46,988 nt of DNA, taken from assembly GCF_003350405.1 (NCBI RefSeq), contig NZ_QQAW01000017.1, forward strand, positions 1 to 46,988. The letters run 5' to 3'. Source of the stretch: Gluconacetobacter liquefaciens. Lineage in GTDB: Bacteria > Pseudomonadota > Alphaproteobacteria > Acetobacterales > Acetobacteraceae. How positions within the stretch are numbered: position 1 is the first letter of the stretch; each line of letters opens with the position of its first letter. This document shows, one piece after another, positions 1-46,988 of the stretch. The position numbers were made by a program, and so were the translations under genes. The notes under the pieces were generated by a model. The model had not been told where the DNA came from. It made no database searches and saw nothing but the letters and a program-made list of their open reading frames with translations.

Positions 1-113
1 CGCGTCCAGGGGGCAATCATATACGTGTCCCACAGGGTCACCCCCAGAACGATCGCCAGCACAACGACGCTCAGGGTCAGAACCACGCGGATCAGGGTGC
101 GTAGAAGGGGCAT
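1..113 (-). CDS. HlyD/AaeA-type membrane fusion protein, N-terminal fragment (cut by window edge)
   Basis: Only the first 37 codons lie in the window. The start is ATG at 113. The fragment has a basic N-terminus, one hydrophobic membrane segment, and then the motif YMIAPWTR, which is typical of HlyD-family periplasmic adaptor proteins just after their anchor helix. It follows the DUF1656 gene by about 42 bases on the same strand. The gene order FUSC pump, DUF1656, HlyD is that of AaeXAB-like aromatic-acid efflux operons, so this is most likely the adaptor linking the inner-membrane pump to the outer membrane. The family assignment rests on a short stretch plus context. Confidence 0.75.
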   Translation of the reverse strand, partial: MPLLRTLIRVVLTLSVVVLAIVLGVTLWDTYMIAPWT

Positions 114-155
114 TGTCTATCTCGGACCTTGCAGGGGCAGTTGTTCGACCGTTTC

Positions 156-350
156 TCAGACGAACAGGATCATCAGGCACAGAACACAAGTGTAGAGGGC
201 GACCTCGAATAGCGCGAGATGCCAGAACCATTTCATGATGCCGGTCCACCACAGCGCGAAGCGGATCAGCATGGTCACCGGCAGAGCGGCGATTGCGTAG
301 ACGACGATCGGCGCCATGAAGGCGCCGAAGAAATTGAACTCGGTCAGCAT
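156..350 (-). CDS. DUF1656 small membrane protein (AaeX-like)
   Basis: This small protein of about 64 residues has two strongly hydrophobic segments separated by a Trp-rich turn (WWTGIMKWFWH). That is the layout of the DUF1656 family found between FUSC pumps and HlyD adaptors. The ATG at 350 overlaps the stop of the upstream FUSC gene by one base (TGATG), which indicates translational coupling. A GTG at 353 would add one residue. Its exact biochemical role is not known; family members are assumed to be accessory parts of an aromatic carboxylic acid efflux pump in the inner membrane. Confidence 0.8.
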   Translation of the reverse strand: MLTEFNFFGAFMAPIVVYAIAALPVTMLIRFALWWTGIMKWFWHLALFEVALYTCVLCLMILFV

Positions 351-2584
351 CACGCGGCTCTCATTCCGAACGAACGCGTCTGGGGTGGGATGGCCATATT
401 CAGCCTGTTATTGGCGCCCGGCATGTCGCCAGGCAATTGCAGGGGACCTTGTTTGTGAAAGAATCCGGGCGCCGAGTCTACCAGCAGCGATGCCTGTTCG
501 AGGCAGGCGGCAATGCGCCGGGTGGGAACGTGGGATGCAGCGGGGCGCTCTTCGACATCGCGCATCACTTCCTGTGCCGCGGTGCGGAGGATCAGCGCGG
601 TGCGGGTGGGCTGGGTGCATAGATGCTGGAACGACGCCAGCGCCGCCAGCGTGCAGGCGCGGTCCTGTTCGTGCACCGCCGGATTCTGCACCAGATGCCG
701 CAGTCGCGCGATCAGGCGCCCCACCGAGACGCAGATGAACGCCGCATCGGTGGTTTCGTAGACGCGGGCAGGTGGTGCGACCAGCGAGAAGCGTTGGATC
801 ATACGCAGGATCTTCTGCATCTGCAGGTTTTCCCACACCGTCCAGCTGACGTGCCGGTTCAGCGGCAGGCTGGCCAGTTGCTGGGTGGCGCGATTCATCG
901 ACGTGACCAGTCGGGCGGTGTCCAGCCGATGGTCGGACGGCAGGATGACCCGGAAGACCAGAGCCAGCCCGATCAGGGCGATCAGGTAGGACAGCCAGAC
1001 ATTCATCAGGGACAGGTCGTCATAGGAGATCGGATTGCGGATCTGCACCATGGCATTGAAGAATACCGCATAACCGAAGCCGCGCATGGCGTGGCGGGGA
1101 TGGAATTGAAGCCAGATGCCCGGCAGCAGGCAAACCGACAGGGACAGCCACAACAGCGGATAACCGTCGATACGGGGCAGGAGGAAGGTCTGGCAGATGA
1201 AGGCGGCGGGAATCGCGGCCAGGGTGCCGCTGGCAAACATGACGCTGGCGCGGGATGCCACCGGGCTGGTGGCCAGCAGGCAGGACGCCGGGATGAGATA
1301 GGCGAGCATGGTGGCGCCGTTCGACCAGCGGAGGACATACCATGTCAGACAGCCCAGCAGGGTGACGAACGCGCCGCGCGTGCCGTTGCGCAGCGCCGCC
1401 GGCCAGTCGAAGAACAGTCGTAGCCGGATCGGGCGGACATGTGCCTGCGGCCCCACGAAATCGTCCAGCGCGCTGCGCAATTGCACCAGGATGTCGCGTT
1501 CGTTGTCGATGAACGCGATGGTGGGGAGGTCTTTGGTCTCTTCTGACAGGTCGTCCAGGGTGTCGATGGCGGCGGCGAGGTGGGTACGCATGCCGGCCGG
1601 ATCGTCGAGGTGCAGGTTTTCCGGGGGGATGACGGCGAAGCGCGCCATCACGTCATGCACCAGGTCGCGGGCGGCTGCGGATTGCGGATTGTCGGGCGGG
1701 TCGTCGCGCCAGATCGGGTGATGGGTGCTGAGCAGCCCCAGCAGCCGGGCCACGCCGGCACGCAGGCCGGCGGCCCGCCGGCCGATCGCGAAATTGTCGG
1801 CGGCGGCATATTCGATCGCTTCGACCAGCGCATTGGCCTGGGAGAGCAGGCGTGCGCGGGCGTCATAGCTGGTCAGCGTCATGGCGCGGAACGAGAACGG
1901 CTGGCCGCCATCGTCCGGCATGGGGGTCTGACCGGGGACCATGTCCTCCAGGTCCGCCGGGTGCGAGAACTGGCCGGTGATGTTGCGCAGCGTCTGGTCG
2001 ACCTGGCGCAGAACCTTTTCCGGCCGGCTGACCGACGTGACCAGAAACACCACGGCCGTGCTGACGATGCCGACCGTGACCGCCGACAGGCGCGACATGG
2101 CAGCCATGAAGATGCGGTCGGGGTCGGCGAAGGTGGAAATGGAAACCAGCACGATGGTGTAGCCCGCCAGCACGGCGGCATAGGCCTTGTAGAACCGCAG
2201 CAATGTTGAGACGCAGCAGGCGATGCCGATGATGATCGACAGACCCATGAAATAGAGCATCGGTGACTGCGGGAAGGCCGCCATCAGCAACACCGCTGCT
2301 GTTGCGCCGATCACGGTGCCGAAAATACGCCAGAAGCTCTTGGAGACCATCGCACCGACGACCGGGTTGGCCACGATCAGAACCGTCGTGACCGAGGACA
2401 TCGGTGTCTGGAGCTGGAAGAAGAATGCCAGGAACAGGGCCAGCCCCACGGCCAGCAGTGCGCGGATGCTGTAGGCGATAGTAGGCGAGAGTGCTTTCCA
2501 GTCGGGGAAGGCAAAGCCGCCGAAGCGGACCAGCGAGCGCGGGAAATGCAGCGCCGTGTGCGGAGGGACCAGACGGATGCTCAT
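350..2584 (-). CDS. FUSC-family aromatic acid efflux pump (AaeB-like)
   Basis: This is a 744-residue inner-membrane protein. The N-terminal half carries a block of about six membrane helices (roughly residues 35-185), then a soluble stretch (about 190-390), a second helix block (about 395-550) and a cytoplasmic tail. This duplicated plan is that of the fusaric acid resistance / AaeB family, which exports aromatic carboxylic acids and similar compounds. It is the first gene of a three-gene operon with DUF1656 and an HlyD adaptor. The start ATG at 2584 is followed by a short cytoplasmic leader. The substrate cannot be read from sequence; p-hydroxybenzoate-like acids are the family precedent. 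No adjacent LysR-type regulator is seen. Confidence 0.88.
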   Translation of the reverse strand: MSIRLVPPHTALHFPRSLVRFGGFAFPDWKALSPTIAYSIRALLAVGLALFLAFFFQLQTPMSSVTTVLIVANPVVGAMVSKSFWRIFGTVIGATAAVLLMAAFPQSPMLYFMGLSIIIGIACCVSTLLRFYKAYAAVLAGYTIVLVSISTFADPDRIFMAAMSRLSAVTVGIVSTAVVFLVTSVSRPEKVLRQVDQTLRNITGQFSHPADLEDMVPGQTPMPDDGGQPFSFRAMTLTSYDARARLLSQANALVEAIEYAAADNFAIGRRAAGLRAGVARLLGLLSTHHPIWRDDPPDNPQSAAARDLVHDVMARFAVIPPENLHLDDPAGMRTHLAAAIDTLDDLSEETKDLPTIAFIDNERDILVQLRSALDDFVGPQAHVRPIRLRLFFDWPAALRNGTRGAFVTLLGCLTWYVLRWSNGATMLAYLIPASCLLATSPVASRASVMFASGTLAAIPAAFICQTFLLPRIDGYPLLWLSLSVCLLPGIWLQFHPRHAMRGFGYAVFFNAMVQIRNPISYDDLSLMNVWLSYLIALIGLALVFRVILPSDHRLDTARLVTSMNRATQQLASLPLNRHVSWTVWENLQMQKILRMIQRFSLVAPPARVYETTDAAFICVSVGRLIARLRHLVQNPAVHEQDRACTLAALASFQHLCTQPTRTALILRTAAQEVMRDVEERPAASHVPTRRIAACLEQASLLVDSAPGFFHKQGPLQLPGDMPGANNRLNMAIPPQTRSFGMRAA

Positions 2585-2897
2585 GTCCGGGTTGCCGCGC
2601 CTGCGACGGCCGGACCGCAGCGCAACGGATCACGGCCGGGCCGTCCCTGTCGGGGCGCGCTCTTATGGGTCAGACGACGTCCAAAGGATCGTGCCCGTGC
2701 ACTACGCTCGGAGTCCGCCATCTCCACAGCTACCCGGTTTCCCTGACTTGCCATGAGGACGCATCAGGTCTGCGTGCTCATGAAATTGTGACGAGGGAAT
2801 ACGTTTCCAGAAATGGCGGGCGGGGGCCAATGCAATTTCAGCATGGTCCCCAACCGGCTTTGGCGTCTCTCAGGCAATACGGTGCTGATCGGAGGGG
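2585..2897. other. Intergenic region upstream of the FUSC operon
   Basis: No convincing gene lies in this stretch of 313 bases between the Holin-X-like gene and the FUSC gene, both read on the minus strand. Open frames here have poor codon use and no family resemblance. It should contain the promoter of the efflux operon, but I could not pick out reliable -35/-10 boxes or an operator. Confidence 0.4.
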
Positions 2898-3335
2898 TCA
2901 GATGCCCTTGCGGCCGAAGACCGAGCGGACGAGGTGCAGGATCGCGCGCAGGGCCTGGCGGCCGACCGGGCCGGCGATCGCGGTCGTCACGGCGGTCAGG
3001 GCCATGGCCTGGCGCAGTTCGTTCAGCGCGTGCTCGCGGGCGAAGCGGGCGCGGATTTCGGTCGCGGTCATGATCGAGCGGCGGCCGAGCAACAGGAACA
3101 GCAGTGCCATGGCGCCATCGATCGCGAAGACCAGGATCGCCGCGCCGAGCACGCTGAACCCCAGCGTCTGGTAGGCGAAGGCCCAAAGCAATGCGTGTCC
3201 CGACAGGATCGCCAGCAGGCCGAACACGGCGGCGACGACCAGGAACGCCACCTGCCTGCCGATGCGGATGGCCATCTCGCGGCGTACGGTCAGTTCCGCC
3301 TGGACAGTGGCTTTGCCAAGTTCGGCTATCTTCAT
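2898..3335 (-). CDS. Phage holin-like membrane protein (Holin-X / YqjE-like)
   Basis: The protein has 145 residues: an amphipathic N-terminus rich in charged residues, two long hydrophobic hairpin helices (about 30-50 and 58-85), and a basic amphipathic C-terminus. This is the plan of the putative actinobacterial Holin-X / YqjE group, which is widespread on bacterial chromosomes and not evidence of a prophage. The start ATG at 3335 is preceded by AAGGA and overlaps the stop of an upstream reading frame in an ATGA arrangement. The open frame continues upstream to 3632, but the added part is Arg/Pro-rich and reads like an out-of-frame translation, so I excluded it. The function is unknown, probably envelope-related. 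Confidence 0.6.
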   Translation of the reverse strand: MKIAELGKATVQAELTVRREMAIRIGRQVAFLVVAAVFGLLAILSGHALLWAFAYQTLGFSVLGAAILVFAIDGAMALLFLLLGRRSIMTATEIRARFAREHALNELRQAMALTAVTTAIAGPVGRQALRAILHLVRSVFGRKGI

Positions 3336-3632
3336 GGTCCTTGCTTCTTCCCTCTGCTTCGTTGGCGGGCGCTCCGCCGGAATGCCCGCCCGGCCAGATA
3401 GCTGATCGCGGCATGGCTGGCGATGGCCGCCGGTCGCATTCGGCGCACGGCGGTTCGGATGTCCGGCCGATGATCGGCCACTTCGCGTGGCTTGGCAACG
3501 ACCCGTGGGCCGTCGGTGCGCGGCCCGGCCAGTGGCGCGCGCCCTGGCCGATGGTGGGACGAAAACGGTCGTTCGCAGCGTGTGGTCGACGATTTTACGG
3601 GCTCGCGCCGCGAGATCGGTCGTATCTTTCAT
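3332..3632 (-). pseudogene. Small hypothetical gene with apparent frameshift
   Basis: A frame starting with ATG at 3632 begins like a real protein (MKDTTDLAARARKIVDHTLR) but becomes Arg/Pro/His-rich after about 35 residues. From near there a second frame gives a plausible basic C-terminal part (including RTAVRRMRPAAIASHAAISY) and stops at TGA 3332-3334, overlapping the ATG of the holin-like gene as ATGA. Joined, the two parts would make a protein of about 100 residues coupled to its downstream neighbour. I cannot place the shift precisely. A sequencing error, a true pseudogene, or a shorter gene using an internal start (GTG) are all possible. No family is recognised. Confidence 0.35.
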
Positions 3633-3688
3633 GCGGGTTGTCTACACTTGCCGGCTTTCGCTCCGTCCTGGCAGGTTTCGCTTCTCGC

Positions 3689-4804
3689 ATGGCTCCCCTC
3701 TCTCCACGTCTTGATGTTCGCGGATTTGTGTGCGCGCCGGTGGAGCCCTCCACGCCCGCGCTGTCATTTTCGATCGCGCCCGGCGGGTGTCTGGCGTTGC
3801 TGGGGGATCGCGCGGTCGATCTTTCCCGCCTGCTGGATACGCTGGCGGGCCATCTGCCGTGCGTGGCCGGCGAGATCCTGCTCGACGGGCGGGATGTGGC
3901 GGAGTTGCCGGCCGGCCATCGGGGGCTGGGATTGTTCAGTGCGCGCGATCCGTTGTTCGCGCACCTGACCGTGCGGCGGAACCTGGCCTTTCCGCTGGAG
4001 GCGCGCGGCATGGCTCGTCCGGCGATCGTGGCGCGGGTGGATGCTGTGCTGGCGCTGCTGGGGCTGGATGGATGCGCGTCCCGCCGGCCGCGCGCCCTTG
4101 ATCCGCAGGATGAATGGCGGGCGCGGCTTGGCCGGTTGCTGGTCTTCGCGCCGTCCGTCCTGCTGCTGGACGACCCGTTCGTCGGTTTGGCGCGGGGTGA
4201 TCGGCTGGCGATGCGCCGCCTGCTGGCGCGGGTGGCGCGGGCGCAGGGCCTGACGCTGCTGCTGGCGACCAGCGATCGCGAGGACGCGTTGCTGCTGGGC
4301 GACGCGATCGGCGTGCTGTCGGGGCGCGCGCTGTTGCAGATCGGCAATGCCGCCGAACTGTTCGACCGGCCGGCCTGCGACAGGGTTGCCACCGGCTTCG
4401 GCGACGCCAATGCCCTGACCGGGCGCGTCGCGTGGGTGGAAGACGATCTGGCGTCGGTCCATCTGGCCAGCGGCGCGCGGGTCGAGGCCATGGCAGGTCA
4501 GGGCCTGGCCGACGACATGCTGTGCACGCTGTGTATCCGGCCCGACCGGATTGCCACCCTGTTTCCGACCGGCCGGGCTGCCGCCGATGACGATGGCGAG
4601 GACACGCTGCCGACGGTGCTGGTGGGGCTGCATCATATGGGCGACCATATCCGGCTGCGTTTCCGGCTGGAGGACGGACAGGAGGTTCTGGTCCGCCGGC
4701 CGCCGGCGCAGAGCCTGACGGGGCTCGTGCCCGGACGCACCGCGCGGCTGGCGTGGCAGCCGGCCCATGCGGTGGCCTTTCCGTTTCGGGGGGAAATGGG
4801 CTAG
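3689..4804 (+). CDS. Degenerate ABC ATPase-like protein, PotA/FbpC type (pseudo-ATPase)
   Basis: This 371-residue protein follows the PotA/MalK plan: a nucleotide-binding fold (about 10-240), then a TOBE-like C-terminal domain (about 245-365, with IRPDR near 283). All catalytic motifs are lost in frame. The P-loop region reads LLGDRAVDLSR (about 37-47) with no GK[ST]. The Q-loop Gln is absent (LFSARDPLF, about 82-90). The LSGGQ signature is replaced by LDPQDEWRAR. Walker B is LLLDDP with Asp for the catalytic Glu. The switch His is replaced in ATSDRED (about 193-199). Flanking landmarks such as HLTVRRNLAFPL survive. It probably does not hydrolyse ATP normally. It starts an operon with a binding protein and a short permease, and its stop lies one base before the next gene. 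Confidence 0.75.
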   Translation: MAPLSPRLDVRGFVCAPVEPSTPALSFSIAPGGCLALLGDRAVDLSRLLDTLAGHLPCVAGEILLDGRDVAELPAGHRGLGLFSARDPLFAHLTVRRNLAFPLEARGMARPAIVARVDAVLALLGLDGCASRRPRALDPQDEWRARLGRLLVFAPSVLLLDDPFVGLARGDRLAMRRLLARVARAQGLTLLLATSDREDALLLGDAIGVLSGRALLQIGNAAELFDRPACDRVATGFGDANALTGRVAWVEDDLASVHLASGARVEAMAGQGLADDMLCTLCIRPDRIATLFPTGRAAADDDGEDTLPTVLVGLHHMGDHIRLRFRLEDGQEVLVRRPPAQSLTGLVPGRTARLAWQPAHAVAFPFRGEMG

Positions 4805-4805
4805 C

Positions 4806-5834
4806 GTGCCCGCCTGTTTATCCTGCCTCCTGCGAAAGTTCATTCCTCTGTCCCGCCCGCCCCGCATTCTCCGATCGCTTCGCCGTCTTCTGATCGGGTT
4901 GCTGCTGCTGGCGATCGTGCCGACTAGCGGGAATGCCCGGACAGGCTGGCGCACGCATGCGCTGGTGGTGAACAGTCTGGGCGGCGCCCTGAGTGCGGCC
5001 CAGGACAAGGCGTTTTTCCGCCCCTTCGCGGCCCAGATGGGGGTCGGTATTCTGCGGTATGTGTGGGATGGCGATCCGCGGCCCCGGTCGGGGCATGCCG
5101 GCCGTGCCTGGACTGTGGCGCTGATGGAAGACAGCACCGCCCGTGCCGCCTGCATGCAGGGATTTCTGCTGCGACTGGGCGGCGCCCCCGGCAGTGCCGA
5201 TGCCTGCGGCGTGCCGGCTATGCGCGAGGGAATTGCCCTGGCCTGGGATCGCGGCCGCATTCCGGTGGCCCCGCACTGGAGCGATTTCTGGAATGTCGTG
5301 CGCTATCCCGGCAAGCGGGGGCTGCGCCGCGATCCACGCTCGACGTTGGAGATCGCGCTGATGGCCGATGGCGTTGCACCGGCCGATGTCTATGCCGTGC
5401 TGGGCACGCCCGAGGGTGTCGCGCGGGCATTCCGCAAGCTCAGCCAGTTGCGTCCTTATATCGAGTGGTGGACCAGCCCGGCGGAATCCGCGCGCATCAT
5501 CAAGAATGGCAGCGTGCTGATGACCAGCGCGGCGGGGGGCGAGGTGACGGCCGCCGGGACCGGCCAGCGCGATGTGGGACTGCAATGGGAGCAGAGCCTG
5601 GATAATGGCCTGTCGTGGGGTGTTGCGCCCGATCTGGATCGGGCGGCGCGCGACCGGGCGCGCAGCCTACTGCATTTCATGGCGCAGCCCGAGCAGGTGG
5701 CGCGGTTCGCGTCGCTTTATCATGCGCATGGCGATGCGGGCTCGGTCACGCCACTGCTGATGGATGCCGCTTTCTGGCACGAGCATCTGCCCGACCTCTC
5801 CAAACGCTTCGCCGACTGGCTGGCTGCGCCATGA
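4806..5834 (+). CDS. PotD-like periplasmic binding protein of ABC module
   Basis: The protein has about 342 residues with an N-terminal signal sequence (RSLRRLLIGLLLLAIV followed by a small-residue cleavage region). The central part carries PotD-family landmarks: FWNVVRYPGKRGLRRDPR, TLEIALMADGV, a TPEGVARAF segment, and WW followed by a serine-rich ligand loop. This family binds polyamines and related small compounds in the periplasm for ABC import. I chose GTG at 4806, directly after the ATPase stop; the frame is open from 4767. Its permease gene overlaps its stop in an ATGA arrangement. The ligand is not readable from sequence. Confidence 0.72.
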   Translation: MPACLSCLLRKFIPLSRPPRILRSLRRLLIGLLLLAIVPTSGNARTGWRTHALVVNSLGGALSAAQDKAFFRPFAAQMGVGILRYVWDGDPRPRSGHAGRAWTVALMEDSTARAACMQGFLLRLGGAPGSADACGVPAMREGIALAWDRGRIPVAPHWSDFWNVVRYPGKRGLRRDPRSTLEIALMADGVAPADVYAVLGTPEGVARAFRKLSQLRPYIEWWTSPAESARIIKNGSVLMTSAAGGEVTAAGTGQRDVGLQWEQSLDNGLSWGVAPDLDRAARDRARSLLHFMAQPEQVARFASLYHAHGDAGSVTPLLMDAAFWHEHLPDLSKRFADWLAAP

Positions 5835-6277
5835 CCGGGTTGCCGGCTTTCTCGGTGCCGGCACTGGTTGTCAGTCTGCTGGTGGAAAGTGTGGCGGCTG
5901 GGGCTGCATGCGGGCTCGGCCTGCTGTTGCGGGCAGGGCCGAAGGGGCGGAGCGTGCTGTCGGGCGCCCGGATCGGGGCCCTGGCACTGGCAATCCCGGG
6001 GTGGATGGGGGCCGTGATGCTGTCGGGCCCCTGGCGCGACGGTGGTGCCGGGCCTGTCGTGATGCAGGCTGTTTGCCTTGTTCCGCTGGTTCTGTTGCCG
6101 CTTCTGCGCGCGCTCGATCGGTTGCCGCCTGGACTGACGCGGACGGCGGCAGGGTTGGGGGCGGGGCGGCTGGTGCGGTTGCGCGGCCTTTGGTTGCCGC
6201 TGCTGGGCCCGTCGGCGCTTGCGGCGGCGGTGCTGGCGGTAGCGGGGGCCGTGCTGGTTGGCGTGTTCGACGGGTAG
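5831..6277 (+). CDS. Short ABC permease-like membrane protein
   Basis: This 148-residue, strongly hydrophobic protein has about four membrane segments. It contains one recognisable EAA-type coupling loop (TAAGLGAGRLVRLRGLWLPLL, near 108-128), the motif by which importer permeases touch their ATPase. The usual Glu is replaced, and the protein ends one helix after this loop, where normal permeases continue for two further helices and usually total 260-300 residues. The start ATG at 5831 overlaps the stop of the binding-protein gene as ATGA. It is probably the remnant or a minimised form of a PotB/PotC-type permease. No second permease gene follows. Confidence 0.6.
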   Translation: MTGLPAFSVPALVVSLLVESVAAGAACGLGLLLRAGPKGRSVLSGARIGALALAIPGWMGAVMLSGPWRDGGAGPVVMQAVCLVPLVLLPLLRALDRLPPGLTRTAAGLGAGRLVRLRGLWLPLLGPSALAAAVLAVAGAVLVGVFDG

Positions 6278-6325
6278 GCGGCGTTTTTCTTCTCTCTGCC
6301 GCCGGGATTCAGTAAGACGGTCGCC

Positions 6326-6808
6326 ATGACCGATATGAAGCCGTTCTGGCAGGTCCGCCGGCTGGACGAAATGACGACCGAGGAATGGGAATCGCTGTGC
6401 GACGGCTGCGGACGCTGTTGCTTGCACAAGCTGCGCGAAGACGTGACCGAGCAGATCCTGTTTACCGATGTTGCCTGCCGGTTGCTGGATCTGGAAACCT
6501 GCCTGTGTTCGGACTATGCGTGCCGCCGGCGCAAGGTGCCCGATTGCGTGCAGTTGACCCCCGAGGCCCTGGCGGAAATCGACTGGCTGCCGCCCTCCTG
6601 CGCCTATCGGCTGGTGGCCGAGGGGCGGCCGCTGGCATGGTGGCATCCGCTGGTTTCGGGTTCGCCCGACACCGTGCATGAGGCCGGGGTTTCGGTGCGG
6701 GGCCGGGCAATCAGCGAGCGGCGGGCCGGGCAATTGGAGCATCACATTGTCGACTGGCCCGGCAAGACGCCCCGTCCGCGCCGGCCACGAGCGTGCGATC
6801 GGGCATGA
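6326..6808 (+). CDS. YcgN family cysteine-cluster protein (UPF0260)
   Basis: The protein has 160 residues and a conserved Cys-rich N-terminal signature, C25-x2-C28-x2-C31-C32 (CDGCGRCC), followed by further cysteines ([16 protein letters not shown], about 66-81). This is diagnostic of the UPF0260/YcgN family, whose cysteines probably bind a metal or iron-sulfur cluster; the function is unknown. The start is ATG at 6326; ATG 6335 (MKPFW) is an alternative that would match shorter homologues. Its stop overlaps the start of the metallopeptidase gene (ATGA), so the two are probably co-translated. Confidence 0.85.
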
Positions 6809-7527
6809 CGGCCAGCCTCTCCGGGCCGAGGCCGGTGGAGGCCGAGATTGTGCGGCTCGCAGGGCGGGATGTGCCGGTGCGCTGGCGCCGGTCGAGCCGG
6901 GCGCGGCGGTTGTCGTTGCGGATCGATGCGCGCGAGGCCGAAATCGTCATTACCCTGCCGCCGAGGGCGGAGCACGAGGCCGGGATGGCGTTGCTGCGCA
7001 ACCATGCTGTCTGGGCGCTGTCGCGGCTGGATCACCTGCCTGCGGCGGCACCGTGGCATGACGGGGGGCAGGTGGTGCTTGATGGGTGCGCGCATGGCAT
7101 CGTCCATTGTCCCGATGGGCGGCGGGGGGTGTGGATCGAGTCGGGGGTGGTGAAGGTGAGCGGTGAAGCGCCGTTCCTGCGCCGCCGCCTGATGACGTTC
7201 CTGCGGCAGGAAGCCGGGCATCGGCTGGGCGCGCGGCTGACAGCGCTGACGGGATTGTCCGGCCTGCGGCCGCGGCGGTTGGTGATCAAGGATACCAGTA
7301 GCCGTTGGGGTAGTTGCAGTGCGAACGGCACGGTGATGCTGAACTGGCGGCTGGTGATGGCGCCCGTGGATGTGCAGCATTACGTGATTGCGCATGAACT
7401 GGCGCATCTGCGGCATATGAACCATGGCCCGGATTTCTGGGTGCTGGTGGCTGCCCTGACGCCGCATCGCCATATGGCGGAAACCTGGCTGCGCAGGCAT
7501 GGACCTGCTTTGTTGCGCGCCGCGTAG
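6805..7527 (+). CDS. YgjP-like metal-dependent hydrolase (M48/DUF45 type)
   Basis: This 240-residue protein has the zinc motif HELAH, with a third ligand in the following NHGPDFW segment (around residue 197-212). A preceding RWGSCS motif is also typical of the YgjP/DUF45 family. The N-terminal half is the usual beta-rich region with RRLSLRID. The ATG at 6805 overlaps the stop of the YcgN gene by four bases; a GTG at 6793 is a less likely start. It is predicted to be a cytoplasmic zinc hydrolase, possibly a peptidase, of unknown substrate. The gene ends just before tRNA-Leu. Confidence 0.87.
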
Positions 7528-7590
7528 CCTGCCAAAAACCGTCGCAGCCGGATTTTACCCGTCATGGGAGTGTGCTAGAGGGCGTGCCGG

Positions 7591-7676
7591 GCGAGCTTGG
7601 CGGAATGGTAGACGCACGAGACTTAAAATCTTGCGCCCGCAAGGGCGTGCGGGTTCGAGTCCCGCAGTTCGCACCA
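7591..7676 (+). tRNA. tRNA-Leu (anticodon TAA)
   Basis: A full cloverleaf can be drawn. The acceptor stem GCGAGCT pairs with AGTTCGC (one G-U pair). The anticodon stem is CGAGA/TCTTG with a seven-base loop and TAA at 7624-7626. A class II variable arm (GCCC..GGGC) and a T arm with GTTCGAGTC follow. The discriminator is A7673 and CCA is encoded at 7674-7676. The long variable arm agrees with leucine identity; it reads UUA/UUG codons, which are rare in this G+C-rich genome. Confidence 0.95.
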
Positions 7677-7703
7677 CCAACCTATTGACGCAGCATGGGA
7701 TGC

Positions 7704-8669
7704 TTACTGTCTTCGCAGCAGCAAGATGCCCGCCGGCAGATGCGTCACTGTCATCCCGGCTGTTGCGGCAATGGCCGTGATGGCCGCGTCTGCCTGATCA
7801 ATACGAAATGCCCCGCTGATGGGCGGTGTTGCGGTGTCATCGGCCAGAACATAGACGCGGCCGCGCCGGTATCGTACGATGGCCGCGACGGCCTTATGGA
7901 TTGGTGCGTTGTCCAGAATGAGCTCGCCGTGCGCCCAGGCGGCGATTTCTTCGGGCGCGACACCATGTTCGACCGACGCGATCATGCCGTCGGTGTAACT
8001 GGTGCGGTCTCCGGCCTTCAGCCTGACGGGGGCCGGAGCGTGGTGCGGCGCATGGACATCCACGATGCCCCGCGCGACCGTCACACGGACACTTGCCTCT
8101 TCCCGGCGGATCTCGAACACCGTTCCCACATCCTCCGTTGTTCCATTGCGTGCCACCACCCGAAAGGGACGGCGCGGATCATGTTTCACTTCGAACAGCG
8201 CGTTGCCTTTCAGCAGCGTGATCGTCCGTTCCGTCGCGGTGTAGCGCGTGGCAATGGCGGTATCGCCGTCGAGAGTGGCGCGCGACCCATCGGCAAGGGT
8301 CAGCGTCTGCACCGTGGTTCCCGACCACTGATCGGCTCTGAGCCAGGTTGAGGCGACCGGGGCATATAGCACGAGAACAGACGCAACCATCGCGGCGCTG
8401 CCGAGGAACAGCCCCCGGCGTACGCTCCGGCGCACGCGATGCCTCTGACTCAGCCGTTGCCAGGTGCCGCGCGTGGTACGGTCCTGTTCCGGTGTGAGGT
8501 GAAGCGCGCGCCACAACGCCCGTTCCCGTTCGAAGACTGCGTTGTTATCCGGTGATGCCGCCCGCCAGCGTCGGAACGCGCTCAGTTCTTCGGCCGTCAT
8601 GGCGCCGGACGCCATGCGGACAATCCAGCGGCGCGCCGTTTCCGCGATATCGTGCGGTTGGTCTGTCAC
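7704..8669 (-). CDS. FecR-family anti-sigma/regulatory membrane protein
   Basis: This 321-residue protein has three parts. A cytoplasmic DUF4880-type N-terminus (about 5-60) contains the W-x2-R-x3-G region that binds the sigma factor. A single membrane helix follows (about 85-107). The periplasmic part has a FecR beta domain (about 115-215; LADGSRATLDGDT, VRVARG-like VTVARGIVDV) and a C-terminal STN-like domain. FecR proteins relay the state of a TonB receptor to an ECF sigma factor. It lies 87 bases downstream of the FecI-like gene on the same strand and opposite the STN-containing receptor at 9487, so the three form one surface-signalling system. Confidence 0.92.
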   Translation of the reverse strand: MTDQPHDIAETARRWIVRMASGAMTAEELSAFRRWRAASPDNNAVFERERALWRALHLTPEQDRTTRGTWQRLSQRHRVRRSVRRGLFLGSAAMVASVLVLYAPVASTWLRADQWSGTTVQTLTLADGSRATLDGDTAIATRYTATERTITLLKGNALFEVKHDPRRPFRVVARNGTTEDVGTVFEIRREEASVRVTVARGIVDVHAPHHAPAPVRLKAGDRTSYTDGMIASVEHGVAPEEIAAWAHGELILDNAPIHKAVAAIVRYRRGRVYVLADDTATPPISGAFRIDQADAAITAIAATAGMTVTHLPAGILLLRRQ

Positions 8670-8756
8670 GTAGTGCCCTTCGCCGTGTTTTCGCCCTTCT
8701 TCCTGAGACGAACGGCCATTGTACGATTTAACAGACGAACCATGATTCCGGGAAGG

Positions 8757-9260
8757 TCAGCCTGTTCGGGACGACGAAATGATATCCAGCGCGCGGCAGA
8801 TATATCGGCTGACAAGGGCGATGGACCGGCCCATGCGCGCGGCGATTTCCTTTTGCGGTACGCCATGGAAACGGTTGAGCACGAAGACGGTTTTCATCGG
8901 TTCCGGAAGGGCCGCGACGGCCTTTTCGATTTCTTCCAGTTCGTGCCGGGCGAATAGCGTGCGTTCCGGCGACGGCGTGTCATCCTCGATCCAGAGAAGG
9001 TCATGGATGTCGCTCTGGATTTCCTCGCGCCGCTTGGCCTGCCGGGCGTGGTCGATCGCGAGGTTGGAGGCGAGGCGATAGAGGAAGGCGCGCGGGTTGA
9101 CGATCTCCGCCGCATTCTCGATGCGCCGAATCTTTTCGAACAGCGACTGCACCGCATCCTCGGCCGCTTCCGGATTGCCGACGATCCGCTGGATGACGTT
9201 GAGCAGCTTCTGCCGTTCCGCAGAAATCAGGTCCGTCAAAACCGCGATGTTGTCCTGCAT
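8757..9260 (-). CDS. FecI-like ECF sigma factor
   Basis: The protein has 167 residues with sigma region 2 (about 10-75, including FLYRLASNLAIDHAR) and region 4 (about 110-160, with LPEPMKTVFVLNRFHG and a helix-turn-helix EIAARMGRSIALVSRYI). It lacks extra domains, as is normal for FecI. I chose ATG at 9260 over the longer frame start at 9326 because a Fur-box-like sequence and inverted repeat occupy 9297-9318, which would otherwise be inside the gene. It should direct transcription of the divergent TonB receptor gene when FecR signals. Confidence 0.92.
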   Translation of the reverse strand: MQDNIAVLTDLISAERQKLLNVIQRIVGNPEAAEDAVQSLFEKIRRIENAAEIVNPRAFLYRLASNLAIDHARQAKRREEIQSDIHDLLWIEDDTPSPERTLFARHELEEIEKAVAALPEPMKTVFVLNRFHGVPQKEIAARMGRSIALVSRYICRALDIISSSRTG

Positions 9261-9296
9261 GACGTGCCGCCTGTCCGATGCTCTTCTCCGCCTCCT

Positions 9297-9318
9297 ACCA
9301 TTCGTGAGAATGGTTCGC
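9297..9318 (-). promoter_or_regulatory. Candidate Fur box upstream of fecI-like gene
   Basis: ACCATTC-GTGA-GAATGGT (9297-9314) is a perfect 7-base inverted repeat. Read on the minus strand the site begins TGCGAACCATTCTCA, close to the alphaproteobacterial iron-box pattern (TGCAAA-x-CATTCTCA as I recall it). It lies about 37 bases before the chosen sigma-factor start. Iron repression of this signalling system is therefore likely but not proven. Confidence 0.55.
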
Positions 9319-9486
9319 AAATCCATGAGTGTGACTGTTGTTCTGTTCGGAATACGAATCCATCGGGCTTGTTTCCCGAGGGAACAGCAAAAAAAGAGCG
9401 CAGCAGGTGTAGAGAGCGGCGCCGCTCCGTCGTCATAGGTCTGTAGTTCTTAAGAATACGTTTCATTTGCAGCGGGGAAAGTTTCG

Positions 9487-11961
9487 GTGACAGTCCATAG
9501 GTGCTATCGCGGAGTCAGGTCATTCTCGCGCCTTTACGCCATTGCCCTGCTGATGGGTCCTTGCCTTGCGGGGCCGGGCGCTCGCGCGGCCGAGGGGCAA
9601 ATCGCCCCCACGACCCCCTTGGCGACGATCCGGCATTTCTCGATCCCGGCCCAGCCTCTGCGAGGTGCCTTGCAGGCGTATTTTCGGCAATCCGGCGTTC
9701 AGGTGGCCTATCCGACTTCTGATGCCGGGGCTGTCCGCAGCGTCGCCGTGATGGGCGATTTTACGCCTCAGGAGGGACTGTCCCGCCTGTTGGCCGGCAC
9801 GGGCCTGACATACCGTTTCACGAGCCCGAACAGCGTGACGCTCGGTAAAGCGGCCTCTGCGATCGTGCTCGGTCCGGTGCGCGTCGGCGGCACGGCAAGT
9901 TCGTCCGGAGGAGATGCGCAATCGGCTTACGGTCCTGGCGTCGGTTTTGTCGCGACCCGTAGCGCCTCCGCCACCCGGACCGATACACCGCTGATCGAGA
10001 TGCCGAAGACAGTCTATGTCGTGACGCGCAAGCAGATGGATGATCTGCAACCGCTCACGATCGGCGCGGCGTTGCGCTATACGCCGGGTATCGTCAGCTT
10101 GAGCGCCAATGACAGCACGCCTTCAGCCAGTCTGTTTCAGCCGGTGCATCAGCGTGGCTTCGAGTCCTATACATTCGTGGATGGATTGCTGAATGGAACG
10201 TCCGTCAGCGATCCATTCTTTCTGGACCGGATCGAAGCTTTAAGCGGTCCGTCATCAGTCATGTATGGGCAGGCCAATCCCGGTGGTCTCATCAACATGA
10301 CGCTCAAACGCCCGACCGAAAAGGCTCAGGGGCAGGCGAATGTAGGCTTTGGCAATTACGGGCGTTACGAAGGGCAAGTCGATTTCAGCGGCCCACTGAA
10401 TAAGAGCCGGACATTGCTTTATCGCCTTATTGGAGTGGGTATTACCCAAGGATCGCAGATTGACTACAATCACTACAAGCGACTGGCTGCTCAAGGTGAT
10501 ATCGAATGGAAGATTGATAAAAAGACCGATCTCACCATCATTGGACAGTTTTCCTATGATCCGGAGTCACTAGATCCATGGATTGGCGTTCCCGCATATG
10601 GCAGCTTGATCAAAGCCAATTTTGGTCGTTTGCCGGTATCGAGATACTACGGAGATCCGTCTTTTAATTATAACTGGAATCGAGAATACATGGTTGAAGC
10701 TATTTTTCACCATGAGTTTACGCGAAACCTTCAGTTTAATTCGACTGCACGTTTTGATGCGCAGAGTAACGGGGGGTGTGGTCTCTGGCTTAATAGCGTC
10801 GACCCAACCACCGAGACGATCAGTCGGTCTGCGTTTTGTGATAGCTCGATCAAGGGACGTTCATCTCAGATGACGGCCAATCTTGGCTATAAGCTAAAAA
10901 CAGGACCGATTTCGCACTCTCTTCTCGTTGGCGTCGATTATCGCGCACAATGGTCGGACGGTTACTGGGGGTTCGACTTTGCGACAGTCCCAGATGCAAG
11001 CATTCTTCACCCCGTTTATGGTCAGTATACATTCGCCGATTACAATAATTATCGGAAAGGAAAATCCACATGGGCGAAATATAACTACTGGCAGGACGGT
11101 ATCTATTTTCAGGATCAGATCAAATGGCGCCGTTTCTACGTAACGCTCGCTGGGCGTCAGGATTGGAACGGATATGGCGATCTTTTTAACCGGCCGTTTA
11201 CATGGAATGCGGGGATCAACTATGTTTCTAGCATCGGACTTGCGCCGTATTTCAATTACGCGAAATCATTCATGCCCCAAACCGGGAGTGTTTATAGAAA
11301 CGATAATATTGTGCAGCCTGATCCGTTGAGCGGACATCAATGGGAAGGCGGACTGAAATACCAGATCCCGCATACCCAGTCCCTTTTGACTGCTGCTTAT
11401 TATGATCTGTCCGAAAACAATGTGCTCGTGAGCAACCCGGACTTTCCGCAATATAGTAGTGAAGTCGGTCAGGTAAAGTCCAAGGGTGTCGAACTTTCGG
11501 CCCATGCCAATCTGGCGCAGGGTCTGGACCTGATTTTGAACTACACGTGGAACCGGGTTTATAATTCACGCACGAATCTGACCGGGCAGACGATCGGAGG
11601 CGAAACGGTTTCGCTGCTTGGCAAGCGACATGCGCAGCAGCCGACGAACATGGCCTCCGGATTCATCGACTATCGTTTCCCCAAAGGGATCGCGCCGGGT
11701 CTGTCGATCAATTTTGGTGTTCGCTATCAGGGCCGGAGCTGGGCGGATCAGGCCAACTCCTTTCGTAATCCCTCTTATGTGCTGTTCGATACGGGTTTCA
11801 GCTGGGACGCGGGGCAGGTGTTTTCTTCCATGAAAGGACTGAACATCAGACTGAGCATGAACAATGTTGCTAACAAAATCTACGTTCAGTGTAATTCTAC
11901 CGACCTCTGTTATTACGGCGATAAACGTGTTGCGTATGGTACAATCGGTTATCATTTTTGA
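9487..11961 (+). CDS. TonB-dependent siderophore receptor with STN signalling domain
   Basis: This 824-residue outer-membrane receptor has a signal peptide (about 1-35), an STN domain (about 48-120, starting FSIPAQPLRGALQ), a plug (about 150-290, with GFESYTFVDGLLN, DRIEALSGPSSVMYGQANPG), and a 22-strand barrel ending in aromatic YHF. The STN domain marks it as a transducer for the divergent FecI/FecR pair. The start GTG at 9487 follows GGGGAAAG. The 5' third is G+C-rich like the genome, but the barrel (about 10150-11600) is clearly AT-richer with rare codons. The ligand is probably a ferric siderophore, identity unknown. TTCTTAAGAA at 9447-9456 is a possible promoter-region palindrome. Confidence 0.93.
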   Translation: MTVHRCYRGVRSFSRLYAIALLMGPCLAGPGARAAEGQIAPTTPLATIRHFSIPAQPLRGALQAYFRQSGVQVAYPTSDAGAVRSVAVMGDFTPQEGLSRLLAGTGLTYRFTSPNSVTLGKAASAIVLGPVRVGGTASSSGGDAQSAYGPGVGFVATRSASATRTDTPLIEMPKTVYVVTRKQMDDLQPLTIGAALRYTPGIVSLSANDSTPSASLFQPVHQRGFESYTFVDGLLNGTSVSDPFFLDRIEALSGPSSVMYGQANPGGLINMTLKRPTEKAQGQANVGFGNYGRYEGQVDFSGPLNKSRTLLYRLIGVGITQGSQIDYNHYKRLAAQGDIEWKIDKKTDLTIIGQFSYDPESLDPWIGVPAYGSLIKANFGRLPVSRYYGDPSFNYNWNREYMVEAIFHHEFTRNLQFNSTARFDAQSNGGCGLWLNSVDPTTETISRSAFCDSSIKGRSSQMTANLGYKLKTGPISHSLLVGVDYRAQWSDGYWGFDFATVPDASILHPVYGQYTFADYNNYRKGKSTWAKYNYWQDGIYFQDQIKWRRFYVTLAGRQDWNGYGDLFNRPFTWNAGINYVSSIGLAPYFNYAKSFMPQTGSVYRNDNIVQPDPLSGHQWEGGLKYQIPHTQSLLTAAYYDLSENNVLVSNPDFPQYSSEVGQVKSKGVELSAHANLAQGLDLILNYTWNRVYNSRTNLTGQTIGGETVSLLGKRHAQQPTNMASGFIDYRFPKGIAPGLSINFGVRYQGRSWADQANSFRNPSYVLFDTGFSWDAGQVFSSMKGLNIRLSMNNVANKIYVQCNSTDLCYYGDKRVAYGTIGYHF

Positions 11962-12303
11962 GGAACGCAGGCCCATCGGAGCGATTTTCCAGTGCGGCCT
12001 GCATACAGGCTTGCCCTGGAAGATTTCTGTGAGAGCCTGACCGAAAATGCGCTCTGGTGGCGTGTCCTTCGCGCAAATTCATCATCTCCGATCTCAACGC
12101 GGTGCATCCGGTCGAGAGGATGGCTTTCTCGGTTGCCGTGCTGATGTTGGGCGTCGGGTACTGGATAATCTGGGAGCGGGATACGCGCGTGGCGGTCCGT
12201 GCGGCGAGGCTGTTCGGCGGTCCAGCGGTCTCGCGGTGAGAGGATGTCGCAGGACCGCCTTTGAAGCTGCACGGGTAAGGTGCGGCGTTTTAGGCCGCGG
12301 TTT
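11962..12303. other. Gap with no firm gene; possible small membrane ORF
   Basis: The best open frame is 12057-12239 on the plus strand. Its C-terminal two-thirds contain one hydrophobic segment (MAFSVAVLMLGVGYWIIW) followed by a basic tail, perhaps a small membrane protein or a remnant. It has no convincing ribosome site and no family I recognise, so I do not call it as a gene. A short hairpin follows at 12282-12298. Confidence 0.3.
12282..12303 (+). terminator. Possible weak terminator hairpin
   Basis: GCGGC-GTTTTAG-GCCGC (12282-12298) is a five-base perfect stem, followed by GGTTTT on the plus strand. It lies right after the end of the minus-strand propeller gene and downstream of the TonB receptor region. 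The short stem and short T run make this a weak call. Confidence 0.3.
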
Positions 12304-13443
12304 TCAGGGGAGACGGATGCGGGCGAGGAGCCAGGGGCGTTCCTGCCGGTCCTGACCGTTGTGGAAGACCGGCAGGCGGGACCATTGGCCGATCGTCAGC
12401 CATAGCGTGTCGCCGTGCAGTGCCAGGCCGTCCGGGGAGATCAGGCGTGGGTCGTGTGCGACCATCGACAATGTGCCGTCGGTCGCGCGGTGCAGGATGG
12501 CGTGGCGTTCCAGGTCCGTCAGGTAGAGGCTGCCGTCCGGTGCGGTGGCCATGCCGTCCACCACCCCGGTTTCGCCTTCATCATGTACCGCGGCCGCCAG
12601 GGCCGCGGGGGTGGCGTGCGGGTCGCCGAGAAGGGCGGTGGGGGCGCTGTAGAGCCGGCGGCTGGAGAGGGGCTGCCAGTAGAGCACGCTGCTGTCGGGG
12701 CTGATTGCGATGCCGTCGGCGCCGCCCTGGCCCATGGCGGGGTGGGCCAGGTCGAAGCGGTGCATCTGGCCGTCGACCGCCATTGCGAAGCCCGGTGTCG
12801 CACGGGTGGAGATGTCGGCATCGAGGATGCGGCGGGCGGTCCCGCTCGCCAGATCGACGACGATGATCGCCGGATGGTCGGCCGTGGAGGTATCGGTGAT
12901 GAAGGCGAGGCCCGCGCGGCCGTGCGTGAGGTCGATCCGCACGTCGTTGACGTGGCTGTCCGGACGGAGTGCTGGGGCGCGCAGCGGCAGGATTCTGACC
13001 CCCTCGCCGCCCGGCGCGGGGTCGACCATGACGAGGGCCGGTTTCGCGGGGCCGGAGGTGCCGGCCACGGTGCCCTCGTCGACGATCCAGATCCGTCCGC
13101 GCGTGTCCAGCGTCATGCCCAGGGGGGAGACCAGCCGGGCCTGGGTGGCGGCATCGGGGTAGGGGGCCAGGTCGGGGCGGCCGTCCGCGTGGGGCGTCAG
13201 GCGTGCGAGTCTGGGGCCGGGATGGTCCTGCGCGCTGCGGGGAAAGCCGAGGATCACGCTGCCATCGGGCAGGACGACGATGCCGGAGGGCTGCATGTCG
13301 GCAAAGCGTGCTGCGATGGTCACGTTGCCCGAGGGGGCGGCGCCGTGATCCACGCTGTCCGCCGCCCGGGCGCCCCATGGTGCCAGCGCCAGGACCGCGC
13401 AGAGGGCGAGTGCCGCGCCCGTTGCCTTGCCATTCTGTCGCAT
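12304..13443 (-). CDS. Secreted beta-propeller protein, major royal jelly / yellow family
   Basis: This 379-residue protein has a clear signal peptide (about 1-28, ending ARAAD). The mature part is built of repeated propeller blades with signatures such as LTPHADGRPDLAPYPD, RIWIVDEG, VNDVRIDL and FITDTS...AIIVVDLASG. These match bacterial members of the MRJP/yellow family, which resemble gluconolactonase-type propellers. I chose ATG 13443 (MRQNGK); ATG 13461 or TTG/ATG further up would lengthen the leader. It is predicted to be periplasmic. The substrate is unknown; some relatives act as lactonases or tautomerases. It is divergent from the AroE-like gene. Confidence 0.8.
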   Translation of the reverse strand: MRQNGKATGAALALCAVLALAPWGARAADSVDHGAAPSGNVTIAARFADMQPSGIVVLPDGSVILGFPRSAQDHPGPRLARLTPHADGRPDLAPYPDAATQARLVSPLGMTLDTRGRIWIVDEGTVAGTSGPAKPALVMVDPAPGGEGVRILPLRAPALRPDSHVNDVRIDLTHGRAGLAFITDTSTADHPAIIVVDLASGTARRILDADISTRATPGFAMAVDGQMHRFDLAHPAMGQGGADGIAISPDSSVLYWQPLSSRRLYSAPTALLGDPHATPAALAAAVHDEGETGVVDGMATAPDGSLYLTDLERHAILHRATDGTLSMVAHDPRLISPDGLALHGDTLWLTIGQWSRLPVFHNGQDRQERPWLLARIRLP

Positions 13444-13679
13444 CCTCGCTCCCGCCTGCATGTCGTGTTTTCCCGTTGTCCGTAGCATTACCGGTTCTTA
13501 CGCGCGACCATGGGGATCGGGATGGTGTAAAACGTGATTGACGCACAATTGATCGCACGTAACGGGGGACGGCCGCAGCTTTAAATTTTGTGTCATGTCT
13601 CAATCTTGGACATTCGGGCCCTGGCTATGCATAGCTGGGCGACCAGATTGACTGCACCTCTCAGTTTTCGGAGCGCCGA

Positions 13680-14537
13680 ATGAGTGACAAGAACTTCCTG
13701 AGTATTCTGACGGGATCTTTCTCCACGCCGTGTGCCGACAATCCGACGGTGGCCATGATCGAGGCGGCCTACCGGCACCATGCCATCGACGCCCGCTACA
13801 TCAATTGCGATGTGACGGCGGACAATCTGGGCGATGCCGTGCGCGGCGCGAAGGCGATGGAATGGGTCGGGTTCAATTGCTCGTTGCCGCACAAGGTCGC
13901 GGTGATCGAGCATCTGGATGCGCTGTCGGACGCCGCGAAGATTATCGGCGCGGTCAATTGCGTGACGATCCGCGATGGCCGGCTGACCGGCGACAATACG
14001 GATGGGAAGGGCTTCCTGGCCTCGCTGAAGGAGGTGACCGACCCGCATGGCAAGACGATCCTGCTGCTGGGAGCGGGGGGCGCCGCCCGCGCGATTGCTG
14101 TGGAACTGGGGCTGGCCGGTGCTGCGCATATCACGATCGTCAATCGCAATCTCGCGCAGGCCGACACCATCGCGGCGCTGGTGCGCGACAATACCGGGAG
14201 CGACGCATCGGCCGTGGCGTGGGACGGTGCGGTGACGGTTCCCGATGGCATCGACATCGTCATCAATGCCACGCCTGTGGGGTTGGGCGACGGGGAGGCC
14301 ATGCCGGCGATCGCGCTGGATAGCCTGAAGAAAGGGCAGGTGGTTGCCGACGTGATTCCCAATCCGCCCAGGACGCGTCTTCTGCGCGAGGCGAAGGCGC
14401 GGGGCTGCACTCCGCTGGATGGCCTTGGCATGCTCGTCAACCAGGGGGTAATCTGCGTTGAGTTATGGCTGGGAAAAACGGTTGATGCGGCCGTCATGAA
14501 ACGTGCGCTTCAGGATATTTTCGGCGACGCTGGGTGA
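13680..14537 (+). CDS. Shikimate/quinate 5-dehydrogenase family protein (AroE-like)
   Basis: This 285-residue protein has the N-terminal substrate domain with catalytic Lys72 (NCSLPHKV) and Asp108 (GDNTDGKGF), and a Rossmann domain with GAGGAARAI (about 130-138) and NRN. Known members reduce 3-dehydroshikimate to shikimate with NADPH, or act on quinate. The cofactor loop NRNLAQAD differs from the NRT-x2-[RK] loop common in NADPH-specific AroE, so NAD use or a YdiB-like role is possible. A GGAG site lies eight bases before ATG 13680. A quinate-type PQQ dehydrogenase is encoded 1.2 kb downstream, which suggests quinate or shikimate metabolism, although no dehydroquinate dehydratase is present in the window. 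Confidence 0.87.
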   Translation: MSDKNFLSILTGSFSTPCADNPTVAMIEAAYRHHAIDARYINCDVTADNLGDAVRGAKAMEWVGFNCSLPHKVAVIEHLDALSDAAKIIGAVNCVTIRDGRLTGDNTDGKGFLASLKEVTDPHGKTILLLGAGGAARAIAVELGLAGAAHITIVNRNLAQADTIAALVRDNTGSDASAVAWDGAVTVPDGIDIVINATPVGLGDGEAMPAIALDSLKKGQVVADVIPNPPRTRLLREAKARGCTPLDGLGMLVNQGVICVELWLGKTVDAAVMKRALQDIFGDAG

Positions 14538-14760
14538 TGTGGCTGGCGGCGGCGCCTGTCGGCCCGCCGCCGGAACGCATTTTCGGCCGATTTGTCCGTT
14601 TTTGACCGTGCGTCGGTTGTCGTGGGGTCTCCGTCATTTTTTGGCGTGTCAGACGCTGTCGGCTGAGGGGGAAGGGCTGTCATGCGCTATTCCCTCTTCC
14701 CTGCGGGGGTGTTTTGCCGCCATCAAGCAGGGTGGTCGATCAGCGCAAGGAAAGCCTCCC

Positions 14761-15402
14761 CTGCTTCAGCATCTGGACAGCCTGCTGCATCATTATGGTT
14801 ACGGCATCGTGACCCTGGCCGTTCTGCTGGAGAGCATGGGCATTCCCATCCCGGCTGAGACCTGCATCATCACGGCGTCGCTCTACTGCCTCAAGACGCA
14901 TCATCTGGCCATCCAGGGAGTGGCGCTGGCGGCGATTGCCGGGGCCATTATCGGTGATAATTTCGGCTATATGATCGGGCGGCATTTCGGCATGCCGCTG
15001 CTCGAAAAACATGGTGCCCGCATCGGCCTGACCCGCGAACGGCTGATTCTCGGACGCTATCTGTTCAGCCGTCATGGCAGCGCCATCGTCTTTCTGGGGC
15101 GTTTCGTCTCGCTTCTGCGGGTGTTCGTGGCGCTGCTGGCCGGGGCCTGCAACATGCGCTGGCGCCGCTTCATGCTCTTCAATACGCTGGGGGGCACATG
15201 CTGGGCGGGTGGTTATGCGCTGGGCACCTACATGCTCGGGCGCAAGATTTCGCAGGTTTCCGGGCCGACGGGCATTGCCATTGGCATCGTGACGCTGATC
15301 GGCTTGGTTGGATCGGGGCTCTTTCTCCGGAAGAACGAGCAGAGGCTGACGCAGCAAGCGATGAAGGAAGCGGCGGAACTCTCGGCCTATCCGGGGACCT
15401 GA
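14761..15402 (+). CDS. DedA family membrane protein
   Basis: The protein has about 213 residues and DedA landmarks: LESMGIPIPAETCIITAS near the N-terminus, GDNFGYMIGRHFG, and FGR-type FLGRFVSLLRVFVALLAG, then C-terminal helices. DedA proteins are inner-membrane proteins of the undecaprenyl-phosphate/lipid flippase superfamily, needed for envelope homeostasis. The frame is open from 14503, inside the previous gene, but family similarity only begins near 14761. No in-frame ATG exists before the conserved core. CTG 14761, with AAGGA nine bases upstream (giving MLQHLDSLLHHYG), is my preferred start; GTG 14608 is an alternative. A repeat element follows the stop. Confidence 0.82.
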   Translation: MLQHLDSLLHHYGYGIVTLAVLLESMGIPIPAETCIITASLYCLKTHHLAIQGVALAAIAGAIIGDNFGYMIGRHFGMPLLEKHGARIGLTRERLILGRYLFSRHGSAIVFLGRFVSLLRVFVALLAGACNMRWRRFMLFNTLGGTCWAGGYALGTYMLGRKISQVSGPTGIAIGIVTLIGLVGSGLFLRKNEQRLTQQAMKEAAELSAYPGT

Positions 15403-15422
15403 TCGGCCGGGCAGGGGTCTCT

Positions 15423-15542
15423 CTTCTTTTTCTGAAGAAAAAGAAGCAAAAAGACTTTTAATCGTTCGGGGTCATCGTGTATCCCCAGAAAAAAATTCCT
15501 GAACGAATCAAAGTTTTTTGGTTCTTTTTTTTAAAAAAGAAC
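15423..15542 (+). repeat. Double-hairpin intergenic repeat, copy A
   Basis: The left hairpin is CTTCTTTTTC-TGAA-GAAAAAGAAG (15423-15446), and the right is GTTCTTTTTT-TT-AAAAAAGAAC (15521-15542). The middle holds CAAAAAGACTTTT, TCATCGTG, TCCCCAG and CTGAACGAATCAAAGTTTTTTGG. Copies B and C share the same ends and core. Each hairpin followed by a T-rich or A-rich run would terminate transcription. This copy sits 20 bases after the DedA stop, upstream of the quinate dehydrogenase genes. Confidence 0.85.
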
Positions 15543-15695
15543 GAAGACGGTCACGGTTGTGCACCGCATGTAATATGCAGGGCATTTTCCTGATCGCACT
15601 TTATTTTGAACTGTCCAGTTGTGCTCGGTTCTTTTGTCAATGAACCCGACAGCTCCTGAAACGTTCGGGTTCTGTTTTGTGTGGAGCATTGTCGA

Positions 15696-16079
15696 ATGGC
15701 AGGTTTGTACAGGCCCCGAAGGGCCGCTGAATGGGCGACGTGCGCTGTTGCGGTGCTGCTCGTTCTTCTTGGGCTTCCTCTGTTGATCATGGGGGCTGAA
15801 CTGGCCCTGCTCGGGGGCTCGTTTTACTATGTCGTGGCGGGTGCCGCGATTATTGCCGGCGGCGTTCTCATGCTGATGGGGTCGGTTTCCGGGGCGCTAT
15901 TGTATCTGCTGGCGTGGCTGCTGACCTGGCCGTGGGCGTTGTGGGAAGTCGGGTTCGATGGCTGGGGGCTGCTGCCGCGCCTGCTGGGACCGACGCTGAT
16001 TGCCGTGCTCGTGGTGCTGACCATTCCCGTTCTGCGCCGTGTGCAGAAAACATCGTTGGTGCGGAAGGGGATTGCGTGA
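15696..16079 (+). CDS. Membrane anchor subunit of quinate/glucose-type PQQ dehydrogenase
   Basis: This 127-residue protein has about four to five membrane helices. It contains the pattern GGSFYYVVAGAAIIAGG, LLYLLAWLLTWPWALWEVG and DGWGLLPRLLGP. In membrane glucose and quinate dehydrogenases this segment is the fused N-terminal anchor that binds ubiquinone. Here it is a separate gene whose TGA overlaps the ATG of the catalytic subunit by one base (TGATG), so the two are surely coupled. Start choice: ATG 15696 (MAGLYRP); a GTG at 15681 would add five residues. Confidence 0.85.
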   Translation: MAGLYRPRRAAEWATCAVAVLLVLLGLPLLIMGAELALLGGSFYYVVAGAAIIAGGVLMLMGSVSGALLYLLAWLLTWPWALWEVGFDGWGLLPRLLGPTLIAVLVVLTIPVLRRVQKTSLVRKGIA

Positions 16080-18271
16080 TGTCCAGGACAGATCTTTCCG
16101 CCGCGACTTCATTGTGCGGCCTGCTGCTTTTTTCCTCCTTGGCGGGCATTGCGCCGGCACGCGCCCAGAGCGCCTATCAGCCGGCACCGCCCGGACCGGG
16201 AGAGGCGGATGCACCGGGGAAGACCGGTAACAAATTCGCGGGTCCGTCGCCTTTCGCGCCGCAGGCGCCGGGGGTGAATGCCGCGAATATTCCCGATGGA
16301 CCGCCCGCGGAGCCCGGTGAGGTGACGCCGGCTGTCGAGCAGATCAGCAGTCATCCGGCGCATGGGGACTGGCCGGCCTATGGGCGGGATACCAATGCCA
16401 CGCGCTTTTCGCCGCTGGAGCAGATTACGCCGGAGAATGTGGGGCAGTTGACGCGCGCGTTCGTCTACCACACCGGCAGCAAGCCGGCGGCGGGACAGAC
16501 GAACAAATGGGCCGCCGAGACCACGCCCATCAAGGTGGGTGACGGGCTGTACATGTGTTCGGCCATGAATGACATCATGAAGCTGGACCCGGCGACCGGC
16601 AAGGAGATCTGGCGGCACGAGGCCGGGGTGAAATATGCCAGCATTCCCTATACGGCGGCGTGCAAGGGGGTGGTGTACTACACCTCTTCGACCGTGCCGG
16701 AGGGAGAGCCGTGCCATAACCGGATCCTCGAAGGCACGCTGGACATGCGGCTGATCGAGGTCGATGCCGATACGGGCAAACTGTGCGAAGGCTTCGGCTA
16801 TCACGGCCAGGTCAATCTGATGAAGGGCATGGGGGAGTCGGTGCCCGGCTTCGTGTCGATGACCGCGCCGCCGCCGATCGTGAATGGTGCGATCGTGGTG
16901 AATCATGAAGTGCTGGATGGGCAGCGCCGCTGGGCGCCCTCGGGCGTGATCCGTGGCTATGATGCCGAGACGGGCAAGTTTCTGTGGGCGTGGGACGTCA
17001 ACCGCCCGGATGCGCATGGCGAGCCGGCCGAGGGCCAGCATTACAGCCGGGGGACGCCCAATTCCTGGGCGACCATGACGGGGGACAACGCGCTCGGGCT
17101 GGTCTATGTGCCGACCGGCAATTCGGCGGCCGATTATTACTCCGCCATGCGGTCGCCGGAGGAGAACAAGGTATCGTCGGCGATCGTGGCGCTGGATGTG
17201 AAGACCGGTTCGCCGCGCTGGGTGTTCCAGACCGTCCATAAGGACGTGTGGGATTACGACATGGGGTCCCAGCCCACCATGATCGACTTCCCCGGCCAGG
17301 ATGGGCCGGTGCCGGCCCTGGTGGTGCCGACGAAGCGCGGCCAGACCTTCGTGCTCGATCGCCGTGACGGCAAGCCGCTGCTGCCGGTCGAGGAACGTCC
17401 GGCGCCGACCGACACCGACGTGGTAGGCGATCCGCGTTCGCCCACGCAGCCCTGGTCGGTGGGTATGCCCCGTCTGGGCCTGCCGGACCTGAAGGAAAGC
17501 GACATGTGGGGCATGTCGCCCATCGACCAGCTTTTCTGCCGTCTGAAATTCCGCCGGGCCAAATATGAGGGCGAATTCACGGCCCCCAGCGTGGGCAAGC
17601 CGTGGATCGAATATCCCGGTTACAACGGCGGAAGCGACTGGGGCAGCATGGCGTACGACCCCAGGACGGGCGTGCTGATCGCCAACTGGAACGTGACGCC
17701 GATGTACGACCAACTCGTGACCCGCAAGAAGGCCGACGAACTGGGGCTGATGCCGCTCGACGATCCGAACTTCAAGCCCGGTGGCGGCGGGGCGGAAGGC
17801 AACGGGGCCATGGCCGATACGCCCTATGGCATCGTGGTGTCGCCGTTCTGGAACCAGTACACGCACATGATGTGTAACAAGCCGCCCTACGGCATGATTA
17901 CGGCGATCGACATGCATACCCGCAAGGTGCTGTGGCAGCATCCGCTGGGCAGTGCGCGGGCGAATGGTCCGTGGGGGATGCCGACCTACCTGCCGCTGAC
18001 GATCGGGACGCCCAACAATGGCGGGCCGGTGGTGACGGCCGGCGGCGTGGTGTTCGTCGCCGCGACGACCGACAACATGCTGCATGCGTTCGATGCCAAG
18101 ACCGGCAAGGAACTGTGGAACGACGTGCTGCCGGGCGGTGGGCAGGCGACGCCGATGACGTATGAGCAAAAGGGCAGGCAGTATGTCGCCATCATGGCGG
18201 GTGGGCATCATTTCATGATGACGCCGGTGAGCGATGTGCTGGTGGTCTACGCGCTGCCTGAGAACAAGTGA
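16079..18271 (+). CDS. PQQ-dependent quinate/shikimate/glucose-type dehydrogenase, secreted catalytic subunit
   Basis: This 730-residue protein has its own signal peptide (about 1-30, ending PARAQ), a Pro/Gly-rich linker, then the eight-bladed PQQ propeller from about residue 90 (DWPAYGRDTNATRFSPLEQI) to the end (VYALPENK). Family marks include YVPTGN, WVFQTVHKDVWDYDMGSQP, DRRDGKPLLPVEERP and the late ATTDNMLHAFDAKTGKELW blade. The enzyme oxidises its polyol or sugar substrate in the periplasm and passes electrons to ubiquinone via the anchor. Quinate is my preferred substrate because an AroE-like gene lies nearby; glucose or shikimate cannot be excluded. The split from the anchor differs from fused GDH-type enzymes. 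Confidence 0.85.
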   Translation: MSRTDLSAATSLCGLLLFSSLAGIAPARAQSAYQPAPPGPGEADAPGKTGNKFAGPSPFAPQAPGVNAANIPDGPPAEPGEVTPAVEQISSHPAHGDWPAYGRDTNATRFSPLEQITPENVGQLTRAFVYHTGSKPAAGQTNKWAAETTPIKVGDGLYMCSAMNDIMKLDPATGKEIWRHEAGVKYASIPYTAACKGVVYYTSSTVPEGEPCHNRILEGTLDMRLIEVDADTGKLCEGFGYHGQVNLMKGMGESVPGFVSMTAPPPIVNGAIVVNHEVLDGQRRWAPSGVIRGYDAETGKFLWAWDVNRPDAHGEPAEGQHYSRGTPNSWATMTGDNALGLVYVPTGNSAADYYSAMRSPEENKVSSAIVALDVKTGSPRWVFQTVHKDVWDYDMGSQPTMIDFPGQDGPVPALVVPTKRGQTFVLDRRDGKPLLPVEERPAPTDTDVVGDPRSPTQPWSVGMPRLGLPDLKESDMWGMSPIDQLFCRLKFRRAKYEGEFTAPSVGKPWIEYPGYNGGSDWGSMAYDPRTGVLIANWNVTPMYDQLVTRKKADELGLMPLDDPNFKPGGGGAEGNGAMADTPYGIVVSPFWNQYTHMMCNKPPYGMITAIDMHTRKVLWQHPLGSARANGPWGMPTYLPLTIGTPNNGGPVVTAGGVVFVAATTDNMLHAFDAKTGKELWNDVLPGGGQATPMTYEQKGRQYVAIMAGGHHFMMTPVSDVLVVYALPENK

Positions 18272-18277
18272 CGTAAA

Positions 18278-18381
18278 TGCGGGGCTCTGCCCCGCACCCC
18301 GCCAAAGGCGGTGCCTTTGGAAACCATCTGTATGGGGGTCAAGGGGCCGACTGGCCCCTTGCGGGGGCGGGCGGAGCCCGC
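18278..18381. repeat. Cluster of four perfect GC-rich hairpins
   Basis: Four adjacent perfect stem-loops follow the dehydrogenase stop: TGCGGGGC-TCT-GCCCCGCA (18278-18296), CCAAAGGC-GGT-GCCTTTGG (18302-18320), CAAGGGGCC-GACT-GGCCCCTTG (18340-18361), and GCGGGC-GGA-GCCCGC (18367-18381). The first two look like the extragenic palindromes common in Rhodospirillales genomes. The last two overlap the 3' end of the permease remnant on the other strand. The cluster may act as a terminator or mRNA stabiliser. Confidence 0.75.
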
Positions 18382-18734
18382 GCTTTAAGGCGTTCCAGCA
18401 CGAAGATGCCGCCGATGGCGATAATGCCGAGGCCAAGTTCGTGGCGTGCCCGCGGATCGACCGCCATGGCGGAGAGCACGGCGGCGAGTCCCGTGAGGGT
18501 GAAGAGCGCGGCACGGCGCCCGTCGCGCACGAGACGGAGCCGGGCGAGGACGATCATCATGTTGCCCGCGATGATGAAGACGCCGCCGACGCTGACCAGA
18601 AACGCGAAGACCATTGTCGGCGACAGGATGGCCGAGGTCGCGACGGCGGCGGCCACGCAGAGAATGGCGCGATGGGGAATGGCGCTTTCGGCGTGCGTTG
18701 CGCGCAGGGCGGAGGGGGCGTTGAAGAACGGCAT
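18339..18734 (-). pseudogene. APC-family amino-acid permease, C-terminal remnant
   Basis: The frame encodes about 130 residues that match only the last part of an AnsP/GabP-type amino-acid permease. It has the conserved IPHRAIL junction, a helix pair (TMVFAFLVSVGGVFIIAGNMMIV), LARLRLVRDGRRA, and two final helices. Full-length members have about 450-500 residues, so roughly three quarters at the N-terminal side are missing. The remnant ends where a cupin-regulator remnant begins on the opposite strand. It is very unlikely to transport anything. Confidence 0.65.
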
Positions 18735-18744
18735 CGCTAAAAGG

Positions 18745-19027
18745 CTGCTGACGCCGCAGGACGAGGCGCCACTGAAAATGTTCATGGTGACGCTGGCACC
18801 CGACAGCACGACGGGCGACGACCTGTACACCCATGAGGGAACCGAAGCCGGGCTGTTGCTGGCGGGCCGGATCATGCTGACCGTCGAAGATCGGGACATG
18901 CTGCTGGAAGCCGGCGACAGTTTTCGCTTTGCTCAGCCTGAGCCCGCATCGTTTCATGAACGCGCATGATGGCGAAAGCCGGGTATTGTGGGTCAATTGT
19001 GCCATGCCGGCCGGCGGGCCGGGCTGA
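18745..19027 (+). pseudogene. Cupin domain of an HTH-cupin (PuuR-like) regulator, 5'-truncated and frameshifted
   Basis: The frame reads LTPQDEAPLKMFMVTLAPDS, then YTHEGTEAGLLLAGRIMLTV and LEAGDSFRF, the ligand-binding cupin of XRE-type regulators that often sit beside amino-acid or polyamine permeases. The DNA-binding N-terminus is absent. The original frame stops at 18967-18969. Removing one base (G at 18958) lets the next frame continue as NAHDGESRVLWVN, the expected family ending, to TGA 19025-19027. So the gene is both truncated and carries a one-base insertion. Confidence 0.65.
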
Positions 19028-19047
19028 GGGGATCGGGGGAGAGCGGA

Positions 19048-20253
19048 ATGTATGGTCGTCTGGCACGATTGCGTCTGCACTGGTACGCGCGGGTGGGACG
19101 CGACCTGTTGGCCCGGTACTGGCAATGGGCGCTGCTGGCCACGCTGCTGGTACCCGGGGCGCCGATCGTCGCGCCGTTTCTCAGATTTGCCGAACTGCTG
19201 GGGATTGCGGTCGCGCCCGGTCCGGGAATGGCGGGACATGCCGTGCTGGCGGTGGTGATCGACCTGATGGCCGTGCTGTGGGTCCTGCCGCAGCGGCGGG
19301 CGCTGCTGGGCGGCGCGTTCATGGAGTATGTGGCCACCCTGCCGGTGCCTCGCCATGTCCGGCTCGGGGTCGGTGCCACGATGCTGGTGGTGGCGAATGG
19401 TCCTTTGCTGCTGGCGGCCGGGCTGGCCGCCGCGCGGATCGCCTCGCAGGCAGAGGGGGTGTATCCGGCATGCTGTTTTCTGGTGGTGCTGGGTCTGGCG
19501 GGAGTGGCCCAGCATGCTGCCGTCAGCCGGCGGCTGGTCGTGCTCGGTGGGGTTGGCGTTGGTGACCTGCTTCTTGCCGCCGGGCTGGATGCCCCGTCGG
19601 CGCCGGGGCGCTGGGGCCTGGCTGGAGCGGCGCTGGCCGGCGCCGTGGCAGTGGCAGGCTTCGGCGAGCGTCTGGCGGAGGCTGGTGGACGCCGGCGACG
19701 CCGGCGGGCCGGGCGGGTGGTGGCGCTCGATCGTCCCGGAATCATGGCGCCGGCATTGCGGGTGCAGTGGGGGATTCTGGCGGATCGGCCGGTCCTGTCC
19801 GTCTTTCGGATCGGTGCGGCGGTTGCGCTGGCCTTTGGCGTGGCGCGACTGGTTGCGCTGTTCGACTTCGACAGCCGCGCCGTGCCGACCCTGATCGTGG
19901 CCGTGGCGGTGATCGGCCTGTTGCTGGCGGGCCTCTACCGCACCCTGTCCGAGGCGCATCGGGCAGCGGCGGGGTATCTGGCAAGCTTGCCTCTGCCCCG
20001 GCGTTACTGGCCGCTGCGCGATACCGGGTTCCTGATGCTGGTCAACCTGGTACCGCTGGCGGTCCTGCTTCGGCCGCGGGGGCAGCAGGGAGGGGGTTTG
20101 CTGGCGGTTCTGGCCGGGCTGGTGGCGGCGGGGCAGGCACTACTGGTGCTGCTGCGTTGGCCGGTGCTGCATGGCGGGCGCCATCGGCTGGTCCTCAGCC
20201 TGTTGCTGGCTGCCGGCTGGTCGGGCGCCGCGATGGCGGCGGTGTCACGATGA
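19048..20253 (+). CDS. Multi-helix membrane protein, permease of a two-gene ABC transporter
   Basis: This 401-residue protein starts at ATG 19048 after a purine-rich site (GGGGGAGAG). The N-terminus is basic and is followed by about ten membrane helices, with a basic cytoplasmic loop in the middle (GGRRRRRRAGRV, about residue 213-225). It shows no EAA motif or binding-protein partner. Its stop overlaps the start of an ABC ATPase gene by four bases (ATGA), so it is most likely the membrane part of an ABC exporter-type system. The sequence is not one I recognise; the substrate is unknown. Confidence 0.65.
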   Translation: MYGRLARLRLHWYARVGRDLLARYWQWALLATLLVPGAPIVAPFLRFAELLGIAVAPGPGMAGHAVLAVVIDLMAVLWVLPQRRALLGGAFMEYVATLPVPRHVRLGVGATMLVVANGPLLLAAGLAAARIASQAEGVYPACCFLVVLGLAGVAQHAAVSRRLVVLGGVGVGDLLLAAGLDAPSAPGRWGLAGAALAGAVAVAGFGERLAEAGGRRRRRRAGRVVALDRPGIMAPALRVQWGILADRPVLSVFRIGAAVALAFGVARLVALFDFDSRAVPTLIVAVAVIGLLLAGLYRTLSEAHRAAAGYLASLPLPRRYWPLRDTGFLMLVNLVPLAVLLRPRGQQGGGLLAVLAGLVAAGQALLVLLRWPVLHGGRHRLVLSLLLAAGWSGAAMAAVSR

Positions 20254-20888
20254 CGGGCGGGGGGCATCTGGCCTGCTCGGGGCTTCGGGCCTCCGTGCGC
20301 GGGCGGACGGTCTTCGACGGGATCGCGCTGGATCTCGGGCCGGGGGTGCATGCCCTGCGGGGGGAGAACGGGATCGGCAAATCGACGCTGCTGCGCCTGC
20401 TGGCCGGTGTGCAGCGCCTTGAGGCGGGGCGCATCGTGATCGACGGGATCGACCTGACGCAGGCGCCGGAGGAGGCCAGACGGCGGCTGGGGTATGTGCC
20501 GGATGAAAGCCCGGTCTATCCGTTTATGACGGGGGAGGACCTTCTGCGTTTCGTTGCCGCCGCCCGGCGGGTGGAGGGGGAGACCGGGCTCCGTGCCATG
20601 CTCGACGGGTTCGGTCTGGAACGGCATCTGCGGACGCGCTTCGATGCCATGTCGCTGGGGACGCGCAGGAAGATGCTGCTGTGCGCCGCCTGGATCGGCA
20701 ATCCGCCCGTACTGCTGCTGGACGAACCGTCGAACGGGCTGGACCCGGAGGCGCGCGATTATCTGGCGCATCTGCTGCGCTGCGCGGGAGAGGAGAAGAT
20801 GGTCCTGTTCTCGTCGCACGACGTGGAATTCATGGCGGCCTGCGGTGCGACGCCCATCGAGATGCGTTCTCTCGTCCGGATGGCATGA
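20250..20888 (+). CDS. ABC transporter ATP-binding protein
   Basis: This 212-residue single-domain ATPase has intact motifs: Walker A GENGIGKST (about 34-42), signature MSLGTRRK (about 135-142, an SxG variant usual in ABC-2/CcmA-like proteins), Walker B VLLLDEP (about 153-159) and switch His in SSHD (about 188-191). It is coupled to the preceding membrane protein by an ATGA overlap. The short length and signature fit a CcmA-like exporter ATPase. It differs sharply from the motif-less ATPase at 3689. Confidence 0.88.
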   Translation: MTGGGHLACSGLRASVRGRTVFDGIALDLGPGVHALRGENGIGKSTLLRLLAGVQRLEAGRIVIDGIDLTQAPEEARRRLGYVPDESPVYPFMTGEDLLRFVAAARRVEGETGLRAMLDGFGLERHLRTRFDAMSLGTRRKMLLCAAWIGNPPVLLLDEPSNGLDPEARDYLAHLLRCAGEEKMVLFSSHDVEFMAACGATPIEMRSLVRMA

Positions 20889-20959
20889 GCGCCGCGCGCG
20901 GTGGTGCGGGAGGTGTTTCATCAAAACTTCACATTGCGAATCCTGCCCCGTGATTACTT

Positions 20960-21484
20960 ATGCCCGAATTTTCCAGGGTGAGAATTGCGGCTCCGATGGC
21001 GGAATACTGGTCCTTGTGTCAGGAAACATGGCAGAGCCTTTCCCGGCGGGTGCGGGCGGCCACGCGACGCGACGATGCGGACGATCATCTCCAGACCGCG
21101 TTGCTGAATTATATCGAGCGGCCCGAAGGCAGCGTTCAGCATCCCGAGGCGTATATCGTGCGCAGTGCCGTCAACCTGTCGCATAACGAACGGCGGCGGG
21201 AACAGGGGGCGCCGGTGGAGTCGATGGACTGGACCGCCCTGGACGGGCAGGCCGGCGATGTCACGCCCTTGCAGGACCAGATTGTCGCGGCGCGGGAGCG
21301 CATGGCCCGCTTCCAGGAAGGGTGTGCGCAGTTGCCCGAACGGATGCGGCAGGTTTTCGTGCTGAATCGCGTGGAAAAGATGCCATACAGGCGCATTGCG
21401 GCCGTGCTGGGCGTTTCCGAAAGCACGGTCGAGAAGGAAATGGCCAAGGCTTTGATTTTTCTGCAATCATGGATGGAGCATTGA
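20960..21484 (+). CDS. ECF sigma factor, FecI-like (second system)
   Basis: This 174-residue protein has sigma region 2 (about 15-80; ALLNYIERP, HPEAYIVRSAVNLSHNERRRE) and region 4 (about 120-170; LPERMRQVFVLNRVEKMPYRRIAAVLGVSEST). The ATG at 20960 is used; MAEYW at 20996 is an alternative. The downstream FecR gene starts inside its last codons, and a TonB receptor follows, giving a second iron-signalling unit, all in one direction. The match to an iron box in the upstream 70 bases is weak (TTGCGAATCC only). Confidence 0.88.
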   Translation: MPEFSRVRIAAPMAEYWSLCQETWQSLSRRVRAATRRDDADDHLQTALLNYIERPEGSVQHPEAYIVRSAVNLSHNERRREQGAPVESMDWTALDGQAGDVTPLQDQIVAARERMARFQEGCAQLPERMRQVFVLNRVEKMPYRRIAAVLGVSESTVEKEMAKALIFLQSWMEH

Positions 21485-22415
21485 AAGACGGCTCTGAAGC
21501 CGGGCGCATTCGGGACGATGCTGCGCTCTGGATTGCCCGTCTCCATGCCGATGATTGCACCGATGACGATCGCGCGCGTTTCCTGCACTGGCTCCATGCC
21601 GATGCGGCCCATGCGCAGGCGTTCGAATGTCTGACCGATCTGTGGGATATGGGAGCGGGCGTCACCTTGCCGGTTCCGCCCGCGGTGGCGGCGCGGCGCC
21701 TGCCCATGCCGGCCCTGTCGCGGCGCCATGCGATGGCGGTCGCGGTGTGCGGCGTGGCGGGACTGGTCGTGCCGCTGGCGCCCGCGGCGAACGCGCGGCG
21801 CATCCTGCGGACGCGGGTGGGCGAGACGCGCAGTTTCGCGATCGACGGGGGGCGGCGTGCCGGCTGGATACCGACAGTCGCGTCACGCTGTTTCCCGAAC
21901 GGCGGCTGGGCCTTCTGGAAGGGGGGCAGGTTTTCATGGACTGGCGGGCCGCCTATCCGTTCGCCTTCCGCGCCGGGCCGCTGGTGCTGCGGTTCTTTTC
22001 CCACGCCGAAGCCGATGTGCGGAAAGACGTGGCGTCGACCGGTGTGACCACCGTCAGCGGCAGGGTCATGGTGCAGGCGCCGCAGACCGGGCGGGTGACA
22101 TGGCTGGGGCAGGGCGAGCGCCTGCGGGTTTTCGCCGGCGGACGGGTGGAGCACGATCGGCCGGATCTGGACGACCTTCTGGCCTGGCGGCGGGGCAACC
22201 TGGTGTTTCGCAACGGGCGGCTTGCCGACATCGTGGCCGAGGTCAACCGATATACGACGCGCAAGATCGTCCTCTCCACGCCCCGTCTGGCCGGCATGCG
22301 GTTGAGCGGCATCTATAATTTCGGGAAGGAACAGGATTTTCTTGAAATCCTGTCACGCCTGCTGCCGCTGGGTGTCATTGCCGATCCGTCCGGCTACCGG
22401 CTGGTTCCGGTGTGA
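21469..22415 (+). pseudogene. FecR-family regulator, frameshifted in a G run
   Basis: The first frame (MDGALKDGSEAGR...) gives the DUF4880-type N-terminus (about 10-60), a membrane helix (AMAVAVCGVAGLVVPLA) and the start of the FecR domain (TRSFAIDGG), then goes astray. The next frame supplies the rest, ACRLDTDSRVTLFPERR, through a full FecR domain and a C-terminal STN-like part ending GYRLVPV. The switch falls in GACGGGGGGCGG; one more G in the run 21847-21852 would restore a protein of 315 residues, normal for FecR. A sequencing error, a recent mutation, or reversible slippage could explain it. The start overlaps the sigma gene by 16 bases. Confidence 0.8.
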
Positions 22416-22544
22416 GCGGGTCGGGGTGATGTTTCGTTAAGATTTTATGAAGAGCCTTTCGCGGCATTGAAAGTTTTCGGCATCGGGGTTGTCTGTGCTG
22501 CGGGGCCGCGCTGGTGGCCGGGCGACGAGGGGCATACCGGAACA

Positions 22545-25250
22545 ATGGCAGACGGCGTCATCCGCGCGCGCCTCTTTCTTCTTTTCGTCACGATGTCTGC
22601 GCTTCTGGCGGGCGGGCCTGATGCGGTGGCCGCGCCGTCGGGCCTTCTGCGTGTGGATATGGCGCGTCAGCCCCTGGCCCAGGCCTTGACGGAACTTGGC
22701 CGAGAGGCCGGGCAGAACGTCATGTTCGCGCCCGATGTGGTCGGCCAGCGTCAGGCACCCTCGCTGAAGGGGGAATACACGGTGCAGGACGCAGCACGCC
22801 GGCTGCTGGCCGGTAGCGGTCTGACCCTTCGTGCGACGCCTGCCGGCGGCCTGATGATCGAAAGGGGCGAGGCCACGCGCGCGCCCTCGGAGGCCGCGCG
22901 CCACGCCAGGGTGGTGCGGGAAGATATCGTGGCGACCGGGCAGCGGATGACGCGCGCGGTGATGCGTGTCGGCGGCGAACAGATCCAGGACCTGATGCCG
23001 GGACAGAACCCCATGCAGGCCCTGAGCATCCTGCCCGGCGTGATCTTCACCGATGTCGATCCGTGGGGGAATAACGAGCAGAATGCGAGCATGTATGTTC
23101 ATGGGTTTTCCACGACCCAACTGGGCTATACGCTTGATGGCGTGCCGCTTGGTGCGGGGGCCTATGGCAATTACAACGGCCTGTCGTCGCAGCGCGCGGC
23201 GATCAGCGAGGATATCGCCAGCGTGTCGCTGTCGTCCGGCGCAGGCGCGCTCGGCACGGCGTCCACCAGCAATCTGGGCGGGACTATCGCCTTCAAGACA
23301 TCCGCCCCCGCCAGGCGGGCCGGTGCGACCCTCACGCAGACATTCGGCAGTTTTGCCACCTTCCGCACCTTCGCGCGGGTGGATACCGGCCGCTTCGGCA
23401 ATGGCAATGCTGCCTATTTCGCCTTTGCGCGGCAGGATGCGCAGCCGTGGAACCTGGGGTCGGCCAACCGGCAGGGCGGATACCAGGTCAACGGAAAATT
23501 CGTCCATGAGGGCGAGAAGACCAGGGTGACGGCCTATTTCGACTGGCAGGACAAGGTGGAGCCGAATACCCAGGGGCTCAGTATCAACACGAACGACTGG
23601 CTGGACAATCCGGCGAAATCCTACACGCGCGGCGCGTTCTATCCGGATCTGGGTGCCGCGATGGCGAACTATCCTGCCCGGTCGTCAACGGCAGCCAGCC
23701 CTTCGGCGCCGAACAATCAATATTACTTCTCGGCTGCGCAGCGTACGGATTATCTGGCTTATGTGAATATTTCACATAAATTTTCGGATCAGGTCAGTTG
23801 GGACAATACGCTTTACTATCATCACGACCGGGGTGCCGGTCTTGTCGCCACGTCTATCCGCAGTGCTGCCATCCTGACCATCCTGGGGGCGTATCTGGAC
23901 CCGACGGCTTCGCAATATATCAGGAACGGTCAGTTTACTTACGCGAAGAACGGCATTGATCCGGTGGTCTGGAACAGGACGGGCGGCACCGGCTTTGCCG
24001 TGCGCACGACCGAGTACAACGACAATCGCGGTGGGATCACCAGCACCGTCCATTACCGGGCGGGCCGGCACGATGTCGAGGCCGGCATCTGGTACGAACG
24101 CAATGACAATGCGCAGGGGCGGTTCTGGTATCCGCTCGGTGCGACCGATACGCTCTCGCCTTATGACATGCCGAAACATCCGCTGATCACGCAGTTCGTC
24201 AACGTCTTCTATACCGATACGTTCGTCTACCACATGCAGGATACGTATCATGTTCTGCCGAATCTGCGGCTTATGGCCGGCATGAAACTGGAGCATGTGA
24301 ATACGAACGGCACGCTGCCCGTTGCGTCGCTGCCGCAGGCGCAATCTTCCGCGACTGCGGGGGCCGGGGTGCTGGATTCGGAGACGAATACCGTTGCCGG
24401 TGGTACGCTGTCCTCGTTCAAGCCGTTTCTGCCGGCGGTCGGCGCGGTGTGGGATTTTACCAGATATGAGGAAATATTCTTCAATATCCAGAGGAACATG
24501 GATTCCTATGCCGAAGACGGATATGGTGGGGCTTCGCCATGGGGCGTGGGGTCCCAGCAGGATTTCGAGGCGTTCCGCAGGCATGGTCATCCGGAAACGT
24601 CGTGGACCTATGAAATGGGTCTGCGTACGGCACGGCCGCTCGATGCCGGAATCCTGAAGGCGATTTCAGGGCAGGTCGCGTATTATCACGTCGATTTCGC
24701 CAATCGGATCGGCAAGATTACCCCGCCATATGCCGGGATCTCGGGGGTGGGCAGCACGGTTGCCAATCTGGGCGGCGTCACGACCGACGGGGTGGATGTG
24801 GCGTTGACCGTGCGTCTTGGTGAGCATTTCTGGCTCTATGATGCGGTTTCGTATATCCGAAGTGTTTACAATGATAATTTTATAAGCGGTACGACTCTTT
24901 ATCGGATCCGGGGAGATAGGGTCGCGGGGATTCCCGAATGGTCGGACAAGTTCGTGCTGCGCTACAGATATGGTGGGTTCCAGGCCGAACTGAACGGCGA
25001 GTGGATGGATATCCGCTATGGCACCTATACCAACCAGCTTTATGCGCCTGCCCGGTTCACCATGGGGTTCAATACGAAATACACGTTTCACAATATCCCG
25101 CGCGTCAATGCGCTGACATTTCAGTTCAATATCTACAACCTGACCGATGCCCGCACCTGGTCGAGCCTCTCGCCGGGCGATGCGACCAGCTATACGGCTT
25201 ATCCGACCACGCCACGGACCTTCTACGGCACGGTGTCGGTCGCGTTCTGA
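22545..25250 (+). CDS. TonB-dependent outer-membrane receptor with STN domain
   Basis: This protein of about 901 residues has a signal peptide (about 1-35), an STN domain (LRVDMARQPLAQALTELG, about 38-100), a plug (about 135-255, with GFSTTQLGYTLDGVPLG, SVSLSSGAGALGTAS) and a barrel ending in VSVAF. ATG 22545 is preferred to the TTG at 22467. The STN domain and the preceding sigma/FecR genes make it the sensor-receptor of the second system. The plug lacks the LEGPSSxxYGxxxPGG motif of typical siderophore receptors (compare the first and third receptors here), so its ligand may be of another type. Its 3' end overlaps the DUF3325 gene tail-to-tail by 28 bases. Confidence 0.92.
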   Translation: MADGVIRARLFLLFVTMSALLAGGPDAVAAPSGLLRVDMARQPLAQALTELGREAGQNVMFAPDVVGQRQAPSLKGEYTVQDAARRLLAGSGLTLRATPAGGLMIERGEATRAPSEAARHARVVREDIVATGQRMTRAVMRVGGEQIQDLMPGQNPMQALSILPGVIFTDVDPWGNNEQNASMYVHGFSTTQLGYTLDGVPLGAGAYGNYNGLSSQRAAISEDIASVSLSSGAGALGTASTSNLGGTIAFKTSAPARRAGATLTQTFGSFATFRTFARVDTGRFGNGNAAYFAFARQDAQPWNLGSANRQGGYQVNGKFVHEGEKTRVTAYFDWQDKVEPNTQGLSINTNDWLDNPAKSYTRGAFYPDLGAAMANYPARSSTAASPSAPNNQYYFSAAQRTDYLAYVNISHKFSDQVSWDNTLYYHHDRGAGLVATSIRSAAILTILGAYLDPTASQYIRNGQFTYAKNGIDPVVWNRTGGTGFAVRTTEYNDNRGGITSTVHYRAGRHDVEAGIWYERNDNAQGRFWYPLGATDTLSPYDMPKHPLITQFVNVFYTDTFVYHMQDTYHVLPNLRLMAGMKLEHVNTNGTLPVASLPQAQSSATAGAGVLDSETNTVAGGTLSSFKPFLPAVGAVWDFTRYEEIFFNIQRNMDSYAEDGYGGASPWGVGSQQDFEAFRRHGHPETSWTYEMGLRTARPLDAGILKAISGQVAYYHVDFANRIGKITPPYAGISGVGSTVANLGGVTTDGVDVALTVRLGEHFWLYDAVSYIRSVYNDNFISGTTLYRIRGDRVAGIPEWSDKFVLRYRYGGFQAELNGEWMDIRYGTYTNQLYAPARFTMGFNTKYTFHNIPRVNALTFQFNIYNLTDARTWSSLSPGDATSYTAYPTTPRTFYGTVSVAF

Positions 25251-25558
25251 CGGGCGCGCGTCCGTCCGTGCGTATGTGTGCGGGCGGGGGGATTGTCCCG
25301 CAGCGTGCAGGCCAGGGCGGCGGCAAGGAGGGCCGATCCGCAGGACAGGGTCCATGTGGTCAGGGCGAACAGCAGGTTGCTTTCGTCGCGTATCAGTCCC
25401 CACAGGGCTATGGCCAGCAGGGCGAAGCCGGTGAGCCGCGCCAGGCGGCGCGGGGCAAGGGGGACAGGGCGCCGCAGCAATGCGCGGCTGCCCCGTTCAT
25501 TGCCGGCCGCCAGCAGCAGCGCCCCGGCCAGTTCGCACAGGATCGGAAGGACGGGCAT
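25223..25558 (-). CDS. DUF3325 family membrane protein
   Basis: This 111-residue protein has three hydrophobic segments and the RRP...APRRLARLTGFALLAIALW pattern of DUF3325, a small membrane protein seen with PepSY proteins and TonB receptors in iron-uptake operons. The ATG at 25558 lies two bases after the PepSY stop. The tail after about residue 90 is polar and Arg/Thr-rich and overlaps the end of the receptor gene on the other strand by 28 bases. The biochemical role is unknown. Confidence 0.75.
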   Translation of the reverse strand: MPVLPILCELAGALLLAAGNERGSRALLRRPVPLAPRRLARLTGFALLAIALWGLIRDESNLLFALTTWTLSCGSALLAAALACTLRDNPPARTHTHGRTRARQNATDTVP

Positions 25559-25559
25559 G

Positions 25560-27017
25560 TCAGGGCGCCCGATTGGCGGGGGCTTGCCGGCGACTGGCGG
25601 CGTAGGCGAAGCCTGCCGCCAGCAGGATGGCGACGGCGGCCGTGCCCTGGGCCACGCCGGTCAGCCATGGGGCGCTGAAGGCGGCGACGCTCGCGAGTGC
25701 CAGGGTGGCCATGCAGGAGAGTACGCGCCAGCTTCGCGCGGACGGGAGGGCAATGGCCAGCAGCAGCATCAGGCCCCAGACGATGAAGACGGCCTGGACC
25801 TCGTGCCCGGCACGGTCGGGCAGGGTGGTGGGCAGCAGGCGGTTGGCCAGGAAATAGCCTGCGAAGGCGATGGGGGTGCCGGCGATCATGCCTGCGTTCA
25901 GCCGCTCGACGACTTCGGTGGATTTGCCCTGCCGGCGGCGGCGCAGCGTGCGCAGTCGCAGGCCGCTGGCGATGACGGCCGCCAGCAGCAGGCCGCAGAT
26001 GAAATAGAGCCACCGCGTGGGCAGCGGCGCGAACCGGGCGACATGCAGCCCGTAGAGCGCGGCGGAAGCCGAGATCAGCGGCCTGTGCTCGCGATAATCG
26101 GCCAGCAGGCGCCCGGTCGTGCCATCGAAGCGCAGCACATGGGTATTGAAGCCGACATGCGTGCCGTTGCCGCCGATGGCGATGATGGTCGCGGCGGCGT
26201 CGGCGGGATTGTAGACATAGATCTGGGCGATTCCGTCGGCGCCGAAATGCCGGGCTGCATCGCGCAGGATCGGCTCGATCGGCGCCAGCGTGCCGGGGGT
26301 GCCGGCGGCCGGTCGTGCGGACATCGCCGGGGAGAGATCGTCCTCGAACTGTGCCGGCGCGCCGGGATAGGCGGCGATGATGCCCCAGGGCAGCAGCAGG
26401 GTGGCCAGGGTGACGGCGCCTGAAAACGCGATGATCAGGTGAAACGGCAATACCGTCACGCCCAGCAGGTTATGGGCATCCAGCCAGCTTCTCTGCCCCT
26501 TGCGGGGGCGGAACGTGAAGAAATCGGTGAAGAAGCGCCGGTGGGCGACGATACCGGTGACCAGGGCCAGGACCAGCGCCAGGGCGGCGATGGCGGCGAG
26601 CGGCCGGCCGAACGGATAGGGAATCTGGAGTTCGAAGTGGAAGCGGTAGAAAAACTCGCCCCCCAATGTGTCGCGGATCGTGTCCGGAGCGCCTGATGAC
26701 GGGTCCAGCGCGCGCTGGACGAACTGTCCGTCCTGCTGCTGCCACACCGCCCAGGTGAAGGGCGCGCGCGGGCCCGCCGCCGTCAGGTACCAGGCGGGCG
26801 ATTGGGGTGCATGGGTGTGCAGCCAGTCAATGGCGGCGACGCTGGCCTGTACCGGATCGGCGGTGCGCCCGGCCAGTTCGGGGTGCATCCAGGCGGTGAT
26901 TTCGGGACGGAAGACGCTGAGCGTGCCGGACAGCACGATCGCCAGCAGCACCCAGCCGGTGAGAATGCCGGTCCAGTCGTGCAGCCAGGTCATCGCGGCG
27001 CGGAAAGTGGGCTTCAT
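25560..27017 (-). CDS. PepSY-associated transmembrane protein (iron-uptake partner)
   Basis: This 485-residue protein has an N-terminal helix with FRAAMTWLHDWTGILTGWVLL, a periplasmic part, conserved HNLLG and WLDAH near a second helix (about 220-250), a second periplasmic domain (about 270-370) with YVYNP, and three to four C-terminal helices. This is the PepSY-TM family, often encoded with ferric-siderophore receptors and thought to help iron release or reduction in the periplasm. ATG 27017 overlaps the DUF3649 stop by four bases. Confidence 0.85.
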   Translation of the reverse strand: MKPTFRAAMTWLHDWTGILTGWVLLAIVLSGTLSVFRPEITAWMHPELAGRTADPVQASVAAIDWLHTHAPQSPAWYLTAAGPRAPFTWAVWQQQDGQFVQRALDPSSGAPDTIRDTLGGEFFYRFHFELQIPYPFGRPLAAIAALALVLALVTGIVAHRRFFTDFFTFRPRKGQRSWLDAHNLLGVTVLPFHLIIAFSGAVTLATLLLPWGIIAAYPGAPAQFEDDLSPAMSARPAAGTPGTLAPIEPILRDAARHFGADGIAQIYVYNPADAAATIIAIGGNGTHVGFNTHVLRFDGTTGRLLADYREHRPLISASAALYGLHVARFAPLPTRWLYFICGLLLAAVIASGLRLRTLRRRRQGKSTEVVERLNAGMIAGTPIAFAGYFLANRLLPTTLPDRAGHEVQAVFIVWGLMLLLAIALPSARSWRVLSCMATLALASVAAFSAPWLTGVAQGTAAVAILLAAGFAYAASRRQAPANRAP

Positions 27018-27280
27018 GGCCGCCACCCGCCCAGCAGCGCCAGGGCGGCCAGCAACGCGGCAATGCCGGTGATGGCCGCGCAGACATGCAGGAGCGTGCG
27101 CAGCGCGAAGCCCATCATGACCATGGCGGGCCAGAGCAGAAGCCCCGCCAGCATGCCGGCCGTCACGTTTTCGGCGCGCGACCATGGCAGGCACCAGGAA
27201 AGGGTGATCCCTGCCAGGGCCGCGACGGCGTAGCCGCCGACGATGGCCACCGCCACGCGCAGGATCATGCTCATGCGCAT
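27014..27280 (-). CDS. DUF3649 family membrane protein
   Basis: This 88-residue protein has three hydrophobic segments: VAVAIVGGYAVAALAGI, then NVTAGMLAGLLLWPAMVMMG, then a last helix. The middle pattern fits DUF3649, a small protein usually found between a TonB receptor and a PepSY-TM gene. ATG 27280 is chosen (MRMSMILR), 16 bases after the receptor stop; the longer frame beyond it is polar and unlike the family. The role is unknown, but the context implies iron uptake. Confidence 0.75.
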   Translation of the reverse strand: MRMSMILRVAVAIVGGYAVAALAGITLSWCLPWSRAENVTAGMLAGLLLWPAMVMMGFALRTLLHVCAAITGIAALLAALALLGGWRP

Positions 27281-27296
27281 GGCGGCCTGGCGGGAA

Positions 27297-29522
27297 TTAC
27301 CAGGTGTAGCCAATGGTGGCCTGGGCATTGCGGCGTTCGCCGTAGTAGCAGAATTCCTGCCCATAGGATGCATAGGCCATACAGTTGGCGACAAATTTCT
27401 TGTCGAAGAGGTTGCGGACACTGGCCGACACTGTCCATCCACGAAGCGAACGCGAGGCATTCGACAGATCGTAGCGCAGCGATCCGTCGAAAACGGCATA
27501 TTGCGGCACCCAGACGCTGCCGTAATTGGCTTCGCCGCCATAGGATTTCGCCGTATAGCGCAGTCCGCCGCCGAAACCGAGGCCTTTCACGGGACCAGAC
27601 GGCATCGTGTAGAAGGCGAACAGCGAGGCATTGCCCTTGCCCGACTGCATCAGCGGCTTGCCGGTCGAGTCGTCATGGACCTTCTGGACGCTGACGGCCG
27701 CGTCGATCATCAGGTTCTTGAAGGCTTCCGCGTGGGCTTCGAACTCGAAGCCGTCGGAATGCACCAGGCCGCTCTGGACCGAATAGCCGGCGTTGGCGAC
27801 GGAAACGAGGACGTTCGTCTGTTCGATATGGAAACCGGCGGCGGTCAGCAGGAGCGAGGTTCCGGGAAGCTGATATTTCAGGCCGCCTTCAAGCTGTTTG
27901 CCGACCGACGGACTGGCCTGACGGAGTGTCTGCCCGCCATCGGCGGACACCAGCCCCGATTGCGGCTGGAAGGATGTCGAATAGCTGATGTAGGGCGCCA
28001 GGCCGAAATCGAAATGGTACAGGCCGGAGGCACGCCAGGTGATCTGGCCGGGGCTCTGCCGCGTCGTGCCGCTGCCCCACTGCCTGTCCGTCTGCTGCGA
28101 ACGGTACCAGTCGTGGCGCACGCTGCCGGTCAGGATCAGGCGGTCCCAGTGGATTTCGTCCTGACCGTAGGCACCGATCTGGTGTGAATCCGTCAGGTAG
28201 TTCACCCACGGGCCGGGTGTGGGAATGGCCATGCGGTAGTCGGGATGGAAGACGTTGAGGTCGGGGGCAGAGCCATATTGTCCGACTTCCGTGGCGCTCT
28301 GCTGCATGTAGTCGAAACCGAACATCATCGTATGCTGCAGGGGGCCGGTCCGGACATGGCCCTTGAACTGGCTGTCGAAGGCCAGGTTGTGCGCGTGCTC
28401 TTTCGTGGCGATTGCGGAGCGGCTCAGGAGACCTGTGGCTTCGTTGGCGTAATATCCCATGTCGTACACGCTGCGATATTCGGTCATGATATCGTCGTAG
28501 CGGCCGCGGGACGTGAAGCTCCAGTCCTTGTTGAACTGGTGGTTGAAGATATAGGTGATCGCACCCTGGCGGCGGTTGAATTTCTCGTACGACGTGTCGC
28601 CGTCATAGAAATCGCGCGGCAGATAGCCGAACGATGCGCGTTTGAGCGAGCCGACCAGCGGGACGCCGCCATAGGTGCCGTTCTCGGGATCGTATTGATA
28701 ATTGCCGAGCAATGTCAGCGTCGTCGGCCCGTCGCCGCCGAAGGTGAAGGACGGGCTGATCGAGAAACGCCGGCTTCCCGTCCTGCTGAGTTGTGTGTGC
28801 TGGCCGTTGACAGTGCCGTAGAGCCGGTAGCGGACAAAGCCGTCATCCGTCGCGTAGCCGCCGACATCGGCATCCACGCGATAGAGGTCGAAGCTGCCGC
28901 CTGTCGCGGCCACGCTGCCATAGGAACGAAGGTTGGTGGGCAGCTTGCTGGAGAGCGCGACCAGTCCGCCCGGGCTGGACTGACCATACAGAGCCGAGGA
29001 CGGGCCCTTGAGAATTTCAAGACGGTCGAGGCGTGAGGTGTCGGTCTGCGCGACGGCGTAACCCGTCGGGCTGTCCTGCAGTTTCAGCCCGTCGAGGAAG
29101 GTCGGGACCATGAACCCGCGCAGCAGGAACTGATCGTAGCGCGTGCCCACGCCGCCGCGCAGGTCCGGGGTGATGCCTGCCGCGTACCGTACGGCCTGGT
29201 TGAGGTTCAGCACGCCGCGTACGTCCATTTCGCCGCGCGAGACGACGGTGACGGATTGGGCGGTATCGATCAGCGGGGTGTCGCTCTTGGTGGCCGAGGC
29301 GGCCACGGTCGCGGCGCGGCGCGCGCGGACGACGATATGTTCGGCCTCTGTCGGGCTGGATTTCGTACTGGCTGTTTTCGTTCCAGATGACTGCGTTTTT
29401 CCGTCTTGCGTCTGTCTGGTCGGTACGGGCTGGCTGCTCTCTGCCGCCAGGGCCGGGGTGGTTGCCAGCAGCAATCCGACAGCGAGGGAAATGGGTCTGG
29501 AATGACGAGGTTCGGCAGTCAA
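27297..29522 (-). CDS. TonB-dependent siderophore receptor (no STN domain)
   Basis: This protein of about 741 residues has a signal peptide (SLAVGLLLATTPALAAE), a plug (about 75-215; DTAQSVTVVSRGEM, LRGFMVPTFLDGLK, LEILKGPSSALYGQSSPGG) and a barrel ending in YTW. It lacks an STN domain, so it imports without FecIR signalling. The start is uncertain: TTG 29522 has a strong GGAGAG site five bases upstream and places the Fur-like box in the leader; ATG 29555 is an alternative without a ribosome site. It heads an operon with DUF3649, PepSY-TM and DUF3325. The ligand is probably a ferric siderophore. Confidence 0.92.
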   Translation of the reverse strand: MTAEPRHSRPISLAVGLLLATTPALAAESSQPVPTRQTQDGKTQSSGTKTASTKSSPTEAEHIVVRARRAATVAASATKSDTPLIDTAQSVTVVSRGEMDVRGVLNLNQAVRYAAGITPDLRGGVGTRYDQFLLRGFMVPTFLDGLKLQDSPTGYAVAQTDTSRLDRLEILKGPSSALYGQSSPGGLVALSSKLPTNLRSYGSVAATGGSFDLYRVDADVGGYATDDGFVRYRLYGTVNGQHTQLSRTGSRRFSISPSFTFGGDGPTTLTLLGNYQYDPENGTYGGVPLVGSLKRASFGYLPRDFYDGDTSYEKFNRRQGAITYIFNHQFNKDWSFTSRGRYDDIMTEYRSVYDMGYYANEATGLLSRSAIATKEHAHNLAFDSQFKGHVRTGPLQHTMMFGFDYMQQSATEVGQYGSAPDLNVFHPDYRMAIPTPGPWVNYLTDSHQIGAYGQDEIHWDRLILTGSVRHDWYRSQQTDRQWGSGTTRQSPGQITWRASGLYHFDFGLAPYISYSTSFQPQSGLVSADGGQTLRQASPSVGKQLEGGLKYQLPGTSLLLTAAGFHIEQTNVLVSVANAGYSVQSGLVHSDGFEFEAHAEAFKNLMIDAAVSVQKVHDDSTGKPLMQSGKGNASLFAFYTMPSGPVKGLGFGGGLRYTAKSYGGEANYGSVWVPQYAVFDGSLRYDLSNASRSLRGWTVSASVRNLFDKKFVANCMAYASYGQEFCYYGERRNAQATIGYTW

Positions 29523-29557
29523 TTGCGCTCTCCGTTTCAGGGGGCGCACTATCATGC

Positions 29558-29576
29558 ATATGATAATTAATCTCAA
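29558..29576 (-). promoter_or_regulatory. Candidate Fur box of the third receptor operon
   Basis: On the minus strand the site reads TTGAGATTAATTATCATAT. The GAGATTAATTATCATATGC register agrees with the classical Fur consensus GATAATGATAATCATTATC at 12 of 19 positions by eye. It lies about 35 bases upstream of the TTG start at 29522 in an AT-rich promoter-like stretch, which fits iron repression. Confidence 0.5.
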
Positions 29577-29683
29577 CTACATTTAATGAAACAAAACTTA
29601 TCTGCGTCTGGTTTATGGCAGGATTGCGAATTGGGTATGCCTGTGTGCGCGTTCCAATGGGCGGTCTCGCCTCGGTCTTCGGA

Positions 29684-30487
29684 TCAGACCGTGAACTGTT
29701 CTGCCAGAATCCGTTCGGACAGGCTCTGGCCTGCATCGAACAGCAGGGTGGCGTGCAGCGTGCGGTCTTCCTCGATTTCGACCCGCACCACGTCGCGGAC
29801 TTCCGTGAAGTCGGCGACGGCCGCGACGGGGCGTTTCTCGCTTTCCAGGATCGTCAGCGTTACCCGTGCGGTGGAGGGCAGTAGCGCGCCGCGCCAGCGC
29901 CGGGGGCGGAAGGCGCTGATCGGGGTCAGGGGCAGGAGGTTGGCCGAGAGCGGGACGATCGGGCCGTGGGCGGACAGATTATACGCGGTGGACCCTGCGG
30001 GCGTGGAGACCAGCACGCCGTCGCAGATCAGTTCGGGCATGCGGACCCGGCCATCGACCGCGATCTCGATCTTCGCGGCCTGTCGTGTCTGGCGGAACAG
30101 GAACACGTCGTTCAGGGCCAGGGCTTTTGTCTCAACGCCGGCCCGGTCGATCGAGCACATGCGCAGTGGGTGCAGCGTCGCCGCCTGTGTTTGGGCCAGA
30201 TGCGCCGGCAGGTCGTCGGGCAGGGACGGGTTCATCAGGAACCCGACCGATCCGCAATTGATTCCGTAGACCGGGATCGGTTCGCCAAGCATGCTGTGCA
30301 GGGTTTCCAGCATGAAGCCGTCGCCGCCGAGGCAGATGACGGCATCGGCGTCATGCGGGGCGTACTGGCCGTAGCGCGCGACCAGTTCGTCGTGCGTCCG
30401 GCGCGCCTGCTCGTTGGGTGCCGAGATGAAGCTCAGGCGATGCGGGGCGCCACTGTGGGGCCAGACGGGGGGATGGACTTCGGTCAT
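29684..30487 (-). CDS. nadK: NAD kinase
   Basis: This 267-residue protein has the catalytic GGDG motif (54-57), the conserved NCGSVGFLMN segment (about 76-85), the LNDVFLFR segment (about 125-132) and the C-terminal TPAGSTAYNLSAHGPIV region that binds NAD. It phosphorylates NAD to NADP in the cytoplasm, using ATP or polyphosphate. The length is normal for proteobacterial NadK. It lies 28 bases after a nitrilase-family gene on the same strand, so the two may be co-transcribed. Confidence 0.94.
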   Translation of the reverse strand: MTEVHPPVWPHSGAPHRLSFISAPNEQARRTHDELVARYGQYAPHDADAVICLGGDGFMLETLHSMLGEPIPVYGINCGSVGFLMNPSLPDDLPAHLAQTQAATLHPLRMCSIDRAGVETKALALNDVFLFRQTRQAAKIEIAVDGRVRMPELICDGVLVSTPAGSTAYNLSAHGPIVPLSANLLPLTPISAFRPRRWRGALLPSTARVTLTILESEKRPVAAVADFTEVRDVVRVEIEEDRTLHATLLFDAGQSLSERILAEQFTV

Positions 30488-30515
30488 CGTGCGGTCATGG
30501 CCGGGTGTGGCGCCG

Positions 30516-31355
30516 TCACGTATTCAGGCGACGATGGGCGAGTACGGGCATGCCGGTGCGGACATGTTCGACCTGATCGAGGGTCAGGGCCGCCGTGGCC
30601 CAGCCGGTGCCGTTCGATGCCTGGGCGACGATCGTGCCCCATGGGTCGATGATCATGGAGTGGCCATAGGTGCGCCGGGCATGGCCGCCCGCATCGATAT
30701 GGGTGCCGGTGGTGCCGCAGGCCACGACCCAGCATTGGGTTTCGATCGCGCGGGCGCGCAGGAGCGTGGCCCAATGGGCCTCGCCGGTTTCGGCGGTGAA
30801 GGCTGCGGGCAGTACGATCACGTTCGCGCCACGCCGGCGCAGGGCCAGGAACAGTTCGGCGAAGCGCAGGTCGTAGCAGATGGCCAGGCCGGCGGTGAAC
30901 GCGCCGACCGGGAGGGTCACGATTTCGCTGCCCGGCGCGTAGGTATCGCTCTCGCGGTAGCCTTCGCCGCCGGGGGTGGTGATGTCGAACAGGTGGATCT
31001 TGCTGTAGCGTGCCCTCTCCGCCCCATCGGGGCCGAAGACCAGGCTGGTGTTCAGCAGCCTGTCGCCATGGCGTTGGCCGATCGACCCGCCATGCAGCGT
31101 GATGCCATGCGTGCGCGCGGTTTCGGACAGGAAACGGTAGAGGGGGCCGGCGCCTGCCGTGGCGCCGGGGTTGGGCAGTTCCTCCGCGTTGGCGAACTTC
31201 ACCTCTGCCGTGCCGCCCAGGCAGCTCCAGATTTCCGGCAGCACCACCAGGTCGGGCCGGTCGGCGGCGACGGCGGTCGCGATCAGGTCGCGTGCCTGGG
31301 CGATATTGTCCGGCAGGGACGCGCCGGGGGCCATCTGGACGACAGTGGTGCGCAC
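30516..31355 (-). CDS. Nitrilase-superfamily carbon-nitrogen hydrolase (Nit-like)
   Basis: The protein has about 279 residues with the Glu-Lys-Cys catalytic set: Glu in LPEIWSCLGG (about 46), Lys in YSKIHLFDI (about 111) and Cys in LAICYDLRFAELF (about 154). The closest pattern is the Nit1/Nit2 group, which includes omega-amidases and deaminated-glutathione amidases. The frame is open from 31463, but GTG 31355 has GGAG six bases upstream and starts directly at the first beta strand (VRTTVVQMAP), so I prefer it. Cytoplasmic. Confidence 0.87.
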   Translation of the reverse strand: MRTTVVQMAPGASLPDNIAQARDLIATAVAADRPDLVVLPEIWSCLGGTAEVKFANAEELPNPGATAGAGPLYRFLSETARTHGITLHGGSIGQRHGDRLLNTSLVFGPDGAERARYSKIHLFDITTPGGEGYRESDTYAPGSEIVTLPVGAFTAGLAICYDLRFAELFLALRRRGANVIVLPAAFTAETGEAHWATLLRARAIETQCWVVACGTTGTHIDAGGHARRTYGHSMIIDPWGTIVAQASNGTGWATAALTLDQVEHVRTGMPVLAHRRLNT

Positions 31356-31555
31356 CTGACACTCCGTGCGAAGGTGGATGCGGCCGGCTGGCCGATCCAT
31401 GGTTCGATCCGCGAGGGGGATCGTCAGCGGCTCTTTATAAGGTGCGGGCCGATCGGCCCGCAACTGCCGCCCGCTTTCGGGGGGCTGGTTTTCGGTGCGG
31501 TCTCTTCGACGCGGGCGGAATCCGGTCTATAGGAGGCCGTTGCCCGGAGTGATCA

Positions 31556-32491
31556 ATGGCCCCCTCGTCGTCCCGTTTCGTCATCTACGCGGCCCTGGGG
31601 GGAAACCTGCTGGTCGCGGTCGTCAAATTCGTTGCCGCTTTCATGACCGGCAGTGCCGCGATGCTGAGCGAGGCGATTCATTCGCTGATCGATACCGGCA
31701 ACCAGATGCTGCTGCTGGTGGGGCTGCGCCGCGCCGCGCGGCCGGCCACCGCCCTGCATCCGTTCGGCTACGGGCTGGAACTGTATTTCTGGACCTTCGT
31801 GGTGGCGCTGCTGATCTTCGGCCTGGGGGCCGGTGTGTCGGTGATCGAGGGGGTGAGCCGTATCCGCCATCCTCAGCCGGTGGATCATGTCGTCGTCAAT
31901 TACATCGTGCTGGCGCTGGCTATCCTGTTCGAAGGCTCGGTGTGGCTGACGGCGCTGCGGGCGTTCCGCCGCAACGGCAAGGGCCGGCGGGGCTGGCTGG
32001 AGGCCGTGCGCCATAGCAAGGACCCGACCGTCTTTACCGTGCTGTTCGAGGATACGGCGGCGCTGTGTGGTCTTGGTGTGGCGCTGCTGGGCAATATCCT
32101 GGCGGAAACGCTGGATCTGCCGATGCTCGATGGTGTGGCTTCGATCCTGATCGGCGTGATCCTGACCGTGACCGCCGCCTTTCTTGCGCGGGAGACCCAG
32201 TCCCTGCTGACCGGCGAGGGCATGGCGGTGGAATCCCAGGCCAAGGTTCGGGTATTGGCCCTGCGTGAACCCGGCGTGCTGGGGCTGAACGAAATGCGCT
32301 CGATGCATTTCGGCCCGTCGGACGTGCTGGTGGCGTTGAGCCTGGATTTCGATAACGGGTTGAGCGCCGGGCAGGTGGAGCAGACGGTTTCGCGGATCGA
32401 GGAACAGATCCGGGCTGCCGTGCCGGAAGTGACGCATGTGTTCATCGAGGCACAGGATGCCTCGGCGCGGTTGGCGAAGGGGCGGCAGTAG
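31556..32491 (+). CDS. Cation diffusion facilitator family metal transporter
   Basis: This 311-residue protein has six helices and a C-terminal cytoplasmic domain (about 215-300). Metal-site residues of helix 2 (SEAIHSLIDTGNQ, about 38-50) and helix 5 (VLFEDTAALCGLG, about 162-174) are present but differ from the zinc type (HxxxD), matching the CDF subgroup with EAIHSLVDTGNQ. It probably exports a divalent metal using proton exchange; the metal is not predictable. GGAG precedes ATG 31556. It is divergent from the nitrilase gene, and repeat copy B follows its stop. Confidence 0.88.
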   Translation: MAPSSSRFVIYAALGGNLLVAVVKFVAAFMTGSAAMLSEAIHSLIDTGNQMLLLVGLRRAARPATALHPFGYGLELYFWTFVVALLIFGLGAGVSVIEGVSRIRHPQPVDHVVVNYIVLALAILFEGSVWLTALRAFRRNGKGRRGWLEAVRHSKDPTVFTVLFEDTAALCGLGVALLGNILAETLDLPMLDGVASILIGVILTVTAAFLARETQSLLTGEGMAVESQAKVRVLALREPGVLGLNEMRSMHFGPSDVLVALSLDFDNGLSAGQVEQTVSRIEEQIRAAVPEVTHVFIEAQDASARLAKGRQ

Positions 32492-32495
32492 GTTC

Positions 32496-32616
32496 TATTC
32501 TTTTTTGAAAAAAAGAACCAAAAAACTTTGATTCGTTCAGGCGTTTTGTGCTGGGGACGCACGATGACCCTGAGCGGATAAAAGTCTTTTTGCTTCTTTT
32601 TCTTCAGAAAAAGAAG
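32496..32616 (-). repeat. Double-hairpin intergenic repeat, copy B (inverted)
   Basis: Read on the minus strand this matches copies A and C. It has CTTCTTTTTC-TGAA-GAAAAAGAAG (plus-strand 32593-32616), the core with TCATCGTG, TCCCCAG and CTGAACGAATCAAAG, and the AT hairpin TTCTTTTTT-GA-AAAAAAGAA (about 32498-32517; one base is changed at the outer end). It fills the space between the convergent ends of the CDF gene (32491) and serB (32621), where it can terminate both. Confidence 0.85.
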
Positions 32617-32620
32617 GTTC

Positions 32621-33517
32621 TTACTCCGTACCTGTGAACGCCGTCGCCGGATAGCCCTGCGCGAACAGCAGCGCCCGCAGGCTGGCATGGTCCACGCGGT
32701 TGCCGATGGCTGCGCGGACGATCGGCTTGGCGTGGAAGGCGATGCCCACCCCGGCTTCCTTCAGCATGGCCAGGTCGTTCGCGCCATCCCCCACGGCCAT
32801 GGTGGCGGCGGGTTTCAGGCGGCCCTCTTCGGCGAGGCGGCGCAGGTGGGCCAGCTTGGCGTCGGGGCCCAGGATCGGCTCGCCGACCGTGCCGGTCAGG
32901 GCGCCGCCGCTGATCTGCAGGCTGTTGGCGTGATGCTCGGCAAAGCCGCACAACGCCGCCACGCGGCCGGTGAAGAAGGTGAAGCCGCCGGATACCAGCG
33001 CGGTGCGGGCGTTATGGGCGCGCATCGTCGCCACCAGTTCGCGCGCGCCTTCGTTCAGCTTCACGTCCTTCCATGCCTTTTCCAGCAGGGTGGCGGGCAG
33101 GCCGGCCAGCAGGGCGACGCGCTCGCGCAGGGCGGCGGCGAAGTCGATCTCGCCGTTCATCGAGCGGCGGGTGATCTCGGCGATGCGCTCGCCGATGCCG
33201 GCATGGGCGGCGAGGTCGTCCAGCGTTTCGTTGGTGACGATGGTGCTGTCCATGTCCGCGACGAGAAGCCCTTTGCGTCGTCCGCGCGAACGGGTCAGAA
33301 GGACGTCGATCTGGCGTGGGCCGAAGACGGCGCGCATCGTATCCAGCGTCGGCATGCCCGAATGGGGCGCCGGGCTGGGGATGTCCACGGCCTCGCCGGG
33401 CGAGAGGATGACGGGGACGCCGCCCTTCACCATGTCCCGCGCGGCGCGGGCATCGGCGTCGGTCAGGGTCGTGGCGTCGCGGCGGGCGACGAGCGTGATT
33501 GTATGGGACAGCGACAT
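32621..33517 (-). CDS. serB: Phosphoserine phosphatase
   Basis: This 298-residue HAD-fold enzyme has the nucleophile motif D88-M-D90-S-T (VADMDSTIV). Motif II SGGFTFF (about 192-198) and motif III Lys/GDGAND (about 240-245) follow. An N-terminal extension of about 80 residues resembles the ACT-like part of long SerB proteins. It performs the last step of serine synthesis, O-phosphoserine to serine, in the cytoplasm. ATG 33517 starts 30 bases from the divergent miaA, and its 3' end abuts repeat copy B. Confidence 0.93.
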   Translation of the reverse strand: MSLSHTITLVARRDATTLTDADARAARDMVKGGVPVILSPGEAVDIPSPAPHSGMPTLDTMRAVFGPRQIDVLLTRSRGRRKGLLVADMDSTIVTNETLDDLAAHAGIGERIAEITRRSMNGEIDFAAALRERVALLAGLPATLLEKAWKDVKLNEGARELVATMRAHNARTALVSGGFTFFTGRVAALCGFAEHHANSLQISGGALTGTVGEPILGPDAKLAHLRRLAEEGRLKPAATMAVGDGANDLAMLKEAGVGIAFHAKPIVRAAIGNRVDHASLRALLFAQGYPATAFTGTE

Positions 33518-33547
33518 GACGAACAGGCGTGTGACAGGGAAGGCGGC

Positions 33548-34546
33548 ATGACGCAAGCGGTGGATCTGTCCGGGCGGCCGGTGGTGGTGATCGCGGGGCC
33601 GACCTGCTCGGGCAAATCGGCGCTGGCGTTGGCGGTGGCGCGGGCGATGGACGGCGTGATCATCAATGCGGATTCGATGCAGGTCTATCGTGACCTGCGG
33701 GTTCTGACCGCCCGGCCGTCGCCGGAGGAGGAGGCGGCCGTGCCGCACCGGCTCTACGGCGTGCTGCCCGCCGATGAGACCGGTAGCGTCGCGTGGTGGC
33801 GCGCCAGCGCGATGGCCGCGATCGAGGCGGCGTGGGAAGACGGGCGGCTGCCGGTGCTGTGCGGGGGCACCGGCATGTATATGCGCGCGCTGACCGACGG
33901 GCTGACCGATATCCCCGATGCCGGGACGGAAGCGCGGGCCGAGGCTCGGCGGCTGGTGGAGGAAGAGGGGCCGGCGGCGCTGCATGCCCGGCTGTCGGCG
34001 GTCGATCCCGAAAGCGCGGCCGCCCTGCGCCCCTCCGACAGCCAGCGCGTGGCCCGTGCGTGGGAGGTGTGGTCCGGCACCGGGCATGGCATGATCCATT
34101 GGCGCCGCACCGCGACGCTGCCGCCGCTGGCCTGCCACCGGGTGGCCGTGCGGCTGGAGCCGCCGCGCGATACCCTGCGTGCCGCCATCGCGCGGCGCTT
34201 TGATGCGATGCTGGAGGCAGGGGCGCTGGAGGAGGTGCGGGCATTGCTGACGCAGGATCTGTCCCCGGCCCTGCCGGCGATGCGGGCGCATGGCGTGCCG
34301 GAACTGGCCGCCCATCTGCGCGGGGATCTGTCGCTGGAGGAGGCCGCGAGCCGGGCGGTGCTGGCGACCGGGCGTTATACGCGGCGGCAGACGACCTGGT
34401 TTGCGCATCATAGCCTCGCCGAGGCGGCGGATACATGGGTGATCGACACGCGGATCGGCAATGATGCGCAACAAATGGAAAGGAATTGCCGCAACGTCAT
34501 TTCTTTTATTCTAAATCGGATTGACGTCGGCCGTCAGTTTCCCTAA
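33548..34546 (+). CDS. miaA: tRNA dimethylallyltransferase
   Basis: This 332-residue enzyme has a P-loop GPTCSGKS (17-24), DSMQVY (42-47), the GGTGMYMRAL segment (about 101-110) and the RYTRRQTTW C-terminal motif (about 279-287). It transfers a dimethylallyl group to A37 of tRNAs reading UNN codons. ATG 33548 lies 30 bases from the divergent serB. The open frame extends far upstream through serB only as an antisense shadow. A promoter-like pair for ilvB overlaps its 3' end. Confidence 0.94.
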   Translation: MTQAVDLSGRPVVVIAGPTCSGKSALALAVARAMDGVIINADSMQVYRDLRVLTARPSPEEEAAVPHRLYGVLPADETGSVAWWRASAMAAIEAAWEDGRLPVLCGGTGMYMRALTDGLTDIPDAGTEARAEARRLVEEEGPAALHARLSAVDPESAAALRPSDSQRVARAWEVWSGTGHGMIHWRRTATLPPLACHRVAVRLEPPRDTLRAAIARRFDAMLEAGALEEVRALLTQDLSPALPAMRAHGVPELAAHLRGDLSLEEAASRAVLATGRYTRRQTTWFAHHSLAEAADTWVIDTRIGNDAQQMERNCRNVISFILNRIDVGRQFP

Positions 34547-34549
34547 ACC
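34521..34549 (+). promoter_or_regulatory. Possible promoter of ilvBNC
   Basis: TTGACG (34521-34526) and TAAACC (34544-34549) are separated by 17 bases, with the -35 box inside the miaA 3' end. The -35 fits well, the -10 only moderately. A strong GGAGGAG site then precedes the ilvB ATG. No leader peptide or attenuator was recognised. Confidence 0.35.
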
Positions 34550-34616
34550 CAGCCGACATTCCGTCCGGAGGGGCCTGTGGTCCCGCATCAAACACGCCGG
34601 ATGGAGGAGCAGGGAC

Positions 34617-36443
34617 ATGAACGCGACACCCAACCTGAACGACCTGAAGCCGAACACGCATGCCCATGGAGCGGATGTCGTCCTCTCCGGTGCCGAGGTC
34701 CTGCTTCGCGTTCTCGTCGATCAGGGGGTCGATGTCATTTTCGGCTATCCGGGCGGCGCGGTGCTGCCCATTTACGACGCGCTGTTCAGGCAGAATGCGG
34801 TGCGCCACATTCTGGTGCGGCACGAGCAGGCGGCGGTGCACGCGGCCGAGGCTTATGCGCGCTCGACCGGCAAGGTCGGCGTGGTGCTGGTGACCAGCGG
34901 CCCCGGTGCGACCAATGCCGTGACCGGGCTGGTCGATGCGCTGATGGATTCCATTCCGGTGGTGTGCTTCACCGGGCAGGTGGGCGTGCCGCTGATCGGT
35001 ACCGATGCGTTCCAGGAGGCCGACACCACGGGCATCACCCGTCAGGCCACCAAGCATAATTACCTGGTGAAGAACCCCGCCGACCTGGCCCGCGTGGCGC
35101 ACGAGGCCTTTCACATCGCCCGCAGCGGTCGCCCCGGCCCGGTAGTGGTGGACCTGCCCAAGAATATTTCGGTGGGGCCGGCGCCCTATGTCCCGGCATC
35201 GCGCGCGCCGCATCCGTCCTATCGCCCGCAGAGCGAGCCGGAGCGCGAGGCGGTGGTGCGTGCCGTCGCGGCGATGAAGCGCGCGCGCCGGCCGCTGTTC
35301 TATACCGGTGGAGGCGTCATCAATGCCGGCCCGCAGGCCTGCGAGGCGCTGGGCCGGCTGCTGCGCAAGACAGGCTTCCCCTGCACCTCGACCCTGATGG
35401 GGCTGGGTTGTTATCCGACGACCGACCGGCAGTTCCTGGGCATGCTGGGCATGCATGGGACGTACGAGGCCAATCTGGCCACCCATGGCTGCGACGTGCT
35501 GGTCGCGCTGGGGGCGCGCTTCGACGACCGGGTGACCGGCCGGCTGGATGCGTTCTCGCCGGGATCGTTCAAGATCCATGCCGATATCGAGCCCTCGCAG
35601 ATCAACAAGATCGTGCAGGTCGATGTGCCGATCGTCGGTGACGCCGGCCGTGTGATCGAGATGATGCTGGAGGAATGGGACCGGCAGGACGGCGCATCCG
35701 ATCCGGCGGCGCTGGCGCAGTGGTGGCAGCAGATCGAGGCATGGCGCGGTATCCGCAGCCTGCATTTCGACCAGGACATGACGCCGTCGGCGATCATCCG
35801 GCCGCAGCACGCCGTCCGCCGGCTGTACGAACTGGCGATGGAAACAGGGCGCGACACGTTCGTCTCGACCGAGGTGGGCCAGCATCAGATGTGGGCCGCG
35901 CAGCATTTCCAGTTCGACCGGCCCAACCGCTGGCTGACCTCGGGCGGGCTGGGTACCATGGGCTACGGCCTGCCGGCGGCCGTGGGCGCGCAGATCGCGC
36001 ATCCCGACGCGCTGGTGATCGACATCGCGGGCGAGGCCTCGACCCTGATGAACATCCAGGAACTGGGCACCATCGCGCAGTATCGCCTGCCGGTGAAGAT
36101 TTTCATCCTGAACAACCAGTATATGGGCATGGTCCGCCAGTGGCAGGAACTGCTGCATGGCTCGCGCTATTCCGAAAGCTACAGCGCTGCCCTGCCGGAT
36201 TTCATCCGCCTGGCCGAGAGCTTCCATGCCAAGGGCATGCGCGCGACCTGCGTGGGCGAACTGGACGACGTGATCCGCGCCATGCTGGCCGAGCCCGGTG
36301 CGGTAGTGGCCGATATCTGCGTGGCACAGGACGAGAACTGCTACCCCATGATCCCGTCCGGCGCGGCCCATAATCAGATGCTTCTGGGCCCGGAGCAGGA
36401 AGGTGAAGTCAAGGTCAGCGCCGAGGGCCGCATGCTGGTCTGA
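34617..36443 (+). CDS. ilvB: Acetolactate synthase, large (catalytic) subunit
   Basis: This 608-residue thiamine-diphosphate enzyme condenses pyruvate (or pyruvate plus 2-oxobutyrate), the first common step of valine, leucine and isoleucine synthesis. Visible marks are FGYPGGAVLPIYDAL with the catalytic Glu in RHEQAAVHAAEAYAR (about 64-78), the FAD domain in the middle, and the C-terminal cofactor region AGEASTLMNIQEL...LNNQYMGMVRQW. The cofactor motif has GEA where many homologues have GDG/GDA. GGAGGAG precedes ATG 34617. It is followed by ilvN and ilvC. Confidence 0.95.
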   Translation: MNATPNLNDLKPNTHAHGADVVLSGAEVLLRVLVDQGVDVIFGYPGGAVLPIYDALFRQNAVRHILVRHEQAAVHAAEAYARSTGKVGVVLVTSGPGATNAVTGLVDALMDSIPVVCFTGQVGVPLIGTDAFQEADTTGITRQATKHNYLVKNPADLARVAHEAFHIARSGRPGPVVVDLPKNISVGPAPYVPASRAPHPSYRPQSEPEREAVVRAVAAMKRARRPLFYTGGGVINAGPQACEALGRLLRKTGFPCTSTLMGLGCYPTTDRQFLGMLGMHGTYEANLATHGCDVLVALGARFDDRVTGRLDAFSPGSFKIHADIEPSQINKIVQVDVPIVGDAGRVIEMMLEEWDRQDGASDPAALAQWWQQIEAWRGIRSLHFDQDMTPSAIIRPQHAVRRLYELAMETGRDTFVSTEVGQHQMWAAQHFQFDRPNRWLTSGGLGTMGYGLPAAVGAQIAHPDALVIDIAGEASTLMNIQELGTIAQYRLPVKIFILNNQYMGMVRQWQELLHGSRYSESYSAALPDFIRLAESFHAKGMRATCVGELDDVIRAMLAEPGAVVADICVAQDENCYPMIPSGAAHNQMLLGPEQEGEVKVSAEGRMLV

Positions 36444-36493
36444 TCCGACGCATCCTCGCCCCCGGCCCATGCGGCCGCTTCCTTTTATATATA

Positions 36494-36520
36494 CCGGCAG
36501 CGGGGTTCGCCCCGTGCCGG
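36494..36520 (+). promoter_or_regulatory. Strong TTCG-loop hairpin between ilvB and ilvN
   Basis: The stem is CCGGCA-G-CGGGG with CCCCGTGCCGG, closed by a TTCG tetraloop and carrying one bulged G. There is no T run after it, so it is not a terminator. It may stabilise or process the ilv mRNA, or set the ratio of the two subunits. The preceding TTTATATATAC could be a -10-like stretch. Confidence 0.5.
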
Positions 36521-36542
36521 ATTCTGTTCGGGAATTCTCATC

Positions 36543-37058
36543 ATGACCATGCAGGACGAGACGATTGTCTCCGCGGTCATCTCCATTCTGGTGGAAAACG
36601 AAAGCGGCGTGCTGGCGCGCGTGATCGGGCTGTTTTCTGGGCGCGGCTACAATATCGAAAGCCTGACCGTGGCACCGGTCGAGCAGTCGCGCCACCAGTC
36701 GCGCATCAATATCGTGACGTCGGGCACGCCGCAGGTGATCGAGCAGATCAAGGCCCAGGTGGGCCGGCTGGTGCCGGTCTATCGCGTGGCCAACCTGACG
36801 CAGGTGGGGCCGCATGTCGCGCGTGAAATGGCGCTGGTGAAGGTCGTCTCCAGCGGCGAGGCCCGGACCGAGGCCCTGCGCATTGCCGAGGCCTTCCGCG
36901 CCCGCGCGGTGGATACCACCGCCACATCCTTCGTCTTCGAGCTGACCGGTGCGACCGAGAAGCTCGATTCGTTCATCGACCTGATGCGTCCGCTCGGCCT
37001 GGCCGAAGTCTCCCGCACGGGCGTGGCCGCGATCATCCGGGGCCCCCGGACGATCTGA
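36543..37058 (+). CDS. ilvN: Acetolactate synthase, small (regulatory) subunit
   Basis: This 171-residue protein has the N-terminal ACT domain with VENESGVLARVIGLFSGRGYNIESLTVAP (about 16-45), where valine binds and inhibits the enzyme, and a C-terminal dimerisation domain. The length fits IlvN/IlvH proteins. ATG 36543 or 36549 (MQDE) could be the start. It lies 99 bases after ilvB and 42 bases before ilvC in the same direction. Confidence 0.95.
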   Translation: MTMQDETIVSAVISILVENESGVLARVIGLFSGRGYNIESLTVAPVEQSRHQSRINIVTSGTPQVIEQIKAQVGRLVPVYRVANLTQVGPHVAREMALVKVVSSGEARTEALRIAEAFRARAVDTTATSFVFELTGATEKLDSFIDLMRPLGLAEVSRTGVAAIIRGPRTI

Positions 37059-38120
<1,062 letters not shown>

Positions 38121-38130
38121 TTACGCGACC

Positions 38131-38166
38131 GGCCGGGCGGGCGATTGTGCCCGCCCGGCCGTGTGT
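38131..38166 (+). terminator. Terminator of the ilv operon
   Basis: GGCCGGGCGGGC-GATTGT-GCCCGCCCGGCC (38131-38160) is a perfect 12-base-pair stem starting ten bases after the ilvC stop. It is followed by GTGTGT and the T-rich left arm of repeat copy C, which would serve as a second terminator. Confidence 0.8.
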
Positions 38167-38285
38167 CTTCTTTTTCTGAAGAAAAAGAAGCAAAAAGACT
38201 TCTGTCTGTTCGAGGCTATCGTGTGCCCCAGCGCAAGACGCCTGAACGAATCAAAGTTTTTTGGTTCTTTTTTTCAAAAAAGAAC
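38167..38285 (+). repeat. Double-hairpin intergenic repeat, copy C
   Basis: The left hairpin CTTCTTTTTC-TGAA-GAAAAAGAAG (38167-38190) is identical to copy A. The core contains TATCGTGTG, CCCCAGCG and CCTGAACGAATCAAAGTTTTTTGG, and the right hairpin is GTTCTTTTTT-TC-AAAAAAGAAC (38264-38285). It lies between the convergent ends of ilvC and the AraC-type regulator gene. Confidence 0.85.
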
Positions 38286-38299
38286 AGAAGCCCTGGCAT

Positions 38300-39115
38300 C
38301 TACCGAGACTGAGCCGCCAGATGCCGTTTCCGGAACCGCGCAGGTCCTTCCCCGGCGGTCTGGGCAAAGGCTTTCGCGAAGGCGCTGAGCGAAGCATAGC
38401 CGACATCGGCCGCGACGTCGGTGACGCGTCGGCCCTGGATCAGCAGCCCCATCGCCATCTGAATCCGCGCCTGTCCCAGCCACGTCTGCCATGTCAGGCC
38501 GGTTTCGCGCATGAACAGGCGGCGGAAACTGCGTTCGGACAAGGCGGCATGGTCGATGGCACCCGACTGGGTCGCGCCGGCAAGATCGGCCAGTGCGTAA
38601 TCCATGGCGCGACGGAGGGAGGGATGGGTAGTGCTGGGCAGAAACAGCTTCAGTTCCTGCTCCAGCCACTCGCCGCATAACCGGGCGAGCACGTGCAGGA
38701 AGCTGTCGGCGAGGGGATCGGTCTCGCTGGCACCGCGTTCCCAGCGCGTCGCATACAGGATCATTTCGCGCATCAGCGGGTTCGCGACCAGGATGCGCAC
38801 ATGGGACGATGTGTCGGTGACGGAATCTGGCGAGAAATACAGCGAAGCGCCGTGATTGTCGCTGACCAGGGAGCGGTGGCGCGTGCCGGCCGGTATCCAT
38901 GCCGCGCGTCCCTGCGGAAGAATATGGCGCCCCTGTTCGGTTTCGATCTGCGCGGGGCCGGCCGCCGCGTAGATCAGTTGATGGTACGGGTGCGCGTGCC
39001 AGTCATAGAGGACATTGCGGGCGGCATAGCGAAAGGCGAACCCGATGCCGGTCGGCCGGTCGAGGCCATGGCTGCGGAGAATGGCGTGGGTTTCTTCGTC
39101 GTCGAGGATGCGCAT
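38300..39115 (-). CDS. AraC-family transcriptional regulator with cupin sensor
   Basis: The protein has about 271 residues. The N-terminal cupin-like domain (about 30-110; WHAHPYHQLIYAAAG, PQGRAAWIPAGTRH) probably binds a small ligand. The C-terminal part has two helix-turn-helix units (about 190-265; FRRLFMRETGLTWQTW and VTDVAADVGYASLSAFAKAF). ATG 39115 is chosen; ATG 39124 adds three residues. It is divergent from the methyltransferase gene 87 bases away, which is the most likely target. The ligand is unknown. Confidence 0.9.
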   Translation of the reverse strand: MRILDDEETHAILRSHGLDRPTGIGFAFRYAARNVLYDWHAHPYHQLIYAAAGPAQIETEQGRHILPQGRAAWIPAGTRHRSLVSDNHGASLYFSPDSVTDTSSHVRILVANPLMREMILYATRWERGASETDPLADSFLHVLARLCGEWLEQELKLFLPSTTHPSLRRAMDYALADLAGATQSGAIDHAALSERSFRRLFMRETGLTWQTWLGQARIQMAMGLLIQGRRVTDVAADVGYASLSAFAKAFAQTAGEGPARFRKRHLAAQSR

Positions 39116-39202
39116 GGCCGGCATTCGTTCATTTATGACCGAAGAGCGTTAGCCGGTCAGGCAGTCTCCTGGCTATCTCCTTGGGCGACCGATGAGGATG
39201 AG

Positions 39203-39976
39203 ATGACCGATATCACGCATAACCAGCGCATCGTCAGCCAGTTTACCCGGTGGGCGAAGCCGTTTGCCGAATTGCCCATCCATGCCGAGGCCGATGCCAT
39301 GGCGCGCACCCTTGCCGCGTGTGCCCTGAAGCCGGACCTCTCGGTTCTCGATGTCGCCTGTGGCCCCGGCATTCTGGCATGCGCGATGGCGGGGCAGGTG
39401 CGCCATGTTACCGGCATCGATATCACGCCTGCCATGATCGCACAGGCGCAGGTGCGGCAAACCGCGTACGGGCTGGCGAATGTGGCGTGGCGGATCGGCG
39501 ATGCGACCGCGTTGCCGTTTCCCGATGCCAGTTTCGACCGGGTGACGACACGCTACAGTTTCCATCATATGCCGGACCCGGCTGGGGTGCTGGCGGAGAT
39601 GGCGCGCGTGTGCCGTCCCGGTGGACGGATCATCGTCATCGATGCGACCCCGTCACCCGAGACGCAGCATGCCTATGACGAGATGGAGCGGCTGCGGGAC
39701 CCGTCTCATACCAGTGCCCTGACGCTGGATGAATTGCGACGGATCGGGCGCGCGGCGGGGCTGGAGGAGATGACGGTCGATGGATACCGTCTGGAAGCGC
39801 AGCTCGATACGCTGGCAGAGTCACGGGATATGCCGGCTCTGGCGGCCTTGTTCGAGGCGGATATCGCAGGCGGGCGGGATCGCCTCGGTGTGGGGGCATG
39901 GCATGGTGCGACGGGGCTCCGGTTTTATTTTCCGGTGTCGATCGTCGCGTGGGACTGTGTGAAAGGAACCGCCTAA
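39203..39976 (+). CDS. SAM-dependent methyltransferase (class I)
   Basis: This 257-residue protein has motif I VLDVACGPGILAC (about 47-59), GIDITPAMIAQA, a DATALPFPDASFD stretch, SFHHMPDPAGVLAEMARVCRPGGRIIVID (post motif I-III, about 117-145), and a C-terminal substrate domain. It resembles UbiE/Coq5-like small-molecule methylases; the substrate is unknown. GAGGATGAG precedes ATG 39203. Its stop overlaps the next gene start by one base (TAATG). Confidence 0.88.
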   Translation: MTDITHNQRIVSQFTRWAKPFAELPIHAEADAMARTLAACALKPDLSVLDVACGPGILACAMAGQVRHVTGIDITPAMIAQAQVRQTAYGLANVAWRIGDATALPFPDASFDRVTTRYSFHHMPDPAGVLAEMARVCRPGGRIIVIDATPSPETQHAYDEMERLRDPSHTSALTLDELRRIGRAAGLEEMTVDGYRLEAQLDTLAESRDMPALAALFEADIAGGRDRLGVGAWHGATGLRFYFPVSIVAWDCVKGTA

Positions 39977-40536
39977 TGCAGACTGTCAGCACGCGATGGG
40001 CGAGCGAGGCCGATCTTCCGGCTTTGGAAACATTGATTGCGCTGGCGATCGGGACCTTGCAGGCGGCGTTTCTCTCGCCCGAACAGGTTGCGGCCAGCCG
40101 CGCGATCATGGGGCTGGATACCCAGCTTGTCGCGGACGGCACTTATCTGGTGGCTGAACGGGACGGCGAAATCGTGGGATGCGGCGGCTGGAGCCGGCGC
40201 GCGACGCTGTATGGCGGCGATCACAGCACCAGCCTGCGTGACCCCAGGCTTCTCGACCCCGCGCGTGATCCCGCGAAGATCCGGGCGATGTATACCCACC
40301 CGCGTTATGCACGGCAGGGAATCGGTCGGGTGATTCTCGCCGGATGCGAACAGGCTGCCCGCGCCGAGGGGTTTTCCGCGGTGGAGCTGATGGCGACGTT
40401 GAGCGGTCAGCCGCTTTATGCCGCCAGCGGGTATGAGCCCGTCGAGACGGTCGAAGCGAATGTGAACGGCATTATGGTGCCGCTGGTGCGGATGCGCAGG
40501 CTGTTCGGCTTTCGTGCGGCGGGAGAGTGGGCATAA
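39976..40536 (+). CDS. GNAT-family N-acetyltransferase
   Basis: This 186-residue protein has a GNAT fold with motif A at HPRYARQGIGRVILAGCEQAA (acetyl-CoA pyrophosphate loop Q/RxxGxG/A, about 109-127) and the later YAASGYEPVET strand. The substrate is not predictable; small molecules or amines are usual. It is translationally coupled to the methyltransferase (TAATG) and lies 33 bases before the FAH gene. Confidence 0.87.
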   Translation: MQTVSTRWASEADLPALETLIALAIGTLQAAFLSPEQVAASRAIMGLDTQLVADGTYLVAERDGEIVGCGGWSRRATLYGGDHSTSLRDPRLLDPARDPAKIRAMYTHPRYARQGIGRVILAGCEQAARAEGFSAVELMATLSGQPLYAASGYEPVETVEANVNGIMVPLVRMRRLFGFRAAGEWA

Positions 40537-40569
40537 GGTCGGGCAGGTTCAGCAGCAAGGACACCGACC

Positions 40570-41265
40570 ATGACCGAGTACGTCATCCCGCAGCCGCCGC
40601 AGCCCAGTCTGGCGGTCACGGGGACCGAGGCCCGTTTCCCGGTGCGCCGGATCTGGTGCGTCGGGCAGAATTATGCCGAGCATGCGCGCGAGATGGGGGG
40701 CGATCCGGATCGTGCGCCGCCGTTCTTCTTCGCCAAGCCGGGCGATGCCGTCGTTCCCGGCGGCGGGGCGCTGCCGTTTCCGGTCAAGACCGCCAATCTG
40801 CATTATGAAGTCGAACTGGTGGTGGCGATCGGCACCGGCGGGCGGGATATCCCGGCGGATCAGGCATTGTCGCATGTCTATGGCTATGCGCTGGGCCTGG
40901 ACATGACGCGCCGCGATCTTCAGGCGGCGGCCAAGAAGGCCGGCCGGCCCTGGGCACTGGCCAAGGGGTTCGACCAGTCCTGTCCGATCGGGCCGGTGGC
41001 GCCCGTGACCACCATCGGCCATCCGGAGCGCGGGCCGATCGCGCTGTCGGTGAACGGCGAAATTCGCCAGCAGGGCGATGTGTCGGACATGATCTGGCCG
41101 GTCGCCGATATCATCTCGCAGCTCAGTGCCTTCGTCGCGCTGGCGCCGGGGGACCTGATCATGACCGGTACGCCGGCGGGTGTCGGCCCGGTGCAGCCGG
41201 GGGATGTGCTGCATGCAAGGTGCGTCGGGGCCGGTACGCTGGATGTGACCTACGAGTCCGCCTGA
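40570..41265 (+). CDS. Fumarylacetoacetate hydrolase-family protein
   Basis: This 231-residue protein starts its catalytic domain with IWCVGQNYAEHA (about 27-39). Metal ligands are in LHYEVELVVAIG (about 77-88) and LGLDMTRRD (about 109-117). The C-terminal GDLIMTGTPAGVGPVQPGD loop is typical. Members include fumarylpyruvate hydrolase and acylpyruvases. A role in aromatic or 3-oxo-acid breakdown is likely but not specific. AAGGA lies nine bases before ATG 40570. The 3' end overlaps the LysR gene tail-to-tail by 16 bases. Confidence 0.9.
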   Translation: MTEYVIPQPPQPSLAVTGTEARFPVRRIWCVGQNYAEHAREMGGDPDRAPPFFFAKPGDAVVPGGGALPFPVKTANLHYEVELVVAIGTGGRDIPADQALSHVYGYALGLDMTRRDLQAAAKKAGRPWALAKGFDQSCPIGPVAPVTTIGHPERGPIALSVNGEIRQQGDVSDMIWPVADIISQLSAFVALAPGDLIMTGTPAGVGPVQPGDVLHARCVGAGTLDVTYESA

Positions 41266-42158
41266 TCGGACGTGATACCGCCCGGTTGCAGCAGGTCGCC
41301 GATAAACAGCGCGATCTTCTGCGAGTGGGCGGTGCTGACGGGGTGGATGGCATAGAAGGTCACCGGGTCCGGTTCCCAGCCTTCCATCACCGTGACCAGC
41401 CGTCCTGTCCGAACGGCCTCTTCGACCTCCCACAGGGATTTCTGGGTCATGCCCATGCCGGCCAGCGCCCATTGCACCGGCAGTTCCGAATTGCTGGAGG
41501 CCAGCAGCCCGTCGATCCGCCAGGGGCGCGCGGCATCCCCACGGCCGAAGCGCCATGTGGCCCGGCACTGGCCGGTCATGTTGGCCACCAGGCAGTCATG
41601 GTGGGCGAGATCGGCGGGCGACCTCGGGGTACCCCGGCGGGCCAGATAGTCCGGGCTGGCCACCAGCACGCGGCGGCTTTCCATCAGGCGCCGGCCGGTC
41701 AGGGTGGTATCCACCACCGGCGCGCCGCGAATGGCGATGTCGAACCCTTCGCCGACGATGTCGGCCATCCGGTCCTCCAATGTCAGATGCACGCGGATGC
41801 CCGGATGGCGGCGGACGAAACCGGCGATGAACGGCGCCAGCCGCAAGCGTCCGAACGGGGTGGGGGCGGTGACGCGCAGCATGCCGCCGGGGGCGCTGAC
41901 CGTTTCGCGCACCCGTGCTTCCATCCTCTCCGTGGCGGTCAGGATCGCGGTCGCTTCGTCCAGATAGACGCGCCCGGCCTCGGTCAGGGTCTGGCGTCGT
42001 GTGGTGCGTACCAGCAGGCGCGTGCCCAGCCGGTGTTCCAGCCGCGCCAGCCGGTCGCTGACCACCGAGGGGGCCAGGCCCAGATGGCGCGCCGCCGCCG
42101 ACAGGCCGCCATGGCGGACGATTTCGACCATCACCCGCATTTCGTCGATGTCGCGCAT
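41250..42158 (-). CDS. LysR-family transcriptional regulator
   Basis: This 302-residue protein has an N-terminal helix-turn-helix (about 15-60; GGLSAAARHLGLAPSVVSDRL) and an effector-binding domain (about 88-290) with LTGRRLMESRRVLVASPDYL, typical of the CrgA/DmlR-like LysR group. It is divergent from the aldo/keto reductase gene; a symmetric site lies just upstream (42172-42187). It probably controls that gene and perhaps itself. Confidence 0.92.
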   Translation of the reverse strand: MRDIDEMRVMVEIVRHGGLSAAARHLGLAPSVVSDRLARLEHRLGTRLLVRTTRRQTLTEAGRVYLDEATAILTATERMEARVRETVSAPGGMLRVTAPTPFGRLRLAPFIAGFVRRHPGIRVHLTLEDRMADIVGEGFDIAIRGAPVVDTTLTGRRLMESRRVLVASPDYLARRGTPRSPADLAHHDCLVANMTGQCRATWRFGRGDAARPWRIDGLLASSNSELPVQWALAGMGMTQKSLWEVEEAVRTGRLVTVMEGWEPDPVTFYAIHPVSTAHSQKIALFIGDLLQPGGITSDQADS

Positions 42159-42171
42159 CGTTCGCCTTTTC

Positions 42172-42187
42172 CGGAAACTGTTTTCCG
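42172..42187. promoter_or_regulatory. Inverted repeat, candidate LysR operator
   Basis: CGGAAA-CTGT-TTTCCG is a perfect six-base inverted repeat, 14 bases from the LysR start and 73 bases from the aldo/keto reductase start. Its position between divergent genes fits a LysR-type binding site, but it is not the classical T-N11-A form with certainty. Confidence 0.45.
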
Positions 42188-42259
42188 ATTTTGACGGTTA
42201 TCATTCCCGGCCCGGCGCGCCCATAGTCCCGCTGACCGATCCGTTACAGGAGGCAATCC

Positions 42260-43318
42260 ATGCAGTATCGTCAGCTCGGCCGGTCCGGCCTGCGTCTCTC
42301 GGCTTTCACGCTCGGGACCATGACGTTCGGGGGCAAGGGCGCATTCGCCAAGACCGGCAATACCGACCTCGCGGGCGCGCAGCGGCAGATCGACATGTGC
42401 ATCGAGGCCGGGATCAATATCTTCGATACCGCCGATATCTATTCCGCCGGCGTGTCGGAGGAGATTCTTGGAGCGGCCCTGAAAGGGCGGTCTTCGGACA
42501 TCCTGGTCAGCACCAAGACGCGCTTCCGCATGGGCGAGGGGGCGAACGATGCCGGCCTGTCGCGCTATCACATCGTCGCGGCGGCCGAGGCCAGCCTGCG
42601 CCGGCTGGGTCGCGACCATATCGACCTGTATTACCTGCATGAATGGGACGGCCAGACCCCGCTGGACGAAACGCTGGAGGCGCTGGACACGCTGACCCGC
42701 TCGGGCAAGATCCGCTATGCCGGGGTGTCCAATTTCTCGGGCTGGCACCTGATGAAGGCGTTGAGCACGGCGGAGCGTCATCGCCTGATCGCCCCGGTGG
42801 CGCAGCAGATCTATTATTCGCTCCAGGCGCGCGAGGCGGAATACGAATTGCTGCCGGTGGCGCTGGATCAGGGCATCGGCGTGCAGGTGTGGAGCCCGCT
42901 GGCGGGTGGCCTGCTGTCGGGCAAGCATCGGCGCGGCAAGCCCGAGCCCGAGGGCACGCGCCAGTTGGCCCAGTGGGGCGAACCGCCGGTTTACGATGTC
43001 GAAAAGCTGTACGATGTCGTCGAGGTTCTGGTGGCGATCGGCGCGGAACGGGGCGTGTCTGCCGCCCAGGTCGCGCTGGCCTGGGTCGCGCATCGTCCGG
43101 CGATCACTTCGGTCGTCATCGGGGCGCGGACCGATGCCCAGCTTGCCGACAATCTGAAGGCGACCGAACTGGCCCTCTCGCTCGAGGAGATGGCGCGTCT
43201 GGATGCGGCCAGTGCTCCGCCGCTGCTTTATCCTTATTGGCATCAGGCGCGCACGGCATCGGATCGCCTGTCGGCGGCGGACCTGCTGTTGCTCGGCCCT
43301 TCGATCAGCAAGGGCTGA
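42260..43318 (+). CDS. Aldo/keto reductase
   Basis: This 352-residue TIM-barrel oxidoreductase has the catalytic tetrad in place: Asp and Tyr in FDTADIYSAG (about 53-62), Lys in LVSTKT (about 81-86) and His in YYLHEWD (about 126-132). NADP-binding VIGARTD (about 288-294) is near the C-terminus. The substrate is unknown. AGGAGG lies about eight bases before ATG 42260. It is followed after six bases by the GlcG-like gene, so the two form an operon under the divergent LysR. Confidence 0.91.
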   Translation: MQYRQLGRSGLRLSAFTLGTMTFGGKGAFAKTGNTDLAGAQRQIDMCIEAGINIFDTADIYSAGVSEEILGAALKGRSSDILVSTKTRFRMGEGANDAGLSRYHIVAAAEASLRRLGRDHIDLYYLHEWDGQTPLDETLEALDTLTRSGKIRYAGVSNFSGWHLMKALSTAERHRLIAPVAQQIYYSLQAREAEYELLPVALDQGIGVQVWSPLAGGLLSGKHRRGKPEPEGTRQLAQWGEPPVYDVEKLYDVVEVLVAIGAERGVSAAQVALAWVAHRPAITSVVIGARTDAQLADNLKATELALSLEEMARLDAASAPPLLYPYWHQARTASDRLSAADLLLLGPSISKG

Positions 43319-43324
43319 GGCGCC

Positions 43325-43861
43325 ATGGCATTCCATCGCCGCATTGCGGCCTGCATGCTCGCGGCCGGCACGGTCGCGGGCCTGATGAACGTGGCACCGG
43401 CCCAGGCGGTGGGCCCGGCTGTCATCACCACCCAGAAACTGTCGTGGGAGATTGCCGACCAACTCGCGGCGGCGGCGGTGCGGATCTGCGCGGCGCGGGG
43501 CTGGTCCGTCACCGCCGCCGTGGTCGATCCGTCCGGCCATGAGCAGGTGATCATCAAGGGCGACACGGTGCCGCTGCAATCGCTGTCGGTATCCTACCGC
43601 AAGGCCTACACGGCCTATGCCTACGGCATGACCTTCGACAAGGACACGACCAGCGCCCTGATCGCGGCCAAGGTCACAGGCCCGCCCAACGGGGCGCTGA
43701 ACACGATTCCGCAGGTTCTGTTTGTGCCCGGCGGGGTGCTGCTGCGCCGGGCGGATCGTTCGGTGCTGGGGGGACTGGGTGTTTCCGGGGCGCCCGGCGG
43801 CGATCTGGACGAGGCCTGCGCGGTTGCGGCGGTTAAGGAGGTATCGCCCCGTTTTCAATGA
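43325..43861 (+). CDS. GlcG/HbpS family protein, secreted
   Basis: This 178-residue protein has a signal peptide (about 1-28, ending PAQAVG) and the GlcG/HbpS (DUF336) domain: LAAAAVRICAARGWSVTAAVVDPSGHEQV, SVSYRKAYTAYAYGM, and the terminal GVSGAPGGDLDEACAVAAV. Some members bind haem or corrinoid-like ligands; the role of most is unknown. It is probably periplasmic and co-transcribed with the aldo/keto reductase. Confidence 0.87.
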   Translation: MAFHRRIAACMLAAGTVAGLMNVAPAQAVGPAVITTQKLSWEIADQLAAAAVRICAARGWSVTAAVVDPSGHEQVIIKGDTVPLQSLSVSYRKAYTAYAYGMTFDKDTTSALIAAKVTGPPNGALNTIPQVLFVPGGVLLRRADRSVLGGLGVSGAPGGDLDEACAVAAVKEVSPRFQ

Positions 43862-43924
43862 CCGGTGTCATGAAAACGGCCGCGTGAAGGGCGTGGCAGT
43901 CATGTGCCATCGCGTCACCATGCC

Positions 43925-43953
43925 CTTGTAACAACGTCCCATTATCCCCATCT
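43925..43953 (+). promoter_or_regulatory. Sigma-32 (RpoH) type promoter of clpB
   Basis: CTTGTAA (43925-43931) and CCCCATCT (43946-43953) are separated by 14 bases. This is close to the heat-shock consensus CTTGAAA-N13/14-CCCCAT-T. It sits about 85 bases before the clpB start, so heat-shock control of clpB is very likely. Confidence 0.7.
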
Positions 43954-44037
43954 CGGCCTTGGTGTGGTGCGCCGTTGCCTCCTGCAGGGATGGCGCCCCC
44001 CAGCTTCAGGTCGCCTGAGTGAAAGGGACATGGGATT

Positions 44038-46641
44038 ATGAATATCGAGAAATTTACGGAACGGTCGCGCGGGTTCCTCCAGGCTGCGCAAACCATTGCG
44101 GTGCGTGAGTATAATCAGCAACTCACGCCCGAACATCTGCTGAAGGCGCTGCTGGACGACCCCGAAGGGGCGGCCTCCGCGCTGATCCGTGCTGCCGGCG
44201 GGCAGGCGCCTGCCATCCAGGCGGCGGTCGAGGCCGCGCTGGCCAAACTGCCCCGTGTGCAGGGTGGCGGGGCCGGTCAGCCTCAGGCTACGCCGGATCT
44301 GGTTCGTCTGCTGGATGCGGCGCAGAGCGCGGCGCAGAAGGCTGGTGATGAATTCGTGGCGCAGGATCGCCTTCTGGTGGCCATCGCCGCGTCGGAAACA
44401 CCCGCCGGTCGCGCGTTGCGTGATGGCGGTGCGACGCCGCAGGCGCTGGACAAGGCGGTTGCCACCATCCGCAAGGGGCGCACCGTGACCAGCGAGAACG
44501 CCGAAGCCAGCTTCGACGCGCTGAAGAAATACGCCCGCGACGTGACCGAAATTGCCCAGCAGGGCAAGCTGGACCCGGTGATCGGGCGCGACGAGGAAAT
44601 TCGGCGTGCAATCCAGGTGCTGGCCCGGCGCAGCAAGAACAATCCGGTCCTGATCGGCGAGCCCGGTGTGGGCAAGACGGCGATCGTGGAAGGGCTGGCC
44701 CTGCGCATCGTCAATGGCGACGTGCCGGAGGCGCTGAAGAACAAGCGGCTGCTCTCGCTCGATCTCGGCGCGCTGGTGGCGGGTGCCAAATTCCGCGGTG
44801 AGTTCGAGGAACGGCTGAAGGCGGTGCTCAAGGAGGTCGAGAGCGCCGAGGGGCAGGTGATCCTGTTCATCGACGAGATGCATACGCTGGTCGGTGCGGG
44901 TCGTAGCGATGGCGCGATGGATGCCTCCAACCTGATCAAGCCGGAGTTGGCACGCGGCACGCTGCATTGCATCGGCGCGACCACGCTGGATGAGTATCGC
45001 AAGTATATAGAGAAGGACGCGGCGCTGGCCCGGCGTTTCCAGCCGGTCTATGTCGGCGAGCCGTCGGTGCCCGACACGATCTCGATCCTGCGCGGCATCA
45101 AGGAGAAGTATGAGCTTCACCACGGCGTGCGGATCACCGACAACGCGCTGGTGGCTGCGGCGACGCTCTCCAACCGCTACATCACCGACCGGTTCCTGCC
45201 CGACAAGGCGATCGACCTGGTGGACGAGGCGGCCAGTCGCCTGCGGATGCAGATCGACAGCAAGCCGGAGGAACTGGACGAACTCGACCGCCGGCTGATC
45301 CAGCTCAAGATCGAGCGCGAGGCCATTCGCAAGGAAGACGATTCCGCCAGCCGCGAGCGTCTGGTGAAGCTGGAAGCCGAACTGGCGGAAATCGAGGAAA
45401 AATCGAACGCCATGTCGGCGGCCTGGCATGCCGAAAAGGATCGGGTGAACGCGATCCAGAAGCTGAAGGAACAGCTCGATCAGGCGCGTTCGGATGTCGA
45501 GGTCGCCCAGCGGCGCGGCGATCTGGGCCGGGCGTCGGAGCTGATGTACGGCGTCATCCCCAATCTGGAGGGGAAGATCGCCAGTGCGCAGGAGGCCAAC
45601 GAGAGTGCCGCCGCCGGTGCCGGGCTGGTCAGCGAGGCCGTGACCGAGCAGGGCATCGCCTCCGTCGTGTCGCGTTGGACCGGCGTGCCGGTGGACCGCA
45701 TGCTGGAAGGCGAGCGGGCCAAGCTGCTGCGGATGGAGGACGAACTGCGGCGCAGCGTGGTGGGTCAGGAACCGGCGCTGAAGGCCGTGGCCAACGCGGT
45801 GCGGCGTGCCCGTGCGGGCTTGCAGGACCCCAATCGGCCGATCGGCTCGTTCCTCTTCCTCGGCCCGACGGGCGTGGGCAAGACCGAGCTGTGCAAGGCG
45901 TTGGCCCGTTTCCTGTTCGACGACGAGAAGGCTCTGCTGCGCGTCGACATGAGCGAGTTCATGGAGAAGCACGCGGTCTCCCGCCTGATCGGCGCGCCTC
46001 CGGGCTATGTCGGTTACGAGGAAGGCGGCGTGTTGACCGAGGCTGTGCGGCGCCGGCCCTATCAGGTGATCCTGTTCGACGAGGTGGAGAAGGCGCACGA
46101 GGATGTCTTCAACGTCCTGCTCCAGGTGCTCGATGACGGACGCCTGACGGACGGGCAGGGGCGGACGGTCGATTTCCGCAACACCATCATCGTCCTGACC
46201 AGCAATCTGGGGTCCGACGTTCTGGCGCATCTGCCGGACAATGAATCCACCGATATGGTGCAGGCCGAGGTCATGAAGGTGGTGCGCAATCACTTCCGGC
46301 CGGAATTCCTCAACCGCCTGGACGAGATCATCCTGTTCTCCCGCCTCCAGCGGGCGGACATGACGCGGATCGTCGATATCCAGATCGGGCGCCTGCGCAA
46401 GCTGCTGGACGACCGGCATATCGAACTGGACCTGGACGAGCCGGGGCATCTCTGGCTGGCCGAGGAAGGGTATGATCCGGTTTACGGTGCGCGTCCGCTG
46501 AAGCGGGTGATCCAGCGCACGCTGCAGAACCCCCTGGCCGGGTTGCTGCTGGATGGCACCATCCATGACGGCGAGCGCATCAAGGTGTCGGCCGACGACA
46601 AGGGTCTGACCATCAACGGCCGGTCGATCGCCGAAGGCTGA
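44038..46641 (+). CDS. clpB: ATP-dependent disaggregase ClpB
   Basis: This 867-residue AAA+ protein has a Clp N-domain (about 1-150), first ATPase domain with Walker A GEPGVGKT (about 207-214) and Walker [10 protein letters not shown], a coiled-coil middle domain (about 400-530, rich in Glu/Lys/Leu), and a second ATPase domain with GPTGVGKT (about 608-615). The middle domain marks it as ClpB and not ClpA/ClpC. It rescues aggregated proteins with DnaK. The start is ATG 44038. A heat-shock promoter precedes it and a terminator follows. Confidence 0.97.
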
Positions 46642-46650
46642 ACGGTTGCC

Positions 46651-46695
46651 GGGGCGGCGCATTGCGGTGCGCTGCCCCATCTGCGGCCCTTTTCG
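46651..46695 (+). terminator. Terminator of clpB
   Basis: GGGGCGGCGCA-TTGCGG-TGCGCTGCCCC (46651-46678) is an 11-base-pair stem with one G-U pair, nine bases after the clpB stop. It is followed by ATCTGCGGCCCTTTT. It probably separates clpB from the rRNA operon that seems to follow. Confidence 0.65.
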
Positions 46696-46733
46696 CCGCC
46701 CTGACATGGAAAAGCAGAAAAAAGTTCATTTTC

Positions 46734-46753
46734 TTATCCACTCCTTATCCACA
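46734..46753 (+). promoter_or_regulatory. Two tandem DnaA boxes
   Basis: TTATCCACT (46734-46742) and TTATCCACA (46745-46753) lie 11 bases apart start to start, about one helical turn. The second is a perfect match to TTATNCACA, the first has one mismatch. They sit in an AT-rich patch about 80 bases before a TTGACA box, upstream of the presumed rRNA leader. Confidence 0.6.
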
Positions 46754-46829
46754 GAGGGGTGTGGGCTCCCGGTTGGATGGGCCGGTTTTCCGGGAAAAAC
46801 AGGGTGTTTGCTGGCGATTTTACGGCGCG

Positions 46830-46988
46830 TTGACATCCCCCCCCCGATCTCCGTAAAACCCGCCTCACCGAACGGCACTACCGCTTCGGACCGGTTCTTT
46901 GACAACAGAATATGGAATGGAAGGGATATGTTGGCGGCGTTCTGACGGCCTTTGAGAGAGGGTTGTTTTAGGTTTTGGTTTTATCTGG
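46830..46988 (+). promoter_or_regulatory. Probable rRNA operon promoter and leader (edge of window)
   Basis: TTGACA (46830-46835) is followed, after a C-rich spacer of 17-18 bases, by GTAAAAC as a weak -10. Further on, GGTTCTTTGACAACAGAAT (from 46893) matches the leader element found before 16S rRNA genes in many alphaproteobacteria. No open frame of note exists here. The 16S gene itself would lie beyond the window, so this is an inference from the leader. Confidence 0.55.

Follow-up and report, generated by a model that had tools for sequence, protein, structure and literature searches.

Known systems and the locus

ABC importers are commonly regarded as ATP machines that work either fully or not at all. 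The closest described system is the PotABCD spermidine/putrescine importer: the gene set of the locus analysed here appears to be derived from its ATPase, binding protein (SBP), PotB and PotC, and the coupling loop is kept. The locus differs from PotABCD in that the catalytic residues are gone, there is no full PotB or PotC, the permease is cut to its core, and scores lie far under PotA cut-offs. The use of SBPs without transport is itself a known principle, seen in those that work with chemoreceptors or sensors, and this is the likeness to the present case; unlike these, the locus has no recognised receptor gene and a dead ABC partner is kept in many genera.

Degenerate-site ABC transporters (exporters such as TAP and TM287/288) also carry NBDs with substituted catalytic residues. 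According to PMC7756269, both NBDs contribute to each ATP site, and the deviations are confined to one of the two composite sites. Here, in contrast, there is a single NBD gene at the locus, and its Walker A, Q-loop, signature, Walker B Glu and His positions are all substituted. Because of the shared construction of the ATP sites, a completely dead NBD should disable the pair of them, even where its partner is live. The matches listed from the openly licensed PMC literature include no description of an importer with a dead NBD, nor any of this locus, and the matched passages of the G. diazotrophicus genome paper (PMC2765452) hold nothing on the locus, their 'potA' matches referring to potassium.

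The window, the whole stretch of DNA analysed, covers 46,988 nucleotides of Gluconacetobacter liquefaciens (NZ_QQAW01000017.1). Its relevant features are collected in Table 1.

Table 1. Features of the locus, in window coordinates.
Feature	Position	Strand	Basis
Small, conserved and hydrophobic protein of 146 aa, divergently encoded, marks the locus by synteny	2898..3338	-	Synteny
PotA-like pseudo-ATPase, ABC domain and C-terminal TOBE domain	3689..4804	+	Frame, Pfam, model
Former Walker A, residues 39-46, Leu in place of Lys, final Ser (S46) retained	3803..3826	+	Alignment with intact relative
Former Q-loop, Gln to Ala85, then the dead-group motif RDPLF (86-90)	3941..3958	+	Alignment with intact relative
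Former LSGGQ signature, now LDPQD (137-141)	4097..4111	+	Alignment with intact relative
Walker B, Asp162 retained, catalytic Glu to Asp163	4172..4177	+	Alignment with intact relative
Former switch His, now Ser195	4271..4273	+	Alignment with intact relative
PotD/GABA-type SBP, GTG start or possibly ATG 4767, with Cys116 and Cys134 conserved	4806..5834	+	Pfam, profile
148-aa mini-permease, PotC-like subunit core	5831..6277	+	Pfam, family profile
Coupling loop (EAA type) in the mini-permease, residues 105-127	6143..6211	+	Profile comparison
Cysteine cluster protein of the YcgN family, downstream neighbour in synteny	6326..6808	+	Family profile, synteny
YgjP-like metallopeptidase domain protein, syntenic neighbour	6793..7527	+	Pfam, synteny

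The three genes of the window

The ATPase-like frame runs for 371 codons with no internal stop and keeps its TOBE domain (TOBE_2, 49 bits, above the curated Pfam cut-off), as the initial annotation had described. Its ABC_tran match (PF00005, 45.1 bits) exceeds the curated threshold of 25, and an AF2 model (pLDDT 90.4) shows strands and helices in the order expected for ABC ATPases, which together point to membership of PF00005 by descent. The solved-structure sequence closest to the ATPase profile is PotA (E 7.4e-57; 8zx1, 8y5f). The window's ATPase scores well below the cut-offs of both PotA models (TIGR01187, 143.2 bits against 355.6; NF006987, 118.1 bits against 482). Read against one aligned intact relative, the catalytic residues of PF00005 have gone: Walker A Lys, Q-loop Gln, LSGGQ (D-P-Q replaces S-G-G), Walker B Glu and switch His are all substituted in the window. 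The initial claim that every motif was lost is accurate for these five and too broad for the ATP site as a whole, where S46, at the Walker A Ser/Thr position, and D162, the Asp of Walker B, remain. From these residues the trio in its present form is predicted not to work as an importer driven by ATP.

The SBP falls within SBP_bac_8 (PF13416; 72.3 bits, cut-off 27), in line with its earlier description as PotD-like, and its N-terminus looks signal-peptide-like by eye. Its profile matches GABA/polyamine/opine-type SBPs (4i1d, 6dgv, 4eq7 and MotA, 5l9g; E 1e-35 to 2e-27), but no functional transporter is predicted at the locus, and in 26 genomes the SBP is an orphan. Of 27 SBPs checked, 19 passed a signal-peptide test; this check and that for TM segments were crude hydropathy scripts. 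The cysteine pair was considered as a new disulfide marking the dead group and rejected, being also present in 11/14 SBPs that adjoin intact ATPases.

The mini-permease scores 21.9 bits against BPD_transp_1 (PF00528), under the 26.4 cut-off. Its own family profile matches residues 71-199 of the 268 in the intact PotC of genome G210 (E 1.7e-22), a comparison that makes its homology with the core of PotC evident and upholds the initial reading of a 148-residue permease with one EAA-type loop. Hydropathy indicates approximately four TM segments, of one subunit. This is the only permease at the locus, where a PotABCD-type importer would have full-length ones.

Both gene junctions had been called tight. 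The ATGA overlap joining the SBP and mini-permease frames is present in the window sequence; the 1-base ATPase-SBP junction is uncertain, as it requires GTG 4806 to be the start, and an in-frame ATG lies at 4767. A scripted start search found an upstream ATG in 5/10 other Gluconacetobacter loci (L123-L127) and other starts in the remainder (L128-L132). As for the neighbours, the divergent 146-aa protein has no Pfam match, 'holin-like' being only a working label, and a functional link of the module to YcgN or YgjP was rejected, the association being one of synteny only.

Spread and motif states in Acetobacteraceae

Orthologue-grade ATPase matches (E<=1e-61) occur in 81/397 Acetobacteraceae genomes from 17 genera, none with an internal stop. 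Among the other genomes of the same genus, 13/13 have the ATPase, again free of internal stops. Motifs were read in 44 of the 81, and synteny was checked in the fetched loci. The 46 dead sequences read contain no Walker A Lys and no Walker B Glu, and the Gln and the His survive in two each. Among 45 fetched dead loci, the SBP and the mini-permease are each found in 43, all three genes are jointly present in 43, and all five neighbour and partner markers are kept in 41. A full PotB or PotC was found in none of these 45 loci, and the idea of live permeases adjoining the dead ATPase was rejected.

Relatives further removed (G187, G294, G023, G162 and G103) have intact homologues next to this divergent gene, as a complete ATPase-SBP-PotB-PotC operon in G187 and G294. 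Behind the intact ATPases of G033, G200 and G103, neither an SBP nor a permease was found. The intact set comprises 23 sequences; this class was defined by the presence of LSGGQ, making its signature count of 23/23 circular. Five of its genomes (G017, G019, G024, G029 and G125) show no locus markers and G027 shows only a PotB match; these may be paralogues. At the eight Walker-A-only loci no mini-permease was listed under the position filter used for loci; among them, G100 has a weak PotC-type match behind the ATPase (E 1e-8) and G316 a 153-aa hydrophobic frame.

The order in which motifs were lost is less clear. The ATPase tree, built without L056 and six near-identical Gluconacetobacter rows (L057 being kept as OUT_G019), places the intact sequences on one side of a branch with support 99/97, and so fits a single ordered loss with the signature first and Walker A last. 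The SBP tree, built without 18 rows (near-identical ones, L118 and the broken L205) and without L098 (<180 letters), conflicts with this, as it puts the Walker-A-only loci among intact loci, forcing four changes. A single ordered loss is thus not claimed; several independent losses, combined with long-branch attraction in the ATPase tree, are just as likely.

Selection on the module

Purifying selection on all three genes in Gluconacetobacter is indicated by median dN/dS over 55 pairs: 0.274 for the ATPase, 0.253 for the SBP and 0.445 for the mini-permease, the most weakly constrained, with single pairs up to 0.94. The neighbours give medians of 0.283 (YgjP, 53 usable pairs), 0.105 (YcgN) and 0.225 (FUSC). 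Within the ATPase, the C-terminal/TOBE part is more constrained than the NBD part (0.210 against 0.300). A recent pseudogene was rejected on these grounds, as the 81 genomes (E<=1e-61) have no internal stop and the ATPase value of 0.27 lies within the neighbour range of 0.11-0.28; of the marks of a pseudogene, disrupted frames are seen in G161, and relaxed selection is not seen in Gluconacetobacter.

The homologue search and dN/dS analysis proposed in the initial annotation recover the same motif losses in dead relatives, together with purifying selection, and sustain its view that this is not a random pseudogene. It had named close homologues with intact motifs at the same locus, joined with neutral decay, as evidence to the contrary; intact homologues do adjoin the same divergent gene, in distant relatives, and neutral decay was not seen in the window or the genus.

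SBPs without partners

A further 37 small genomes were hand-picked from weak ATPase matches among the 397 and do not constitute a sample. In 26 of these (7 genera) the SBP adjoins the divergent gene, with the ATPase and mini-permease absent from the locus. No SBP match at E<=1e-10 was obtained in ten others. Four of the ten were read near YcgN (G066, G102, G117 and G068), and none of the three genes was found there. In G161 the ATPase and SBP frames are both broken, by real decay or assembly error. The broken G161 frames and the ten genomes lacking an SBP match show that the module can be lost. A relocated dead ATPase was sought in 23/37 small genomes, and only G161's two pieces were found. 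Matches at E<=1e-45 occurred in eight of the 23, seven being canonical ATPases elsewhere in the genome (Walker A, LSGGQ, THD) and the eighth G161's broken gene, and relocation was therefore rejected.

Where tested, in genus g57, the orphan SBP appears to be under purifying selection (dN/dS 0.141, from 18 usable of 55 pairs, with a median dS of 1.08 that brings synonymous sites near saturation). The orphan label changes at least three times on the SBP tree. The orphans L174, L177 and L199 score 43-56 bits to SBP_bac_8 (PF13416), over the cut-off. The orphan conservation table counts 27 rows, the broken L205 included; the profile match begins only at position 25-44 in 19/26 orphan SBPs and at 51-78 in three others. 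The first lobe would therefore seem shortened or diverged in most orphan SBPs, which casts doubt on normal ligand binding. Taken across the genomes, the SBP appears to be the part of the module that outlasts the rest, and these SBP-only relatives suggest a job for it other than transport.

Possible explanations

The explanation considered probable is a transport-free module in which the periplasmic SBP is the working part and the dead ATPase and mini-permease form its non-catalytic membrane partner. The three genes would be the remains of a PotABCD-like importer dismantled in Acetobacteraceae. To judge from conservation, the dead NBD may still dock on the coupling loop of the mini-permease, giving a non-catalytic membrane platform; the SBP would bind ligand and act without transport, buffering the ligand or signalling its presence via the platform, and where the platform is lost the SBP would work alone. 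The initial proposal of a repurposed, ATP-independent module retains its footing in purifying selection, wide spread and the loss of catalytic residues, with the weight shifting from the dead ATPase to the SBP. A bolder version, offered only tentatively, is that an ABC importer was converted family-wide into an ATP-free receptor, in which a transmembrane ligand-reporting complex consists of the SBP, the mini-permease and its coupling loop, and the pseudo-NBD and its RDPLF motif. The SBP would also have gained an independent function in the periplasm, one that persisted in several lineages once the complex had been shed.

Slow reductive decay, in which a disused importer is eroding and its frames are not yet broken, is unlikely. 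The broken G161 genes, the 10/37 small genomes without an SBP match (with no gene of the trio found near YcgN in the four read), the partial states across the family and the weak constraint on the mini-permease speak for it, and stepwise loss of partners can also be read as slow reduction. Against it, 81 genomes in 17 genera lack any internal stop, ATPase dN/dS lies in the neighbour range, 41/45 dead loci keep all five markers, and the SBP is retained alone at a dN/dS of 0.14.

It is rather improbable that the SBP and mini-permease still take part in ATP-driven transport, drawing their power from the product of an ATPase gene outside the locus while the dead NBD plays a regulatory part. The genome of the window has 77 potA-profile matches, its own included and none above the curated cut-off, and 27 permease domains above the Pfam cut-off, and importer-shared ATPases such as MsmX and MsmK are known. 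However, the need of composite ATP sites for residues of both NBDs (PMC7756269) means that neither site should work in a dimer with a dead NBD; moreover, full permeases are absent from all 45 dead loci, and the SBP persists without ATPase or mini-permease at the locus.

Slimmer still is the prospect of a pseudo-ATPase that acts by itself in the cytosol, its TOBE domain binding a ligand or a protein, as a regulator might, with the membrane parts secondary. The stronger constraint on the TOBE part agrees with it, as do the intact ATPases of G033, G200 and G103 that have no SBP or permease behind them; but 26 genomes retain the SBP without the ATPase, and ATPase, SBP and mini-permease co-occur in 43/45 dead loci. 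Least credible of all is an ATP-free facilitator, in which the SBP hands substrate to a mini-permease channel for flow down a gradient: mini-permease and SBP are kept together in 43/45 dead loci, but there are only some four TM segments of one subunit, the SBP persists without the mini-permease, and we know of no precedent for such a facilitator.

Meaning for the family

These genes carry a warning for annotation, as they score as ABC transporter parts yet, to judge by their residues and reduced permease, cannot be transporters of known type. Within one family, and largely at one locus, the states run from a full operon through a Walker-A-only ATPase, and a dead ATPase with half a permease, to an orphan SBP and loss. 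This series makes two questions testable: whether a dead NBD can be retained to serve some non-catalytic purpose, and how an SBP functions without a transporter.

Catalytic motif loss in the ATPase

The ATPase-like frame of the window is open throughout and lies above the cut-off for both ABC_tran and TOBE_2. In its predicted structure (mean pLDDT 90.4, pTM 0.86), strands and helices are ordered as in an ABC ATPase and a beta-rich domain comes after them; PotA structures are its nearest solved relatives by sequence profile. In alignment with intact relatives (those with LSGGQ), the Walker A Lys is replaced by Leu, the Q-loop Gln by Ala, the signature SGG by DPQ, the Walker B Glu by Asp and the switch His by Ser; the Walker A Ser and Walker B Asp are kept. 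The Walker B Glu corresponds to E173 of E. coli PotA. ATPase activity was no more than marginal in E. coli PotABC carrying PotA E173Q (PMC11414716). The window belongs to a Gluconacetobacter-like genome, and the genomes compared include 13 more of its genus. Among named loci, that of G. dulcium LMG 1728 is nearest, with an ATPase 96% identical, in a comparison from which records very near the window may be absent.

A search of 397 Acetobacteraceae genomes (G numbers; L numbers denote loci, g numbers genera) gave 82 ATPase matches at E<=1e-61, a single one of which (G100) still has Walker A; by hand count from the listing, the remaining 81, the window's own included, span 17 genera and contain no internal stops. 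Named carriers include Gluconacetobacter, Komagataeibacter, Novacetimonas, Acetobacter, Neokomagataea, Tanticharoenia, Brytella, Ameyamaea and Lichenicoccus (39 of 40 loci), the fortieth being a weak Paucilactobacillus match. Motifs were read in 46 dead sequences (44 of the 81, with G014 and G031): the Walker A Lys and Walker B Glu occur in none, the Q-loop Gln and switch His in two each, and the first and second signature Gly in one and two, respectively. The two otherwise dead ATPases that keep the switch His are L079 (G377), which also has Gln in the Q-loop column, and L084 (G304). Every catalytic residue scored is present in the 23 sequences with LSGGQ, and eight "Walker-A-only" sequences have lost the Gln, both signature Gly and the His (each 0/8), five retaining the Walker B Glu.

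The Q-loop Gln is followed by S-Y-A-L-F in most intact proteins, whereas its position precedes R-D-P-L-F in most dead ones (R in 37, D in 34 and P in 41 of 46), a motif that appeared in the dead group. The Q-loop borders the cleft of the nucleotide-binding domain (NBD) that the permease coupling loop matches. That loop is retained in the mini-permease and, together with the neighbouring RDPLF motif, suggests that NBD-permease docking outlived the loss of catalysis. The short-permease profile matches residues 71-199 of the 268 in PotC of G210 (E 1.7e-22) and residues 215-330 of PotB of G294 (E 2.5e-21), with the PotC ends, ~70 residues each, having no counterpart.

Locus organisation

Across 45 dead loci, the divergent small gene is present in 44, the solute-binding protein (SBP) and mini-permease in 43 each, YcgN in 42 and YgjP in 41, with all five together in 41; a full PotB or PotC was found in none. 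Two dead loci have no SBP: that of G022 ends at a contig edge, and that of G031 has another layout, its ATPase being followed immediately by a permease-like frame of 228 aa. SBP, PotB and PotC stand behind nine of 23 intact ATPases, and the divergent small gene is common to five of the 23 loci. G187 and G294 have both, so the site of the dead operon once held a full importer. No permease was found behind the intact ATPase and SBP of G023, G162, G206, G348 and G113 (the G206 stretch is short). In the Walker-A-only group, the SBP of G316 is followed by a hydrophobic frame of 153 aa, unmatched by the mini-permease profile; G100 has a weak PotC-type match (E 1e-8) within a hydrophobic stretch, G088 has nothing of the kind and G016 has full permeases.

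A putative MlaE-type gene follows in 9/23 intact and 2/8 Walker-A-only loci. In L051 (G033), L106 (G200) and L109 (G103) it comes directly after the intact PotA-like ATPase, with no SBP or permease found between them. L087 (G092) has ~1.4 kb extra between its retained SBP and mini-permease, and the SBP frame of L093 (G107), ~600 aa, has two separate matching stretches, as if sequence had been inserted. The FUSC gene adjoining the window's locus also lies in the stretches of other Gluconacetobacter loci (not L042, L043) and of Novacetimonas, and is mostly absent at Komagataeibacter loci.

Coordinates of features at the window locus and at the fragmented locus of G161
Sequence	Feature	Position	Strand
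Window	FUSC-family efflux protein	350-2584	minus
Window	ATPase-like frame	3689-4804	plus
Window	Downstream FecR-like, sigma-factor-like and TonB-dependent-receptor-like frames (by look of translations only)	7704-11961	
G161 (L205)	SBP pieces	1349-2055	
G161 (L205)	ATPase pieces	2557-3483	

Orphan binding proteins and phylogeny

In 37 small genomes (1.9-2.7 Mb), hand-picked among weak ATPase matches, the SBP profile matched in 7/11 and 20/26. With G161 set apart, the SBP adjoins the divergent small gene in 26/26 loci, ATPase and mini-permease being absent, and YcgN follows directly in 18. These orphan SBPs occur in seven genera (g14, g57, g65, g85, g94, g124 and g125); they share with dead-operon SBPs a conserved Cys pair and a block at about residues 147-239 (window SBP numbering), and in most of them the first lobe is shortened or diverged. 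All 11 g57 genomes retain the SBP, with a dN/dS of 0.141 (18/55 pairs usable, median dS 1.08); YgjP is near this value (0.136), as is the divergent gene (0.109), and YcgN is lower (0.084). Within g65 it is present in five genomes and absent from four. Ten of the 37 gave no match to the SBP profile, and the four of these whose YcgN surroundings were read showed no ATPase, SBP or mini-permease there. The SBP is the longest-kept part of the module. The dead-ATPase profile, run over 23 of the 37, matched the two pieces in G161 and seven sequences away from the locus; all seven are canonical, and relocation of the dead ATPase was rejected for these genomes. G161 has the mini-permease and YcgN, and its fragmented ATPase and SBP frames reflect either decay of this copy or a fault in the assembly.

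In the ATPase tree, one branch (99/97) has all intact sequences to one side, and a second (100/100) likewise has 39/40 dead sequences to one side; the Walker-A-only sequences and G031 fall between the two. The SBP tree conflicts with this, dispersing Walker-A-only loci among intact ones, and places its 16 orphan rows in at least three positions, among them ten inside a dead-operon group (100/99, group of 15), and two, G136 and G192, on the intact side. Some rows of both trees have odd letter composition, and the SBP tree also has long branches. The intact, Walker-A-only, dead and orphan states are firm; because the trees disagree, the number and order of origins are not.

Selection and function

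Judged from its residues, a homodimer of the window NBD would have no working ATP site. Each ATP site draws on both NBDs (PMC7756269), and a mixed dimer containing the dead NBD would on that basis be expected to fail as well. On this reasoning, importer function has almost certainly gone. The trio is probably a transport-free module in which the SBP does the work and the dead ATPase and mini-permease serve as a non-catalytic partner.

Slow decay of the module is an unlikely alternative when set beside the selection data. Across 55 pairs from 11 Gluconacetobacter sequences (NG86; 53 usable for YgjP), dN/dS is 0.274 for the ATPase, 0.253 for the SBP and 0.445 for the mini-permease, and 0.283, 0.105 and 0.225 for the neighbouring YgjP, YcgN and FUSC genes. 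By these values the ATPase is constrained within its neighbours' range (0.105-0.283) and the mini-permease less so. Four close pairs give 0.12-0.15 for the ATPase, and its C-terminal/TOBE part is at 0.210 vs 0.300 for the NBD part. Slightly less probable again is use of the SBP and mini-permease with a foreign ATPase. For the SBP of the favoured transport-free module, its nearest solved relatives hint at a polyamine, GABA or opine-like ligand class.
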